Assembly: GCA_938007965.1 (NCBI GenBank)
Contig: CALLMH010000001.1
Coordinates: 1 to 64,000, forward strand
Length of the DNA: 64,000 nt
Direction: 5' to 3'
DNA from: an uncultured Saprospiraceae bacterium
GTDB lineage: Bacteria > Bacteroidota > Bacteroidia > Chitinophagales > Saprospiraceae
A model generated the notes under the pieces. The model saw only the letters and a list, made by a program, of their open reading frames with translations, searched no databases and was not told where the DNA came from. Position 1 is the stretch's first letter; each line of letters begins with the position of its first letter. Positions 1 through 64,000 of the stretch are shown piece after piece. A program made the position numbers and the translations under genes.

Positions 1-336
1 CTTAAGAGAAATAAAATGACCATGCTTATATTCTACATAACTTGGGCGTTTATGTACGTCTACAATGTCTTCCATCGCTATAGCGTGGACTCCAAAATTA
101 GCGGCTATCGTTTGTATTAAATTTACATCATGCAAGCCTCGGATATCATACCATTGAATTACGCTATCCTCTGATTTATATATTGGTAAATTATCAGAGT
201 CCTCATAAAATTCAATATGACATTTTGGCTCATTATATTGCGTATAAATAATCTTTACAGGAATATCAGTTTTCTCACCTGTATAGATCAGCGTTCCTGG
301 AGGCAACCCTGTTTTTCTATTCTTCTTTATAGCCAT
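1..336 (-). CDS. corA: Magnesium/cobalt transporter CorA, N-terminal part
   Basis: The reading frame runs open from the ATG at 336 to the window edge, so only the first 112 residues are seen. After a basic start comes a proline/glycine stretch (KTGLPPGTLIYTG), then WYDIRGLHDV and HAIAMEDIVDVHKRPSYVEY. This is the usual order in the cytoplasmic N-terminal domain of CorA, including the MEDI..RPK/SYE.Y signature. CorA is a pentameric inner-membrane channel for Mg2+ (also Co2+ and Ni2+). The two membrane helices and the GMN selectivity motif would lie beyond the edge and cannot be checked. A good promoter lies about 100 bases upstream, and a 12-codon open frame ends six bases before the ATG. Family assignment is confident; transport specificity is inferred. 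Confidence 0.85.
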   Translation of the reverse strand, partial: MAIKKNRKTGLPPGTLIYTGEKTDIPVKIIYTQYNEPKCHIEFYEDSDNLPIYKSEDSVIQWYDIRGLHDVNLIQTIAANFGVHAIAMEDIVDVHKRPSYVEYKHGHFISLK

Positions 337-342
337 GGAATT

Positions 343-381
343 TTATTTAAGCATCAAACTCAGAGAGTCAACCTCCTTCAT
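343..381 (-). CDS. Possible 12-codon leader ORF before corA
   Basis: An ATG-started frame coding MKEVDSLSLMLK ends in TAA six bases before the corA ATG, inside the presumed corA 5' leader. It lies between the promoter at 436-470 and the gene. Short leader ORFs control corA (corL) and mgtA in enterobacteria, but this peptide has no visible similarity to them. It could easily be chance. Confidence 0.2.
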   Translation of the reverse strand: MKEVDSLSLMLK

Positions 382-435
382 TTGCTTTGATGTTAATAAC
401 AGCTTTCGATCGTTCTTTTAAATTTAGACACTAAG

Positions 436-470
436 CAAAGATAGTTTTAGTCTACTCGCTAGTTGGCAAA
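436..470 (-). promoter_or_regulatory. Promoter for corA
   Basis: On the minus strand TTTG (467-470) is followed 23 bases later by TATCTTTG (436-443). This fits the Bacteroidota sigma-A consensus TTTG-N17-23-TAnnTTTG. Transcription would start near 430, giving a leader of about 95 bases before corA. Confidence 0.5.
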
Positions 471-670
471 CATTCTGATTTTTTTGTATTTCAAAACGCG
501 CCAATCATATCTAAACCAGTCGAATTGATTGTCAATCATCACATTGACAATGTTAGTTTTTAATTGAAAGAAAAATAACATTAAAATCAATATTAATCAA
601 AATGTTCGGAAAGTATAGCCAAAAGTAATAAAAGGCGGATTCCTTATATCTGCGAATTACTGAATATGAT

Positions 671-826
671 CTATTTTCTCAATTCTCGTTTCTTGTTCTG
701 CTCAATAATAATTTTCTGTTCTTCTTTTTTGATATACTCATTGTGCGCATAAGTGCTATATAAATACAAACCGATCACGGCGATACCGATCAATATAGAT
801 ATGTATGGGGCATATTTTCTTTTCAT
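671..826 (-). CDS. Small single-pass membrane protein, hypothetical
   Basis: A 51-residue frame starting at ATG 826. A short basic start (MKRKYAP) is followed by one hydrophobic helix (about residues 8-24, ISILIGIAVIGLYLYS). The tail is strongly charged and rich in Lys, Glu and Gln (about 30-51). The design suggests an inner-membrane anchor with a cytoplasmic or periplasmic helical tail. The clean signal-anchor pattern and the polar tail without stops favour a real gene over chance. I do not recognise a family and nothing in the neighbourhood gives a function. Confidence 0.45.
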   Translation of the reverse strand: MKRKYAPYISILIGIAVIGLYLYSTYAHNEYIKKEEQKIIIEQNKKRELRK

Positions 827-1041
827 ATTTTTATTTTTTCAGTCTATTTGATTGACTCTCTTTTTGACTATTTTTCGATTTTGACTTATCCGTGCACAAA
901 ATAAGCAATTGCCTATTGCTATACCCAAGGATATATAATCTCTTATGCCAGTACCGAATAATTAAAGATAAACAATCGATATTACTTTATGTTTCTCATT
1001 CTATAGATCCTACGGCTAAATTTCTTTTGTCCAAAAAAAAA

Positions 1042-1071
1042 GTGCACTCAGACTATAAGTCTGAAGTGCAC
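1042..1071 (-). terminator. Rho-independent terminator after typA
   Basis: A hairpin with arms of about 13 bp (GTGCACTTCAGACT read on the minus strand, one bulged base, loop ATA) is followed on the minus strand by nine T (1033-1041). It lies 44 bases after the typA stop codon. Confidence 0.85.
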
Positions 1072-1114
1072 ATTATCTAAATCTATGTTACTCAGTAATA
1101 TTCTTCTAAAAGTA

Positions 1115-2884
1115 TTATTTCTTGTAACTAATTTTTCTCATTCTCAAGCTCAGAGGAGTGACTTCTAGGTACTCATCTTCTCTGATATATTCCATTGACT
1201 CCTCTAGCGAAAACTTGATCTTCGGTGCGATCTTAGCTGAATCATCCGCTCCAGAAGAACGCATATTGGTCAGTTTCTTACCCTTTATCAAGTTGACTTC
1301 TAGATCATTATCTCTACTATTCTCACCGACTACTTGACCTATATAGATCTCTTCTCCTGGATCTACGAAGAACTTACCTCTATCCTGTAATCTATCAATC
1401 GCGAATGCTGTAGTGGCTCCTTTTTCCATAGATACCAATGATCCCTTCAATCTTGCTGGAATATCTCCTTTGTACGGTGCATACTCCAAGAATCTGTGCG
1501 TCATTATTGCTTCTCCGGCAGATGCGGTCAATACATTATTTCTTAATCCGATGATTCCCCTTGATGGGATTTCGAATTCTAGGTGCTGAACATCGCCTTT
1601 CGGTTCCATAATAGTCAACATACCTTTTCTCATCGTAACCAGTTCGATTACTTTACCAGAATATGCTTCAGGTACGTCGATTACCATCAGCTCTACAGGT
1701 TCGCACTTCACGCCATCGATTTCTTTTATGATAACTTGCGGCTTACCTACTTGGAGTTCATATCCTTCTCTTCTCATGGTTTCAATCAAAACCGAGAGGT
1801 GAAGAACTCCTCTTCCGAAAACAATAAATTTATCCTCCGTATCGGTTTCTTTTACTTGTAGTGCAAGATTCTTTTCTAACTCTGCATGTAGTCTATCTCT
1901 AAGGTGTCTAGAAGTTACAAACTTCCCCTCTTTTCCAAAGAATGGAGATGTATTAATTGTAAATAGCATACTCATCGTAGGCTCATCGACCTTGATCCTC
2001 GGCAATGCTTCTGGCTGCTCTAAATCAGCCACCGTATCACCAATATCGAAGCCTTCGACACCGATAAGAGCACAGATATCACCGCACTTAGCTTCTGAAA
2101 CTCTATTTTTCACCAATCCTTCGAATACATGAACTTCCTTTACTCTTACCTTCTTCTCTACCCCATCGGCTTGCATGAGCATGAAATCTGTATTCTCCAC
2201 GATCGTTCCTCTTGCGATTCTTCCGATTGCGATTCTTCCTGTAAACTTTGAGAAATCTAGAGACGTAATTTGCATCTGTACTGGACCTTCTACATAAGGG
2301 GCTTCTGGGATATGGTCTAGTATCGCATCCAATAGCGGTATGATATTATCCGTTTTCTTCTCATGATCAAAACTCATCCAACCAAACTTAGAAGAACCAA
2401 ATAATGTCACAAAGTCCAATTGATCTTCCGTACCTCCTAGATTAAACATCAGATCAAAAACATCACTCTGTACGTCCTCTGGTCTACAGTTTTCTTTATC
2501 AACCTTATTCACGACAAGTATAGGTTTTAGTCCCAATGCCAATGCTTTCGACATTACAAATCTTGTCTGTGGCATAGGTCCCTCAAATGCATCTACCAGT
2601 ATTAACACACCGTCCGCCATCTTCAATACACGCTCTACTTCCCCTCCGAAATCGGCGTGACCAGGAGTATCGATGATATTAATCTTTGTATCCTTATAGT
2701 TAACAGATACATTCTTACTTAATATCGTGATCCCCCTTTCTCTCTCCAGATCGTTATTATCGAGGTGCGCTTCTTGTCTAGTCGCTCTCTCGTCCATTGC
2801 TTGACATTGATCGATAAATTTATCTACCAATGTGGTCTTCCCGTGATCTACGTGGGCGATGATGGCTATGTTTCTTACTTGCAT
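1115..2884 (-). CDS. typA: Translational GTPase TypA/BipA
   Basis: A 589-residue ribosome-binding GTPase of the EF-G/LepA class, which helps 50S assembly and stress or cold adaptation. The G motifs are clear: AHVDHGKTT (residues 9-17), the switch I region ERERGIT, DTPGH for G3 and NKVD for G4. These are followed by the EF-Tu domain-2-like barrel, EF-G domains III and V and the TypA-specific C-terminal domain. Length is near the family norm (about 600). The gene stands alone with its own terminator at 1042-1071. The neighbouring RNA helicase is on the same strand but 157 bases away. Start is the ATG at 2884, directly before the conserved MQVRNIAIIAHVDHG start. Confidence 0.97.
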   Translation of the reverse strand: MQVRNIAIIAHVDHGKTTLVDKFIDQCQAMDERATRQEAHLDNNDLERERGITILSKNVSVNYKDTKINIIDTPGHADFGGEVERVLKMADGVLILVDAFEGPMPQTRFVMSKALALGLKPILVVNKVDKENCRPEDVQSDVFDLMFNLGGTEDQLDFVTLFGSSKFGWMSFDHEKKTDNIIPLLDAILDHIPEAPYVEGPVQMQITSLDFSKFTGRIAIGRIARGTIVENTDFMLMQADGVEKKVRVKEVHVFEGLVKNRVSEAKCGDICALIGVEGFDIGDTVADLEQPEALPRIKVDEPTMSMLFTINTSPFFGKEGKFVTSRHLRDRLHAELEKNLALQVKETDTEDKFIVFGRGVLHLSVLIETMRREGYELQVGKPQVIIKEIDGVKCEPVELMVIDVPEAYSGKVIELVTMRKGMLTIMEPKGDVQHLEFEIPSRGIIGLRNNVLTASAGEAIMTHRFLEYAPYKGDIPARLKGSLVSMEKGATTAFAIDRLQDRGKFFVDPGEEIYIGQVVGENSRDNDLEVNLIKGKKLTNMRSSGADDSAKIAPKIKFSLEESMEYIREDEYLEVTPLSLRMRKISYKK

Positions 2885-3041
2885 GCTGTTGAATGTTGAA
2901 TTAAGGATTTCGAATTTAATACTTCATTAATAGGTATATAAAGCCCAATTAAATAATGTTTAATATCAAATTACTTCCTCCTTGACTTTATATATAATGT
3001 TAATTAAAATTATGGATTTAGATCAGTCAGTGGTATTATGA

Positions 3042-4904
3042 TTAATCTTCGTTGCATCTGATATCTCTGCCTTTGTAGTCAATATTTTTAAAATACTTAC
3101 TTACAGATCTTGCTTCTGATTTATCTATTTCGAATGTGGTATGCATTTTCGACATATTGATATCTCCGATCGCTTTACGTTTCACATTAGCATTCTTACT
3201 TATGAAATCGAGTAATTCGCCAGGACTCATCTTATCTACTTTTCCGATATTGATGAACATCTTAGTTTGTTTACTACCGCTTTTTGATGATCGTTCTTCA
3301 CGTCTACTGCCCCTCTCTCCAGACCGCCTTTCGATTTTATCTTTTCTATCTGGTCTATCCTTCCTATCCCTTCTATCAGATCTATCTTCTGATCTACGGC
3401 CTCTTCTTTCTTCATCACGCCTTCTATCCCGATCACGTCTACCGTCAGACTTCACTTCTCTTTTTCTATCTCGGCCACCACGATCTCTATCTCTATCTCT
3501 ACTTCTACCTCTATCACGGTCACGGTCACGCCTTCTTCCTCGATCTCTTCCGCCTCCACTATCGCCACGGCTAAATTCATCCAAATTAAGATCATCCTTG
3601 ATATTGGTCTTCTTTCTGATCTTTTTCAGCTGTTGAGAAAGTAATTTAGCTACTAGCTCATCTTTCTCTACACCCGAAAGCTGATCCAACACATTGTCCA
3701 ATGTCTCTTTTGGAATATCATTTTCATCAGCCTCCATTAGCTTCTCCGTCCACTTTTCGATCCTCTTGTCGAGAAGTTCGGCATACTTCGGGAGGAGTAT
3801 CTTTTCGAATTCAATATCTAGAGCTCTAGATATTTGCTTCATTTTGCTCTTATCTTTTGGGATCAGGATGGTCAATGAAGTACCAGATTTACCAGCTCTA
3901 GCCGTACGACCTGATCTGTGTGTATAGTATGATGGCGAATCCGGAAGTGTATAGTGCAATACGTGGGTAAGATCATTGACATCGATTCCCCTAGCTGCTA
4001 CATCCGTAGCTACCATAATATTGCATGACTTCGCTCTGAATCTCTTCATGACTTTGTCCCGCTGTGCTTGCGAGAGATCACCATGTATAGCTTCCGCTCT
4101 ATATCCATCTCTAGATAATTCGTCCGCTAAGTCTTGAGTATCCATCTTCGTACGACAGAAAATAACACCATAGAATTCGGGAATATAATCTAGGACTCTT
4201 TTTACAGCTTCAGATTTGTCCCTTCTATTTACAAGTACGTATTTATGAGATATGTTTTGATTGGTAATATTTTTCTGGTCGACTTTCACTTCGATCGGAT
4301 CATCCATATATGTATTCACAATATGTCTGATCTCTTTGGGCATGGTCGCAGAGAATAACCAAGTCTTTTTATCTGGGTTGGTTCCTTCTAATATCTTATC
4401 GATATCTTCTTGGAATCCCATATTCAACATTTCATCCGCTTCATCAAGAATTAAGAAATTGATATCTGTTAATTTGACAACTCTCCTGCCGATAAGATCT
4501 ATCAATCTTCCAGGAGTAGCGATGATTATGTGGGGTGTGTACTTTTTGATCTCTTTGATCTGATTCATAATCGCCGTACCACCGTAGACTGTTGAGATAT
4601 TTAATTTGTTTTTGTACTTAGAGAAGTTTTTCATCTCTACAGCGATCTGTTGTACCAACTCTCTAGTCGGCGCTAATATGATCGCTTGTGTGTACTTTGC
4701 AGTATCATCCATCAGATCTAATAGCGGTAGACCGAACGCGGCTGTTTTTCCTGTACCCGTTTGAGCTAAACCCATCAGGTCTTTCTCATTCACTAGCAAT
4801 TGACCAATTGCACTCTTTTGAATCTCCGTCGGAGTTTCAAAACCTATTTCTCCCAATGCTTTAAGTATCTCGTCGGAAAGGCCTAATTCTTTAAATGTAT
4901 CCAA
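3042..4904 (-). CDS. deaD: DEAD-box ATP-dependent RNA helicase with long Arg/Asp tail
   Basis: 620 residues. The helicase core has the Q motif near 24-30, Walker A AQTGTGKT (47-54), DEAD (154-157), SAT (185-187) and the HRSGRTAR motif VI. From about 450 to 545 there is an extreme low-complexity linker of Arg, Asp, Glu and Ser, with many RDRD and RR steps. The last 70 or so residues (from KMFINIGKVDKM) match the DbpA-type RNA-binding domain, an RRM-like fold found in CsdA/DeaD and DbpA that binds structured rRNA. The likely role is ribosome assembly or cold-related RNA unwinding. The start is TTG at 4904. No ATG lies between it and the promoter box at 4922-4929, so the leader is very short. 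Confidence 0.93.
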   Translation of the reverse strand: MDTFKELGLSDEILKALGEIGFETPTEIQKSAIGQLLVNEKDLMGLAQTGTGKTAAFGLPLLDLMDDTAKYTQAIILAPTRELVQQIAVEMKNFSKYKNKLNISTVYGGTAIMNQIKEIKKYTPHIIIATPGRLIDLIGRRVVKLTDINFLILDEADEMLNMGFQEDIDKILEGTNPDKKTWLFSATMPKEIRHIVNTYMDDPIEVKVDQKNITNQNISHKYVLVNRRDKSEAVKRVLDYIPEFYGVIFCRTKMDTQDLADELSRDGYRAEAIHGDLSQAQRDKVMKRFRAKSCNIMVATDVAARGIDVNDLTHVLHYTLPDSPSYYTHRSGRTARAGKSGTSLTILIPKDKSKMKQISRALDIEFEKILLPKYAELLDKRIEKWTEKLMEADENDIPKETLDNVLDQLSGVEKDELVAKLLSQQLKKIRKKTNIKDDLNLDEFSRGDSGGGRDRGRRRDRDRDRGRSRDRDRDRGGRDRKREVKSDGRRDRDRRRDEERRGRRSEDRSDRRDRKDRPDRKDKIERRSGERGSRREERSSKSGSKQTKMFINIGKVDKMSPGELLDFISKNANVKRKAIGDINMSKMHTTFEIDKSEARSVSKYFKNIDYKGRDIRCNED

Positions 4905-4921
4905 GTATTCTAATTTTGCCG

Positions 4922-4929
4922 CAAAGGTA
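4922..4929 (-). promoter_or_regulatory. -7 promoter box of the DEAD-box helicase gene
   Basis: The minus strand reads TACCTTTG followed by C, an exact match to the Bacteroidota -7 box TAnnTTTG. It lies 17 bases before the TTG start. No clear TTTG -33 box was found. Confidence 0.5.
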
Positions 4930-5171
4930 CGTTTTTTAAGGGATTTATCTCGTTTTAATTAATTTGTTTTCAGTAGGTTACAAATATTTTCTACAATGCT
5001 ATATTGACTTACAGAATACACGAATTTAACCGCGAATAAAGAAATTTAATTTTTCGACTATTGCAGCCTACCTCTTCAAAAGTAAATATTGGCTTTCAAA
5101 ACGAATCAAATGGATGTTTTTATTAAGAGTAACTTTTGTCTGCTACGTCAGTATAAAAATCAATGCGATCG

Positions 5172-6230
5172 CTACCTTACAAAAAGTAATTCACTTACGG
5201 TTGAGTTTTCTTGCTGGACTTTGACTATGTACATACCAACCTCCAAATCTGAAGTGTCCAGATTATAATCTAGATCGTATGGATCAATAGCATTTCTTTT
5301 GATTATCTGTCCTTGCATATCATAGATGTAAATTTCACCCACACCATTATTCGATAAATGTATCGTAGCCATATGAGATGCTGGATTAGGAGAGATTTGG
5401 ATCTGCTGATCAGAAACCTCCATTATAGATGTCGGCAAGCATGATTCTGTAGGACAATACATCCGAGTAGCCAGTGAACAGTCGTAAATAAACGGATTGA
5501 CCTTTAGGTCTTGATATTTAGATATATGGATATTTCTATTCCATTCTTTTTCGTCCACTTCATCGGTAATATGCCATTTACACAGATTTTCTCTTTGGTT
5601 TTCAAAGAATTCGCTATTGGCATTATCAGCCTCTTCTCTATACATCGTATAAAAGTAAAACATAGCCCTTGCGATATTACCCTTATGGTCTTCTCTTGGC
5701 TCGAATAGAGTCGTAGACGTCTCACTGTACAAATCTATTTCGTCTAAAAATGGAATGTTGGTTTGTTTATTATTTTGGTAATACCACTGAGTTGTCTCAT
5801 TATCATCTATTTCCCCATATTCATTGTTTCCTCTAGCTGAATTGACTGCAGTACGTGTAGGAAATAGATGGTGCATATCACTCTTTGCATTGCCAAATTC
5901 CGCCCCCATAGATTGTGGGAATGCATGTTCAGTATTAATACCATCCGAACTCCCATCCATGAATGCTGCCTGTGTAGGATCTTCTTTTGGATCCAGGTAG
6001 ATAGTATGACCCGTATACACACACTTAAGACTGTCATCGTCATTGTAGATTACAGAAAACAAAGTATCTCTAGCTTTCGAATAATTTAATGTGGTTTCAG
6101 TTTTATAGTCTTTTACAACCGCATTGTACAATTCTTCACCTTCCAAAGATGGAAAGACAGGAATATAGTCCTGAGAATAGCCTATCATAGAATATATTAA
6201 GAATAATATTAATATGTTTATTTTTAACAT
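5172..6230 (-). CDS. Secreted endonuclease I family nuclease with T9SS sorting domain
   Basis: 352 residues. A signal peptide (about 1-19, ending MIGYSQ) leads into the EndA/NucM nuclease domain. Its core contains NTEHAFPQSMGAEF (99-112) and SDMHHLFPT (117-125), the metal- and DNA-binding His/Asn region of the Endonuclease_1 family, which cuts DNA non-specifically. Residues about 275-352 form a type A T9SS sorting domain (ISPNPAS near its start, then IYDMQGQ and GMYIVKV). The protein should therefore cross the outer membrane by T9SS and act outside the cell, probably to scavenge DNA for nutrients or loosen matrix DNA. The gene is single and divergent from rlmI. Confidence 0.9.
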   Translation of the reverse strand: MLKINILILFLIYSMIGYSQDYIPVFPSLEGEELYNAVVKDYKTETTLNYSKARDTLFSVIYNDDDSLKCVYTGHTIYLDPKEDPTQAAFMDGSSDGINTEHAFPQSMGAEFGNAKSDMHHLFPTRTAVNSARGNNEYGEIDDNETTQWYYQNNKQTNIPFLDEIDLYSETSTTLFEPREDHKGNIARAMFYFYTMYREEADNANSEFFENQRENLCKWHITDEVDEKEWNRNIHISKYQDLKVNPFIYDCSLATRMYCPTESCLPTSIMEVSDQQIQISPNPASHMATIHLSNNGVGEIYIYDMQGQIIKRNAIDPYDLDYNLDTSDLEVGMYIVKVQQENSTVSELLFVR

Positions 6231-6584
6231 GGCGCAAAAAAAAGAAAATAAACTGATTACAAGCCATTTTTACATGATAACTATTTGACATATGTTAATA
6301 AATTTTGTAATCTTCTTTACCATACTTCAATTATTTTGCATAGTTTTTTACAAAGCTTTTTTTATCAAGGACACACGGTCATAAATCTGTAGTGCTTTCC
6401 GATCACGCACTGTGTAAACACAACAATACATTTCGAGAGGTCTGACGATCTGTGCTCTTACGATTCATACCATAATTATGATTTCAAAACTTAAGAGTTT
6501 TTTTTTGCAAGAAAGAAGAAAATCACATATACACTATCTGTTCTTCTTTAGCTCTTTTTCCATTATTTTATTCATCTTCGCTTC
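6231..6584. other. Intergenic region between endonuclease and rlmI
   Basis: 354 AT-rich bases between two divergent genes. It must hold both promoters, but I found no clean TAnnTTTG box and no hairpin or small gene. Confidence 0.4.
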
Positions 6585-7775
6585 ATGAAAAAGAATTACC
6601 CAACACTTATACTCAAGAAAGGCAAGGAAGAAGCAATAAATAGAAAGCATCCTTGGATATTTAGTGGCGCTATATTCAATAAACCGGATGGGTTAATTGA
6701 TGGCCAAGTGGTAAGATTAGTCAATCAAGGTGGTCATCACTTGGTGACGGGTCATTATCACGACGGTAGTATTATGTTGAGAATTCTCAGCTTTGAAGAT
6801 GTCAATATAGATCAAGGATTTTGGAACAAAAAGATGAAAGCGGCATACAATTACAGAAAGTCAATAGGACTAATCGATGATCCAAAAACAAATGCCTTTA
6901 GGTTCATCCACGGTGAAGGAGATGGCGTATCTGGTTTAATCATTGACATATACAATAACAATGCTGTGGTTCAATGTCATTCTATCGGATGCTACAGAGA
7001 CATTAGATATATTACATCTGCTTTAGACTTTGCTTTTGGTGGAGGTTTAGATTCTATATATGTAAAATCAAAAGGGTCACTCCCCTCTTCATTCACTGAG
7101 CACGAAGAAGACTATTATGCAAAAGGAGAAACTGCATCCACTGAAATCTTAGAGAACGGCGTCAAATTTGCCATTAATTGGGAAGAGGGTCAAAAGACAG
7201 GTTTTTTTCTTGACCAAAGAGATAACCGCAGAATCCTAGGAGAATTCTCCAAAGGAAAGTCTGTTCTTAATTGCTTCTGTTACACTGGGGGCTTCTCGAT
7301 GTATGCATTGGCCAGTGGTGCTAAATCCGTTTTCTCCCTTGACGTAAGTAAGCCTGCAATGGAGATGGTCGCAAAAAATCATATGCTAAATGGATTTGAA
7401 GATATTCATAAAATGGAGGATGCAAATGTAATGCACGTCCTAGCCGATAAGGAAATACCAAAACATGACGTGGTGATCGTTGATCCTCCCGCTTTTGCCA
7501 AGAGTGTAAAAAAACGTCACAATGCGGTACAAGCCTACAAAAGATTAAACATGATGGCACTCAAGAAAGTAAATCGAGGAGGTTATCTGTTTACATTTTC
7601 TTGCAGTCAGGTGGTAGGTCCAGAACTATTCTACAATACGATCAGGTCAGCTGCCATCGAATCCGGCAAAAAAATAAGAATAGTGCACCATCTCACCCAA
7701 GGCCCAGATCATCCGATCAATATCTATCATCCCGAAGGAAATTATCTGAAGGGGTTGGTTTTATTTGTCGAGTGA
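6585..7775 (+). CDS. rlmI: 23S rRNA (cytosine-C5)-methyltransferase RlmI-like
   Basis: 396 residues, the usual length. An N-terminal PUA domain (about 1-80, starting PTLILKKGKEEAINRKHPW) is followed by a small RlmI-type domain and a class I SAM-dependent methyltransferase domain. The motif VIVDPPAFAKS near residue 300 is typical of the RlmI/YccW family. GQKTGFFLDQRDNR and VLNCFCYTGGFS are the other signature stretches. The E. coli enzyme methylates C1962 of 23S rRNA; whether the same base is used here is inferred. It converges on the next gene with only four bases between the stops. Confidence 0.92.
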   Translation: MKKNYPTLILKKGKEEAINRKHPWIFSGAIFNKPDGLIDGQVVRLVNQGGHHLVTGHYHDGSIMLRILSFEDVNIDQGFWNKKMKAAYNYRKSIGLIDDPKTNAFRFIHGEGDGVSGLIIDIYNNNAVVQCHSIGCYRDIRYITSALDFAFGGGLDSIYVKSKGSLPSSFTEHEEDYYAKGETASTEILENGVKFAINWEEGQKTGFFLDQRDNRRILGEFSKGKSVLNCFCYTGGFSMYALASGAKSVFSLDVSKPAMEMVAKNHMLNGFEDIHKMEDANVMHVLADKEIPKHDVVIVDPPAFAKSVKKRHNAVQAYKRLNMMALKKVNRGGYLFTFSCSQVVGPELFYNTIRSAAIESGKKIRIVHHLTQGPDHPINIYHPEGNYLKGLVLFVE

Positions 7776-7779
7776 TTAA

Positions 7780-8496
7780 TTATCCTTTTACTTGATCAAA
7801 ATAATTGGCAAATAAGTATCTGTACCCTAATTCTAATCCGAAAGAAAATAATCTGTTAGAATTGGGATTGTTTGATATTTTGGTCATGTGATATCTAAAC
7901 GTAGGCTGCACAAAAACCTGACTTACATCTGCAACAGAGTAATTCATTCCTAATCCTAATATGGCGGCAAATTGCATTTTTTTTAAATCAAAAATATTTT
8001 GTGAGTAATCCACCGTCATACTACTTGAAGTCAAGTTGGTCTCACTACCGACCCTAGTGTCAGTATATAGATGTGGGGAAACTCCAAACTCTACATATGG
8101 ACTCAGTTTATTCTGATTTATTTCATATCTCAGAAAAAGTGGCACTTCTATAAATCTATGAATAGTAGTCGATCGTATAAATCTAGGTAGTGATGGGTCT
8201 GGCTCGAATCCATTTGGCCCTATTTCACTTGGCCACCTAAGATCATCTTGGAGCGTTTGATCTCCTATCTGAGCATATCTCAATCCTGTTTTGAACAATA
8301 TCTTATCATAGATTCTGAAATTAAAATTAAATCCAGCTCGATAAGTAAATACGCCTTGTTGATCATCAGGAGATAGACCGCTAATAGCTGTCAAATTTGT
8401 GTAGTCAAAACTGCCTAATACGTCAATAGACATATCTTTCTGAGAATATGTAGCCACAGAAAATAGTAAAAATGTAAATATTAGTAATGCTTTCAT
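7780..8496 (-). CDS. Outer-membrane beta-barrel protein (porin-like)
   Basis: 238 residues from the ATG at 8496. That start is chosen because it gives a clean signal peptide (MKALLIFTFLLFSVATYSQ), whereas the longer frame to 8544 adds a polar, unlikely leader. The mature part has alternating short beta strands with aromatic ends (such as FRIYDKILFKTGLRYAQIG and the last strand FGLELGYRYLF). It resembles the PorT/OMP_b-brl family common in Bacteroidota, an eight- to ten-strand barrel. Function is unknown. Such genes are often species-specific, and nothing in the neighbourhood points to a partner. Confidence 0.7.
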   Translation of the reverse strand: MKALLIFTFLLFSVATYSQKDMSIDVLGSFDYTNLTAISGLSPDDQQGVFTYRAGFNFNFRIYDKILFKTGLRYAQIGDQTLQDDLRWPSEIGPNGFEPDPSLPRFIRSTTIHRFIEVPLFLRYEINQNKLSPYVEFGVSPHLYTDTRVGSETNLTSSSMTVDYSQNIFDLKKMQFAAILGLGMNYSVADVSQVFVQPTFRYHMTKISNNPNSNRLFSFGLELGYRYLFANYFDQVKG

Positions 8497-8857
8497 AGCT
8501 CGTGATTTTCGATTAAAGTAAGCATAAATGTAGAACATTTCCAAATAAAGAAATATTCTGGAGCAAATTCCAAAATCTTATAATTCATGTCTACGTCATT
8601 GACTCAAATACTCTAACATCTAATACCAAACGAATGCCCAAGAAAAAAACCCGATGATCAGGGGACATTCAAAAGCAATCAGAACAGTGACTATCAGCCG
8701 ATAATATTGACAATCAACAGCATCTTTGTTATTACTTAATACACTTATAGATTACTAATCACTTTAGAAGTAGTGAGAAAAAAAATGAATAAGGTTATTC
8801 GATAATTACAAATAACCTTATTCAATATCCACCAAATAGTGGTCCTATAGACAAAAA
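8497..8857. other. Intergenic region with terminator
   Basis: 361 bases. The right end holds the terminator of the adhesin operon (8786-8824). The rest presumably contains the promoter of the barrel protein gene, but no exact -7 box was found. Confidence 0.4.
8786..8824 (-). terminator. Terminator of the SprF/OmpA/adhesin operon
   Basis: A perfect 14-bp inverted repeat (arms 8786-8799 and 8811-8824, TGAATAAGGTTATT) with an 11-base loop. On the minus strand it is followed by a T-rich run (8778-8785). It lies 34 bases past the stop of the giant surface protein. Confidence 0.85.
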
Positions 8858-11800
8858 TTATTTCATCAAACTTACATTTCCCCTTATTGCATAATCCACT
8901 TGATTTATACATATCACTCTTAGTGTATATGCATAGACATCAGGGGCTAGCATTTCACCTTTGTATGTACCGTCCCATCCCAGCGATTGATCTTTTGAAA
9001 CGAATACTTCTTCACCCCATCTGTTGAAGATGGTGAGTTCCATGGCATCGATAAAGTTACTTCTTAAGAAAAGTACATCATTTACACCATCACCATTGGG
9101 AGAGAATGCGGTCGGTAGAAATACGTCTGAATCATCGCACTCAGGTAACCTTACGACTATCGTGATCTCATCCGTAGAAGTACATCCCATCTCATCAGTA
9201 ATAGTTACAGAGTATGTGGTTGTCTCTTCAGGACTTACTGTAATCTCTTCGTCAGATGATCCATCACTCCACTCGTACATATAAGTATCTACGGCATCGA
9301 TCACAAATATAGTCGTCTCTTCACCTTGATTGATCGTATCACTATTGATGCCTAAGTCGTTTTCAGCATCGAGTTCTATAGTGAAACTTGTAGTTGTAAT
9401 TTCGTAAGTATTCACAATTTCACAGCCAAGTTCGATATCCGTAATCGTAACAGAAAACTCTTTTCCCTCTGCAGCGATCAAGGTTGGACTTCCCGTATCA
9501 CCGCCACTGACTATACAATCCTCTGGACTCCATTGGAAAGTAAATCCTTCATTGTCATCGTTTACGATGAGTTCTATCTCCGTTTCTTCTGATTCACAGA
9601 ATATTTCTGGAAAGTCATCTTCTATATCAAATTCGAATGGTGTGACATTAATCGTATCCATTTCAAAGCATCCATTAGGGTCTTCGGCTTTCAGCACTAG
9701 ATCGAAAGCCTCGGTAACTGGTAATTCAATATCTGGACCAATCTGTATCGTATCCCCTTCAATATTACACCAGATAAAAGCAATGTTATTGTCGGGTGAA
9801 CCTGCCATGAGATTGACATTTGCATCAAGACATATGATCTGATCGTCGATTGGGTCGATTGAGATATCATCATTGACTGTTACGGTTTTGATCACATCTT
9901 CAAATGGACAGATGGCTGTAGCATTAGATAATGTGACTTCATAAACTCCTGGAGAAGGATAAGTATAGCATGGCGCTGGATCTAAACTTACATCATCTAA
10001 TGTAGTCATATCTCCGAAATCCCATGCTGGAAAACCAACATATGTGCTATCAATGTCGAAGCAAACTGTAAATTCTCCACATTCTGATAATTCAAAATTA
10101 AAATCTACGACAGGGTTATTCATAATGGCGAATGATACAGTATCAGTCACTGCACATCCTGTAGGACTAGTAGCCGTAAATATTAGATCAAAATCATCTG
10201 TTTCATTCATTCCGACTCCGACCAAAGGCATATTGGTATCTCCTCCTGATAAGATATGTACATCATCTTCCCATGAGAACACCAATGGTCCTTCGCCTTG
10301 ATTGAATACCGTATATGCAAGACTATCTCCTGGGCATATATTAAACGGCTCAGCGAATAACAAGTCAAACTGGAATAATCTAACATCATAAGACAATATC
10401 AAGTCGCCACAGGTCTTATCAGTGAATTGTACATAGTAAGTAGTAGATATGCCATCCAAACCTGTGTTTAAAGTATCACCTTCAAATAAGATATTTGTGA
10501 AATCCTCATCAAGCGACCACTGATAGGTTCCTATTCCTGATGCTCCACTCGCTATCAGCTGAACATTGGAATCACATACTATACTGTCTCCCGCTATATC
10601 GAATTCTTGAGAATCTGCAATGACCACATTGATAAATGTATCCAAAGAACAGAAATCATCAGAAATCGTAACGTTATATGTAAAGTCTTCAATTCCTATA
10701 ACTTGTGCAGTACTGCCATCCATAGGATCTGTAAAGTGTATTCCTGTAAGTGGTGACCATTCATATGTCAATAATGGATTAGGATTTGCTAATAATGGTA
10801 CTGTATCACCTAAGCATACACGAACCGGATCACCATTGAAAATCACATCAAATATATCTGATAAGATTACAGTATGTTCCGCAAATGGATCCGCACATGA
10901 TTCTCCGGTAAATCTTACGTAGAATGTCTGAGCTTGTCCACTAAATGAAGTATTCAGATTAACGCCTGTAAAAATTATTTCATCAAAATCAGAAGTCAAC
11001 GACCACTCAAATTCTCCTTCTCCGATACCTCCTGCAGCTGTTAGATTCACTAATCCATCACAAGTAATAGAATCTCCAGATATACTTAGATTCTCACCAT
11101 CCAATACTGTGACCATAAACGATGAATCTAGCGTACAAAGTCCGTCTGTAACGGTCACCATAAATGTACCGTCCTCGGTTCCGATTAGACCTGGATTAGC
11201 ATTGCTAAATGGTGGGTCAAATGTTAATCCCCCTTCTGGACTCCAAGTATAATCGAAGTCACTATTGGGACTACTGACGAATGGCACCGTATCACCAATA
11301 CAAATGACCATAGCATCCGCATCGAATGCTATATTCGCAAATGGCCCTGGGATAAAGGATTCTGCAATAAGGTCTCCACACCCATTATCAAATTCGACCA
11401 ATAATTCTAGAGTGATAGTCGAGTCCTTTGGTATATTGACTGTGAATGTCTCCATATCTCCTGTCAGTACTTCTCCACCAACAGTCAAGGTCCATGAAGT
11501 ATTTTCTACAGTATAATCTGGATTCCCTTGTGAGGAAGTACTGGTAAATGTCAAATCAACTGTTCCATCATCTGGACATCCGACTGGCTCGAGTATATAA
11601 GATGCTATAGGAACGAGATCTTGTATTGTTATTTCTTTGGTTATAGTTGCATTACATCCTCCACCAAAGTCGACATCTAATGTAACTATCAAAGTATTTT
11701 CATCAATTACGTCATAAGTGAAACTAGAGTCTGTAAACATTAATTCTATATCACCATCTTCAATAGTCCATGCATAACCTACAGGAGTATCGAATAGGTT

Positions 11801-13327
11801 AATAGCATTTGAAACATCGCCAAAAGCGATCGTAGCTGTTCCCAATTCTGGACATGAAGCCAACTCAAAAGTAAAATCCGCTAAGTGATCAAAATCTGCC
11901 ACTGGTATTGTGTCGAGACGTGTCTTTTTACATCCAGTACTTGATTCAACTTGTAGCTCTATGATAAGATCTGATGCATCAATATTCAGATTTACAACAG
12001 AACTATTAAAATTTTGGGACGATCCGTCTTGAGTAATCGTCCATTCTGCTCCTGTGATTTCGAAACCTTCCTCTGGTTCTGTCGATCGATCTATGAGTCT
12101 GATTGAATACCCTCCATCCTCATTACAGGCTTGTATTTGTAAGTTATAGTCGACATCAATATCTGAAGATATAGCTGCTATTTGCTGTATCAATGTGTCA
12201 GAACAAGCATCTGCACCCCTAGTAACTATGAGTCTAACGTCATATACACCTGGTTCTGCATACGTATAATTAGGCTCAAACTCTGTAGAGATAAAAGATG
12301 AATCTGTATTGGGAAAATCAAAATTCCATTGGAAACTCGAACCTCCAATGCTTTCGTTAGAAAAGGCGATATCAGGACCATCACAGTTGCCCTCATTGGC
12401 CTCGAATATGGCAGTCGGTGGCGGACTACAGATTCTCACATTGTATTGAAAATCTCTTCTCACTTCACCTATCTTTACGCCGTCACGATATTCTTCTACA
12501 CACACGCCGACCAAGAACTGTCCCACTAAATTGGGCGAACCAGTCATCAATCCTGTCTCCGAATCAATCTGTATTGGCTGACCTCCCAATAGATTATCAA
12601 GGCCAAATGGAGGCTTCCACTGTACTGGATCAAACGGAACATTAGGGACCGGTGTCGGATTTAAAGTATCACCCGCTTGGAATGGAGTACATAATCGATA
12701 AACCAGAGAATCGCCATCTGCATCTACAGCCGAATGATCAAAATTCACATCTTCATTAGCACATACATATACTGGTGCCCATTCTACAAAATTGGGGCTA
12801 CTATTGTTATTGTTAAGCGCTTGGACCTCAGGGGTGATATTGGTTGTCCATGTGGTACCAGTATTGAGTGGTTCTAGAATATTCTCTAGTGTCTCATTCC
12901 TACAGCATCTTTGGTAAGCTAAAATATACCCATTCCCTCCTGGATTAAAAGGAAGTCGTACGACACCTCTATAGGTAGTCTCTTCAACACACACCTGTGT
13001 ACCTTCGAAACCACAATCACTTCGAATAATCTGATTCAATGTATCACTGGGATTAAAATCCATACGAAATCGTCCGTTTGCCCCGATATTCGTTTGTAAA
13101 TTACCGTTACCATTAAATACATAGACGGTTGCCTGATTTTCAAATTGAGCATCCAAAGCACCTAGGAGACAATCTCTTCTAAATGTCAATAACACTTCAT
13201 ACCGATCATTGACGACATGTCTATACTTAAGTTCTCCACCCACGACATGCGTAGCTTTCATATCTGTAGCACTAAATGCAATAAAGAATATTGCACATAG
13301 AACAATTTTTATATTATTTGTAACCAT
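8858..13327 (-). CDS. Giant PKD-domain surface protein with gliding-type (CHU_C) C-terminus
   Basis: About 1,489 residues from the ATG at 13327, which gives a signal peptide (MVTNNIKIVLCAIFFIAF...). The open frame continues 30 codons upstream but that leader is polar. The mature start THVVGGELKYRH is common in this class. Two clear PKD-like domains carry the W.FGD/W.FDFP and YTYxxPGVY patterns (about residues 300-385 and 1080-1160). Between them lie many Ig-like repeats of roughly 90-110 residues, each with paired cysteines (SxTCDGxVNLTAxGG..G.xEWSL). The last 90 residues (FLPTAFSPNGDGVND, FNRWGEEVF, GWDG) are a type B T9SS sorting domain. It is most likely an adhesin or matrix protein carried out by T9SS, last gene of the operon with the SprF- and OmpA-like genes. 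Confidence 0.88.
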   Translation of the reverse strand: MVTNNIKIVLCAIFFIAFSATDMKATHVVGGELKYRHVVNDRYEVLLTFRRDCLLGALDAQFENQATVYVFNGNGNLQTNIGANGRFRMDFNPSDTLNQIIRSDCGFEGTQVCVEETTYRGVVRLPFNPGGNGYILAYQRCCRNETLENILEPLNTGTTWTTNITPEVQALNNNNSSPNFVEWAPVYVCANEDVNFDHSAVDADGDSLVYRLCTPFQAGDTLNPTPVPNVPFDPVQWKPPFGLDNLLGGQPIQIDSETGLMTGSPNLVGQFLVGVCVEEYRDGVKIGEVRRDFQYNVRICSPPPTAIFEANEGNCDGPDIAFSNESIGGSSFQWNFDFPNTDSSFISTEFEPNYTYAEPGVYDVRLIVTRGADACSDTLIQQIAAISSDIDVDYNLQIQACNEDGGYSIRLIDRSTEPEEGFEITGAEWTITQDGSSQNFNSSVVNLNIDASDLIIELQVESSTGCKKTRLDTIPVADFDHLADFTFELASCPELGTATIAFGDVSNAINLFDTPVGYAWTIEDGDIELMFTDSSFTYDVIDENTLIVTLDVDFGGGCNATITKEITIQDLVPIASYILEPVGCPDDGTVDLTFTSTSSQGNPDYTVENTSWTLTVGGEVLTGDMETFTVNIPKDSTITLELLVEFDNGCGDLIAESFIPGPFANIAFDADAMVICIGDTVPFVSSPNSDFDYTWSPEGGLTFDPPFSNANPGLIGTEDGTFMVTVTDGLCTLDSSFMVTVLDGENLSISGDSITCDGLVNLTAAGGIGEGEFEWSLTSDFDEIIFTGVNLNTSFSGQAQTFYVRFTGESCADPFAEHTVILSDIFDVIFNGDPVRVCLGDTVPLLANPNPLLTYEWSPLTGIHFTDPMDGSTAQVIGIEDFTYNVTISDDFCSLDTFINVVIADSQEFDIAGDSIVCDSNVQLIASGASGIGTYQWSLDEDFTNILFEGDTLNTGLDGISTTYYVQFTDKTCGDLILSYDVRLFQFDLLFAEPFNICPGDSLAYTVFNQGEGPLVFSWEDDVHILSGGDTNMPLVGVGMNETDDFDLIFTATSPTGCAVTDTVSFAIMNNPVVDFNFELSECGEFTVCFDIDSTYVGFPAWDFGDMTTLDDVSLDPAPCYTYPSPGVYEVTLSNATAICPFEDVIKTVTVNDDISIDPIDDQIICLDANVNLMAGSPDNNIAFIWCNIEGDTIQIGPDIELPVTEAFDLVLKAEDPNGCFEMDTINVTPFEFDIEDDFPEIFCESEETEIELIVNDDNEGFTFQWSPEDCIVSGGDTGSPTLIAAEGKEFSVTITDIELGCEIVNTYEITTTSFTIELDAENDLGINSDTINQGEETTIFVIDAVDTYMYEWSDGSSDEEITVSPEETTTYSVTITDEMGCTSTDEITIVVRLPECDDSDVFLPTAFSPNGDGVNDVLFLRSNFIDAMELTIFNRWGEEVFVSKDQSLGWDGTYKGEMLAPDVYAYTLRVICINQVDYAIRGNVSLMK

Positions 13328-13439
13328 ACTTTTTATATATAAATTATACAAAGTAGAACTTGCTGTACTTACACAAGCATTATCTTTTGTATTGGTATTT
13401 GATATTTTCATTTTCATTATTTATATCTTTTAATACCAG

Positions 13440-15860
13440 TTATTGGTCAGTTATTTTTACTATTTGAACCCTTCTCTCTTTGCTAGCTCCGAGTCCATAT
13501 ACAGATTGAGACTTATCATTAGCTTTGTCACTTACATCGGATGGAGACGTTTCTTCACCGAATGATATATCAGTGATGATCAATTTCCCATTTTGCATAT
13601 ATTGTTGGAAGTAACCTCCCTCATATCTCAAGATCTCATTGGCTACACTGGATACCCTTCGCTGTCCTAGCGCTAGATTATATCTCGTATCTGCTACTGG
13701 TGAGGTATAACCTTTGATTGCGATCTCCAAGTTTCTACCCAATTCTAACTCTTTCTTGAGTGCTCTCATGAATCTCTTCAACTTTTCATATCCACCCACT
13801 ACATCTCCTTCGAAGAAAGATTCAATATTATCAGCAGCTAATTCTTTATTGGCCCCATTTTTCTTCTTGGTTCCATTTTTAATATAATCTTGCTTTTTAG
13901 CAATATAGTTAGAATAAAGATTTCCGTAGACCTCAGATGTTTCAGTCGATTTACTTCTCGGATTAGGTTGATCATTTTCAAAATATACGATTACCGGCAT
14001 ATAATCTTCTATATCGAATACTTCTAAGTACATCTTCCTCTCTATTAATCCAGGTTCGGTTACTCCAGTAAGGTCGATGATTTCGGTTTCAGTCACGAAG
14101 CCAAACTTCTCTGCAACGACCTCATATTTATATCCCAGCTCAGGATAAAAATGAAAATTGTTATTACTTTCATTGATAGCAACAGTATCTATTTCGCCAG
14201 TGGTGAGATTACGTATTGTGATCTGCACACCTACGAGCTCCTGTTCTGTTCGTTTATTGAATGTTTCAATTTTCAACTGCATCCTATTGGTCTTAAGATA
14301 GATCTTCTTATCTATTGCAGTAGACTCCGTAATACCAACAGTGCTTAAGTCTATCGTTTGGCTTTCATAAAATGGTCTGTCTACTACTATTTTATATTCT
14401 CTATCTTTTTTAACCTTGAAATAGAAATCATTACCATCTTCATTGGTCAGTGCATTTATAGTATCTCCTGTTACCGCATCTATGAGAGTTATCATAGCAC
14501 CTTCAAGTGGCTCTTTCGTGAAATCATCAAAAACCAATGCATTAAGATCTAGTATCACCTCATCATATTCTACTTTATAGATATCAAAACAACAAGCTTC
14601 TTTGGTAGGATCTAGATACATCGTACCTTCTCTATTAGTAGATAAGAACCCCTCATCTCCGGCAGCATTGAGCACATAATAAAGATCATGGAAACTACTA
14701 TTGACAGGAATTCTCATATGTTTGGGTTCGAGGTAATCTCCTTTTGATTTCTCAGCATAGTATACATCATATCCTCCTAATCCTCGTCTTCCATCAGAAC
14801 TAAAATACATAGTCCCCGTAGCTGTATGGTAGAAAGGTGTCACATCATTGTCCTTAGTATTAAACCGTTGTTGATTTTCGGGATCACTATAAGAATCATT
14901 TTCGCCGATTACTGTTCTGTATATATCTAATCCCCCTTGACCACCGACTCTGTCGGAGACGAAGTACATAACGTCTTTCATCAATATAGAATCAAATGAA
15001 ACTTGTGGTTGGGTGTTTGTTACTGAGTCTATATTGATAGGTGATGGCAATTTCTTTTGCGTTCCAAAAGAACCGTCTTCATTGACAAATCGACTGTAGA
15101 TATCACAACGTACGTCTTCGCCATTGATATATTCACAGATTGTATAGTACATCGTAGACCCGTCAGAACTGAAAGTAGTATGCGCTATTAGACTATTAGA
15201 GTCATTGATATCTCCATCTATAACCTGATTGGTCTCATCTTCTAATGTATGCAACTTAGATATGCTTCGTGCAGGAAACTCGGGAGAATCCTTTTCAACA
15301 TATTTCATTGTGGTGAAGTATAATGTCTCATCCTTTTTCACCGCCCCAAATTCAGAATATGGAGTATTTACCTCAGATTCTAACTGGACCAAATCAGCAC
15401 TTTTATCTATATCTTCTAACCTAGAAAGCGCAAATTCTATAGATTCCAATTCTTTATTGGCACTTATTGTTTTTAGAGAATCGGTGTTACTATATTCTGC
15501 GAGATACATATTATAGTAAGATTTGGCATCTTCATACCTCCCTAGTTTATAATATACCTCTCCAAGTCTGTAAGCAGCATCAGGATATTTATCTTCACCT
15601 AAAGAATCAACTACTATTTTATAATTTGAAGCCGCTATTTTATATGCTTCGAAATTTCTTGCTGATTCTGCAACTTTGAATATTAAATCTGGATTACTTT
15701 CATCAAACTCAAGAGCTTCGGAATACCACTTGAGTGCACCGTAGTAGTTCTTCTGAGCATACGCTTCGTCCGCAGCTTTGAGAAAAGCTTTTTGCGTCTG
15801 TCCCGATACGGTACTTATTGCAAATACGAATATTGCTATTATTGATATATATTTCTTCAT
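13440..15860 (-). CDS. OmpA-family protein with TPR and PD40 repeats
   Basis: 806 residues from the ATG at 15860, which gives the signal peptide MKKYISIIAIFVFAISTVSG. The longer frame overlaps the upstream gene and is less likely. Order: TPR-like helices (about 20-130), WD40/PD40-type beta-propeller repeats (about 170-420, with YFSSDGRRGLGGYDVYYAE), two carboxypeptidase-regulatory-like Ig folds (about 440-620) and a C-terminal OmpA peptidoglycan-binding domain (about 650-806, NLALGQRRVSSVANE). This arrangement is typical of the partner found beside PorP/SprF genes in Bacteroidota. It probably ties the surface protein machinery to the peptidoglycan. It lies 23 bases before the end of the signal-peptide-less extension of the adhesin frame, so the genes are surely co-transcribed. 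Confidence 0.9.
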   Translation of the reverse strand: MKKYISIIAIFVFAISTVSGQTQKAFLKAADEAYAQKNYYGALKWYSEALEFDESNPDLIFKVAESARNFEAYKIAASNYKIVVDSLGEDKYPDAAYRLGEVYYKLGRYEDAKSYYNMYLAEYSNTDSLKTISANKELESIEFALSRLEDIDKSADLVQLESEVNTPYSEFGAVKKDETLYFTTMKYVEKDSPEFPARSISKLHTLEDETNQVIDGDINDSNSLIAHTTFSSDGSTMYYTICEYINGEDVRCDIYSRFVNEDGSFGTQKKLPSPINIDSVTNTQPQVSFDSILMKDVMYFVSDRVGGQGGLDIYRTVIGENDSYSDPENQQRFNTKDNDVTPFYHTATGTMYFSSDGRRGLGGYDVYYAEKSKGDYLEPKHMRIPVNSSFHDLYYVLNAAGDEGFLSTNREGTMYLDPTKEACCFDIYKVEYDEVILDLNALVFDDFTKEPLEGAMITLIDAVTGDTINALTNEDGNDFYFKVKKDREYKIVVDRPFYESQTIDLSTVGITESTAIDKKIYLKTNRMQLKIETFNKRTEQELVGVQITIRNLTTGEIDTVAINESNNNFHFYPELGYKYEVVAEKFGFVTETEIIDLTGVTEPGLIERKMYLEVFDIEDYMPVIVYFENDQPNPRSKSTETSEVYGNLYSNYIAKKQDYIKNGTKKKNGANKELAADNIESFFEGDVVGGYEKLKRFMRALKKELELGRNLEIAIKGYTSPVADTRYNLALGQRRVSSVANEILRYEGGYFQQYMQNGKLIITDISFGEETSPSDVSDKANDKSQSVYGLGASKERRVQIVKITDQ

Positions 15861-15883
15861 GTTGTACATGTTCATGTTCGTGA

Positions 15884-16906
15884 TTAATAGATTGGACACA
15901 CCTTAAATTCTTTCAGCGGCTTCACATTCGTAATTGTATACCTAAAGTGAATTTCTAGTGCTCCTCTTCTACTGTCTTCTATTGTATTAAAATTCGTCCC
16001 ATCAATATCATAATTGGCCCCCACATAGTATTGATTGTACTCTATCGCTAATGTTGGGATTAGTGATCCTGCTGTTCTATATCCCATTCCGATATGAATC
16101 TGAGTTTCTTTTCCTCTTTTTTGACTTACGTATAGCTTGGCTAGTCCTCCTATGATGGTCTCTCTGTATGCATCTTGCATCTGCTGTAATGCATGGACTT
16201 GTATATCAAGGATATCTACTACATAAAAAGAGGCAATTCCAGTGAAGTTAACATTGATCGGTAATTTTTGATCTTCATTGTTATAGAAGCCAGCACTAGG
16301 TCGTAATAAGTGAAATGCGCCTACACCTAAATCTAATTTAGTCCTACTACTTCTTTGATATCTATAATTAAGTCCAAGTCCTGTTTCTAGAAAATATATC
16401 CTCTCTGTATCGAAGTTTTCTCCTGATCCTAAACCACTATTGAAGGTTACTCCATTCCATTGTTTATCCCATGTGAGATCATTGGGTGCAAAACCTCGCG
16501 TAGAAAAACCAACCGTTGCACCTGCTGTAATTATATTTTGTGCATTTAATATTCGACTGTAGCTTCCTGAAATATTAAGGTTACTTAGGTTTAGTCTTGA
16601 GTCTCCTTGTCTATCATGGAAAAAATTTATACCACCTGACCAAAAATATTTTTCTGACTTTTTGGGGAGGAATTTTTGATCATAAGCAGCACCTAACGTA
16701 AACCATGGTACAGGTACCCACCTCCATTGATCTCTGGTATTACCCATGAACCTTTGGTCGCCCTTAAATATCCCTGTCAATGCAGGATTTGTTGTTTGCG
16801 GGGAATTGTAAAATTGGGAATAATGCAAATCCTGCCCCACTAGCTTATCAGATGAAAAAATATTCATCGCTAGAATGGTTAATACTATGTAAATCAAATT
16901 CTTCAA
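15884..16906 (-). CDS. PorP/SprF family type IX secretion outer-membrane protein
   Basis: 340 residues with a TTG start (16906) and a signal peptide (MKNLIYIVLTILAMNIFSS). The mature start DLHYSQFYNSPQTTNPALTG is the family signature, followed by beta-barrel strands. SprF in Flavobacterium is needed for secretion and attachment of the giant adhesin SprB. PorP in Porphyromonas is a T9SS component that binds the cell-surface type B sorting domain. Here it is the first gene of an operon with an OmpA-like gene and a cargo protein with a type B domain, so it is probably the dedicated surface anchor or translocation factor of that cargo. A -7 box lies 42 bases upstream. Confidence 0.92.
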   Translation of the reverse strand: MKNLIYIVLTILAMNIFSSDKLVGQDLHYSQFYNSPQTTNPALTGIFKGDQRFMGNTRDQWRWVPVPWFTLGAAYDQKFLPKKSEKYFWSGGINFFHDRQGDSRLNLSNLNISGSYSRILNAQNIITAGATVGFSTRGFAPNDLTWDKQWNGVTFNSGLGSGENFDTERIYFLETGLGLNYRYQRSSRTKLDLGVGAFHLLRPSAGFYNNEDQKLPINVNFTGIASFYVVDILDIQVHALQQMQDAYRETIIGGLAKLYVSQKRGKETQIHIGMGYRTAGSLIPTLAIEYNQYYVGANYDIDGTNFNTIEDSRRGALEIHFRYTITNVKPLKEFKVCPIY

Positions 16907-16947
16907 ATCAAATTGTTTTTATATTAACAATTTACGTTATACGTATT

Positions 16948-16955
16948 CAAATGTA
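16948..16955 (-). promoter_or_regulatory. -7 promoter box of the SprF/OmpA/adhesin operon
   Basis: The minus strand reads TACATTTG, an exact TAnnTTTG match. It gives a leader of about 35 bases before the TTG start. No perfect -33 box was seen. Confidence 0.45.
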
Positions 16956-17085
16956 GCATAAACGTTTAAGTTATTCCTAAACTAAGAATAACTCTAATAT
17001 ATATTATAAACACAAAAACTATACTAGAAATACATCTTTAAGGTTCATAATTTTCTGTTTTAAATTCAAAACCAAGAGATTGTAA

Positions 17086-18156
17086 TCAATTGATTTTCAT
17101 ATCAAAAGCAATATTACTAACCTTAGAAGTTTGATTTCCTTCTATAGTTTCCTTTATAATCATTTCTATTGCAAGTGGGGTGGCAAAAACTTTATCCATC
17201 TTAGTTACTCTACAAAATGGGATCTGGGCTCTAGTCAACTTTGAGGACAATTCTTGGTAACTTAGTTTATTGCACGCAGTCATTAAATAAGTATTCAATT
17301 CTTTTCTTCTATCAACTCTATCCTTATTCAGGTTAAATGTATGCAGCAACTTATCCGCTAAGTTAAGGGTTTTCACTAGTTTTTCAAATTGTTTGTCTGA
17401 TCCGACAGCAAGTAGTACTGATATTTCATCATTTGTTACCATAATATCACCGTAAGGGGCGATATTAGGGTGAAGGGTCCCCATAGGTCCAGGCACATGA
17501 TTATTCATCAAGTAATTGGATGCTTGATTGGCTAATCCGCTTATAGCGGATTTATATAGTGATATTTCAAAGTAAGACCCTTTACCCGTTTTCATCCTCG
17601 TGATAACCCCTAGCAAAATAGCTTCTTTGATCTGATGACCAGCAATAACATCTATCAATGCAACAGGCATCTTCGCTATACTGTCTTCGATACCAGTCAT
17701 AGATAAGAAACCAGTCTCCGCTTGCATGATGAGATCATAACCCGGTCTAGGATCCTCATATGAGTATGCGGACAACTGCGCAAAAATAATTTGAGGATTT
17801 ATAGAAATAATTTTCTCATGATTGATATTAAGCTTCTCTGCCGTTACTTTTTGGAAGTTGGAGATAACTACATCCGCTTTCTCAATCAAAGAGACCAACT
17901 TCTGGTAGTCATCAGGATTTCCGAGATCTAAAGGCAATATTCCTTTTCCAATATTCGCACTTGCATAGTACGCACTTATTGTAGAATCCGCATCTTCAGA
18001 TGGGTGCTTCCATTGACGAGTTACATCTCCACCGATCTTACTATTCTCTATCTTGACAACTCTAGCGCCTAATTCCGCCATAAAACTCCCTGCCAAAGGA
18101 CCTGCGAGCACAGAAGCTAATTCTATGACTAGAAGGTCATCCAATATCTTATTCAT
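17086..18156 (-). CDS. CaiB/BaiF family (class III) CoA-transferase
   Basis: 356 residues from the ATG at 18156. The open frame runs 15 codons further, but the family begins with LLVIELASVLAGPLAGSFMAELGARVVKIE. The GYDLIMQAETG stretch carries the aspartate that forms the acyl-anhydride with CoA in class III transferases, followed by SMTG. These enzymes move CoA between carboxylic acids (carnitine, formyl/oxalate, alpha-methylacyl substrates). The substrate cannot be told from sequence. It is slightly shorter than most members (380-400). The flanking genes give no pathway, and it appears to be a single gene. Confidence 0.85.
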   Translation of the reverse strand: MNKILDDLLVIELASVLAGPLAGSFMAELGARVVKIENSKIGGDVTRQWKHPSEDADSTISAYYASANIGKGILPLDLGNPDDYQKLVSLIEKADVVISNFQKVTAEKLNINHEKIISINPQIIFAQLSAYSYEDPRPGYDLIMQAETGFLSMTGIEDSIAKMPVALIDVIAGHQIKEAILLGVITRMKTGKGSYFEISLYKSAISGLANQASNYLMNNHVPGPMGTLHPNIAPYGDIMVTNDEISVLLAVGSDKQFEKLVKTLNLADKLLHTFNLNKDRVDRRKELNTYLMTACNKLSYQELSSKLTRAQIPFCRVTKMDKVFATPLAIEMIIKETIEGNQTSKVSNIAFDMKIN

Positions 18157-18369
18157 TATAATTCTAGTTATTAATTCAATAATAGTGAAACGAAGTATCA
18201 AGTTACTAAACTGAGAATAAAATTATGCTTTATTTATGGTTCGAGGTATCCTTTAATCAGCAGTTAATTTTGAGAAATTTGAACTAATGTAGATCGCAAA
18301 AATAGAATCTAGTTATATGGGAAAACAGAATTTCAAAATGCACTTCATATTTTACACCGACATGAGGTT

Positions 18370-18978
18370 TTAAGTTGTAATCGTCTTCAGATAAGTGGTA
18401 AACATATTTAGTGCTTTGGTGTAGTTCTTATTATTATTGATTACTATATCTACCTGATCTACATACGGCTCTATGTACTTCTCAAATGCGGGTAGTACAT
18501 GGTGCTCATATCTGTATAAGACATCCTCGAGCGGATAATTTCGTTCTATCCGATCTCTATGAATCCTACGTATTACAGTTAGCGCACTACTAGCGTATAT
18601 CATGATGGTAAAATCGAGGAGGTTCCTTATTTCTTCATGATGAAAGATGAATAATCCCTCCACTATCAAAATATCAGTAGGCTCAAATTTGAGCATCTTT
18701 GCCTCCTTATTTGCATTGTTGAATGTGTATTCTTTACGAGTGACTGTCTCTCCATTTTTCAATTTCTTGATATCACTTACGAAACCTTCTAGGTCGATAG
18801 AAGTCGGTAGATCAAAGTTTTTGAAGCCTTTATTATCAGTAATTTGCTCTTCGCGAGGACGGTAATATTCGTCCTGAGATAGTAATGTAATGTTACTACC
18901 TGCGAATTTCTTCTTTATATCTCGGATAAAAGATGTTTTTCCCGAACCACTACCTCCTGAAATCCCAATTATGAGCAT
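18370..18978 (-). CDS. udk: Uridine kinase
   Basis: 202 residues from the ATG at 18978, the start that puts the P-loop GGSGSGKTS at residues 7-15 as in the family. The upstream extension of 31 codons is discarded. Other family marks are the SQDEYYRP stretch, the FDLPTSID motif, ILIVEGLFIF and the RRIHRDRIER lid. The enzyme phosphorylates uridine and cytidine for pyrimidine salvage. It is divergent from a concentrative nucleoside transporter gene, which fits a shared salvage role: the transporter imports what the kinase traps. Confidence 0.93.
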   Translation of the reverse strand: MLIIGISGGSGSGKTSFIRDIKKKFAGSNITLLSQDEYYRPREEQITDNKGFKNFDLPTSIDLEGFVSDIKKLKNGETVTRKEYTFNNANKEAKMLKFEPTDILIVEGLFIFHHEEIRNLLDFTIMIYASSALTVIRRIHRDRIERNYPLEDVLYRYEHHVLPAFEKYIEPYVDQVDIVINNNKNYTKALNMFTTYLKTITT

Positions 18979-19211
18979 ATAAATAAGTTTGAAACGAATA
19001 GATAACCGCAGCACAATAATACGATTTTTCGAAGATGTACCTATACATCTGTTATAATAATGAGATTGCATTTCATATAAAATGAATTTCTATTGAAAGT
19101 TAAGCACTTATATATGTTTATATCTACACAATCCACAGTAGCAACAAATTCTTGCCGAAAACTCTAAAAATTAACTTACTTTGTCATAATTATAAAAACA
19201 ATCAGAGATCA

Positions 19212-20585
19212 ATGGATGTATTTGTATCGATAGCTAGAGGCGCCTTTGGCATGGTAGTATTGCTTGCTATAGCATATTTATTTAGTAGCAATAGAAAAGC
19301 TATCAATTGGAAAACAGTAGGTTACGGCTTATTAATTCAATTCGTTCTGGCAGTTGGAATACTAAAAGGTGCAGATATTGGTTTCGATATCGGAAACCGC
19401 AGAATTGATCTATCATTCATCGGGGCTATTTTTGACTTTGGTGGTAAGATGTTTACAAGTCTATTAGATTTCACCTTGGACGGCAGTAAATTCTTGATGG
19501 GTAATTTGCTAGACGCTAGCTCATTTGGATACATATTTGCTTTTCAAGTATTACCAACTATAATATTTTTCTCTGCATTGACTTCTGTGTTATTTTATCT
19601 GGGAGTGATTCAGAAAGTCATCAGTGTACTCGCTAAAATCATGACAAAAGTGATGAAGATCTCAGGTGCAGAAAGCCTAAGTGTAGCTGGAAATATATTC
19701 TTGGGGCAGACAGAGGCACCACTGATGATTAAACCCTACTTAGAGAAGATGACCAAATCAGAGATCTTATTGGTCATGATAGGCGGTATGGCTACTGTGG
19801 CTGGTGGAGTGCTGGCCGCTTACATTGGATTCTTAGGTGGCGATGACTCTATACTAAGGTTGAAATTCGCCAAGCACTTACTAGCCGCTTCAGTGATGGC
19901 CGCTCCAGGGGCGATAGTGATGTCCAAGATGCTATTTCCTGAGACAGAAGATGTGGATTCTAATGTGCATGTGAGCACTGAAAAAATAGGCTCAAACATA
20001 CTAGATGCCATTTCAACTGGTACTACAGAAGGACTCAAGCTGGCCGCCAATGTAGGTGCTATGCTCCTAGTATTTGTTGCTTTCATAGCTATGATAAACG
20101 GAATACTTGGTGGTATAGGATCCATCGACCATATCTATGGTACCAATATATATTGGAGTTCGATTAATGACATCATCAAAGAATCGACGCCATACTCAGC
20201 ACTATCACTAGAATTCATATTGGGATATATATTCGCCCCGTTGATGTGGCTTATAGGCGTAGCTTCTGAAGACACGACACTGATGGGACAATTATTAGGA
20301 ATCAAACTCGCAGCTTCGGAGTTCGTAGGATATATACAACTTGCCGAGCTTAAGAATCCTGACAATGCGCTTCATCTTGCCAATGAAAAAAGTATTATTA
20401 TGGCTACTTATATGCTCTGCGGATTTGCCAATTTTGCTTCTATCGGCATTCAGATAGGTGGTATCGGTTTTTTGGCTCCTGGGCAGAGAAAGACACTCTC
20501 AGAATTTGGTCTTAAGGCTTTATTGGGTGGAACATTAGCCTCCTTATTATCCGCTACATTGATAGGAATATTATTTAGTTTCTAG
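19212..20585 (+). CDS. Concentrative nucleoside transporter, NupC family
   Basis: 457 residues from the ATG at 19212. A longer TTG frame adds 20 polar residues and is not used. Multiple hydrophobic helices follow the CNT pattern: an N-terminal Nucleos_tra2_N part (about 5-75), then the gate domain and the core with FLGQTEAPLMIKPYL and the late CGFANFASIGIQIGG motif. CNT proteins import nucleosides with Na+ or H+. Sodium coupling would fit the Nqr pump in the same window, but that is inferred. A near-match -7 box (TTACTTTG, near 19178) precedes the gene. Its divergent neighbour is uridine kinase. Confidence 0.92.
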   Translation: MDVFVSIARGAFGMVVLLAIAYLFSSNRKAINWKTVGYGLLIQFVLAVGILKGADIGFDIGNRRIDLSFIGAIFDFGGKMFTSLLDFTLDGSKFLMGNLLDASSFGYIFAFQVLPTIIFFSALTSVLFYLGVIQKVISVLAKIMTKVMKISGAESLSVAGNIFLGQTEAPLMIKPYLEKMTKSEILLVMIGGMATVAGGVLAAYIGFLGGDDSILRLKFAKHLLAASVMAAPGAIVMSKMLFPETEDVDSNVHVSTEKIGSNILDAISTGTTEGLKLAANVGAMLLVFVAFIAMINGILGGIGSIDHIYGTNIYWSSINDIIKESTPYSALSLEFILGYIFAPLMWLIGVASEDTTLMGQLLGIKLAASEFVGYIQLAELKNPDNALHLANEKSIIMATYMLCGFANFASIGIQIGGIGFLAPGQRKTLSEFGLKALLGGTLASLLSATLIGILFSF

Positions 20586-20586
20586 A

Positions 20587-21369
20587 CTACTCATTGTATA
20601 ATGCTGCGCACAATATACCCGTAGCCATTCCAACATTGAGAGAATCCGCTACCCTAGCATTACTTCCTGGGATTGTCACATGATGGTCTATCTCTTGATG
20701 TATAGCGGCTGATATACCCTTACCTTCGTTTCCCATTATAAGGATGGTCTTTTCGGGCCATTCGAAATTAGAAAGAGAACTACCGTGCATGACCGCTCCT
20801 ACTGATCTATGATTTTTCAAGTTGAGATTACTAAACTCATCCGTGAATAAAGAAACATTGAGAAAACTCCCCATCGTAGATTGGACTACTTTCGGATTGT
20901 AAAAATCTGCACTTCCCTTACTTCTCACTACAGACTGAATCCCAAACCAATCTGCAATTCTGATAATAGTGCCTACATTACCAGGGTCTTGCACATTATC
21001 TAAATATATCGCATGACCTCGATTAAGTAACTCATTATCCGTGTTTTCTGACTGCTTCTCTAGTACTATTAATACTGGAGATTTCGTTTTTAGAGCGGAT
21101 ATTTTAGACATTTCTGCAGGAGATACATCTATCAAAATAGAATTATATGGTTTCAAGATGCTCGCATTGGTTTCTATCCAATATGGTGTTGCAATGATGT
21201 GAATTATCTTATATGTAGTATTTTGTAATATTTCTTGTGCTATTTTATCTCCTTCAGCGATGAAATTATTATACTTTTGTCTGAACTTACTCTGGTGAAG
21301 AGATTTGACAAATTTTATTTGATTGTTAGTGATCACAAATTGTATTTTTGGTAAAGGTAGTATGACCAT
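20587..21369 (-). CDS. TrmH/SpoU family RNA 2'-O-methyltransferase
   Basis: Up to 260 residues. An N-terminal substrate-binding domain (SLHQSKFRQKYNNFIAEGDKI) precedes the knotted SPOUT domain with its three motifs: LDNVQDPGNVGTIIRIADW, ILIMGNEGKGIS and IPGSNARVADSLNVGMATG. These enzymes methylate the ribose 2'-OH of rRNA or tRNA; the target here is unknown. The start is uncertain. The ATG at 21369 lies inside the start of the divergent gene, while a GTG at 21336 gives a protein starting MITNNQIKFVKSL, which fits homologues better. It ends one base from the nupC-like stop. Confidence 0.9.
   Translation of the reverse strand: MVILPLPKIQFVITNNQIKFVKSLHQSKFRQKYNNFIAEGDKIAQEILQNTTYKIIHIIATPYWIETNASILKPYNSILIDVSPAEMSKISALKTKSPVLIVLEKQSENTDNELLNRGHAIYLDNVQDPGNVGTIIRIADWFGIQSVVRSKGSADFYNPKVVQSTMGSFLNVSLFTDEFSNLNLKNHRSVGAVMHGSSLSNFEWPEKTILIMGNEGKGISAAIHQEIDHHVTIPGSNARVADSLNVGMATGILCAALYNE
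21318..21350 (+). promoter_or_regulatory. Possible promoter of the BamA/TamA-like gene
   Basis: TTTG (21318-21321), 21 bases, then TATTTTTG (21343-21350) fits the Bacteroidota consensus fully. It ends only 11 bases before the ATG at 21362, so the leader would be about five bases. It also lies within the 5' end of the opposite methyltransferase frame if that gene starts at 21369. Confidence 0.35.
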
Positions 21370-23746
21370 TCAAATTAGCAAGCAAAGGTTTTGGTTTTTA
21401 TGTCTAGTTATGATTTCGATCATGACCTCAGCTTGCAATAGTACCAAATATCTCAATGAAGGAGAAGTACTGCTAGAAGAAACTGAAATCGTAATTACAA
21501 GTGAAGACGAAATTTTAAACAAGTATCTATTTAATACGAGTATTAATAATCTCATTCAGCAGAAGCCGAATACGAATTGGTTCTTTTTCTTACCTAGAGA
21601 ATATGTCTATTATAAAAACAGTGCGCCTGGAGACACATCATGGTACAATCGATTTTTAAAGAAGTACATTAGTGAGCCTCCATCTATTTATGATGAATCT
21701 AAAACATATCAGACGGCATATTCGATTAAGAATTACCTGATAAATAAAAAAGGATTCTACGATGCAGATGTAAATTATGTCACTACTATAGATGGTGATA
21801 GATCTAAAATAAAATATGTAATAGATCCGAAACGCAGGTATAAGATCAATTCCATAGAATACCTTGGGAATGATAAAGCGGCACTCCAATTTCTAGAATC
21901 CATAAGACCCAATGCATTACTCAATGAAGGTGATTACATAGACGCTGGTGCTTTTGATCTGGAGCTGACGAGGATGTCTATCGCTATGCAAAACCAAGGG
22001 TACGCAAAGTTCGCTACCAACTTCATCACGATAAAAGGAGATAGTTCGGTAAATGATCACGCAGTAGACATATTCTTAGAACTGATGCCTCCATTGCCTG
22101 ACTCGATACATCAGATATATACAGTAGGTGACATCAATATATTCACCGACTTTCATAAAAATCAAGAAATTACAAAACTTGACAAACGAAACTATAATAA
22201 CCTAATTTATCATAAACAAAGTAATAAATTCTTAGTAAAACCAAGCTCCATAGATAATGCGATCTTCCTGAAGCCAGGATCAACGTATAATAGAGAGGCT
22301 CGATCCAAGACCAGACGTAAGCTGGCAGAATTAGGAACTTACCGATTCGTAACGCTGAATGCAAAGCTAGACGAAGTGCATGATTCGATTATCAATTATG
22401 ATATCATGCTTACTCCATTTCAGAAAAAATGGGTGGCAGATTTTGGTTGGGACTTCTTCATATCGAGTACCAGTCAGACTAGTAATGGAAGTAATCAGGT
22501 ATTTGGATTCTCATTAAGTAATCAACTGAAAAACAGAAATTTCTTGGGTGGTGCGGAGCAATTTACCCTGTCTACCGAAGTAGGAATGGAAGTCCAAATA
22601 GATTCTATATCTGCCAACTCTATAGTACGATCAAGATCTTTGGGTATCAATGCGGCTTTGGAAATACCGAAGAAATTGAAATTCTTAGGTCTTTCATCAG
22701 CAGTAGACCTTCTTGGAAATAGGATATCGAATAGTTTCAAAGAAAACTCTACGACAACTGTCCAAGCCGGATACAACTACAATGACTTAGTAGATAATTA
22801 TAGTAGATCTTCTTTGACGGCCAGTCTATCTTATGACTTCAAACATAATAAAAGATCAAGATTCGTAATCCGGCAACTAGGATTTGAATACAATGATTAC
22901 GAACTCACGTCCATATTTTTTGATAGGATACAAAACAATCAATTACTACTGAGGTCTTTCGATGATAACCTATTGACGGGAATCCTATTCAGAGATATTA
23001 CGTACATATATAACAGACCTGTAAATAATGCTGGAAATAGTTTTGCTCTGCTTACAAACTTCGAATTAAGCGGAGGAGAGACTTTCTTAGCAAATAAGCT
23101 ATACGATCTCGTTTCTGGCCAGACGACGGATTGGAAATTGACCAATAACATCGAATTTGCAAAATATGCTAGATTCGAAATAGATCCTCGATTTTATAAA
23201 TATTTCTCAGATAGACATTCACTAGCGACTAGATTCTATGCTGGGATTATCGTACCGTATGGAAGTAGTACTGCCGCACCATTCTTCAAGCAATTTAGTG
23301 TCGGTGGACCAAATAGTCTAAGGGGGTGGGATCAAAAAGAACTCGGACCAGGCGCATATTCAGAAAAAATATTAATGCCCGATGAAGGTCAAAACTTCTT
23401 CCAAACTGGTGATATAAAACTGGAAGCAAATGTTGAATATCGTTTTGATCTTTTCTATATATTTGAAATGGGTCTATTCGTAGATGCTGGAAATGTATGG
23501 ACACTAAAAGCAAATGATGAAAGACCAGGAGCCAATATAACGAATGAATTTATTGACCAGATTGCTGTAAGTGCTGGTTATGGATTTAGATTTGACTTCA
23601 CCTACTTCAATATTAGATTCGATTTTGGGTATAAACTCAGGGATCCTTTCTTACGGGACAACTTAAGTACAAAATGGTATAATTGGGATAGAGTCAAGGA
23701 GCAAGGCTTTGGTAATTTTCAAGTAGCTGTCAATTATCCATTTTAA
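21362..23746 (+). CDS. BamA/TamA-like outer-membrane lipoprotein
   Basis: 794 residues from the ATG at 21362. A lipoprotein signal ends in SIMTSAC, and CNSTKYLNEGE is the usual mature start of this Bacteroidota family. POTRA-like segments follow (about 90-320). The C-terminal half is an Omp85-type 16-strand barrel with GGPNSLRGWDQKELGPG, the family's RGW-type motif of loop 6, and a final strand ending in an aromatic residue (FGNFQVAVNYPF). The relatives assemble or translocate outer-membrane proteins, but this lipidated branch is less studied than BamA itself. The gene is followed two bases later by a glycosyltransferase gene, so they are likely one transcript. Confidence 0.88.
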   Translation: MTIQISKQRFWFLCLVMISIMTSACNSTKYLNEGEVLLEETEIVITSEDEILNKYLFNTSINNLIQQKPNTNWFFFLPREYVYYKNSAPGDTSWYNRFLKKYISEPPSIYDESKTYQTAYSIKNYLINKKGFYDADVNYVTTIDGDRSKIKYVIDPKRRYKINSIEYLGNDKAALQFLESIRPNALLNEGDYIDAGAFDLELTRMSIAMQNQGYAKFATNFITIKGDSSVNDHAVDIFLELMPPLPDSIHQIYTVGDINIFTDFHKNQEITKLDKRNYNNLIYHKQSNKFLVKPSSIDNAIFLKPGSTYNREARSKTRRKLAELGTYRFVTLNAKLDEVHDSIINYDIMLTPFQKKWVADFGWDFFISSTSQTSNGSNQVFGFSLSNQLKNRNFLGGAEQFTLSTEVGMEVQIDSISANSIVRSRSLGINAALEIPKKLKFLGLSSAVDLLGNRISNSFKENSTTTVQAGYNYNDLVDNYSRSSLTASLSYDFKHNKRSRFVIRQLGFEYNDYELTSIFFDRIQNNQLLLRSFDDNLLTGILFRDITYIYNRPVNNAGNSFALLTNFELSGGETFLANKLYDLVSGQTTDWKLTNNIEFAKYARFEIDPRFYKYFSDRHSLATRFYAGIIVPYGSSTAAPFFKQFSVGGPNSLRGWDQKELGPGAYSEKILMPDEGQNFFQTGDIKLEANVEYRFDLFYIFEMGLFVDAGNVWTLKANDERPGANITNEFIDQIAVSAGYGFRFDFTYFNIRFDFGYKLRDPFLRDNLSTKWYNWDRVKEQGFGNFQVAVNYPF

Positions 23747-23748
23747 CT

Positions 23749-24747
23749 ATGCTGGATAGGATCAGTATTATAATGCCCGTCAGGAATGGGATACCCTATC
23801 TGAAAGAGTGCCTTGATTCTATCATAGGTCAATCATATACAAATTGGCAACTTCATGTGGTAAATGATCACAGCACAGATGATACACTATCAGTCCTGCA
23901 CCAATATGAAAATCTAGATAGCCGGATCATACCAACTCAGAATAAAGGCAAAGGAATTATTGACGCATTGACCACTGGCTATAACTTATCAATAGGACAA
24001 TACATCACTAGGATGGATGCTGATGACATCATGCCGCCAGATAAATTGGAAACTCTCATTTGTCTTTTAGGCGATCAAGAAACCATATCTGTAGCCACTG
24101 GACAAGTACAATACTTTAGTTCGACCGGAGTAAAGGAGGGTTACAAATCTTATGAAAATTGGCTGAATCAGCTTTGCATAGATAATAATCACTTTGATCA
24201 TATTTACAAAGAGTGCGTCATAGCTTCTCCTGCATGGATGATGAAAAGGGATCATTTTGACTTGATAGGAGGATTCAAATCAGATACATATCCTGAAGAT
24301 TACGATCTGTGTTTTAGAATGTACGAGCAAGGAGCACAAGTCATCTCTACAAATACCTCAATCCATCTATGGCGTGATCATAGTAGTCGAACTTCTAGGA
24401 ATGATCAAAATTATGCTGATAATCGCTTTCTAGCCTTAAAATTAGAATACTTTAGAAAAATAGAAATACAAAAACATGACTATTTCGTGCTCTTAGGTGC
24501 AGGAAAAAAGGGAAAATCTATCGCCAAGTATTTAATAGATCACAATATTGCATTCACTTGGGTCACAAATAATAAAAAGAAAATTGGGATCAATATATAT
24601 GAGATCATACTCGAAGATTATGAAGAGGTAGACTTATCATCTAAAGGAACTGCACTCATAATATCAGTAGCCAATAAAGACGAACAAGCAGAGATAAATC
24701 AAAGAATATCCAATAAAAGTAAAGAAGAAGTATATTTCTTTTGTTGA
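23749..24747 (+). CDS. Family 2 glycosyltransferase fused to a Rossmann-like domain
   Basis: 332 residues. Residues 1-220 are a GT-A glycosyltransferase: ISIIMPVRNG at the start, the nucleotide-binding VVNDHSTDD, the metal-binding RMDADDI (88-94), and PEDYDLCFRM as acceptor-side acid region. From about 244 there is a second domain opening with VLLGAGKKGKSIAKYL, a glycine-rich nucleotide-binding pattern like that of PglD-type or NAD-binding Rossmann folds. It is about 90 residues long, too short for a full dehydrogenase. The donor and acceptor sugars are unknown. Its position two bases behind a BamA/TamA-like gene suggests an envelope role. Confidence 0.82.
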   Translation: MLDRISIIMPVRNGIPYLKECLDSIIGQSYTNWQLHVVNDHSTDDTLSVLHQYENLDSRIIPTQNKGKGIIDALTTGYNLSIGQYITRMDADDIMPPDKLETLICLLGDQETISVATGQVQYFSSTGVKEGYKSYENWLNQLCIDNNHFDHIYKECVIASPAWMMKRDHFDLIGGFKSDTYPEDYDLCFRMYEQGAQVISTNTSIHLWRDHSSRTSRNDQNYADNRFLALKLEYFRKIEIQKHDYFVLLGAGKKGKSIAKYLIDHNIAFTWVTNNKKKIGINIYEIILEDYEEVDLSSKGTALIISVANKDEQAEINQRISNKSKEEVYFFC

Positions 24748-24805
24748 TTTTGAAAGTCATATTACCTAATACGGGTTAAGTGCGTGAGGCTACCTATATT
24801 TGAAA

Positions 24806-25312
24806 ATGAAAATTATTACTTTCACTCTATCCATATTAGCTGCTACATTAAGTTGGTCTCAAGATGACATGCAAAAAACACTAGTAAAAATGGAACTAGA
24901 GTACATACAACCACTAGAACATACTCCTAATAAACTACCTGCAGGCAGTGTAAAATATTATGATTATGATTTCGGTCTTGAATTAGATAATGGGAGCACA
25001 CTAGTACTGGTGCAAACTAAAAAGGACGATGGAAATTACATTCCTCAAGTGATGATCTCAGCGATGGTCGCTACGCTAGCTACCAATGATCAAGATGTAG
25101 AAATCAATATGATCTCTCCGTCCGCAAACTACCTCCATGAGACAAATAGTGACTGGGCGATCGAAGCACTGTTTACCCCAAAAGATAATATCGGCAACTA
25201 CAAAATAGCGTATCTAAAATCAATCTTCAAAGCTGGGCTTGGAGTTACTAATATCTTATACTTGGCTAAGTCCGATGTGAATATCGAGCCCTTATTCAGA
25301 TATAAGCAATAA
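24806..25312 (+). CDS. Secreted hypothetical protein
   Basis: 168 residues from the ATG at 24806; the frame also opens at a TTG two codons earlier. A signal peptide (MKIITFTLSILAATLSWSQ) leads to a soluble, acidic to neutral mature protein with no cysteines and no sorting domain. Segments such as YDYDFGLELDNGSTLVLVQ look like beta strands. No family is recognised. A TATATTTG box directly before the start (24795-24802) is too close to serve an ordinary leader. It might belong to the glycosyltransferase operon, 58 bases upstream, or stand alone. Confidence 0.6.
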   Translation: MKIITFTLSILAATLSWSQDDMQKTLVKMELEYIQPLEHTPNKLPAGSVKYYDYDFGLELDNGSTLVLVQTKKDDGNYIPQVMISAMVATLATNDQDVEINMISPSANYLHETNSDWAIEALFTPKDNIGNYKIAYLKSIFKAGLGVTNILYLAKSDVNIEPLFRYKQ

Positions 25313-25319
25313 TAATAAA

Positions 25320-26099
25320 CTAAGACCATACACCTTCGAAAACACTTACTGCAGGTCCTTCTAGCCATATATCCCTATATATACCTCCTTCTTTCTGTAA
25401 GTGAACTTTCAAGGATCCACCTTTAGTCTTGATCGATATAGGAGATTGTAAAGCATTATTCTCATGAGCGACTATTGCAGAAGCAGTCACACCAGTACCA
25501 CAAGAATATGTTTCGTCTTCTACTCCTCTCTCGTAGGTTGCTACATGCAGTATACCTTCATTGAGTTCTATAAAATTTACATTGATTCCATTTGCTACAT
25601 ACTGATCAGAAAATCTGATTTCGGCTCCATCTTCTTTTATATTTTTTTCTTGAAGATCATCTGAAAACTGTACATAGTGTGGTGAACCTGTATCCAAAAC
25701 AAAATCATCCCCTTGTCGAGAGATGCTACTTACATCGCCCATCTTCAACTTGATGGTTCCATCTGAAAGTACTTCTCCAAGGTGATCTCCATCAATCGCC
25801 AAAAAGACACATCTGTTTTCAAATACTGATAAGCTGTGAGCAAACTGAATTAGACAACGACCACCATTACCACACATCGAACTCTGGCGTCCATCAGAAT
25901 TGAAATAGACCATTTTGAAATCGTAACCCACTTCGTTTCTCAGTAGAATCAATCCGTCAGCTCCGATACCAAATCTACGACTGCACATAGCAGCTATCAA
26001 CTCTACGTCAGATTCATCAAATCGCTCAGATCTATCATCTATCATGATGAAATCATTTCCCGTCCCATGATATTTTGTAAAGTGTAACTTCATCATCAT
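25320..26099 (-). CDS. dapF: Diaminopimelate epimerase
   Basis: 259 residues. The enzyme converts LL- to meso-diaminopimelate for lysine and peptidoglycan synthesis. Both catalytic cysteines are visible: one in MCGNGGRC (Cys76) and one in YSCGTGVTAS (near 205). The start FTKYHGTGNDF is the family signature. Three ATG codons stand in a row at the start, so the exact first residue is uncertain by one or two. It converges on the secreted hypothetical protein with seven bases between stops. No other lysine-pathway genes are adjacent. Confidence 0.96.
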   Translation of the reverse strand: MMMKLHFTKYHGTGNDFIMIDDRSERFDESDVELIAAMCSRRFGIGADGLILLRNEVGYDFKMVYFNSDGRQSSMCGNGGRCLIQFAHSLSVFENRCVFLAIDGDHLGEVLSDGTIKLKMGDVSSISRQGDDFVLDTGSPHYVQFSDDLQEKNIKEDGAEIRFSDQYVANGINVNFIELNEGILHVATYERGVEDETYSCGTGVTASAIVAHENNALQSPISIKTKGGSLKVHLQKEGGIYRDIWLEGPAVSVFEGVWS

Positions 26100-26378
26100 T
26101 CTTTAATCTGTAAAGCTAATTAGAAGGACAAAAAATCGTACAATTCATCGACCCCACACTCCATAATTTGAATTAGCTGATCGGATAATTGTGCATCTAT
26201 CTTTCAGAACTCCTAGAAAACCTGACCACAAGACTGCTGATACTGACAAACTTTATTTTCTCTTAAATAGCCGTAGCTACTAAAACTAAAATAGTGGCTA
26301 ATCAATATCATCAGTGCTTGAGGTGTTCGGTTCTCAATATATAGTCATCGAAAATTTCAAATTAATTCAAATTATCAA

Positions 26379-28004
26379 TTATCCTAAAAAAGGATATCTG
26401 TAGTCTCTTGCTGGGTTGAATGTCTCTTTGATCGTACGTGGAGATACCCATCTATACAAATTCAAGATAGAACCGGCTTTATCGTTAGTCCCAGAACCTC
26501 TAGCACCACCGAATGGTTGTTGACCTACTACAGCTCCAGTAGGCTTGTCGTTGATATAGAAGTTACCCGCTGCATTTCTTAATTTGTCAATGGCTATTTT
26601 CGTTGCGTATCTGTCATTAGATATTATAGATCCTGTAAGCGCATACGGAGAAGTATCATCTACCAAGTCCAGTACCCCTTCGAAATCTCTATCATCGTAT
26701 ACAAATATCGTCATCACAGGTCCAAAAATCTCTTCGCACATCGTCAAGAACTTGGGATCGCTCGTTTGTACTACAGTAGGCTCGATGAAGTATCCTTTAG
26801 ACTTATCATATCCACCACCGACAAGAATCTCGGCATCGTCTGCTTCTTTGATTTGATCAATGTAAGCAGCTATCCTGTCAAATGCTTTTTCGTCGATTAC
26901 AGCATTGATAAAGTTACCCATATCTTCTGGTGATCCCATTTTGAATGTTTTCACGTCAGCTACTAAGTTCGTCTTTACATCTTCCCAGATAGATGATGCG
27001 ATATAAGCTCTAGATGCTGCAGAGCATTTCTGTCCTTGGAATTCGAATGCTCCTCTCGCCAATGCTGTAGACACTACTACCGGATCTGCAGAACCATGTG
27101 CTACGACAAAATCCTTCCCTCCTGTCTCCCCTACTACTCTAGGGTAAGATCTATATTTAGTAATATTATTCCCAATATTTTTCCATAGAGTCTGGAACAC
27201 ACTTGTACTTCCAGTAAAATGCAATCCCGCAAAATCTTTATGAGAAAATACTACATCTCCTGTAGTAGGTCCATCTACAAATACTAGATTGATCACCCCA
27301 TCAGGCAGACCCGCTGCCTGCAATACTTCCATGATGATCTGTGCAGAATAGATCTGAGATTCAGCTGGCTTCCACACGATAGTATTACCTAGCATCGCTG
27401 GCGCACAGCAGAGATTAGCCGCTATAGATGTAAAATTGAATGGTGTCAAAGCAAAAATAAATCCTTCTAAAGGTCTGTATTCTAATCTATTCCAAACACC
27501 TGGAGCTGATTCTGGTTGCTGTTGATACATTTCCTGCATATACTGCACATTGAATCTGAAAAAATCGCAAAGCTCACACACAGCATCAATTTCAGCCTGA
27601 AATATATTCTTAGATTGAGCAAGCATTGTCGCTGCATTCATTCTAGATCGAAAAGGTCCCGCTAGCAGATCAGCCGCTCGGAGAAATATCGCAGCTCTAT
27701 CCTCCCATGGAAGTCCTGCCCACGCCTCTTTGGCCGCAAGTGCTGCATCAATAGCAGCAGTCACGTGACTCGCATCCCCTTCAGAATATTCTCCTATCAC
27801 TGTACTCAGATCATGTGGAGGGTATATTTTATGTTTTTTGTCTGTAGTAACCCTTTGATTTCCAATATACATTGGGATATCCATGTGTCCATCGAGCATC
27901 GTTTTATATGCTTCGGCGGCATTTTCTCTTTCCATTGATCCAGGAGCGTAACTCAGTACGGGCTCATTGATTGCTATTGGTACTTCAAAATATGCGTTAG
28001 CCAT
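26379..28004 (-). CDS. pruA: 1-pyrroline-5-carboxylate dehydrogenase
   Basis: 541 residues, typical of the stand-alone PruA of Bacteroidota and of mitochondrial ALDH4. It oxidises glutamate semialdehyde to glutamate with NAD+ in proline breakdown. The aldehyde dehydrogenase marks are present: PFNFTS, the FTGS turn of the cofactor site, GETGGKDF with the general-base Glu, and the catalytic Cys in GQKCSAASR. The C-terminal QQPFGGARGSGTN is the PruA-type ending. No proline dehydrogenase gene is adjacent, so the first step is encoded elsewhere. Confidence 0.95.
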   Translation of the reverse strand: MANAYFEVPIAINEPVLSYAPGSMERENAAEAYKTMLDGHMDIPMYIGNQRVTTDKKHKIYPPHDLSTVIGEYSEGDASHVTAAIDAALAAKEAWAGLPWEDRAAIFLRAADLLAGPFRSRMNAATMLAQSKNIFQAEIDAVCELCDFFRFNVQYMQEMYQQQPESAPGVWNRLEYRPLEGFIFALTPFNFTSIAANLCCAPAMLGNTIVWKPAESQIYSAQIIMEVLQAAGLPDGVINLVFVDGPTTGDVVFSHKDFAGLHFTGSTSVFQTLWKNIGNNITKYRSYPRVVGETGGKDFVVAHGSADPVVVSTALARGAFEFQGQKCSAASRAYIASSIWEDVKTNLVADVKTFKMGSPEDMGNFINAVIDEKAFDRIAAYIDQIKEADDAEILVGGGYDKSKGYFIEPTVVQTSDPKFLTMCEEIFGPVMTIFVYDDRDFEGVLDLVDDTSPYALTGSIISNDRYATKIAIDKLRNAAGNFYINDKPTGAVVGQQPFGGARGSGTNDKAGSILNLYRWVSPRTIKETFNPARDYRYPFLG

Positions 28005-28052
28005 TCTATTTTCTTGTTTATTTGGTTAAGATTTTTTATTGTTGAACTAGAG

Positions 28053-28526
28053 TCAAATCGTTTCATAGATTTCCTCCGCCATAAATTCTGGTACAAATGT
28101 AGAAATATCTCCCTTCCCTTTGATGATTTCCCTTACAATAGTAGAACTGATATGAGAAAACTCAGGTTTCGAGATAAAAAATAAAGTTTCTACATTATCT
28201 CCTATGATGTTATTGAGTTGTGAAATCGTTTTTTCATAATCGAAATCAGAAGCATTTCTAAGACCTCTGATCAGGTATTGTGCTCTTTCTTTTTTACAGA
28301 AATTTACAGTCAGTCCTTGAAATTCTCCCACATCTATTGTTGGGTCGTTGATGAACACTTCGTCCAGCCACTTCATTCTCTGCTCTACTGTAAAAAGACC
28401 CTTCTTCGCTGAATTGACACCTACGGCAACTATTATTTTATCAAACAAAGGAGCGAAACGTCGAACTAAGTCTATATGACCATTCGTAATGGGATCAAAT
28501 GATCCTGGGAATACTGCTATTTTCAT
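28053..28526 (-). CDS. coaD: Phosphopantetheine adenylyltransferase
   Basis: 157 residues, the normal length. It joins AMP to 4'-phosphopantetheine in the fourth step of coenzyme A synthesis. The start PGSFDPITNGHIDLV contains the T/HxGH nucleotidyltransferase motif. The YLIRGLRNASDFDYE and ISSTIVREIIKGKGD stretches complete the signature. A near-match -7 box (TACTTTCG, 28544-28551 on the minus strand) lies 18 bases before the ATG. Confidence 0.97.
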   Translation of the reverse strand: MKIAVFPGSFDPITNGHIDLVRRFAPLFDKIIVAVGVNSAKKGLFTVEQRMKWLDEVFINDPTIDVGEFQGLTVNFCKKERAQYLIRGLRNASDFDYEKTISQLNNIIGDNVETLFFISKPEFSHISSTIVREIIKGKGDISTFVPEFMAEEIYETI

Positions 28527-28629
28527 TGGTAATGTTTAGAATACGAAAGTAAGGTATATAGAACAGGATAAAATAAAAAATGGAAACAAAATAAATTTGC
28601 TCCCATTTTTAAAATTTACTAATTATATC

Positions 28630-29223
28630 TTATTTGGTTTTGATACTGCATCCGATTGCTTTTGTCATAGCAGGATCAGGATTTTTGCCAGCTTCTAGTG
28701 CGTTGATCGCATTCGCCAAGAATCTTTCGTCAACCTCATCAGCATTTCTAGCATTATCATCAATAGCTCCTATATACTTCACTTGCAGCTCCTTATCTAA
28801 GAGGAATACGTGAGGTGTTTTAGTCGCTCCGAATACTGGATACAATTGCTGTCCTTCATCGATCAAATACGGAAAATTAAATTTCTTTTCCTCAGCTCTA
28901 ATAATCATATTTTCAAATGAATCATCCGGCTTCACTTCAGGGTCATTTGGATTTATAGCTACTACATGATATCCTTGAGGGCCAAACTCATTTTGTAGCG
29001 CCACCAATCTATCTTCGTACATAATTGCATATGGACAGTGATTACATGTAAAGGTTACGATGAATCCTTTCGCGTCCTTCATATCCGCAAGTGAATGCAT
29101 CTTACCGTCTACCCCCTTGAGAGAAAAGTCTTTTGCAGTATCGCCTATTTTGTATCCGTTTTGTGCAGATACAGTTACGCCTATCAGCAGAGCAAGTAAA
29201 ATGGTATTTATTAGATTTTTCAT
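28630..29223 (-). CDS. Secreted redoxin-domain protein (AhpC/TSA-like)
   Basis: 197 residues with a signal peptide (about 1-20, ending TVSAQNG). The redoxin fold is clear: IGDTAKDFSLKGVDGKMHSL, then the active-site-like TCNHCPYAIMYEDRL. The CNHCPY motif puts it with the thioredoxin-family proteins annotated as redoxin or peroxiredoxin-like, found across Bacteroidota. The second half KTPHVFLLDKELQVKYIG holds the cis-proline. Probably a periplasmic thiol-disulfide or peroxide-handling protein; substrate unknown. It is followed in the opposite genome direction by a second thioredoxin-like gene 21 bases upstream, so the two form an operon. Confidence 0.85.
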   Translation of the reverse strand: MKNLINTILLALLIGVTVSAQNGYKIGDTAKDFSLKGVDGKMHSLADMKDAKGFIVTFTCNHCPYAIMYEDRLVALQNEFGPQGYHVVAINPNDPEVKPDDSFENMIIRAEEKKFNFPYLIDEGQQLYPVFGATKTPHVFLLDKELQVKYIGAIDDNARNADEVDERFLANAINALEAGKNPDPAMTKAIGCSIKTK

Positions 29224-29244
29224 TTTTTTGTATTTTGATTTCTT

Positions 29245-29733
29245 CTAATTATTAAATAAAACTAACATCTCTTCTTCTATTTCAAAAGTGGAATGAAACT
29301 CTTTTTCGAAAAATAATTTCTTATCTCCTTTCAATATTAATGTAATAGGAATCGCACCCGACCAACTGGGATCAACCTTATCGATCCAATTATTCGCCTT
29401 GCCATCCGCTAATAATACAACTTTACTCTTGATTTTGTTCTTGGTTAGAAATGGGATTACCTTACTTTCTAGTTTTTTAGGATCATCTAGACTCACGAGT
29501 ATTTGTTTGAATGCTTGATTAGAATATAGCGCATTCAATTCTTCGAAGTAAGGAAGTTCTTTGATGCATGGACCGCACCATGTAGCCCAAAAGTTGACAA
29601 CGTAAGTTGTATCAGCACTGATGTTTGTTAGGATTTCTTCTTCCATATCGTCAAATTTCTCGTATACTTTGACTTGTGCATCACAGTAACTAAGGATACA
29701 TGACAATATTAATATTATAAAACTACACTTCAT
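29245..29733 (-). CDS. TlpA-like thioredoxin-fold protein
   Basis: 162 residues with a signal peptide (MKCSFIILILSCILSYCDAQ). The cysteine in its last part could also act as a lipobox, but the context is weak. The thioredoxin active site FWATWCGPCIKELPYFEE and the cis-proline region GAIPITLIL are intact, so it is likely an active periplasmic reductase of the TlpA/ResA class. Such proteins support cytochrome c maturation or copper-site assembly. The divergent neighbour trio includes a di-haem cytochrome, which would need reduced CxxCH cysteines. That link is only inferred from position. Confidence 0.85.
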   Translation of the reverse strand: MKCSFIILILSCILSYCDAQVKVYEKFDDMEEEILTNISADTTYVVNFWATWCGPCIKELPYFEELNALYSNQAFKQILVSLDDPKKLESKVIPFLTKNKIKSKVVLLADGKANNWIDKVDPSWSGAIPITLILKGDKKLFFEKEFHSTFEIEEEMLVLFNN

Positions 29734-29869
29734 TTTTATCGATTTTATAAGATGAAACTAATATAATGTCTTTCTTAATATGTATTGAGATTTAATTAAC
29801 ATAAAAATGATCTATTTAAAAATCATAAGTAGAAAACACACGTTACTTTTACAGAATCAAATTCTATAC

Positions 29870-30607
29870 ATGAATCCATATAAATTATTTTTCATCTTTA
29901 TTGCTCTTGTTTGTTTTTCAAGTTGTGGAGAACAAGAAGAGCCCAAAGGTGATCTCAGCCTCAAGATGAACCTTATATACAACGGTGATCCTCTTGTTAT
30001 GTTTCAAGATTATGAATATCCGGATGGACGAACAATCAACTTTTCGAGATTCTCATTATATATATCAGATTTAAAATTAGACGAAACATTGATTTCTGAT
30101 GTAGAATTTCACAATCTCACAGAAAGCCATGTTGACTTATCAGGTGCCAATGAAGGTTATGAATGGATGCTAAGAGACCTCCCTACCAAAGAATACAGTC
30201 AAATGAGCTTTGGTGTCGGCGTCAATGAAATAGAAAACGCAAAAGATCCTGGCACATTTGAATCTGGTCATCCTCTGGCCAAGCCTGGTGAGCATTGGTT
30301 CAGCTGGAATAGCTTCATATTTCTAAAATTAGAGGCCAATATGGATACGAATGGAGACGGCATAAAAGACTTACCCATCTCTCTACACTTAGGAGATGAT
30401 GATGCTTATCGAGTGCTAACATTCGATGAGAATATTACAATAACAGAAAATAATATAACATCATCTAAAATAAACATAGACATCTATGAGTTACTTGGTG
30501 GTGCGAACGAAACGTACGATATAGAGACCAATCCTCAAATACATTCGCTAGGACAAAAAGATGCAGTGATTGAACTAGCAAACAACATCTCAAATAGTAT
30601 TTTCTAA
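29870..30607 (+). CDS. MbnP-like lipoprotein, first copy
   Basis: 245 residues from the ATG at 29870. That start gives a lipoprotein signal ending LVCFSSC; the longer frame adds 21 polar residues. The body matches the MbnP family: early beta strands (SLKMNLIYNGDPL), FSRFSLYISDLKL, then EHWFSWNSFIFLKLE, which corresponds to the conserved MxWxW..GY.F.K.E stretch, and ISLHLG. A loop DTNGDGIKD resembles a calcium-binding EF-hand loop. MbnP is a copper-related periplasmic protein whose conserved Trp is oxidised to kynurenine by the di-haem enzyme MbnH in methanotrophs. Here it heads a three-gene set with a second MbnP and an MbnH-like gene. Confidence 0.8.
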   Translation: MNPYKLFFIFIALVCFSSCGEQEEPKGDLSLKMNLIYNGDPLVMFQDYEYPDGRTINFSRFSLYISDLKLDETLISDVEFHNLTESHVDLSGANEGYEWMLRDLPTKEYSQMSFGVGVNEIENAKDPGTFESGHPLAKPGEHWFSWNSFIFLKLEANMDTNGDGIKDLPISLHLGDDDAYRVLTFDENITITENNITSSKINIDIYELLGGANETYDIETNPQIHSLGQKDAVIELANNISNSIF

Positions 30608-30667
30608 TTGTACCGTAGGAATTAGAAATACATTAAGCGTAAAGATTAACAATTAAAAAAAATATAA

Positions 30668-31426
30668 ATGAAGAGTTTAAGATTATGTTTGGTTGCACTT
30701 TTGGCAGTATCATTTTTTTCATGTGGAGAAGATGAGAAAAACAAAGATGTAAGCGTGAAATTAGAAATGGTCGTCGGAGAAGAGGGCTTGGTAAACGGAA
30801 GGACATACAATATCAATGGTGTCGATGTACAATTCACCAATGTAGCATTCTACCTCGGTGATATGACATTTAGAAATTCTGACGGATCTACTTTTGTAAA
30901 TCAAGGTGACAATAGATACCAATTGATCAAACCTGGCATCTTTGACTATGACTACAGTATACCTTTCGTAAAGGATGGTGGTGATGTCTCTCTTGATGAA
31001 GTATCATTTATAGTGGGTGTGGATTCAGAAACGAATAATGACGACCAGATGACCTTCGAGATGAGGCCTATAGGTGATCCATTAGGACAACAAAATCCTA
31101 CTATGCACTGGGGTTGGATGGGAAAATATAGATTTATGAATATCGATATAGATGCAGATCTTGATGGTGATGGTGTATTCGGCGAAGATGACGAGAAACT
31201 AGTCTATCACCTAGGTAAAGATGCATTCTTAGGAAATATTACCTTGAATCCAAATGAAAAGCTAGAAGGTGGTGCCAATGATTTTAGAATCAACGTAGAT
31301 TTCGAGAAGTTACTTGATGGCATCGATTTCAATACAGAGAAGTTTACCAAAGCGGGCACTGATGAGATCGACTTGGCCAATAAGTTATTTAATAATTATT
31401 CATCAGCGTTTATATTTGAAAAATAA
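30668..31426 (+). CDS. MbnP-like lipoprotein, second copy
   Basis: 252 residues. The lipoprotein signal ends VSFFSC, with CGEDEKNKD as mature start. Family stretches are VQFTNVAFYLGDMTF, NPTMHWGWMGKYRFMNIDID and LVYHLG. The MHWGWMGKYRF segment is closer to the MbnP consensus than the matching part of the first copy. A loop DADLDGDGVFGEDDE resembles a calcium site. The gene follows the first copy by 60 bases and overlaps the di-haem gene by 11 bases, so all three are likely co-transcribed. The two copies have diverged strongly, so they are probably separate substrates or partners and not a recent duplication. Confidence 0.83.
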   Translation: MKSLRLCLVALLAVSFFSCGEDEKNKDVSVKLEMVVGEEGLVNGRTYNINGVDVQFTNVAFYLGDMTFRNSDGSTFVNQGDNRYQLIKPGIFDYDYSIPFVKDGGDVSLDEVSFIVGVDSETNNDDQMTFEMRPIGDPLGQQNPTMHWGWMGKYRFMNIDIDADLDGDGVFGEDDEKLVYHLGKDAFLGNITLNPNEKLEGGANDFRINVDFEKLLDGIDFNTEKFTKAGTDEIDLANKLFNNYSSAFIFEK

Positions 31427-32471
31427 TCAAAATATAATATCGATATATAGACTGGCATCATGTTTCATGGTGTCAGTTTTACTTTTAGGCTGTGTCGACA
31501 CCTCGCCGACTATAGATATGTCTGTTTATCAAGTAGATATCCGACCAAGTTGGCCTGATATTCTGATTCCTGAGAACAATCCAATGACTGCCGCTTCAGT
31601 AGCATTTGGGAAGCAGCTATTCACAGACAAACGGCTATCCATAGATTCTACTATCTCTTGCGCAAGCTGTCATAAATCAACGAGCGGTTTTGCAGATTCA
31701 GTACCGTTTTCTATTGGTGTCGGAGGCAAATTAGGATTTAGGAATAGTGGAAGCCTCACCAATGTTGCCTATCTCCCCTATTTCAATAGAGATGGTGGTG
31801 TCAAGACACTTGATCGGTTCTCATTGGTACCTATCGAGGATCATGCAGAGATGAACCTCAATCTAATAGAAATGACTCATAGATTAATGCATGATGAATC
31901 TTATGTCAAACTAGCCAAGACCATATACAATAGGACGCCTGATGCATTTAGTGTTTCTCGTGCTTTGGCTTCTTACTTGAGGACTTTTATCAGTGATGAT
32001 AGTCCATATGATAGGTACGTATATGATGGAGATAGTACTACGCTCACCCCAAGTCAAAAGCGTGGTTATGATCTATTCTTTGGCCCTAGGGCTAAATGCA
32101 GTACATGTCACAATGGGATAAATCTGACCAACTACACATTCCAAAATAATGGTCTATACGCTGACTACAAAGGAAAAGATAGAGGCAGGCAAAGAGTAAC
32201 AGACGACCCTAGGGACGAAGGTAAATTCAGAGTGGCAAGCTTACGAAATATATCACTCACTGCTCCATATATGCACGATGGTAGCCTTCCTGACTTAGAT
32301 GCCGTATTAGATCACTACATAAACCATGGAGTACCACACGAGAATAAAAATCCTATAATTGATGAAATCCAAATTACGAGATCAGAAAAGGAAGATTTGA
32401 TTTCATTTCTAGAGGCTATGACAGATGATGCATTCATTAGAAATAATGCTATTGTCACTTTAGGAGAGTAG
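31416..32471 (+). CDS. Di-haem cytochrome c peroxidase of the MauG/MbnH type, lipoprotein
   Basis: 351 residues if the TTG at 31416 is used. This start gives a proper lipoprotein signal (MKNNQNIISIYRLASCFMVS, then LLLGC with the lipid Cys at 26). Later ATGs leave too short a signal. Two haem-binding motifs are visible: CASCH (82-86) and CSTCH (228-232), in CCP/MauG order. The YMHDGSLPDLDAVLDHY stretch near the end is also typical. Classical members reduce H2O2; MauG and MbnH instead oxidise residues on a protein partner. Placement next to two MbnP-like genes argues for the latter. It overlaps the end of the GH113-like gene on the other strand by 17 bases. Confidence 0.87.
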   Translation: MKNNQNIISIYRLASCFMVSVLLLGCVDTSPTIDMSVYQVDIRPSWPDILIPENNPMTAASVAFGKQLFTDKRLSIDSTISCASCHKSTSGFADSVPFSIGVGGKLGFRNSGSLTNVAYLPYFNRDGGVKTLDRFSLVPIEDHAEMNLNLIEMTHRLMHDESYVKLAKTIYNRTPDAFSVSRALASYLRTFISDDSPYDRYVYDGDSTTLTPSQKRGYDLFFGPRAKCSTCHNGINLTNYTFQNNGLYADYKGKDRGRQRVTDDPRDEGKFRVASLRNISLTAPYMHDGSLPDLDAVLDHYINHGVPHENKNPIIDEIQITRSEKEDLISFLEAMTDDAFIRNNAIVTLGE

Positions 32472-33579
32472 ACTCCGAACATTCTTTTCCATACCATTTT
32501 GCCATAGTGTTTTCTGCACTTTTATATCGAGGAGTGAAATCCATCTTACTATGCGTGTGATCTACGTCATGATCAACATGCCATTGCCAAAAATACATCC
32601 CTGCGAACCATTTCTTAACCCAAAGTTCTTGAAAAAGCGCCTCATATGCTAGATTCTGGATATGATTAGAGACAACATTCGTCGTATCATTTACTACAGA
32701 ATCCCATAGCCATGGTTCTATTGTAGCTATCTCATCGCTTCTGTACCCTATCTCAGTAAATAAGATTGGCTTCTTGTATTTTTTGGAGATATTTTTTAGC
32801 TTCTTGATGTGCTTTTGCCACCCATTTTTAATCTGTGATAAGCTGGGATTTCTATTATTAGTAAGTGGATAATATGCCTGTATTCCAATGTAGTCCATTT
32901 GACCCCAAAATTTGATATCGCCGATTTCATCATCCCAATTCATAGCATAGGTAAGCTTACCTCTATATACGCTCTTGATTTCAGATATAAGTGAATCCCA
33001 TAACTCCGGCTGCGCATTTATCGATGTTTTCAATTCTGTACCAATACAGAACAAATCGACACCAGTATACTCTGCCAGCATAGCTTGATGTATCATGTGA
33101 TTCCGATATGAATCAAACCAAACAGACCATTCTTTCTTATTATCAAGTTGAATATTGGATCTCCATCCTTCTCTCATCCATATATGTGGCTTTAGAAATA
33201 TATGCATTCCCTTGGCTCGAAGATTATGGATTGTTTTTATATACATGGAGTCATATCTCGACCATTCCCCTATATCTCTATCTCTAGGTCGTAGCTCTTT
33301 GGTTAATTCTGTTTCTTGGAATAAAAAAGGGATTATAGCCACATTCTCTATATTATTCTTGACCAATTGATCATATGGATCTGATGCGTCGCGGTGCCAT
33401 CCAAAAGCACTCATACCTCTATGTTTGCCATCTTTTGAATAGAAATTTTTAGTCTTTCCTGTATGGTTTTCAACAGACATATCCCACTCAAAAAAGTAAT
33501 CATCATCTCGAATAGAGTGAGATGCACATTGACCCAACATCAAAATAGAAAGTAATAGGTATAAAACCTTGATCGACAA
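32455..33579 (-). CDS. GH113-like glycoside hydrolase lipoprotein
   Basis: 374 residues with a TTG start (33579) and a lipoprotein signal (LLLSILMLGQC, Cys18). The rest is a TIM-barrel glycosidase: GMSAFGWHRD at the first strand, FLKPHIWMREGW, then FCIGTELKTS with the likely acid/base Glu182 and PILFTEIGYRS with the likely nucleophile Glu276. MYFWQWHVD near the end completes the sugar-binding side. The best family fit is GH113, which contains beta-mannanases; many Bacteroidota relatives are untested. It is probably attached to a membrane and faces the periplasm or outside. It sits just after the TonB receptor gene but 107 bases away with its own start. Confidence 0.75.
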   Translation of the reverse strand: MSIKVLYLLLSILMLGQCASHSIRDDDYFFEWDMSVENHTGKTKNFYSKDGKHRGMSAFGWHRDASDPYDQLVKNNIENVAIIPFLFQETELTKELRPRDRDIGEWSRYDSMYIKTIHNLRAKGMHIFLKPHIWMREGWRSNIQLDNKKEWSVWFDSYRNHMIHQAMLAEYTGVDLFCIGTELKTSINAQPELWDSLISEIKSVYRGKLTYAMNWDDEIGDIKFWGQMDYIGIQAYYPLTNNRNPSLSQIKNGWQKHIKKLKNISKKYKKPILFTEIGYRSDEIATIEPWLWDSVVNDTTNVVSNHIQNLAYEALFQELWVKKWFAGMYFWQWHVDHDVDHTHSKMDFTPRYKSAENTMAKWYGKECSESTLLK

Positions 33580-33686
33580 TATGGTTAAGTTTAAGGTTAG
33601 CTTATTGTGTTCGTGTCTGTATGCATATATTTACTTTTTTTACATCAGGATTGATCACTTTGGATACACTAAAATAGCAATAAATA

Positions 33687-36314
33687 TTAAAATGCGTATC
33701 CTACATTTAGATTTGGTAATATAGGGAACAAACTGGTTTTGCGAGCCTCTGTCCTGCCGATCGTTGGACTTTCGTAGATGTATATAAAGAACGGATTTTT
33801 TCTGTTGTATACATTGTAGAGACCTACGTGGAGGAAGAATTTACTAGATTTATCATATTTTTTTTCGTAGTTAAATTGAAAATCTAAGTGATGAAAAGGT
33901 TCTTGTTGATAGTTATTCCTTGGTCCACTTGTTGTTAGCACTCCAAAATCAGATCTGATTTCTTCTATTGCCAAAGAAAAGAAATTACCAGATCCATATA
34001 CCCAGTTGCTTGAAATCGAGCAACTATTATTGATTTTGTATTTGATGCCAACGTTTATATCATTTCTACGGTCAAACTTGTAAGAGAAAGGCGCACCATT
34101 ATCAATATCTTCAAATGATCTATCCGTCTTGGCGAGTGTATATGCTGCCCAGCCTGTCCATGTTCCGATATTTTTTTCAATTTGTATTTCAAAACCACGG
34201 CTTGTACTACCACCTTCTACTACATGATTTCTCCAGTCATTGTCTTCTTGCAGTATGATCGAAGGCTGATTGGTACTTCCGATTAAAAACAAATCGACAG
34301 CCAATTGGTATTCTAGTAGATTTTGCATCCTTTTATAATAACCTCCCATAGTAAAGTATAAGCCCTTACCAAGCTTTCTGGAATACGATAGGCTAAGTTG
34401 ATCCGCTGATTCGGGTTTAAGCTCATCAGTACTCGGCACCCATAGATTCGATGATATACCTATACCAGGATTGACCAAGAGATGGACATACTGTACCATC
34501 TGAGTATACGATAGTGTAAGTCTATCTTTATTACCAGGCTTAAATATCGCACTCAATCTAGGCTGAGAATTTGAATACTGACTTGAACCTACGTTAAATC
34601 TTGCCAAATGAAGCCCCGCATAAAATTCCCAATTCTGGTTTGGACTATATGTATCTTCTATATACGATGACAGTTCATCCGCATTGATTAGTGAGTTATT
34701 AGTACTGACCGTCTGCGCCTGCCCGGTTATCATTTGACTACTATTTATTATCGGATTGTATCTATGATATATCCAGCCCGCTCCAAATTTCATCACATGC
34801 TTATCAGACAAGTAGTAATCAAAATTAACATTAGCGAGAATATCCTCGATCTGAGAAACAGAGGTCAACTCAAATTCTGCCGACGAACCTAAGTTATTGA
34901 CCACAGAATTGAAACTATATGAGCCTCTAGAAGTGTATCTATAATCTACACCTCCTAGGTTCATAGATAGCTGAAGCTTATCATTTACGATATTAGATAG
35001 GTTTAGATTCCACATTTGCGAATCCCAATTCATATTGATATCACTGGTCGTCCTGAAGATGTCATTGTTTGTATTTTCGTCCGAAAGATCTCTGAACAAA
35101 TTGAGGTTGTCTCTGCCTTTAAAATAACTAAATGATAATTTTCTAGAAGGAGAAAAATGGTGTGTCATCTTAGCCAACACATCACTGTATCCGATGTCGA
35201 TATCATAATTGATCAAATCTCCAACCACATCATCGAAGTAAGTATCAATATAAGAAATACGTCCTGAAAGATTGAATGTCGTTTTACTATTCAATATTGG
35301 GCCTTCTAGATGAGCTTTCACAGTCGGCAGTGATGCAGAGACTGTTCCATGCACACCAGAGTTGTTACCGTCTTTCAACTTTACATTGAGCACAGATGAC
35401 AATCGACCGCCATATCTAGCTGGAAATCCATTTTTTATAAATTCAATATTTCGAATGCTTTCTTCTATAAAAATACTAGAGAGACCAGCTGCATGATTGA
35501 CTTCATATAAAGGAACACCTTCTAACAATACGAGATTTTGATCTTGACTTCCTCCACGTACAAATAGACCCGGATTGCCTTCATTGCCCGATTGTACCCC
35601 AGCATTTACTTTGACAGCTTGGAGTAGATCGTTTCCTCCTGCAGTAGATTGAAAACCTTCGGTAAGGGAGAGATCTATCTTTCTTCCCCCCGACCCTAAG
35701 AGGTAGTTATCAGATATAGATTCTTTGATGATTATTTCAGTGAGTTCATTATCAAAATTCATCAACACTTCAATATCAGTATCGATAAAACTATCCATGT
35801 ACATAGACTCATAGCCTAAATAGCTAAACCTAACCCTACTACTGTCTCTAGGGATCGACAAACTGAAAAACCCTGACTCTGCACTGAATGTGGATGAAAA
35901 AGTATTTAATTCTAAGATAGTAGCCCCTACAATAGCTTCTCCTGACTCCTTATCTCTCAGGTATCCTCTAATCCTAATTAATGGATCTACTTTGTCATTG
36001 AGAAATGTAATAAGCACTTTATTCTTACTCGGAGTGAGCTTCAATGTGCTATTATAAAATAATAATCGTGTAAGCTCTTCTAATGTAAGTGGTTCCTTGG
36101 GAAGTACGATTACTTCATTTAGATCTACTCTTGAACTGTTGAATGAAAGAGAAATATTTTCTTGTACAAATAGGTTATCCACATGACCCAGCAAGGTATT
36201 CTCATTGAAAGATAAGAGAACTTTTCGGGATAGTATATCATCTTGTGCTGTTGAACAGATACAAATCAAACAACAGACGCATAGTAGCCATATTTTCTTA
36301 TGGTCTACGCACAT
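33687..36314 (-). CDS. TonB-dependent receptor with STN signalling domain
   Basis: 875 residues. After a signal peptide (1-24) come a secretin/TonB N-terminal (STN) domain (about 30-105), a carboxypeptidase-regulatory-like domain (about 112-195, YLRDKESGEAIVGATI), a plug (about 205-330, with LVLLEGVPLYEV and GFPARYGGRLSSVLNV) and a 22-strand barrel ending in an aromatic residue (NVGYAF). STN-bearing receptors pass ligand binding to a FecR anti-sigma factor. Its gene lies one base upstream, followed further upstream by an ECF sigma gene. No SusD partner is next to it, so the ligand may be something other than a polysaccharide. The adjacent GH113-like gene keeps a sugar possible. Confidence 0.92.
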   Translation of the reverse strand: MCVDHKKIWLLCVCCLICICSTAQDDILSRKVLLSFNENTLLGHVDNLFVQENISLSFNSSRVDLNEVIVLPKEPLTLEELTRLLFYNSTLKLTPSKNKVLITFLNDKVDPLIRIRGYLRDKESGEAIVGATILELNTFSSTFSAESGFFSLSIPRDSSRVRFSYLGYESMYMDSFIDTDIEVLMNFDNELTEIIIKESISDNYLLGSGGRKIDLSLTEGFQSTAGGNDLLQAVKVNAGVQSGNEGNPGLFVRGGSQDQNLVLLEGVPLYEVNHAAGLSSIFIEESIRNIEFIKNGFPARYGGRLSSVLNVKLKDGNNSGVHGTVSASLPTVKAHLEGPILNSKTTFNLSGRISYIDTYFDDVVGDLINYDIDIGYSDVLAKMTHHFSPSRKLSFSYFKGRDNLNLFRDLSDENTNNDIFRTTSDINMNWDSQMWNLNLSNIVNDKLQLSMNLGGVDYRYTSRGSYSFNSVVNNLGSSAEFELTSVSQIEDILANVNFDYYLSDKHVMKFGAGWIYHRYNPIINSSQMITGQAQTVSTNNSLINADELSSYIEDTYSPNQNWEFYAGLHLARFNVGSSQYSNSQPRLSAIFKPGNKDRLTLSYTQMVQYVHLLVNPGIGISSNLWVPSTDELKPESADQLSLSYSRKLGKGLYFTMGGYYKRMQNLLEYQLAVDLFLIGSTNQPSIILQEDNDWRNHVVEGGSTSRGFEIQIEKNIGTWTGWAAYTLAKTDRSFEDIDNGAPFSYKFDRRNDINVGIKYKINNSCSISSNWVYGSGNFFSLAIEEIRSDFGVLTTSGPRNNYQQEPFHHLDFQFNYEKKYDKSSKFFLHVGLYNVYNRKNPFFIYIYESPTIGRTEARKTSLFPILPNLNVGYAF

Positions 36315-36315
36315 A

Positions 36316-37332
36316 TTAACAGTCAGAAGATGAAACGATGTAGATATTGTCCACTACTTTATACTTCAGTCCGTGAGTAGTGCTAAATTCATTTAGTATA
36401 TCCTCGAGACTCGAATTGTCAAAAGTCGTTTTGACATTACAATTTTTAAATAATTTAGGATCACTTAGCCTCACCTCTTTACCAAAGTGTCTAGACAAAG
36501 CTTCTACTACATTATTCATCGTATTGTCATTAAATATGAGTCGATCATTCTTCCAACTGCCATAGTTGTCATCATTCATGGCGAATCTTTCGACTGTATT
36601 ATCGACCACTTGTATAAACTCCCCCGCGACTAAGGTATATGTTGTTCCTTGAAATTTGTAAGCCACACTTCCTTCTTCGACGAAAATCTCCGTTGTATTA
36701 TCATCGGCTACGATGGTAAACTCTGTTCCCAAGACCGTTACTTCACCAACGGGAAGGTTAATTTTGAACTGTTGTGATTCATCACGCGCTACGTCAAAGA
36801 ATGCACGTCCTTTGAGACTTACCTTTCTTTTGTCTTTAGCTCTTAATTTTGATTTTTTATCTAGCATTACTTCTGTACCGTCCAAGAGGTCAACACTCAT
36901 TGATTTCTGATTTGCTGCGTATTCTCTTACTTCGAATGTATTATTTTCGGTTTGATTATTTAGTAAAAATAATGCTCCAAATGCTAAAACGGCAATTGCG
37001 GCTATTCTTGATAATGTTTTTAGGTTTATTACGCTTGTTTTTTGAGACTCGCTATTGGTCTTAGTTTGGTTTGCATTCGACGTTAGTTCATTATCGTTAT
37101 TGAAAGTGGAGTCTTCGTTCTCTTGAAGTTTATTTTCAAAGGCTGTCCACGCTTCATCTTCATTAAAATCGGCGTATCCGCTGAGTGTATCTGACAACTT
37201 CGATATTTTTTTCATATCTGCCAGAGCCTTCATGTTTTCTTCCGCTTCTTTTTTCCATGCATCAAGGGCTGATTTCTCATCTCCTATAGAAGCGTCTCCC
37301 ATCACTTTACCTATTATTCGATCTATATTCAT
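36316..37332 (-). CDS. FecR family anti-sigma factor
   Basis: 338 residues. An acidic cytoplasmic N-terminal part (about 1-105) is followed by one membrane helix (about 108-125, AAIAVLAFGALFLL), the periplasmic FecR domain (about 145-240, with AFFDVARDESQQFKINLPVG and VLGTEFTI), and a C-terminal DUF4974 domain (about 262-335). The order is standard for Bacteroidota. The protein should hold the ECF sigma factor and release it when the TonB receptor's STN domain signals. It lies 23 bases after the sigma gene and one base before the receptor gene. Confidence 0.95.
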   Translation of the reverse strand: MNIDRIIGKVMGDASIGDEKSALDAWKKEAEENMKALADMKKISKLSDTLSGYADFNEDEAWTAFENKLQENEDSTFNNDNELTSNANQTKTNSESQKTSVINLKTLSRIAAIAVLAFGALFLLNNQTENNTFEVREYAANQKSMSVDLLDGTEVMLDKKSKLRAKDKRKVSLKGRAFFDVARDESQQFKINLPVGEVTVLGTEFTIVADDNTTEIFVEEGSVAYKFQGTTYTLVAGEFIQVVDNTVERFAMNDDNYGSWKNDRLIFNDNTMNNVVEALSRHFGKEVRLSDPKLFKNCNVKTTFDNSSLEDILNEFSTTHGLKYKVVDNIYIVSSSDC

Positions 37333-37355
37333 TTCTCTTTTCTTCTTAGCATTTT

Positions 37356-37874
37356 CTATGCATCCAATTCGGATAGTCTACTTCCCATTATATCACGCAA
37401 TTTGCGATATGCTTTACCTATTTGATTTTCTACAGTTTTTACAGAGATATCCAGGTCTTTAGCTATCTCGTTGTAAGTTAGTCCATTGACTTTGTTTAGC
37501 ACAAATATTTCTTGACATTTGGGTGGTAATTGTCGTATCGACTTATACAGAAATTCCTTTAGCATGAATTTCCTCGCCTGTTCTTCATGATTATCATCAT
37601 AATGATCATTATAATCTACAGTAGATACTTTTTGATCATTTCTCTGTTTTCTCAATACTTCGATCGATCTATTCTTGACCGCTTGAAACAAATAGCTTTT
37701 TTCGCTCGTGCCTATTGAGATTTCTTTTCTTTTATCCCAAATCTTAGTAAATACATCCTGAACTACATCTTGTGCCACCTTGTGGTCATTCACAATGGTA
37801 GAAGCAAAATTACAGAGCGGATTATAATATTTCTTAAACAATGCTTTGAATGTATTTTTATCTATTTGTTCCAA
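37356..37874 (-). CDS. ECF RNA polymerase sigma-70 factor
   Basis: 172 residues with a TTG start at 37874. Region 2 (about 10-75, FKKYYNPLCNFASTIV and the DVVQDVFTKIWDKR core-binding motif) and region 4.2 (about 112-165, LPPKCQEIFVLNKVNGLTYNEIA, then ISVKTVENQIGKAYRKLR) are both complete. It belongs to the Bacteroidota FecI-like sigma group (bacteroidetes type 1). It should drive its own operon with the FecR and TonB receptor genes. Confidence 0.95.
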   Translation of the reverse strand: MEQIDKNTFKALFKKYYNPLCNFASTIVNDHKVAQDVVQDVFTKIWDKRKEISIGTSEKSYLFQAVKNRSIEVLRKQRNDQKVSTVDYNDHYDDNHEEQARKFMLKEFLYKSIRQLPPKCQEIFVLNKVNGLTYNEIAKDLDISVKTVENQIGKAYRKLRDIMGSRLSELDA

Positions 37875-38074
37875 AAAAAATCCTATCGAGTTAAGTGGTT
37901 GTTTTGTTTTATTATGCTAATTTATCATATATAACTAAAGTCAGCTAACATCTCCACGAATATATTGGTCATTAATTGTTCAAGAAGACAATCTACAGCT
38001 ATCCAATAAGCCAATAGTATATAAATGTCGCATAAAAAAACCATGAAGTACTTCGAAAATCTACTCATAAAAAA

Positions 38075-38099
38075 AGCCTATCGACGATGTCGATAGGCT
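38075..38099 (-). terminator. Terminator after cspA
   Basis: An 11-bp perfect stem (AGCCTATCGAC with loop GAT on the plus strand) is followed on the minus strand by a run of T (38069-38074). It lies 34 bases after the cold-shock gene stop. Confidence 0.9.
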
Positions 38100-38132
38100 C
38101 CTAGTATTTTTATATAAATCAGGTCTTCCTGC

Positions 38133-38324
38133 TTATACCACTGATACATTTACAGCGTTAGGACCTTTTTTTCCTTCTTCTACTTCGTAACTTACTGTGT
38201 CACCTTCTCTAATGTCGTCATTTAGACCACTTACGTGCACAAAGATATCTTTACTTCCATCATCAGGGCTAATAAATCCGAATCCCTTAGTGTCGTTAAA
38301 AAATTTTACTGTTCCGTTATCCAT
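38133..38324 (-). CDS. cspA: Cold-shock domain protein
   Basis: 63 residues, a single OB-fold cold-shock domain. RNP1 is visible as KGFGFI and RNP2 as DIFVHVS. It binds single-stranded RNA or DNA and melts secondary structure. At 63 residues it is slightly shorter than CspA of E. coli (70). A good -7 box lies 29 bases upstream and a strong terminator follows, so it is a single-gene unit. Whether it is cold-induced cannot be told from the sequence. Confidence 0.96.
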
Positions 38325-38352
38325 TTCTTATTGTATTATATAATTAATACTA

Positions 38353-38360
38353 CAAATATA
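38353..38360 (-). promoter_or_regulatory. -7 promoter box of cspA
   Basis: The minus strand reads TATATTTG, an exact TAnnTTTG match, 28 bases before the ATG. No TTTG -33 box at standard spacing. Confidence 0.5.
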
Positions 38361-38481
38361 ATATTAATTTTTGAAATGTCACCAATGATTATGAAGATCA
38401 ATAAAGAATATTTTTTAAGCTGACTATATCTAATGAAAATGGATGTTATTAACATCATCAGGAGCAAGGAATAAAAGTGCT

Positions 38482-39834
38482 TTAATTTTCATCCATCCAT
38501 CTACCTCTGGTAAAGTCAGGAATCGCAACCGCTTTACTTCCCGCTGCAATCGACTCCTCTGATAGCGGGGTGATGCTCATCCATGCTGCAGCATCATATA
38601 CATCTATTGGCGGCCGCTTATTAACTTTTGCATGATTTACGAACTCATCTATTAGAAACCAATCCATACCTCCATGACCCGCTCCGATTGCTTTCTGTTC
38701 ATTGGCTTTCCAATATGGATGATCATATTTCTTAAGCCAGCTATCAGCAGAAGTCCATTGATGAGCTTCAGTAAGACCATCGATGAGTAGCGACTTATTT
38801 ACATCCATCCAGATGCCTTTCGTGCCTTGCACTCGAAAACCTATAGAATATGGCCTCGGCAGATTAGTATCGTGAAACAAGGTGATTGACTCTCCATTTG
38901 CGCATTTGATCATAGTCGTTACTACATCACCCAACTTGAACTTCACCTTTGCATTTTCATGCTTCTCGCCTCCATTGGGATGATTTACAATGTAATTATG
39001 AAGACCTACCGCTTGCGAAGACATTGACGTAAGATACATTAATCGATTTCCTCTATTGATATTGAGCATTTGTGCTACAGGCCCAAGTCCGTGAGTCGGA
39101 TACAGGTCTCCATTTCGCATTATAGAGTGTTGTGTTCTCCATTTTGATTCATGAAACCCTTTCTCACCGAACTCTACCCCACCACCGTAAGCTTTCATTC
39201 CATCATTGAATTTCACTTCGCGGAGATCATGCTGATATCCACCCTCTAGATGTACTAATTCGCCAAACATACCTTGGCTTACCATATTCATGACTGCCAT
39301 GACGTCCCGACGATAACAAACATTCTCGAGAAAGAACAAATGCGTTCCCGTGGCTTCTTGGGTATTGACCAATTGCCAACATTCATCTACGGAGAATGCT
39401 CCACAGACCTCGGTTCCGACATATTTTCCAGCTTTCATTGCCGCGACCGCTTGTTCTGAGTGCCACTTCCATGGAGTAGCTATAATGACAGCGTCAATAT
39501 TCTCATCCGCCAATAGATTCTTGTAGTCGTGTGGCCCATCCTTATATACAGTGGGCTCATTCTTTCCATATTTCTTAAATATAGCCAAAGAAGAGGCGAT
39601 CATGCGATCATCTATATCTGCAATAGCGATTACTTCACAGTCATTCCTATCTAAAAGTAGATCTATATGACTCTGACCTCGAAATCCTGAACCAATAATG
39701 CCAATGTTAATCTTTGATTTTGATATATTCGCCTTTTCATGTTTGGAGGGAGAGGCCTTAGAAGAAGGTGATATAGCTATGCCTGCACCGACAAGTGCTG
39801 AAGATTGTATAAATTTTCGCCTGTTGATAGACAT
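38482..39834 (-). CDS. Gfo/Idh/MocA-fold enzyme, probably GH109 type, Tat-exported
   Basis: 450 residues. A twin-arginine signal (NRRKFIQSSALVGAG) is followed by the NAD-binding Rossmann domain (INIGIIGSGFRGQSH, then VIAIADID) and the alpha/beta substrate domain. The stretch GDLYPTHGLGPVAQMLNINRG and the later GAGHGGMDW are the marks of GH109, whose members hydrolyse alpha-N-acetylgalactosamine by an NAD-dependent mechanism with a His in the YPTHGLGP motif. Tat export fits an enzyme that folds with its cofactor before crossing the membrane. The exact sugar is inferred from family. It appears to be a single gene. Confidence 0.8.
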   Translation of the reverse strand: MSINRRKFIQSSALVGAGIAISPSSKASPSKHEKANISKSKINIGIIGSGFRGQSHIDLLLDRNDCEVIAIADIDDRMIASSLAIFKKYGKNEPTVYKDGPHDYKNLLADENIDAVIIATPWKWHSEQAVAAMKAGKYVGTEVCGAFSVDECWQLVNTQEATGTHLFFLENVCYRRDVMAVMNMVSQGMFGELVHLEGGYQHDLREVKFNDGMKAYGGGVEFGEKGFHESKWRTQHSIMRNGDLYPTHGLGPVAQMLNINRGNRLMYLTSMSSQAVGLHNYIVNHPNGGEKHENAKVKFKLGDVVTTMIKCANGESITLFHDTNLPRPYSIGFRVQGTKGIWMDVNKSLLIDGLTEAHQWTSADSWLKKYDHPYWKANEQKAIGAGHGGMDWFLIDEFVNHAKVNKRPPIDVYDAAAWMSITPLSEESIAAGSKAVAIPDFTRGRWMDEN

Positions 39835-39927
39835 AATTTTGTAGTTCGTAGTTAGTGATTACATATCAATGCTCAATTTAATTAATACACCATTAGAAAC
39901 GTGAATAACCAGCAATAAAAAATAAAT

Positions 39928-40692
39928 ATGATAAGATTATCTGATTTTGAAACAAGAGCCCCAGAAGGTACGGATGAAAAGAAAATAAGGAAAGAGACCA
40001 AAAAAATTGCAAAAGAAATACAAGAATTGCAGTCGATAATGTTTGCTCAGAAAAAACATTCTTTGCTTGTGGTTTTTCAGGGTATGGACAGTAGCGGTAA
40101 AGATGGGTCGACCAGAGAGGCATTCAAATATTGTAGTCCGTCAGGCATAAAAACGAAAGGATTTGGCAAGCCAACGGATGAAGAGTTTGCACATGACTTC
40201 TTATGGAGAGTACATCCTCATGCTCCTGCAAAAGGTGAAATAAGCGTATTTATTAGATCTCATTATGAAGACGTATTAATCCAAAGAGTACATAAGTGGA
40301 TCGATGAGGAGAAGGTGACGCAAAGAATAAATGCCATAAACGCTTGGGAAGAATTACTTACCGTAGATAATAATACAACTGTCTTGAAATTCTACCTTCA
40401 TCTATCGAAGGATAGACAGAAGGAGAAACTTATGGAACGAATCGAAACTCCGCGCAAAAACTTTAAACATAATGACGGAGATTGGGAAGAAAGAAAACAC
40501 TGGGACAAATACATGGAATGCTATGAAGATGTAATAAATAGATCTAAAATACCATGGGTCATAGCTCCTGTAGATCAAAGATGGTATAGAAATTACTTCA
40601 TCGCTAACAAGATCCTAGAGACCTTAAAATCTATGGATCTCGAATATCCTAAACTAACAACAGAAAGAGAAGAGTGGAAAAAGTACGTATAG
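39928..40692 (+). CDS. ppk2: Polyphosphate kinase 2 family protein
   Basis: 254 residues. PPK2 enzymes transfer phosphate from polyphosphate to nucleoside mono- or diphosphates. The Walker A-like motif GMDSSGKDG (52-60) is intact. Family stretches FLWRVHPHAPAKGEI, FIRSHYEDVL and the lid region with METPRKNFKHN-like sequence (IETPRKNFKHNDGDW) follow. The single-domain length and motif style suggest class III, able to make ATP from AMP or ADP, but class assignment is tentative. The downstream S4 gene begins inside its 3' end (19-base overlap), so translation of the two is likely coupled. Confidence 0.92.
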   Translation: MIRLSDFETRAPEGTDEKKIRKETKKIAKEIQELQSIMFAQKKHSLLVVFQGMDSSGKDGSTREAFKYCSPSGIKTKGFGKPTDEEFAHDFLWRVHPHAPAKGEISVFIRSHYEDVLIQRVHKWIDEEKVTQRINAINAWEELLTVDNNTTVLKFYLHLSKDRQKEKLMERIETPRKNFKHNDGDWEERKHWDKYMECYEDVINRSKIPWVIAPVDQRWYRNYFIANKILETLKSMDLEYPKLTTEREEWKKYV

Positions 40693-41084
40693 ATAAGTGG
40701 TTGTGGAGTGTAAGAATATTCAAGTCTAGATCTATGGCTACAGACGCCTGTAAAACAAATAGAATCAAAATAAATGACAAGAATGTAAAACCATCCTACC
40801 TAGTCAGAGTTGGAGAAAGAGTAAATGTATATAAAGAAGGATTCAACCTCACATTTGAGGTAGTCGCACTGATTAACAAAAGAGTATCAGCAACCTTAGC
40901 TCAGCCATGCTACAAAAACCTAACTCCCGAAGAAGAATTAAATAAATATAAAGATTGGTTTATCGGTAAAGGAGCACCCGAAAGAAGAGAAAAAGGAGCT
41001 GGAAGACCAACTAAGCGAGAGCGAAGAGAAATCGATGATTTCAAAGATGACTATATGCTATGGGATGATGATTTAGATGGCTAG
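40674..41084 (+). CDS. S4-domain RNA-binding protein, Hsp15-like
   Basis: 136 residues with a GTG start (40674) inside the ppk2 gene. The S4 domain begins at once: RIDKWLWSVRIFKSRSMATDAC, KTNRIKINDKNVKPSYLVRVGERV. This is the same order as in Hsp15 (HslR), which rescues stalled 50S subunits that carry nascent chains. The C-terminal third is highly charged (KGAPERREKGAGRPTKRERR) and probably binds RNA. Overlap with ppk2 suggests both are made together, perhaps under stress. Confidence 0.88.
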   Translation: MEKVRIDKWLWSVRIFKSRSMATDACKTNRIKINDKNVKPSYLVRVGERVNVYKEGFNLTFEVVALINKRVSATLAQPCYKNLTPEEELNKYKDWFIGKGAPERREKGAGRPTKRERREIDDFKDDYMLWDDDLDG

Positions 41085-41163
41085 AGTTATGGAATATAAT
41101 TAGGTAATAATCAGTAATTAGGTAATTCATATATAAGAATTCTAAATATTTCATAGAATAAAT

Positions 41164-41171
41164 TACTTTTG
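41164..41171 (+). promoter_or_regulatory. -7 promoter box of sucC
   Basis: TACTTTTG, an exact TAnnTTTG match, 38 bases before the ATG. The leader would be about 33 bases. No exact TTTG -33 box at the right spacing. Confidence 0.5.
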
Positions 41172-41209
41172 CAGTTACTATTAAGAAACAGATATTTTAA
41201 AAGACAATT

Positions 41210-42412
41210 ATGAATTTACACGAATATCAGGGAAAAGAACTTTTAGCTTCATATGGTGTAGCTATACAAAGAGGAAAAATCGCTCATACAGTAGAAGAAG
41301 CTGTACAGGCATTCAAAGACATACAGTCTGAGACTGGATCTGAAATGGCAGTAGTAAAGGCTCAGATCCACGCAGGTGGTAGAGGAAAAGGTGGTGGAGT
41401 GAAGCTGGCCAAGAATATGGATGAGTTGAAAGAGCATGCAGGAAACATCCTAGGCATGATGCTAAAAACTCCACAAACGCCGGGCGGTATGGATGGTGCT
41501 GGAAAACTAGTAAGAAAAATCCTAGTGGCAGAAGATACGTATGCTCCTGATTTTGATGCATGTAAGGAATATTATATATCCATACTCATGGATAGAGGAA
41601 TGAAACAAAACGTAATCATATACTCTACGGAAGGGGGTATGGATATCGAGGCAGTTGCAGAAGAAACTCCAGAACTCGTACATAAAGAATATATAGATCC
41701 TCATTTAGGTCTTCTAGGGTTCCAATCAAGGAAGATAGCATTTAACCTAGGTTTAGAGGGGAAGGCATTCAAAGAGATGACTAAATTCATCGCTAAGTTG
41801 TATGCGGCATTTGTAGGAAGTGATGCGTCTTTATTCGAAATCAATCCTTGTCTACATACGGCTGATGATAGGATACTAGCTGTAGATAGCAAAGTATCAC
41901 TTGATGAAAATGCTCTCTTCCGTCATCCAGAACTAGCTGAGCTTAGAGATACAGATGAAGAAGATCCGACAGAAGTAGAAGCGCAGAGTTATGGACTAAA
42001 CTTCGTAAATCTCGACGGAAATGTCGGGTGTATGGTAAACGGAGCTGGTCTAGCAATGGCTACAATGGATATTATCAAATTATCAGGTGGATCTCCAGCT
42101 AACTTCCTCGATGTAGGAGGTACAGCAGATGCGGCAAGAGTAGAGCAAGCATTTAGAATTATCCTTAGAGATGAAAATGTAAAAGCAATCTTGATCAATA
42201 TATTCGGTGGTATCGTAAGATGTGACAGAGTAGCACAAGGTGTAGTAGATGCTTACAAAAACATTGGTGACATCAATGTTCCAATTATCGTAAGATTACA
42301 AGGAACGAATGCAGATATAGCAAAAACGATCATCGACGAAAGTGGTCTTGAAGTACACTCTGCAATTCTGCTGAAAGAAGCGGCAGATCTAGTAAAGAAA
42401 GTTGTAGCTTAA
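41210..42412 (+). CDS. sucC: Succinyl-CoA ligase, beta subunit
   Basis: 400 residues. The ATP-grasp domain starts at once with MNLHEYQGKELLASYG. KAQIHAGGRGKGGGVKLA is the nucleotide-binding loop and FEINPC the metal-binding region. The C-terminal domain with CMVNGAGLAMATMDI, NFLDVGGTA and INIFGGIVRCD binds the phosphohistidine helix of the alpha subunit. The enzyme makes ATP or GTP from succinyl-CoA in the TCA cycle. The alpha subunit gene sucD is not adjacent; a strong terminator follows sucC directly, so sucD must be elsewhere, as is common in Bacteroidota. Confidence 0.97.
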   Translation: MNLHEYQGKELLASYGVAIQRGKIAHTVEEAVQAFKDIQSETGSEMAVVKAQIHAGGRGKGGGVKLAKNMDELKEHAGNILGMMLKTPQTPGGMDGAGKLVRKILVAEDTYAPDFDACKEYYISILMDRGMKQNVIIYSTEGGMDIEAVAEETPELVHKEYIDPHLGLLGFQSRKIAFNLGLEGKAFKEMTKFIAKLYAAFVGSDASLFEINPCLHTADDRILAVDSKVSLDENALFRHPELAELRDTDEEDPTEVEAQSYGLNFVNLDGNVGCMVNGAGLAMATMDIIKLSGGSPANFLDVGGTADAARVEQAFRIILRDENVKAILINIFGGIVRCDRVAQGVVDAYKNIGDINVPIIVRLQGTNADIAKTIIDESGLEVHSAILLKEAADLVKKVVA

Positions 42413-42436
42413 TATAGCCACAGGGAATATACAATT

Positions 42437-42460
42437 AGGGCATGCAATTTTGCGTGCCCT
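42437..42460 (+). terminator. Terminator after sucC
   Basis: A 9-bp stem (AGGGCATGC with GCGTGCCCT, one G-T pair) and a six-base loop are followed by six T. It lies 24 bases after the sucC stop. Confidence 0.9.
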
Positions 42461-42853
42461 TTTTTGTTTGCATTACCATTATCTAGGTTCTCTTATCGTG
42501 CTAGCATATCGAGCATGGTGAAGGAGCTATTCTCAAATTGTAGTTCGATAAATCGACTACCCTTGGGCGGAAAAAACTTGAAATCTATTGGAACCTATCA
42601 CATTTATTCCTCCCTATACTGCTGTGCCAAAATCAACAATTATCACACCATATGAAGGATCTGGAGAAACAACCTTACTCAGATCACGTTGAATATTTTG
42701 TCTTTAGCTTAAAATATGTAGTAATTTATTTTGTCAGCTTACCTTATATTCTTAGCAATATTTTACTTCAAATAGATAATTATCATCAAAATCAAACATA
42801 GCGTATCAAACTATTGTTACTTCAGTTGTATCAAGAATCACAAAAAATAATAA
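42461..42853. other. Intergenic region between sucC and the SDR gene
   Basis: About 390 bases. Its left half carries coding-like fragments on the minus strand (see the pseudogene entry). The right half should hold the SDR promoter, but I found only weak -7 matches. Confidence 0.4.
42493..42697 (-). pseudogene. Possible decayed gene fragment
   Basis: Two short minus-strand frames read like protein but are broken by a stop and a frame change. The first (about 42697-42614) contains RDLSKVVSPDPSYGVIIV and then DFGTAV before a stop. The second (42594-42493) contains DFKFFPPKGSRFIELQF and ENSSFTMLDMLAR before a stop. Each is only 26-33 codons, so chance cannot be excluded. No family is recognised. 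Confidence 0.22.
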
Positions 42854-43564
42854 ATGAATAAAACAGCAATCATAACAGGAGGAACAAAAGGTATAGGACT
42901 CGGTATAGCTGAGTCACTATTAGCGGATGGATATAATGTGGTCATCACAAGCAGAACAGAATCCGCAGCACAAGAAATTGCAGCTCAACTAAAAACTGAT
43001 CAGAACGCGAGAGTAATCGGTCTTGGATGTGATGTACGAGATTACGAAAGTCAATTGGCTTGTGTCAATAAGACCATAGATGAATTCGGATCTGTAGATG
43101 TAATGATCGCCAATGCAGGTGTGGGTCATTTTAGCCCTATAGAGGATATGAGCATAGAGGATTGGAATGCTACTATTGACACAAACTTGACTGGAGTATT
43201 CTATAGCACTAAGGCTTCGATAGAGGCACTCAAGGCATCAAAAGGATATCTGATTACAATAGCTAGTCTAGCGGGAACCAACTTCTTCCCAAAAGGATCA
43301 GCTTATAATGCTAGTAAATTTGGCCTCGTAGGATTTACTCAATCTGTCATGTTGGACTTGAGAAAGTATGGCATCAAAGTAACTACTATAATGCCAGGAT
43401 CAGTAGCCACTCACTTCAATGGAAATACGCCTGATGAAAAGGACAACTGGAAAATACAACCAGAAGATCTAGGACAGATGGTATCAGACTTACTGAAAAT
43501 GAATCCTCGAACATTACCTAGTAAGATTGAAGTCAGACCTACAATACCAGGCGGATCAAAGTAA
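42854..43564 (+). CDS. Short-chain dehydrogenase/reductase
   Basis: 236 residues, a classical SDR. The cofactor motif TGGTKGIGLG (about 8-17), NAG in IANAGVGHF, the catalytic Ser in TIASLAGTNFF and the YNASK motif are all in place. The TSRTES stretch after the second strand (Arg near the 2'-phosphate) suggests NADP(H). Substrate is unknown. Members with this short C-terminal part include FabG-like and 3-ketoacyl reductases. The gene is single, with a terminator ten bases past the stop. Confidence 0.9.
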   Translation: MNKTAIITGGTKGIGLGIAESLLADGYNVVITSRTESAAQEIAAQLKTDQNARVIGLGCDVRDYESQLACVNKTIDEFGSVDVMIANAGVGHFSPIEDMSIEDWNATIDTNLTGVFYSTKASIEALKASKGYLITIASLAGTNFFPKGSAYNASKFGLVGFTQSVMLDLRKYGIKVTTIMPGSVATHFNGNTPDEKDNWKIQPEDLGQMVSDLLKMNPRTLPSKIEVRPTIPGGSK

Positions 43565-43573
43565 TTGATAATA

Positions 43574-43601
43574 ACCAGCGAAGCATATATCCTTCGCTGG
43601 T
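43574..43601 (+). terminator. Terminator between the SDR gene and the convergent T9SS protein gene
   Basis: A 10-bp perfect stem (ACCAGCGAAG with CTTCGCTGGT) and an eight-base loop are followed by CTTTTTATTTTAT on the plus strand. The convergent minus-strand gene ends five bases away, so the same hairpin may slow transcription from both sides. Confidence 0.85.
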
Positions 43602-43605
43602 CTTT

Positions 43606-45936
43606 TTATTTTATCAATTTGAATACTTTTTCACCCTCATCACTTACAACTTTCAGAAAGTACAAACCATTGGGTAAGGATCTATTTATCAAGATATCAG
43701 TTACACCCTTGCTAATAGAAGCTTCGAACTCTACCACAGTACCGTCTACACTATTAAGATATAACTCTTCGATATTTTGAGCATTAATAGTAATATGATC
43801 ATCAAATATTGTAGGATATACTTTGATATCTGCTATTTCATTTTTATGCTTATTTTCTGATCTCAAGTTATTGATTGTCCAATTGATAGTGGCTATAGAC
43901 TTACTATTATTAGCAGTGAATGACACTTCATTTATTAACGTGGATATTATCTGAGACGGATCATTTTCAAAACTATAGTCCAAAGTGACATTCAATTCAC
44001 TAGGTGCTAGTTCTAATGATGTATTTACAAGATTAGATAGTAGTGTCTTATTATGATAATCAGAAATGGCAACTTCTTGCATCGATGTACTTACAAATTT
44101 TGAATCTATATTAAAGGCCATTGTGTAGCACCCCGTCTTGATCTCATTTGGGTTTGATATCACTACTCTATCATTCAATATTTCTACAGAAAGGTCGAGA
44201 GATTCGATTGTGTTAAATTCTTGCACATTTTTAGCACCTGTAACATCTCCTTTTTTGACAGCCCAAAAGTTAAATCCGTATTGGTAGTTTGTGATCGACA
44301 TTTTAGGATTAAAAATTGCCGTCGTTGCATTTGCTTCTTGGGAATATGGAATAAATACCCACGCATCATCTCGACTTAGCTCCACTTCTCCCAAAAGTAA
44401 TTCTCTGAATAAAATCAAATCATCAAAATCAAATTGCCCATCGTTATTAAGGTCAGCAGCTATTCTTTGATAGTAATCGAGATCCTCTTTTCCAAGGGCT
44501 GCCTCCATCACAAGCTGAAAATCTAAAATATCTACCCCTGTAAGCGGATCATCTTCATGACTGGCCTCTGCATGATATGTATCCATCAGACTCTGCTCAC
44601 CAAAACTGTAGGATCCATCTTCCTCAGTTACCGACTCTGATACTATGTCAGCACCCTCCATCAGGTAGGTTTCAACATTTGAAAGATACTCACCGTGTCT
44701 AGTAGTGACTCTGCCTTGCGGCTCAAACTTCCCTGCGCAAGATCCGTTGTCTAGAACCAACATGAACACTTCGCAGAAATCTTGATTTCCAGCTCCATCA
44801 GTATAGTAGATTCTATAAAATTGAATTCCTATTTCGCCACACTCAATAACTCTTTCCGTATCCTCTACATTCTCACTAAACGATAGTCTCAGTTCTTCTT
44901 GAGACGAACAATTATCTAGTCCTCCAAGGTCAAATAACTCAACTGGCACCACCAATTGGCCGTCATGACCACCATCCAACGTCGCACTTAAGAACCCTAT
45001 ACAGTATGGCGATGGTGGCTTATTATCTACCACCTCGAAATCCGAACTGCATGATCTCACATTTCCACAACCATCAGTCACCTTCCATACAAGCTTATGT
45101 TTGGATATACTGATATTTTCTGGAAGTGTAATGGAAACTTCTTCTCCATTAGCCGTTGCATCTATGCTAAAGGGTGACGGCTCATTAGGTCCATAGAAAT
45201 AATCCTCAGAGCCATCTGCCCATAAATCAACAGACAGTGTCCATTGTAGCATACCAGAAGGACAATTCCCTATATCCGTTGCTCTATTAGTCAATGTTAC
45301 CGAAGTCTCACAATCTGCGACAGCTTCGAACACTTGAGACTCGCACACCTCTATCTCGGGTGCATCTTCATCTATTATTTTTATAATCTGAATTCCTGTA
45401 TAGAGTCCCTGCCCATTACCCAATTCATATTCGCACCAATTGATAACAGTGAAGGTTCTTACTACCTTAAGACATGCTCCTTCTTCAAATTCGAACTCTT
45501 CATCCTCATACGTATACCCTACTAAATCGCAAGGATTATGAGACCATACCGGTTGACTACTGGGAATATCATCTGCACAGCTTAACACCACTTCTTCAGG
45601 AAACTGAATATTCAATGGAAGTGAATTATAGTTTAGTGTGATGCTTTGTGTACAATTCGGCTCATTGGTCGAAAATGTATTGTCATAATCTAAATCAATG
45701 TAGAATGTACGGAAAACCTGACCTTCATTACATGCATTGGTTTGGTCGTCATCTACAAATTTGATCTGACTTTGGTGATAATTACCAGACAGAACTGTAG
45801 CATTACCGCACTCATCTAGTGACAACGAAGAAAAGCATGAAACCTCAACATCAGCTGGACAATAAATTTGACCACTAATATCAATCGTCGCAAGTATATA
45901 AAAAAACAGAAATAGACAATTCCTCGATGTCGTCAT
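43606..45936 (-). CDS. Large secreted protein with dockerin-like repeat and T9SS type A sorting domain
   Basis: 776 residues. A signal peptide (about 1-22, ending IDISGQ) is followed by cysteine-bearing Ig-like domains of the kind seen in HYR proteins (IYCPADVEVSC; VTDGCGNVRSC; TDGAGNQDFCEVFML). A carboxypeptidase-regulatory-like fold lies near 412-470 (PQGRVTTRHGEYLSNVETYL). A dockerin-like calcium segment lies near 490-515 (DLNNDGQFDFDDLILF). The end (about 700-776, VYPTIFDDHITINA, GLYFLKVVSDEGEKVFKLIK) is a type A T9SS sorting domain. It is likely a surface-bound or released protein of unknown ligand. It diverges from another repeat protein gene 169 bases away. Confidence 0.85.
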   Translation of the reverse strand: MTTSRNCLFLFFYILATIDISGQIYCPADVEVSCFSSLSLDECGNATVLSGNYHQSQIKFVDDDQTNACNEGQVFRTFYIDLDYDNTFSTNEPNCTQSITLNYNSLPLNIQFPEEVVLSCADDIPSSQPVWSHNPCDLVGYTYEDEEFEFEEGACLKVVRTFTVINWCEYELGNGQGLYTGIQIIKIIDEDAPEIEVCESQVFEAVADCETSVTLTNRATDIGNCPSGMLQWTLSVDLWADGSEDYFYGPNEPSPFSIDATANGEEVSITLPENISISKHKLVWKVTDGCGNVRSCSSDFEVVDNKPPSPYCIGFLSATLDGGHDGQLVVPVELFDLGGLDNCSSQEELRLSFSENVEDTERVIECGEIGIQFYRIYYTDGAGNQDFCEVFMLVLDNGSCAGKFEPQGRVTTRHGEYLSNVETYLMEGADIVSESVTEEDGSYSFGEQSLMDTYHAEASHEDDPLTGVDILDFQLVMEAALGKEDLDYYQRIAADLNNDGQFDFDDLILFRELLLGEVELSRDDAWVFIPYSQEANATTAIFNPKMSITNYQYGFNFWAVKKGDVTGAKNVQEFNTIESLDLSVEILNDRVVISNPNEIKTGCYTMAFNIDSKFVSTSMQEVAISDYHNKTLLSNLVNTSLELAPSELNVTLDYSFENDPSQIISTLINEVSFTANNSKSIATINWTINNLRSENKHKNEIADIKVYPTIFDDHITINAQNIEELYLNSVDGTVVEFEASISKGVTDILINRSLPNGLYFLKVVSDEGEKVFKLIK

Positions 45937-46105
45937 AATTATAAATATTTATATATAATAGCAACAAATATAATCATATAGCTGCATTTCTTGTGTCATA
46001 TTCGTTCTTATGTTTTTGAAGGTATTTAAAATTCGCTAGTTTTGTCACTTTATAATTACATTCGCTAATAACTCACAGTATCTAGTCAAACATTAATCAT
46101 CCTGA

Positions 46106-48343
46106 ATGAAAGCTTTTTTGAAAATATTACTCATTACACAATCACTTTTTTTATTCACAGTCGTCCAATCGGTCGGTCAGTGTGAACTGTCAAATCTCTC
46201 CATAACGAATACGGAATGTAATCAAAATGAATTGGTTGATGTAATCGTTGATTTTGACTATTCTGGAGAAGGAAATCAGGGATTTGCTATTCTTGGAAAC
46301 GGTGTTAACTATGGAAACTTCATGTACAGCTCATTGCCTGTTACCCTGTCGGAAATATCAGGAAACTGCGATACAGAGTATGAGTTCATCGTAAGGGATG
46401 TTTTCGATCCTACTTGTTCGATATTTACAGAATATGGTATGATTTGCTGCTCGGAATCGTGTGAAATTGATATTATATCAGCTACTACCTCGGAGTGCTC
46501 TGATGATCAATTTTCAGTCACTCTAAATGTAGCACCTAATAGCATAGGAAGCGTCGTGGACGTATCCATCAATGGTACTGTAGTATCTCAAGTAATTATA
46601 GAAGACACCGAAATCATCATAGACAACCTAAGTTCTAGCGAAGCTGGTCTTAATCAGATTACACTATGCAGTACTATCGATGACTCATGCTGTAGCACAG
46701 CAGAATTTCTCAATCCTTGTGAATGTGCAACTATCAATATAACTACCGAAATTATAGATTGCTCAAGTCAAGATTCTAACTATTTTATTATTGTTGATTT
46801 TGATTTTGTATCTACATCAGATAGTTTTCAAATGGGAGGAGACAATAATTTCTTAGGTAATTTTGCTTATGCTGATCTGCCTGTAGTAGCCGGACCAATA
46901 GATTGGAATGAAGAAGAAGCCGAAGTACTCATCGTAGATAAAGACAATTTTTTCTGCTTTAGTATTGCTAATCTCGGCATTGTAAATGATTGTGACATCC
47001 AATGTCAGATATTCAATGTCTTTGCAGAATCATACGATTGCGAAAACGGAACCTATTTTATAGACCTTGAATTTGAGACAAAAGATATTACTGGTTCAAC
47101 TTTTGACGTGATCGTCGATGGAGTAGATTACGGATCATTCATCTATGGAGAGAATTTCTATACGGTAGGACCAATCAATCAAAATTGTGACTCGGCGCCC
47201 ATCCTAATCATACAGGATAGTGAAGACAATCAATGCAGTGACTTCTTCAATTTTGATGATCCTATCTGTTGTTCATCACCTTGCGAGTTTACGGCCTTCG
47301 AGGCAGCATCCATCTGTGCTGATACTGAAGAAGTCATTATATCTTTTGCTTACGAAAATATAGACACTAGTGCAAACGACCTATACTTCGTCTCATTCAA
47401 TGGAATAGAATACGGTCCTTATAATAGTCCTTCTGGAACAGATAGTATCACCCTATCACCTCTAGCAGATGGCGAATACACTTTGACGATTACAGCAGAA
47501 AGCGATGCGACATGTACCGCCGAGACTACTGTAATAGTAGATTGCCCAGTAGTCGAGTGTCTCATTACAGAACCATTTGCAGAAGCATACGAATGTGACG
47601 ATGAGCTTTTTCTCGTTGATGTTACTTTCGAGAGTGTAGGAGTATCTGATAGTTTTGAAATAATTGGAAATGGTCAGTCTTATGGTATATTCAGTTACGG
47701 CGCTCCGTTCTATACGATAGGTCCACTTATGGGAGATTGTGAGACTATTTACGAATTTATAATAGTAGATCAGGAAGATGATGCCTGTTCTGCCGTTTAT
47801 GAGTTCGAAGAACCGATTTGTTGCCAAGTCTGTGAAATTGGTGAATTAGAGATCGCTCTCATAGATTGTCAGGATGACCTATTTACGATATCATTAGACT
47901 TTAGTTTTGAAGATTCGGGAGAAGCGTTTATTCTTGAATATTTAGAGGATTCACAAACATATAACTATGGAGAGCTGCCTATAGAAATAGACAATCTACC
48001 AGCAGATACTGAAGTTGTATTTACAGTATCTAGTGTATCTGATACTTCATGTACAGCTACTGAAATGTACTTCTTGGAATCTTGCTTAGATAATGTGGAA
48101 AACATAGCACTAGAAGATATTATAGTTACACAAAGTATGAATCATATAGTGGTGGATAATGTATCGAACTTAGATTTAGATCTCATGCTTGTAGACATCT
48201 CTGGAGAAATCATCAAAACTTCTCCCCTTTCGCAAAAGTCAAAGATCTACCTATCTAAAAATGACTTATCTACTGGTATATATTTATTAAGTTTTATCAA
48301 GAATGGTAATGTGAATACAAAAAAAGTATTCATATTAGATTAA
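46106..48343 (+). CDS. Secreted seven-repeat cysteine-rich protein with T9SS type A sorting domain
   Basis: 745 residues. A signal peptide ends near VVQSVGQ. Then come about seven imperfect repeats of 85-100 residues (from about 26 to 660), each opening with Cys after a short hydrophobic start. A shared core reads roughly DxxFxVxVDFxF..SDSFxIxGNGxxYGxFxYG, then a GPL/GPI turn, a C.T.YEFIV.D.ED..CS edge and a closing CC..C. Paired cysteines suggest disulfides in each repeat. The last 80 residues (IVTQSMNHIVVDNV, GIYLLSFIKNGNV) are a type A T9SS sorting domain. I do not recognise the repeat family. A surface or matrix role is inferred. It is followed 18 bases later by a small helical protein gene. 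Confidence 0.8.
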   Translation: MKAFLKILLITQSLFLFTVVQSVGQCELSNLSITNTECNQNELVDVIVDFDYSGEGNQGFAILGNGVNYGNFMYSSLPVTLSEISGNCDTEYEFIVRDVFDPTCSIFTEYGMICCSESCEIDIISATTSECSDDQFSVTLNVAPNSIGSVVDVSINGTVVSQVIIEDTEIIIDNLSSSEAGLNQITLCSTIDDSCCSTAEFLNPCECATINITTEIIDCSSQDSNYFIIVDFDFVSTSDSFQMGGDNNFLGNFAYADLPVVAGPIDWNEEEAEVLIVDKDNFFCFSIANLGIVNDCDIQCQIFNVFAESYDCENGTYFIDLEFETKDITGSTFDVIVDGVDYGSFIYGENFYTVGPINQNCDSAPILIIQDSEDNQCSDFFNFDDPICCSSPCEFTAFEAASICADTEEVIISFAYENIDTSANDLYFVSFNGIEYGPYNSPSGTDSITLSPLADGEYTLTITAESDATCTAETTVIVDCPVVECLITEPFAEAYECDDELFLVDVTFESVGVSDSFEIIGNGQSYGIFSYGAPFYTIGPLMGDCETIYEFIIVDQEDDACSAVYEFEEPICCQVCEIGELEIALIDCQDDLFTISLDFSFEDSGEAFILEYLEDSQTYNYGELPIEIDNLPADTEVVFTVSSVSDTSCTATEMYFLESCLDNVENIALEDIIVTQSMNHIVVDNVSNLDLDLMLVDISGEIIKTSPLSQKSKIYLSKNDLSTGIYLLSFIKNGNVNTKKVFILD

Positions 48344-48361
48344 TATAAATAAGGACATAAG

Positions 48362-48685
48362 ATGGATAACAAATGGAATCAACAAGAGTTTCTTGCTTTT
48401 ACGCTGATGTATGCAGCGCACGTAGATATTGACTTCTCAGAAGAAGAGAAAGAGAAAATTAAATCTATTGTTGACGAAGAAACGTACGACAAACTGTATG
48501 AAACATTCACAGGTATGAGTGACTATAGTGCTTTGGAGACCATCCTTAGCTACAAGGGTTTATACTACCCTACTCATGATAGAAAAAATGAATTATTAGA
48601 TCAAATGAAGGCACTTTTTGAGTCTGATGGAGATTTTTCTATTATGGAAAAAGAGCTTCTAATGTTCTTGGAGAAATTGATGTAA
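48362..48685 (+). CDS. Small helical protein, possibly TerB-like
   Basis: 107 residues, acidic, almost all helical, with no signal peptide or cysteine. The start QEFLAFTLMYAAHVDIDFSEEEKEKI resembles the first helices of TerB-like domains, where a run of acidic residues follows the first helix. The later DFSIMEKELLMFLEKL repeats that pattern. Similarity is weak and the call is tentative. Its stop overlaps the start of the DUF92 gene by one base (TAATG), so the two are translationally coupled. Confidence 0.6.
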   Translation: MDNKWNQQEFLAFTLMYAAHVDIDFSEEEKEKIKSIVDEETYDKLYETFTGMSDYSALETILSYKGLYYPTHDRKNELLDQMKALFESDGDFSIMEKELLMFLEKLM

Positions 48686-49365
48686 TGCTCACTACAAAAG
48701 GTTGGGCTTGTACTTTTATTATTGCAATAATTATCGTATTGGTGGGATTATCATCATTCTTAATCTACCCAATTTCTTTTTTGTTATTGGGAAGCATTGT
48801 ATCTAAGTTGAATCCCAACAACAGTGATAATTCAGGAAGAGATAGTAAACAAGTCCTGGCGAATGCAGGCGTTCCGACAATCGTAGCAATCATATATTTC
48901 TTCACGCAATATGAAATCTGTAGGGAGCTATTTGTCTTGTGTTGGAGTGTTGCCTTATCTGACACATTTAGCAGCGAGATAGGAAAACGATATGGAGGAC
49001 TTACTATAGATATACTTACTTTTTCATCTATACCTAAAGGTCTCTCTGGAGGCATATCCACGATCGGAAGTCTGGGTGGTCTTATTGGTAGTATGGTAAT
49101 AGGTTGTTTATATTATATCCAAGCAAACGACCTAAAAAAATCTATCCTAGTAATCTTATTTGGGTTCTTAGGTATGTTTGTAGATAGTCTAATTGGGAGC
49201 AGATTTCAAGCCAAGTATAGCATCGAAGGAAATGTTATAGAAAGTGGACATAAGTCTAATCTTATTTCTGGTTATAGTGTAATAGACAATTGTGTTACTA
49301 ACTTTTTGAGTATCGCAGTTATGGTAATCTTATACCTGATTTTTAACAGCTCAAATCTACAATGA
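48685..49365 (+). CDS. DUF92 family membrane protein
   Basis: 226 residues with six or so membrane helices. The DUF92 pattern is clear: SKQVLANAGVPTIVAII, ALSDTFSSEIGKRYGG, then IPKGLSGGISTIGSLGGLIGS, FVDSLIGSRFQAKY and SVIDNCVTNFLS. The plant relatives VTE5/VTE6 are phytol and phytyl-phosphate kinases of the CTP-dependent lipid kinase type; bacterial members are mostly untested. It may phosphorylate an isoprenoid alcohol, but that is inference. It is coupled to the helical protein gene by a TAATG overlap. Confidence 0.85.
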   Translation: MLTTKGWACTFIIAIIIVLVGLSSFLIYPISFLLLGSIVSKLNPNNSDNSGRDSKQVLANAGVPTIVAIIYFFTQYEICRELFVLCWSVALSDTFSSEIGKRYGGLTIDILTFSSIPKGLSGGISTIGSLGGLIGSMVIGCLYYIQANDLKKSILVILFGFLGMFVDSLIGSRFQAKYSIEGNVIESGHKSNLISGYSVIDNCVTNFLSIAVMVILYLIFNSSNLQ

Positions 49366-49528
49366 AGCTGATGTGAATAAATTTTTAGTATTTGGAATTC
49401 ATAAATAATGAAGATCCTTATAAAATAACAGCTAATCCTCAATACTTTTGAAGAAGACCAATTTTACTTATTCCACCAATTTCGTAGGGATTTAGATCTT
49501 AAACTAGATATTCGCTAGGCTATTGAGT

Positions 49529-52500
49529 CTACCTGAGTAGTGTTACGTCTCCTTTGTATACAATGGATACACCATCTACAAATTCTACTTCGGAAATGAA
49601 TACATATACTCCAGTTTCAGCAAGGCCACCATTCAAACTTCCGTCCCATCCGATGTGTTCTGTATCGTTGGGCATATAGTTTTCTTCTAGGTGAACTAGT
49701 GTTCCCCATCTATCATATATCTTCAGATAATTGATAGATACTACTCCGCTACCAGTGACGACTTGGAAGTGATCATTGGTATTATTAGAGTTGGGACTGA
49801 ATATATTAGGTATATAAACATTACGAGCGAGATCTACGATAACGGTTATATCATCAGTCGCTAGACATCCGTTTTCGTCTGTCACGGTAATCGTGTATGT
49901 AGTAGATTGATTCGGAGAGAATGTCACGATCTGACAATCCACAGTATTGCATTCGATATCCACATCTGGTGTCCAAGCAATAGAATCTACATCAAGTTCT
50001 GAAACAATAAATGCCGATACTGGCTCGGAAGATTCTCCAAGATCTATCATGATATCTTCACCAACATCTACTGTCACTTGAGAAGGCTGATCGATAGTGA
50101 TATCTTGAGCAGCTGAGCATCCTGTACTATCAAATACGGTAATCGTATACGTATTTGCAAACACCTCAAAACAAGAGTCAATTGGAATTAAAGGTGTACC
50201 GTTGGCGACGGTATATGAATATCCACCACCTACACCGCCCGTCACATCAGTAACACTTATACATGTAGTACCTCCAAAACATTCCGGCTCTTCTGGCGTA
50301 GGTAGAGAGAAGTCTATCGGAGGTGCAGAAGTAAATTCATAAGAAGTCTCAGCGGTGCATCCATTCACATCTGAAACAGTAACAGAATATATTCCTGGAG
50401 ATAAGTTACTCGCGATAGAAGAATCAGATACATCAGGTGACCATGTGTATGTCAACTCCCCAGCATTCCCTCCTGTAGTGATAAGCCCTATCTGCCCATT
50501 AGAATCTGACGAACAAGTCACAGAAGTAGTAATCAATAAATCCACCTCCACCGTGAGAGGGTCTGGAGTAATCAAGTCTACTGTATCATTGACTATACAT
50601 CCATTTCCATCTGTTATTTGTAAAATATATTCTCCAGTTTGTAATCCTGTGAGGTCAGTTCCCATGATTCCTTCGTTGAGCCAAAGCAAATCATAATTAC
50701 TTGGATTCCCTCCTGTGACTACCACTGATATACTCCCATCATTACCACCATCACAGGCAGGAGGATTAAGAGTAGAATTATCGATATCAATGAGTATCTC
50801 GTCGGCATCCATCACATCAAAGAACATAGTGTCAGAAGAACAAACTCCATCAATAACTATAACAAAATTAGTACCTGCGCACAAATCACTTACCGTCGCT
50901 ACTCCTCCTGAAGCCACTACTGGGTTACCACTTATTATAAAAGTGTATTCACCCGTTCCGGCTGGCCCTCCAGAGGCAGTAAATGTTGCACCTCCATTGC
51001 AAGAGCCGAAGCATATATTTTCAGTTTGATCTGAGATTACAACCTGTAGAGAATCAGGCGATGTCATGATCTCAAACAATTCATCGGATTCACATCCATT
51101 TGCATCTACAATGTTTAGATTATAAATCCCTACCCCGCCAGTCACTATAGCACCATTGCTTATAATAGCGGTAGATGGAGGTTGAGACCAAGAAAACATT
51201 GCAGGAGCTACCCCTTCTAATAATGTAGCCGTCAGCATTCCATCTGTAGAGTTACTACATAGCGGTGGGACCATAGTGACCGCTGCCGCAGGTGTCTGAC
51301 CAGGTGCTAATATTACAGATGTCGTATCTGTACATTCGCCATCAGTAGCTGTCACAAAATATATACCTCCGCCTAGATTAGTTATAATTTCGCCTGTTCC
51401 AAGACTCGCGCCATCATTATCTTCCCATGTATAAGTAAAACTACCAGCAGCAGATACCGTCGCTCTTACTGACCCATCTTGAGCACTTTCGCATGATACT
51501 GCATTTAATACCCCAGCGGTAAGACCGATATCTCCACCTTCTGCAAAGGTCCACATGATAGAATCTCTACAGCCATTGAAATCCGAAACAGTTACAGAGT
51601 ACGTACCACCTGGCATATTCTCTCTTGTTGATTGATCAAAAGCATCATCCCAAATAAAATCATAAGGCTCCGTTCCTCCCAGAGCTTCGAAAGTGATCAT
51701 ACCATCGCCTCCTCCACAGCCCGGCCCCACAGAATCAACTACTGACAACTCTAATAGTAAAGGTTCTGTAATCGTAAAACTAGTATCTACGAAACATCCA
51801 TCTGATGAGTTCGTAACTATGGCATCATAAGTACCTGGACATAGATTAGAAGCGCTAAATGTAGTAGCACCTGAAATACCTAAAAGGGCACCACCATTAC
51901 CATCTGAAACTTGGAAAGTAAAATTTCCAGTACTTCCAGCCGTCAATAGTACTGATCCATCGCAAGCTCCGAAACAACTTACATTAGTCGTATCTACAAC
52001 CAAAGTAGAAAATGATCCCGCCTCAAGACAAAATTCAGCAGGATCGGATTGACATCCCAAAGCATCTACGACTACCGCCGAAAAACAGCCCTCAAATAAG
52101 TTACCTACTATATATTGATTCGGTATTTCTGACCCATTACTAAAATAAAATGTGGGATCAACCCCATCTATATCATAATCATAGCCGCCATTAGCATATG
52201 CAGTACCTCCTGATGCAGTAAATGAAACCACACCATTGGAACCTCCATTGCACGAAGGATCAGAAATCACCTCTATACTAACTTGCAATGTATCCACTGC
52301 CAACTCTGTAGACGCTGAGGTGGTACAACCATTTATATCTGTAATCGTAAGCGCATACTCGCCGGGCACTAAGTCTTCTATTGATTCTCCGAACTGTGAA
52401 TTTGACCAGGCATACGAAAACGGCCCATCCCCTCCATTGATATTATCAATACTTATTTCTCCGTTATTTTTATCAAAACACGTGGGGTTCATAGAATCTA

Positions 52501-53326
52501 ATGACAAGATGAATGGAAAACTAGAGTTTGTAGATATTTCTACGATCTCGTTTCTTATTACATTATTGGCATCAGTGAATGTTATAGTATACTGCCCCGG
52601 TGGTAATCCATCTACAGTTGCAGTTTCACAATCTTCTATTTCTTCACCAGGGAGATTACTTTGATTTACACCATTGCCAGAGACAGTCCAAGAATATGGA
52701 CCTGTACCACCAGCACCAGCAAAAGTAATAGATCCCGTATCTCCATTATCATCAGAGCTACAGTGTGATTCTGATATTACATAACCCGCAGGATCTATAG
52801 TTATCAATCCAGGATTGATAATAATGTCAGAAAGCGGCAACTCTACCGAAGAGTCTGTACCCACAGCTATCTCGATACTTATTTCATTGTCTCCACCAGT
52901 GATATCGACGATAGATGTCTCACAAGGATCACCTATCAATTCAAAACAGATCGTGTATAGGATAGCGCCGTCAACCAATGAGACACCAGTCGTCGCAGGG
53001 TCAAACCATGTAAATTTCCCATACTTGGGAGTAGCCTCTAAAAAATTAAATGAACTTACGGGAAGTAGATTCATCCCATTCGCATTCATGGCAGAATTAT
53101 CTACTAAAATAGTATCAAGAAGGACCACATTAGAATTCCATCTATTGAACCATTCCATGGATGCTACATTATCAAATCCCTCTACTGTGACATCTACACA
53201 GACAATGTCGCCAACCATGCCAGAAGCAGAACCAATATTGAAGGTAATAGGTCCCTGGCCTAGCATATTAGACTGACCAATAATCAATAACAAGATTATG
53301 TATATAGTATTTTTTATAAACTGCAT
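49529..53326 (-). CDS. SprB-repeat surface protein with cohesin-like N-terminus and CHU_C ending
   Basis: 1,265 residues. After a signal peptide (about 1-23) comes a cohesin-like domain (about 25-175, FNIGSASGMVGDIVCVDVTV, YGKFTWFDP). Then come about eleven SprB-type repeats of 75-95 residues, each with a C..x.NG.I...xxGG...Y.Y.WS core, for example TCFDKNNGEISIDNINGG and VTVSDFNGCRDS. The last 90 residues (VYIPNIFSPNSNNTND, YDRWGTLVH, GWDGSLNGG) are a type B T9SS sorting domain. SprB of Flavobacterium is a mobile adhesin needed for gliding; this protein is far smaller than SprB. It is a single gene, so its SprF partner would have to be encoded elsewhere or be the one at 15.9-16.9 kb. Confidence 0.88.
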   Translation of the reverse strand: MQFIKNTIYIILLLIIGQSNMLGQGPITFNIGSASGMVGDIVCVDVTVEGFDNVASMEWFNRWNSNVVLLDTILVDNSAMNANGMNLLPVSSFNFLEATPKYGKFTWFDPATTGVSLVDGAILYTICFELIGDPCETSIVDITGGDNEISIEIAVGTDSSVELPLSDIIINPGLITIDPAGYVISESHCSSDDNGDTGSITFAGAGGTGPYSWTVSGNGVNQSNLPGEEIEDCETATVDGLPPGQYTITFTDANNVIRNEIVEISTNSSFPFILSLDSMNPTCFDKNNGEISIDNINGGDGPFSYAWSNSQFGESIEDLVPGEYALTITDINGCTTSASTELAVDTLQVSIEVISDPSCNGGSNGVVSFTASGGTAYANGGYDYDIDGVDPTFYFSNGSEIPNQYIVGNLFEGCFSAVVVDALGCQSDPAEFCLEAGSFSTLVVDTTNVSCFGACDGSVLLTAGSTGNFTFQVSDGNGGALLGISGATTFSASNLCPGTYDAIVTNSSDGCFVDTSFTITEPLLLELSVVDSVGPGCGGGDGMITFEALGGTEPYDFIWDDAFDQSTRENMPGGTYSVTVSDFNGCRDSIMWTFAEGGDIGLTAGVLNAVSCESAQDGSVRATVSAAGSFTYTWEDNDGASLGTGEIITNLGGGIYFVTATDGECTDTTSVILAPGQTPAAAVTMVPPLCSNSTDGMLTATLLEGVAPAMFSWSQPPSTAIISNGAIVTGGVGIYNLNIVDANGCESDELFEIMTSPDSLQVVISDQTENICFGSCNGGATFTASGGPAGTGEYTFIISGNPVVASGGVATVSDLCAGTNFVIVIDGVCSSDTMFFDVMDADEILIDIDNSTLNPPACDGGNDGSISVVVTGGNPSNYDLLWLNEGIMGTDLTGLQTGEYILQITDGNGCIVNDTVDLITPDPLTVEVDLLITTSVTCSSDSNGQIGLITTGGNAGELTYTWSPDVSDSSIASNLSPGIYSVTVSDVNGCTAETSYEFTSAPPIDFSLPTPEEPECFGGTTCISVTDVTGGVGGGYSYTVANGTPLIPIDSCFEVFANTYTITVFDSTGCSAAQDITIDQPSQVTVDVGEDIMIDLGESSEPVSAFIVSELDVDSIAWTPDVDIECNTVDCQIVTFSPNQSTTYTITVTDENGCLATDDITVIVDLARNVYIPNIFSPNSNNTNDHFQVVTGSGVVSINYLKIYDRWGTLVHLEENYMPNDTEHIGWDGSLNGGLAETGVYVFISEVEFVDGVSIVYKGDVTLLR

Positions 53327-53786
53327 TTCAACTAAGTCATTTTATAGTAAGACCTCTAGATCATCACAAACGCTGCGCAACTGAAAGATCAAAGTATATA
53401 CGTGAACGTAAATCTGTGTAAATCAGATGTAAAAATATGATAAAAAATCATAACACATCTATTGTTTACACGAATATTAAGTTAGATAATAATCGACTAT
53501 TGTACTAAACTCAAAAGGGAAACGTAAATGTAGGTAGACTAATTGGATTTGTAAATAAATTATTCAAATATTATAAAAAATTGTAATTTGTTTTTGGTTT
53601 ACTTTTTGATAAAAATAGTACTATAAACTATAAGCAATTATTAATACAGACTTATGATGTGATAGTATCTTGGTAGTCCGCTTTACAAAACTTGCTAGAT
53701 AGTTCCCCAAAATATTTATTTTTTATGCTTACTTTTGAGCGCATTAGAAAAATTACATAAATTAGAAACATAAAACATATACACAT
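53327..53786. other. Intergenic region between SprB-repeat gene and acnA
   Basis: 460 AT-rich bases between divergent genes. The acnA -7 box is near the right end. No small gene, hairpin or exact minus-strand -7 box was seen in the rest. Confidence 0.4.
53730..53737 (+). promoter_or_regulatory. -7 promoter box of acnA
   Basis: TACTTTTG followed by AGC, an exact TAnnTTTG match and the same eight bases as before sucC. The leader would be about 43 bases. Confidence 0.45.
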
Positions 53787-56060
53787 ATGGCATTTGATAT
53801 AGACATGATAAAAGCGCATTATGAGACGCTTGGAGAAAAGCTTGCAGAAGCAAGAGAAGTTCTTGGCAGACCTATGACGCTGTCTGAGAAGATCCTTTAT
53901 TCACATCTTGATCCAGAATCACCATTGCAGGATTACCAAAGAGGAAAAGATTATGTATTTTATGCACCTGATAGAGTAGCTATGCAAGATGCTACAGCTC
54001 AGATGGCATTATTACAGTTTATGATGGCTGGTAAAGATAAAGTAGCGGTTCCATCAACTGTGCACTGTGATCACCTCATCCAAGCTAAGATTGGAGCAGA
54101 TGCTGACCTTCAAAATGCGATCAATACATCAAATGAGGTATTCAATTTTCTAGAATCAGTATCTGATAAGTACGGGATTGGATTCTGGAAGCCAGGTGCT
54201 GGTATAATACACCAAGTAGTATTAGAGAACTATGCATTTCCAGGAGGAATGATGATCGGTACAGATAGTCATACTGTAAATGCAGGAGGTCTCGGTATGG
54301 TCGCAATCGGTGTTGGTGGTGCAGATGCTGTAGATGTGATGGCTGGTATGCCTTGGGAACTGAAGAACCCTAAATTAATTGGTGTAAAACTCACAGGCAA
54401 ACTATCTGGATGGTCGTCACCTAAAGATGTCATCTTAAAAGTTGCAGATATCCTTACCGTAAAAGGTGGTACTGGAGCGATCGTAGAATACTTCGGTGAC
54501 GGAGCACTCAGTCTTAGCTGTACTGGTAAAGGTACGATCTGTAATATGGGAGCTGAGATAGGTGCCACGACATCTACTTTCGGATACGATGACAGTATGG
54601 ATAGATACCTCAGAGCGACTGATAGAGCTGATATTGCTGATGCGGCTAAAGAAGTTGCTTCTCATCTGACTGCAGATCCAGAATGTTATGAAAATCCTGA
54701 AAAATATTTCGACCAGGTTATCGAAATCAACCTTTCTGAATTGACACCGTTAATCAATGGTCCATTCACACCGGATCTATCTACTCAAGTAGGTTCTGAA
54801 ATGACCAAAAAAGCAAAAGAAAACGAATGGCCATTGGACGTAGAATGGGGATTAATAGGATCATGTACTAACTCATCTTATGAGGATCTCTCTAGAGCTG
54901 CATCTATAGCAAAACAAGCTCTTGACAAAGGCCTCGTAACTAAAGCAGAATTTGGTATCAATCCAGGTTCTGAGCAAGTTAGATTTACGACAGAAAGAGA
55001 TGGTATTCTTAAAATATTCGAAGATCTTAATGCTAAGATATTTACCAATGCATGTGGACCATGTATCGGGCAGTGGGCTAGATATAAAGACCCTATAAAT
55101 GCACCAAAGAATAGTATCATCCATTCTTTCAATAGAAATTTCTCGAAGAGAGCAGATGGTAATCCCAACACACACGCTTTCGTGTCATCACCAGAGATAG
55201 TAGCGGCTGTAGCAATCGCTGGAAGGTTGGATTTCAACCCAATGACTGATACATTGACGAATGATAAAGGAGAACAGGTGAAATTCGAAGAGCCTACAGG
55301 TTTCGAATTACCACCAAATGGATTTGATGTGAAAGATAGAGGTTTTAACGCACCTGCAGAAGACCCATCAGGAATCACCGTAGTGGTGGATCCTACATCT
55401 GACAGGTTACAATTGTTAACTCCATTCGTAGCGATCACTCAGGAAGATGTTACTGACATGAGAGTGCTAATCAAAGTAAAAGGTAAGTGTACCACTGATC
55501 ACATCTCTATGGCAGGACCATGGTTGAAGTATAGAGGACACTTAGAGAATATCTCTGAGAACTGTTATACTGGAGCAATCAACTACTTCAACGACAAACC
55601 AAATAGTGTACTCAACTATGTGATGAATGATTACGTCGGTGTGCCAGCTTCCGCAAAAGCTTATCAAGCAAAAGGCATCGGGACGGTAGTGTTCGGTGAG
55701 GAAAATCTAGGAGAAGGATCTTCAAGAGAGCACGCGGCTATGGAACCTAGATTCTTAGGAGTACATGCAGTAATCGTGAAGTCATTCGCTAGAATACATG
55801 AGACGAACTTGAAAAAACAAGGAATGTTAGCCCTCACATTCGTCAATAAAGATGATTATGAACTCGTAAGACAAGACGATATAGTGACAATAAAAGGATT
55901 TGATAAAATGGCTCCTGGAGAACATTTGACGATCAAATTAGATCACCATGATGGTACAAATGATGAATTTCCTGTTGCACACACTTACAACCATGCTCAG
56001 ATCGAATGGGTAAGGTTTGGTAGTGCATTGAATAAAATTAGTGCAGAGGCAAATGCTTAA
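53787..56060 (+). CDS. acnA: Aconitate hydratase
   Basis: 757 residues, the length of the mitochondrial-type aconitase. It interconverts citrate and isocitrate through cis-aconitate in the TCA cycle. The [4Fe-4S] cysteines are in [13 protein letters not shown] and [37 protein letters not shown] carries the substrate-side residues and [14 protein letters not shown] the C-terminal swivel-domain active-site Ser/Arg. The start is the ATG at 53787 with a promoter about 50 bases upstream. Just past the gene sits an IS remnant, beyond which the convergent nqr operon ends. Confidence 0.97.
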
Positions 56061-56158
56061 TTCCTAATTTTTATTTTCAGGTATAAATATATAGAGGCTG
56101 TCTCATAAGTGGGCAGTCTCTTTTTTTGTCTTTTGCTACATATTATGTATTTCGTAAT

Positions 56159-56700
56159 ATGAGTAAGAAGCAACGGAAGGCTACGTTTAATCCCTATAAT
56201 CCAGACCAGTTGTGCTTACTACCGCCAAGTCTTGATGATTTAATAACTGCCAGTCATGTTGTGCGAGTCGTGCGAGATGTGATTGATAGGATTAACATTG
56301 ATTCGATTTTAAAGAAGTATAAAGGCGGAGGTGCGAGCTCGTTTCAACCAAAGATGATGCTCAAGATTATCGTCTATGGAGATTTAAGTAATACCTATTC
56401 CTCTCATAAGATAGAGCAAGCGATAGCTAGCTATATTCATTACATGTGGCTAGCTGGGATGCAACGTCCAGATCATAATACGATCAATAGGTTTCGTATT
56501 GATAAGCTAAAGAGAGTGCTCAAGGAAGTACTTGCACTAAGTAGTTACATTGATGGCCGAACAAGGCTTGATGGATATCAAAACAGTCTACGTAGACGGT
56601 ACGAAGTTAGAGGCCAATGCTAACAAATATACTTTCGTATAGGATAAATCAGTAAAACGACACAAGGGGCGCATAAAGACACAGTTATAAGAACTATGAA
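56159..56700 (+). pseudogene. IS1182 family transposase, truncated and frameshifted
   Basis: The first 131 residues are a good match to IS1182-type transposases: YNPDQLCLLPPSLDDLI, KYKGGGASSFQPKMMLKI, MWLAGMQRPDHNTINRFR. Near 56552 the frame shifts by one base and goes on as MAEQGLMDIKTVYVDGTKLE, ANANKYTFV, then hits TAG, later TAA and TGA. The DDE catalytic domain is mostly missing. It cannot make an active enzyme. Confidence 0.88.
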
Positions 56701-56790
56701 AGTATGCTGAATCAAGTATCAGAAAACATAATGGCATAAGGGTTTAATAACAGCTACTATGTTGGGACGGGACACAAAAAAATCAAAAAA

Positions 56791-56813
56791 GGCCATCTCG
56801 TAGTGAGACAGCC
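56791..56813 (-). terminator. Possible terminator of the nqr operon within the IS right end
   Basis: A 9-bp arm pair (GGCTGTCTC with GAGATGGCC on the minus strand, two mismatches, five-base loop) is followed on the minus strand by six T (56785-56790). It lies 45 bases past the nqrF stop and overlaps the right inverted repeat of the IS remnant. Confidence 0.5.
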
Positions 56814-56858
56814 TTTTTTATATTTTGTACTTCAATGAAGAAAGACTACAAACTTTTT

Positions 56859-58208
56859 CTATCCACCGAAATCATCAAAGGCAACGTTTTCCTCAGGAAT
56901 ACCCCATTCATCAGCCATTTTTATAACAGACTGATTCATCATCGGAGGTCCACAGAAGTAAAGCTCTAATTCCTCTGGTGCTTCATGTTTACTTAGAAAT
57001 TCATCAATTACTACGTTGTGTACATATCCTTTGAATCCATCATTATTAGGATCATCAAGATTTTCTTTTAATGTCCAATTGTCTTCTGGAAGTGGATTAT
57101 CTAGTGCTATCGCAAATCTGAAATTCGGGAATTCTTTCTCTATTTGTCTGAATTCTTCGACATAAAATAGTTCTTGCCTAGTTCTACCACCGTAGAAGAA
57201 TGTCACTTTTCTTCCAGTCTTTAGGGTGTGAAATAAGTGATACAAGTGCGATCTCATTGGTGCCATTCCTGCACCACCTCCTACGTATAGCATTTCATTT
57301 TGTGTAGGCTTGATGAAGAACTCTCCATAAGGTCCTGATATAGTCACTTTATCACCTGGCTTACATCCAAATACGTAAGAAGAACAGATACCAGGATTGA
57401 TATCTTCATATCCTTCCCATTTTCTTGATCCATCAGGATTCTTACCCCATTTGAATGGCGGTGTAGCGATTCTGATCGTTAATGACACAATATTCCCTTC
57501 TGCAGGGTGATTTGACATTGAGTAAGCTCTGAATACTTCCTCGTCATTTTTCATCGTCAGATCAAACATCTTGAATTTCTCCCAATCCTTCTGAAATTTG
57601 TCTGGAGAATCATGGTACTTCGGATGTGCTGTGATATCCATGTCTTTATAATCGACAGTTATCTCTGGCACATCTACTTGAATATATCCACCCGCTTCGA
57701 AATCTAAAGTTTCGCCTTCAGGTAATTTTACTATGAATTCTTTAATAAAGGTGGCTACGTTGTAGTTTGATACAACTTCACACTCCCATTTCTTGATACC
57801 AAATATTTCTTCAGGAATACTAATATCCATATCCTGTCTTACTTTCACTTGACAGGCTAGTCTCTTTCCCTCAGCGGCTTCTTTACGAGACATGTGATCC
57901 ATCTCAGTAGGCAGTATGTCCCCACCACCATCGTGTACATGGCACTCACACATCGCACAAGTTCCACCACCACCACAAGCAGAAGGCAAGAAGATATTTT
58001 TTTCAGACAATGCAGACAATAAGGTAGAACCTGGTTGCACGATCATAGGATTTTCCTTATCACCATTTACAATAATCTTTACATCACCTTGAGGTATCAG
58101 TTGCTTTCTAGCATAGATCAACATTGATGACAATAATAAAATCACACCACAGAACACTAAGAGTGCCCATGTAATGGTCATGACTGAAAGTAGTGTTATC
58201 ATTAACAT
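56859..58208 (-). CDS. nqrF: Na+-translocating NADH:quinone reductase subunit F
   Basis: 449 residues, larger than the usual 407-410. An N-terminal membrane helix (about 10-33) is followed by a [2Fe-2S] ferredoxin domain (LPSACGGGGTCAMCECHV, with a further Cys in RLACQVKV), an FAD-binding domain (FRAYSMSNHP) and an NADH-binding domain (MLYVGGGAGMAPMRSHL, FYGGRTRQELFY, YFCGPPMMN). It takes electrons from NADH and passes them through FAD and Fe-S to the other subunits. It is the last gene of the operon. The extra length lies mostly in loops of the FAD domain (DITAHPKYHDSPDKFQKDW). Confidence 0.96.
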   Translation of the reverse strand: MLMITLLSVMTITWALLVFCGVILLLSSMLIYARKQLIPQGDVKIIVNGDKENPMIVQPGSTLLSALSEKNIFLPSACGGGGTCAMCECHVHDGGGDILPTEMDHMSRKEAAEGKRLACQVKVRQDMDISIPEEIFGIKKWECEVVSNYNVATFIKEFIVKLPEGETLDFEAGGYIQVDVPEITVDYKDMDITAHPKYHDSPDKFQKDWEKFKMFDLTMKNDEEVFRAYSMSNHPAEGNIVSLTIRIATPPFKWGKNPDGSRKWEGYEDINPGICSSYVFGCKPGDKVTISGPYGEFFIKPTQNEMLYVGGGAGMAPMRSHLYHLFHTLKTGRKVTFFYGGRTRQELFYVEEFRQIEKEFPNFRFAIALDNPLPEDNWTLKENLDDPNNDGFKGYVHNVVIDEFLSKHEAPEELELYFCGPPMMNQSVIKMADEWGIPEENVAFDDFGG

Positions 58209-58274
58209 GTTTTTATGTTTATGTTTTATTTTTTAGACAAGCTAGGACTATACCTAGTTGACATTTTTTTCTTC

Positions 58275-58877
58275 TTAAAATGCTGCAGGATCAATTCCCA
58301 TCAAACTCATAAAAGCAAGTCCCATAAGACCTGTGAGCATGAATGCCATACCAAGTCCTCTCAAAGCAGGTGGCACTTGGCTATATTTGATCTTTTCTCT
58401 GATGGCAGCAATCGCAATAATCGCTAGAAACCATCCAAATCCCCCTCCTAAACCAAACGCCACTGACTCAGAAAAGTTGTACTCCTTTGACACCATAAAT
58501 AATGACCCTCCTAAGATGGCACAGTTTACAGTAATCAAGGGCAAGAAAATTCCTAATGAATTATATAAAGATGGAGAAAACTTCTCTACTATCATCTCTA
58601 CCAATTGTACCATAGATGCAATTACTGCAATAAATAGTATCAATCTCAAGAATGTCAAATCTGTACTAAAAATACCAGATTCCGATAACAATACAGAATT
58701 GATAACCCAATTGATAGGCATCGTAATACCCAATACGAATATTACCGCCAATCCTAATCCAAATGCAGTCTTCACAGTCTTAGATACCGCTAAGTAAGAA
58801 CACATCCCTAGGAAGTATGACAAAGCCAAATTCTCGATAAACGCTGACTTTATGAATATATTTAATAAATCTCCCAT
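58275..58877 (-). CDS. nqrE: Na+-translocating NADH:quinone reductase subunit E
   Basis: 200 residues, six hydrophobic helices, the normal size. Family stretches are [17 protein letters not shown] (with a conserved Cys thought to share an intramembrane Fe-S centre with NqrD), [16 protein letters not shown] and [17 protein letters not shown]. It is an integral inner-membrane subunit. It lies 66 bases before nqrF and 54 after nqrD. Confidence 0.96.
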
Positions 58878-58931
58878 TTTATATTTATTTATAATTACTG
58901 TGCGAAACAGATCTAATTTTCAGTTTACTAA

Positions 58932-59627
58932 TTACGATACGTCTACTAGTGAAGGATTCCATGCTCTGTGTGCCCATATTATTGCACCGATTACAAACAT
59001 GGCCGATGGAAACAATACCATCAAGTTATTATTAGCGTACCATCCTAATCCCCATGTAGTAGTTGTATCTATAAGGAATTCTGAGGTGTTGCCTATTATT
59101 TTAGTGCCGAATAGTTCTCCCTTACCGAATAACTCTCTTACGAATGCTACCATCAATAATATGATACCGTAACCAATTCCATTACCTATACCATCTAACA
59201 TAGATTTGTACGGATCATTTGCCATAGCGAATGCCTCCAAACGTCCCATAACGATACAGTTCGTAATTATCAAACCAATGAATACTGATAATTGCTTATA
59301 ACTATCAAATGCCACAGCTTTTAGTGTAAGTTCAACTATAGTCACTAGTGTCGCAATGATGATTAATTGTACAATCATTCTCACAGCTTTTGGGATAGAA
59401 TTTCTCAATGCTGATGTGATCACATTAGCAAACATGGTTACGAATACAACCGCGATTGCCATAACTAATGCATTCTTCATACCCGTTGTTACTGCAAGTG
59501 CAGAACAGATACCGAGTACTTGTACAGTTACCGGATTATTACTATCTAATGGATCTGTAAGTAATTTCTTTTCAGCTTTTCCGAATCCTATTGTGGATTG
59601 TTTTGCTGCTACTTTTGCCTCTGCCAT
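58932..59627 (-). CDS. nqrD: Na+-translocating NADH:quinone reductase subunit D
   Basis: 231 residues, about 20 longer than the common 210 because of a polar N-terminal stretch (MAEAKVAAKQSTIGFGKAEK). Six membrane helices follow, with VQVLGICSALAVTT (conserved Cys of the Fe-S centre) and FIGLIITNCIVMGRLEAFAM. It is a homologue of NqrE and RnfE in the inner membrane. The start at 59627 is kept because no better ATG precedes the first helix. Confidence 0.95.
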   Translation of the reverse strand: MAEAKVAAKQSTIGFGKAEKKLLTDPLDSNNPVTVQVLGICSALAVTTGMKNALVMAIAVVFVTMFANVITSALRNSIPKAVRMIVQLIIIATLVTIVELTLKAVAFDSYKQLSVFIGLIITNCIVMGRLEAFAMANDPYKSMLDGIGNGIGYGIILLMVAFVRELFGKGELFGTKIIGNTSEFLIDTTTTWGLGWYANNNLMVLFPSAMFVIGAIIWAHRAWNPSLVDVS

Positions 59628-59694
59628 TTTAATCTATTATTATTTTTTTACAATGAGGTTTAACCTCTACTATTTCAAATTCAATAAAAACTGA

Positions 59695-60438
59695 TTAGCT
59701 TTTAGCCATTTTCATGATCGGCTGGTAATATTTCAGTCCTCTGCTCATCATCTCTCCTACTCCATCAGCTGTAATTGTAGCTCCAGATATACCATCTACT
59801 TGCCAGTTTGGATCTCTTGCACCACCTTTCATGACAGCTATTCCTGTGTAGTTACCGTCCGGACCAATTATAGTTTTACCGATAAATTGTCTTTTCCAAG
59901 CTGCATTATCTTTTATCTCGGCGCCTAGACCAGGTGTTTCCGCTTTGTGATCGAAATCCACACCCGCTATTGTTCTACCGTCTTTCTCAAAAGCGATATT
60001 TCCCCAGATAACATCCCATAGACCTTTTCCTTGTACTGATAGGATTGTGAATTCATTCTTATCATCCTTATATCTATACATCGGTAGGATTCTTTCTGAC
60101 TCAGGCTTCTTAGCTTCTTTATTAATGTCTACATTCTCTGCCAACCCGCCTTTGTAACCTGCAGATTCTACTTGTTCGGGAGTCAAGAGATTCCCTTTCA
60201 TATCGTACACTTCCTGCTTTATGCTTGAGTCAAAAATCTCTTGCACTTCTGCATCTTTCAATGTACTTGCTTCGATTCCTAGTTTATTTTGTACAGCGGC
60301 TAGTATTGCTTTTTTAGCATATACCGCTTCATTATTATCGTGTACTCCTTTTAATCCAGTATACATCAAAGACAAAACTAAGGCTACTAGAGCTGTCATG
60401 ATGAATACGAATCTAAATATTTGACTTGTACTATGCAT
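59695..60438 (-). CDS. nqrC: Na+-translocating NADH:quinone reductase subunit C
   Basis: 247 residues. One N-terminal membrane helix (about 8-28) is followed by a periplasmic FMN-binding domain. The SGATITADG motif near the C-terminus holds the Thr that carries covalent FMN through a phosphoester bond. FSPDGVD-like stretches (TIAGVDFDHKAETPGLGAEI) are typical. An ApbE flavin transferase is needed for FMN attachment and is not in the window. The gene starts within the last eight bases of nqrB (ATGCATAG). Confidence 0.96.
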   Translation of the reverse strand: MHSTSQIFRFVFIMTALVALVLSLMYTGLKGVHDNNEAVYAKKAILAAVQNKLGIEASTLKDAEVQEIFDSSIKQEVYDMKGNLLTPEQVESAGYKGGLAENVDINKEAKKPESERILPMYRYKDDKNEFTILSVQGKGLWDVIWGNIAFEKDGRTIAGVDFDHKAETPGLGAEIKDNAAWKRQFIGKTIIGPDGNYTGIAVMKGGARDPNWQVDGISGATITADGVGEMMSRGLKYYQPIMKMAKS

Positions 60439-61681
60439 GTTTCATTCTTTTTGACATGTTAGCTTCTAACACGTAGTGATCAATTAATGGTGCAAACGTA
60501 TTCATAAATAATATTGCCAACATCCATCCTTCAGGATATGCTGGATTTAATACTCTTACTAACATTCCTATCATACCAATCATGAAGCCATATATCCACT
60601 TACCCGTGTTAGTTCCAGATGCCGTCACAGGATCTGTAGCCATGAATGCCATTGCAAACAAGAATGAACCCATGAATATCTGCCCATGAACAGGAACTTC
60701 CATAAATGGAGTAGCGCCCCAAGCATTTAACAACAATGTCATAATGATGCCTCCGATAAGCATACTTAGCATGATTCTCCAACTTGCAACTTTTGTGATT
60801 ACTAGGAATAATGCACCTCCGATAATAAGTGGTTTACATGACTCACCTATTGACCCAGGTATAGTACCCCAAAACATCTGTGAGGTAGAGAATGTATCTG
60901 TTACATTTTCCCATCCGCCTTGATATGCTAATGCTAATGGAGTAGCGCCACTATATCCATCTACTATATGTGTGGATGCTTCTTGGAAAGTGGCAATATC
61001 CATAAACTCGAATAGGCTATTGAATAATCCGTGGGCAAATGTATATGAAGCCTGAGTTCCTTCAGCTAATGTGTTGTACCCAGAAACCCATACCTCGTCT
61101 CCCGCTATCGTAGTAGGATAAGCAAAGAATACAAATACCCTAGCCAATAATGCTACGTTCCAGATATTCATCCCTGTACCACCGAATGCTTCCTTACCTA
61201 TGATTACAGCAAATGCTACTGCTACTGCCAATATCCATAATGGAATATCTGGTGGCATAATCAGCGGAATTAATGCTCCTGAAACTAGAAATCCCTCTTC
61301 AATTGCATGGCCTTTCTTAGCAGCAAACCAGAATTCTATTCCCAATCCAACGATGTGTGTTACGACAAATATAGGTAGCATTTGTATTAATCCATGAACC
61401 AATTTCAAGTGAAAACCTTCTATGAATCCCATGTATTGGCCTGATGCTACGAAATGCTGATGTCCTATGTTATATGTACCAAATAAATAACACAATTGCA
61501 TTGCTAAAACGACATGAACCATCAATCTCTTGAGGTCCATTCCGTCTCTCATATGTACACCACCTTTAGTGACAGTATTAGGAGCGTAAGCAAATGTGAA
61601 GAAACCATCGTATAGTGTGTGTAAAAATGGACTTTTCTTCTTGTCCGGCTCTATTTTCTTTAATAAATCTACTAAACCCAT
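60431..61681 (-). CDS. nqrB: Na+-translocating NADH:quinone reductase subunit B
   Basis: 416 residues with about ten membrane helices. The largest membrane subunit, it carries a covalent FMN on the Thr of DGYSGATPLAL and takes part in sodium transfer. Other marks are FGGTGMNIWNVALLAR and the end stretch FAMAFMATDPVTASGTNTGKW. The N-terminal part (GVHMRDGMDLKRLMVHVV) is cytoplasmic. It overlaps nqrC by eight bases, evidence of tight translational coupling. Confidence 0.97.
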   Translation of the reverse strand: MGLVDLLKKIEPDKKKSPFLHTLYDGFFTFAYAPNTVTKGGVHMRDGMDLKRLMVHVVLAMQLCYLFGTYNIGHQHFVASGQYMGFIEGFHLKLVHGLIQMLPIFVVTHIVGLGIEFWFAAKKGHAIEEGFLVSGALIPLIMPPDIPLWILAVAVAFAVIIGKEAFGGTGMNIWNVALLARVFVFFAYPTTIAGDEVWVSGYNTLAEGTQASYTFAHGLFNSLFEFMDIATFQEASTHIVDGYSGATPLALAYQGGWENVTDTFSTSQMFWGTIPGSIGESCKPLIIGGALFLVITKVASWRIMLSMLIGGIIMTLLLNAWGATPFMEVPVHGQIFMGSFLFAMAFMATDPVTASGTNTGKWIYGFMIGMIGMLVRVLNPAYPEGWMLAILFMNTFAPLIDHYVLEANMSKRMKHA

Positions 61682-61737
61682 TTATCTAAATTTATAGTGG
61701 TAATCCACCTTTGATTTTTCTTAATTATAAATAGTTA

Positions 61738-63369
61738 CTATGCTTGCGTTCTCATCATATCGAGTCCCTCTCTGAGGATACTCTGCAATGGCATCTTGGA
61801 AGTGCATACAAATTCACACACTGCAAGATCTTCCTCTGATAATTCATTGATACCTAATCCTTCCATCCTTTCGAAATCGCCAGCCATGATAGCTTTCATC
61901 AAATGCTGAGGATATATATCCATCGGCAATACTGATTCATATTGTCCAGAAACTACGAATGCTCTTTTTTCACCGTGAGTATTAGTCTCTCCCTCAAATT
62001 TAAAATTAGGATACAAGAAATTAGGGAATGTACCAGAAATACTTGGTCTAGGTGTTATAGGTAGCAACCATCCAAATGCTTCGTAGTCATCACCTTCTCT
62101 AATAACAGATATCTGAGTATCGTCAAAACCTAAGAATTCATCTTCTGTTGTTTGTTTTCCTGTCAATACATCACCTGCTATAATCCTTAGCTTTTCATCA
62201 CTTAAGTTTCCAGATACTAAATCGCCTATGTTTGCTCCTTGATAGGTTTTTATGATTGATGGATTTTTTACTTGTGCACCTGCAAGAGATATTACTCTAG
62301 ACACATCATATCTTCCTTCTGTAAATAGCTTACCGATCGTGATTACATCCTGCACATCAAGTGTCCATACTACATCGCTACCTTTTATAGGGGCTGTGTT
62401 ATGAATTTGAACTCCAACATTTCCAGCGGGGTGTTTTCCAGCGAAATAATTCTTCTTTACTCCTTTAGCTAATTTGAAACCATCAGCGGGCTCTCCACCT
62501 CTACCGTCTAATCCTAAATGTACTGAACCGTCAGTCATCATATTAAGGGCATCTAGACCTTTTTGAAATGCGACCTCATTACCTTCTATTAATAATCTGT
62601 AATCTAGAGCTAAGGGTGCAGTACTGAACGTTGATATAAATATATCTCTTGGGATTACATCCTCATCCGCTACAATGTCAAATGGTCTTTGATTGAACAT
62701 CGCCCAAACTCCATTTTCTAAAAAGAAGTTTTTTAAAGTATCTCTATCCGTATTCGACAGATCAGGAGCTGTAATCTCTTTATATGAAACCTCTTTATCC
62801 GCTAGAATGATGACTTCGGCTATAGCTCGTTTAGCACCTCTCTTTACTTCTACTATCTCTCCACTTACAGGAGATACATACATTATGTTAGGCCTTTTCT
62901 TATCGAAAAATATTACATCACCCGCTTTTACTTCATCACCTGCAGCAACCACTACTTTAGGTATCGGCGACATACCTATGAAGTCAGTAGGTCGCAATGC
63001 ATATCTATTTGTATGTACTTCTTTTATTTCACCGGTAGCTTCTCCAGCCAATTTCAAATCAAATCCTTTTGAGAAAGAATGAAAACTTTCCCCATTACCA
63101 ACAAAATTTGGCGCCTTCTGAGAAAATATGCTTGATACTTTAGGAAAAATACCTAGATCATTTTTATTCGTATCTACGCCCATTTTTTTTCCTTCGATCT
63201 GTATCAAATTGTCCGCAAGAGTCAAAACAGCAAAGACTAGTAAAAGAAGGCCGACACCGATCAGACCATATATTAAATAACTAGAACCACTGCCTGATTG
63301 GGCATAAGAAAATTGAGAAAGAAAAACTAGCGAAAAAACGATTGGGAATTTGCGTCTTGCTATATTCAT
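61738..63369 (-). CDS. nqrA: NADH:quinone reductase subunit A with N-terminal signal-peptide and membrane extension
   Basis: 543 residues, about 95 more than the usual 447. The standard NqrA body begins near residue 99 with KGFDLKLAGEA and contains PTDFIGMSPIPKVVVAAGDEV, an HPAGNVGVQIHNTAPI stretch and the C-terminal VCEFVCTSKMPLQSILREGLD. The extra part starts with a signal-peptide-like run (MNIARRKFPIVFSLVFLSQF, SYAQ), then a membrane helix (about 30-52, LIYGLIGVGLLLLVFAVLTL) and a short polar linker. NqrA is normally peripheral on the cytoplasmic side, so this form would be tethered to the membrane. A shorter start within the body is not supported by an in-frame ATG at the usual place. It is the first gene of nqrABCDEF, with a -7 box 82 bases upstream. 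Confidence 0.93.
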   Translation of the reverse strand: MNIARRKFPIVFSLVFLSQFSYAQSGSGSSYLIYGLIGVGLLLLVFAVLTLADNLIQIEGKKMGVDTNKNDLGIFPKVSSIFSQKAPNFVGNGESFHSFSKGFDLKLAGEATGEIKEVHTNRYALRPTDFIGMSPIPKVVVAAGDEVKAGDVIFFDKKRPNIMYVSPVSGEIVEVKRGAKRAIAEVIILADKEVSYKEITAPDLSNTDRDTLKNFFLENGVWAMFNQRPFDIVADEDVIPRDIFISTFSTAPLALDYRLLIEGNEVAFQKGLDALNMMTDGSVHLGLDGRGGEPADGFKLAKGVKKNYFAGKHPAGNVGVQIHNTAPIKGSDVVWTLDVQDVITIGKLFTEGRYDVSRVISLAGAQVKNPSIIKTYQGANIGDLVSGNLSDEKLRIIAGDVLTGKQTTEDEFLGFDDTQISVIREGDDYEAFGWLLPITPRPSISGTFPNFLYPNFKFEGETNTHGEKRAFVVSGQYESVLPMDIYPQHLMKAIMAGDFERMEGLGINELSEEDLAVCEFVCTSKMPLQSILREGLDMMRTQA

Positions 63370-63670
63370 AATGTATTTTGTGTTACTCAGGCCTAAAAAA
63401 AATGATAATAATATATTATACTATTTTATCCTATGTTGTCAATTTCGGCACAAAGATATTAAAGCTTTGTCAATTTTTAGGTACAACGCTTTGCAAAATG
63501 TTTTGGTTTATTATTTAGATCATTTCTAAATAATATAGCATAAATTTAGATACAACCAAGATGATATCATATATCTTTATACTGCCCCGACTTTCAGCAA
63601 CCTAAAACTTATAATCTAAAGGTTTGCAATTTTTTGCGCGTATTCACTAGCGTAATGATACCCGATGTAG
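63370..63670. other. Intergenic region upstream of the nqr operon
   Basis: 301 AT-rich bases between the hydrolase gene and nqrA. It holds the nqr promoter box. No hairpin with a T-run was seen after the hydrolase stop. Confidence 0.4.
63451..63458 (-). promoter_or_regulatory. -7 promoter box of the nqr operon
   Basis: The minus strand reads TATCTTTG, an exact TAnnTTTG match. The leader to the nqrA ATG would be about 75 bases. A standard-spaced -33 TTTG box was not found. Confidence 0.45.
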
Positions 63671-64000
63671 TTATTGGTTCATCAATATACTTTCGATAAC
63701 ATCTCGATCTATACTATGGTTGCCCTTGTATTTTACAATATGTATATCTAGACCAGACCTATCTATTATCATTTCCAGCATTTCTATTCTGTCGTTCGAA
63801 AGGTATTCATCTTTAGTACCAAAAACAAATACAAGACGTCTACCCTTTACGTAATCAGCTAACTCGCTCAAATTTATATCTTCAGGAATCCAACCAGCAT
63901 AATTGATAAATAGATCAAAATCTGGTCGTTGATCATGAATCCATCTCCACATCGTAGTGCCTCCTTGAGAAAAACCGAGTAAGACTTTTGTTGATTCTTT
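63671..64000 (-). CDS. Alpha/beta hydrolase, C-terminal part (gene continues past the window)
   Basis: The frame is open from its stop at 63671 to the window edge (109 residues seen). Near the edge it reads KVLLGFSQGGTTMWRW, where GFSQG is the nucleophile elbow with the catalytic Ser. LVFVFGTKDEYL holds the acid (Asp) and KGNHSID the catalytic His. The spacing and short length resemble the phospholipase/carboxylesterase and serine-esterase groups. The N-terminal half, including the oxyanion loop, lies outside. Substrate unknown. Confidence 0.8.
   Translation of the reverse strand, partial: KESTKVLLGFSQGGTTMWRWIHDQRPDFDLFINYAGWIPEDINLSELADYVKGRRLVFVFGTKDEYLSNDRIEMLEMIIDRSGLDIHIVKYKGNHSIDRDVIESILMNQ

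Follow-up and report, generated by a model that had tools for sequence, protein, structure and literature searches.

Two MbnP-fold lipoproteins of separate classes are encoded with an MbnH/MauG-like di-haem enzyme in a Saprospiraceae bacterium

Can one di-haem enzyme serve two different partner proteins? This question is raised by three consecutive genes in a 64,000-nucleotide stretch of DNA from an uncultured Saprospiraceae bacterium (the whole stretch is called the window below), which encode two MbnP-like lipoproteins and an MbnH/MauG-like di-haem lipoprotein. The first Trp of the W-x-W motif is the kynurenine precursor in characterized MbnP, and, to our knowledge, kynurenine copper sites have been characterized only in methanotrophs. 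We favor, at a probability of about 0.5, a reading in which the locus encodes a kit of the MbnP-MbnH type for binding metal at the cell surface, with a shared di-haem enzyme and kynurenine copper sites on both lipoproteins. The non-methanobactin setting noted in the original prediction was confirmed, since the MbnB family (PF05114) had no match in this genome, which is rated 100% complete, and did match two control genomes. MbnP-MbnH pairs outside methanobactin producers have already been described (PMC3621798). The features of the locus are as follows.

28630..29223, minus strand: AhpC/TSA (redoxin) family protein (synteny in the same-genus genome)
29245..29733, minus strand: TlpA/ResA-like thiol-disulfide oxidoreductase, divergent from MbnP1 (synteny in the same-genus genome)
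29734..29869: 136-bp spacer separating MbnP1 from the thiol-disulfide gene, presumed home of both promoters
29870..30607, plus strand: MbnP1, class B MbnP-fold lipoprotein, 245 aa (PF20243, class B clade, model), with lipobox C19, Trp143-x-x-Trp146, His173 and His225 (sequence, column table)
30290..30322, plus strand: MbnP1 motif EHWFSWNSFIF, residues 141-151
30668..31426, plus strand: MbnP2, class A MbnP-fold lipoprotein, 252 aa (PF20243, model), with lipobox C19, Met146-His147-Trp148-x-Trp150, His181 and Lys228 (usually His)
31103..31135, plus strand: MbnP2 motif MHWGWMGKYRF, residues 146-156, the W-x-W form
31349..31351, plus strand: MbnP2 Lys228 codon (column table)
about 31416..32471, plus strand: MbnH/MauG-like di-haem c-type lipoprotein (PF03150 142 bits, TIGR04039 263 bits)
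31788..31790, plus strand: Arg125 codon of the di-haem enzyme (aligns with 1eb7 residue 94)

The three genes are closely spaced, as predicted: 60 bp separate MbnP1 from MbnP2, and the enzyme frame overlaps the end of MbnP2 by 11 bp if it starts at TTG 31416. We infer this start since none of the ATG codons would yield a complete signal peptide; the TTG would yield a normal lipoprotein signal. The three expected lipoprotein signals were found (lipoboxes FSSC19 in MbnP1, FFSC19 in MbnP2, and LLGC26 in the enzyme), as were the two CxxCH motifs, at enzyme residues 82-86 and 228-232. Promoter and terminator scans of the locus gave nothing above chance, and the 136-bp region contained no consensus site.

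Both lipoproteins matched the PF20243 (MbnP) profile above its cut-off of 27 bits (72.8 for MbnP1, 73.1 for MbnP2), and the enzyme matched PF03150 (141.8 bits, cut-off 25.6). In contrast, all three missed the NCBIfam equivalog cut-offs: TIGR04052 (MbnP_like_WxW) scored 24.1 bits for MbnP1 and 34.7 for MbnP2 against 140, and TIGR04039 (MbnH) scored 263.1 for the enzyme against 362.85. Canonical controls, taken from known pairs from Pseudoalteromonas, Methylocystis, and Trichormus plasmids, passed in the same test (152.6 and 264.4 bits for TIGR04052; 485-559 for TIGR04039). Thus, the predicted profile matches hold for the families but not for the equivalogs. Single-sequence PDB searches with MbnP1 or MbnP2 found no relative, and the solved MbnP structure 7l6g was reached only via profile and fold comparison. 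The AlphaFold models of MbnP1 (pLDDT 94) and MbnP2 (pLDDT 89) matched 7l6g with Z scores of 15.8 over 200 residues and 16.6 over 202 residues, respectively, and with a Foldseek E of about 1e-7 for both, while the next-best matches were far behind (Z 6.2 and 5.5 for the two models). The models indicate that MbnP1 and MbnP2 are both true MbnP-fold proteins. Conserved Cys residues are present in the aligned canonical MbnP proteins; the four-Cys set of the metallo-mystery-pair protein is absent here, the only Cys residues of MbnP1 and MbnP2 lying in the signal peptide or lipobox.

The divergence of the two lipoproteins was evident from their 26% identity. In a tree of 109 MbnP-like sequences, including three canonical ones, computed by quick search with the motif columns removed where recognized, MbnP1 sits in a 43-row class B clade (SH-aLRT 98) and MbnP2 in a class A lipoprotein clade of 24 rows (support 98). 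The two partner classes separated long ago. Class A also includes a set of longer proteins, of which the single one scanned (L077) has a type IX secretion tail at its end. The third class, class C, includes the lone third MbnP of this genome, which lies on another contig (G000:C30; L092:3349-4164); this MbnP-fold lipoprotein is without any site residue and has a Cys-rich N-terminal stretch (GCLDPEATNY...CDDCC). Of 150 Saprospiraceae genomes sampled, 146 had a match to PF20243 and 143 had one to the enzyme at the limit applied.

The original prediction treated EHWFSWNSFIF in MbnP1 as a looser form of MHWGWMGKYRF in MbnP2. Both stretches are present, but the former follows the usual class B motif, E-[YH]-W-x-x-W-x-S-[YF]-I-F, and by its sequence MbnP1 is not merely a loose MbnP but a member of a separate, conserved class of paralogues that has a motif of its own. 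The possibility that MbnP1 is a decaying copy was ruled out by its own clade and by the retention of Trp and His in 43/43 relatives.

Residues were counted in a column table over 45 class A, 43 class B, 3 canonical, and 18 class C proteins. The first motif Trp and the His of the HLG stretch are both invariant in class A (45/45), class B (43/43), and the canonical proteins (3/3). A third site near the C-terminus is His in 42/45 class A and 42/43 class B proteins, and Met in the three canonical MbnPs. The Met two residues before the Trp occurs in all class A proteins, in two of the three canonical proteins, and in no class B protein; the second Trp is at +2 in class A and canonical proteins and at +3 in 36 of the 43 class B proteins. 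In class C, the Trp remains in 4 of 18 proteins, the second site has no His among the listed letters, and the third site is gapped in 18/18. Since these residues are kept together in classes A and B and lost or degraded together in class C, the alignment suggests one joint site, formed by the Trp/kynurenine together with the first His and the residue at the third site. The copper of 7l6g is reportedly (Manesis et al.) held by His, Met, and a solvent molecule with the kynurenine close by, and the alignment suggests that His225 of MbnP1 lies in the column of this Met.

MbnP1 lacks W-x-W and the Met, has W-x-x-W (Trp143-x-x-Trp146), and holds the full Bacteroidota set of Trp143, His173, and His225. 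MbnP2 has W-x-W (Trp148-Gly-Trp150) and keeps Trp148 and His181, but has Lys228 at the third site; the Lys is also found in the same-genus relative (L072). Judged by the aligned site residues, the textbook-looking MbnP2, and not MbnP1, is the incomplete copy. Met146 or His147 of MbnP2 may replace the missing third residue. In CorA and MopE, Cu(I) is bound by kynurenine and two His (PMC3912023).

In 14 distinct Saprospiraceae-type loci, the window included, a class B gene, a class A gene, and a di-haem enzyme gene stand in this order (L122 has an extra ORF in between). The order is a conserved arrangement and not an accident of this genome; these loci ruled out a triad private to it. Elsewhere, a long class A MbnP is followed by an Arg-type and then a Trp-type di-haem enzyme (L077, L080, L086, L094, L097, L098, and others).

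The assignment of the third gene product as an MbnH/MauG-like di-haem protein was supported by the PF03150 match, the CxxCH motifs, Glu145, which aligns with residue 114 of P. aeruginosa CCP (1eb7), and Tyr301, which aligns with MauG 294, the axial Tyr position. Arg125 aligns with CCP residue 94. We take CCP Glu114 to be the distal Glu and CCP Trp94 to be the residue between the haems, so that the inter-haem Trp is replaced here. The MauG profile (TIGR03791) scored 165 bits against a cut-off of 444. The narrower identity as MbnH held only at the level of the PF03150 superfamily, as the enzyme is below the TIGR04039 cut-off, lies outside the canonical MbnH clade, and lacks the inter-haem Trp. 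In a tree of 120 enzymes, computed by quick search with the inter-haem segment removed where recognized, the Arg/Lys enzymes are in one 51-row Bacteroidota clade (SH-aLRT 99) that includes a small number of rows whose residue differs or was not read, and five canonical MbnH proteins group apart from it (support 100). Canonical MbnH has a Trp one residue earlier in the alignment than the Arg125 position. In the aligned set, the inter-haem position is Arg or Lys (Met in one case) where the enzyme gene immediately follows a class A MbnP gene, and Trp where it follows a class C - class B pair or is the second of a tandem. The five other PF03150 enzymes of this genome all have a Trp near the inter-haem place or in the same stretch. 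As read from the alignment, Arg/Lys at this site is characteristic of a Bacteroidota clade whose genes adjoin those of class A MbnPs. In the plasmid collection, a di-haem enzyme (L185:3007-4158, NZ_CP047243.1) is annotated as "methanobactin export MATE transporter MbnM", as are the di-haem enzymes of matches H3, H9, and H26; for L185 the name is wrong, because its TIGR04039 (MbnH) score is 559 bits.

MauG is thought to need its inter-haem Trp for Trp oxidation at a distance. BthA has Ser at this position, yet forms bis-Fe(IV) (PMC6405878). Arg125 is therefore compatible with catalysis. In the reading we favor, the peroxide-driven enzyme would take electrons from Trp148 of MbnP2, giving kynurenine, and would probably also oxidize Trp143 of MbnP1 to kynurenine. 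Because Arg125 occupies the inter-haem position, electrons would cross between the haems without a Trp relay, as in BthA. Kynurenine and a nearby His (His181 in MbnP2, His173 in MbnP1) would complete a copper site, joined in most relatives by a second His (His225 in MbnP1), and the surface-located lipoproteins would bind or hand on copper. Our more specific proposal, that an enzyme without the Trp relay matures both a W-x-W site and a Met-free W-x-x-W site with two His as in CorA/MopE, is tentative. MbnP1 without W-x-W and Met, MbnP2 without the third residue, and an enzyme below the MbnH cut-off and outside the canonical MbnH clade all speak against the reading we favor.

These features are also compatible with a division of labour in which only MbnP2 is modified, while MbnP1 stays unmodified and serves as a metal-binding or partner lipoprotein via its two His and Glu141, an alternative we regard as possible but unlikely. 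Class B never has the Met, and its second Trp is shifted by one. The Arg/Lys-type enzymes of the aligned set are encoded next to class A, whether or not class B is present too, and none is next to class B only. Class B has no di-haem neighbour in the eight examined regions L187-L194, two of which have a Fur-MerC-HupE setting. Since class B is found alone or beside a Trp-type di-haem enzyme, the enzyme of this locus need not be its partner. However, the first Trp is invariant in class B, including proteins encoded at a distance from any class A gene, and many loci have class B as the gene adjoining a di-haem enzyme.

The enzyme could instead be mainly a peroxidase guarding the surface from H2O2, with the MbnPs supplying electrons or metal and left unchanged by it. 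Its PF03150 family is consistent with such a role, and divergent redoxin genes adjoin the triad; the order of the TlpA/ResA-like and redoxin genes is kept in the single same-genus genome (64% and 74% identity). ResA-type proteins serve cytochrome c maturation. Moreover, BthA turns over H2O2 without an inter-haem Trp (PMC6405878). In contrast, Tyr301 at the MauG axial position, the tight linkage of the enzyme to class A MbnPs, and the invariant candidate Trp of the partners argue against this role, which we consider improbable.

Surface lipoproteins of Bacteroidota tend to have an acidic export signal after the lipobox Cys (PMC5080379). The sequences after the lipobox are CGEQEE in MbnP1 and CGEDEK in MbnP2, with three acidic residues at +2 to +6, which suggests that both lipoproteins are most likely on the cell surface. 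The enzyme N-terminus, CVDTSP, has one acidic residue and no clear surface signal; the enzyme and its partners could end on opposite sides of the outer membrane. Class-wide lipobox counts came from a crude finder, and the acidic-signal trend across relatives is only indicative.

The operon contains no copper gene, which speaks against the reading we favor. At other loci, a HupE/UreJ_2 gene directly precedes the triad (L096), and a Fur-family regulator, MerC, HupE/UreJ_2, and a class B MbnP lie in a row (L189:5818-8383), with overlapping HupE and MbnP frames; L194:5597-8422 has the same gene clusters (by clustering, the families having been scanned in L189 only). This row is likely a metal-regulated operon, and such neighbours point to metal handling, as the favored reading would have it, but not to copper alone, with zinc or another metal possible. 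A product other than kynurenine (hydroxy-Trp, or a Trp-Tyr or Trp-Trp link) with a metal other than copper would agree with the MerC, Fur, and HupE neighbours, with the different setting of the two Trp residues in the class B W-x-x-W, and with Arg/Lys at the inter-haem site. However, MbnP2 retains the canonical W-x-W, Met, and His, and the fold is the same as that of 7l6g; we consider this alternative highly improbable.

Convergent to the triad, the minus strand of the window encodes an ECF sigma factor, FecR, a TonB-dependent receptor, and GH113 (32455-37874). The FecI-FecR-receptor set (33687-37874) was rejected as an MbnI-MbnR-MbnT equivalent, as it is convergent, lies beyond the GH113 gene, and matches in kind but not in kinship. 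A sigma-FecR-receptor set also occurs in L188, immediately after a class B gene, and its receptor is 31% identical. The window also encodes, by eye, a PorP/SprF-like and OmpA-like pair as in type IX secretion/gliding loci (13440-16906, minus strand).

This study provides a conserved two-partner version of the system, in which one partner belongs to a class of its own and the enzyme to a clade whose inter-haem residue is replaced. It defines a large Bacteroidota branch in which a partner class stands apart, the third ligand position differs, and the enzyme has no inter-haem Trp, and the locus is a natural test of whether the Trp relay is required when the substrate is a partner protein. If the two-site reading is true, Bacteroidota would have a lineage of surface kynurenine copper proteins with their own electron path and partner logic.

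Compared with MbnP-MbnH of Methylosinus trichosporium OB3b (7l6g, 6e1c) and the TIGR04052/TIGR04039 pairs, this locus shares the partner fold, first Trp, and His, the second Trp and Met being common to MbnP2 only; the enzymes share two CxxCH, the distal Glu, and the axial Tyr, and the genes are adjacent in both. It differs in having two partners per enzyme, lipid anchors, the Met-free W-x-x-W of MbnP1, His/Lys instead of Met at the third site, and Arg at the inter-haem site, and in lacking the four-Cys set, equivalog-level scores, and methanobactin genes. The CorA/CorB system of Methylomicrobium album and MopE/SACCP of Methylococcus capsulatus each have a surface Cu(I) protein with kynurenine and two His, and CorA and MopE are co-encoded with a di-haem peroxidase (PMC3912023). 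The likeness to them is one of proposed site composition and not of demonstrated descent; MopE and CorA were absent among the listed fold matches of both models, although they may still be kin. MauG resembles the enzyme in its di-haem fold, Glu, and Tyr ligand position, and oxidation of Trp in a partner protein is MauG's; here, the inter-haem Trp is replaced, the TIGR03791 score is well below cut-off, and no methylamine dehydrogenase gene was seen among the window ORFs read. BthA of Burkholderia is alike in its PF03150 family, Tyr-His haem, and absence of a Trp between the haems (PMC6405878). It differs in having Ser at that site and in being described as a peroxidase, whereas the enzyme here has Arg and its gene follows two MbnP genes.
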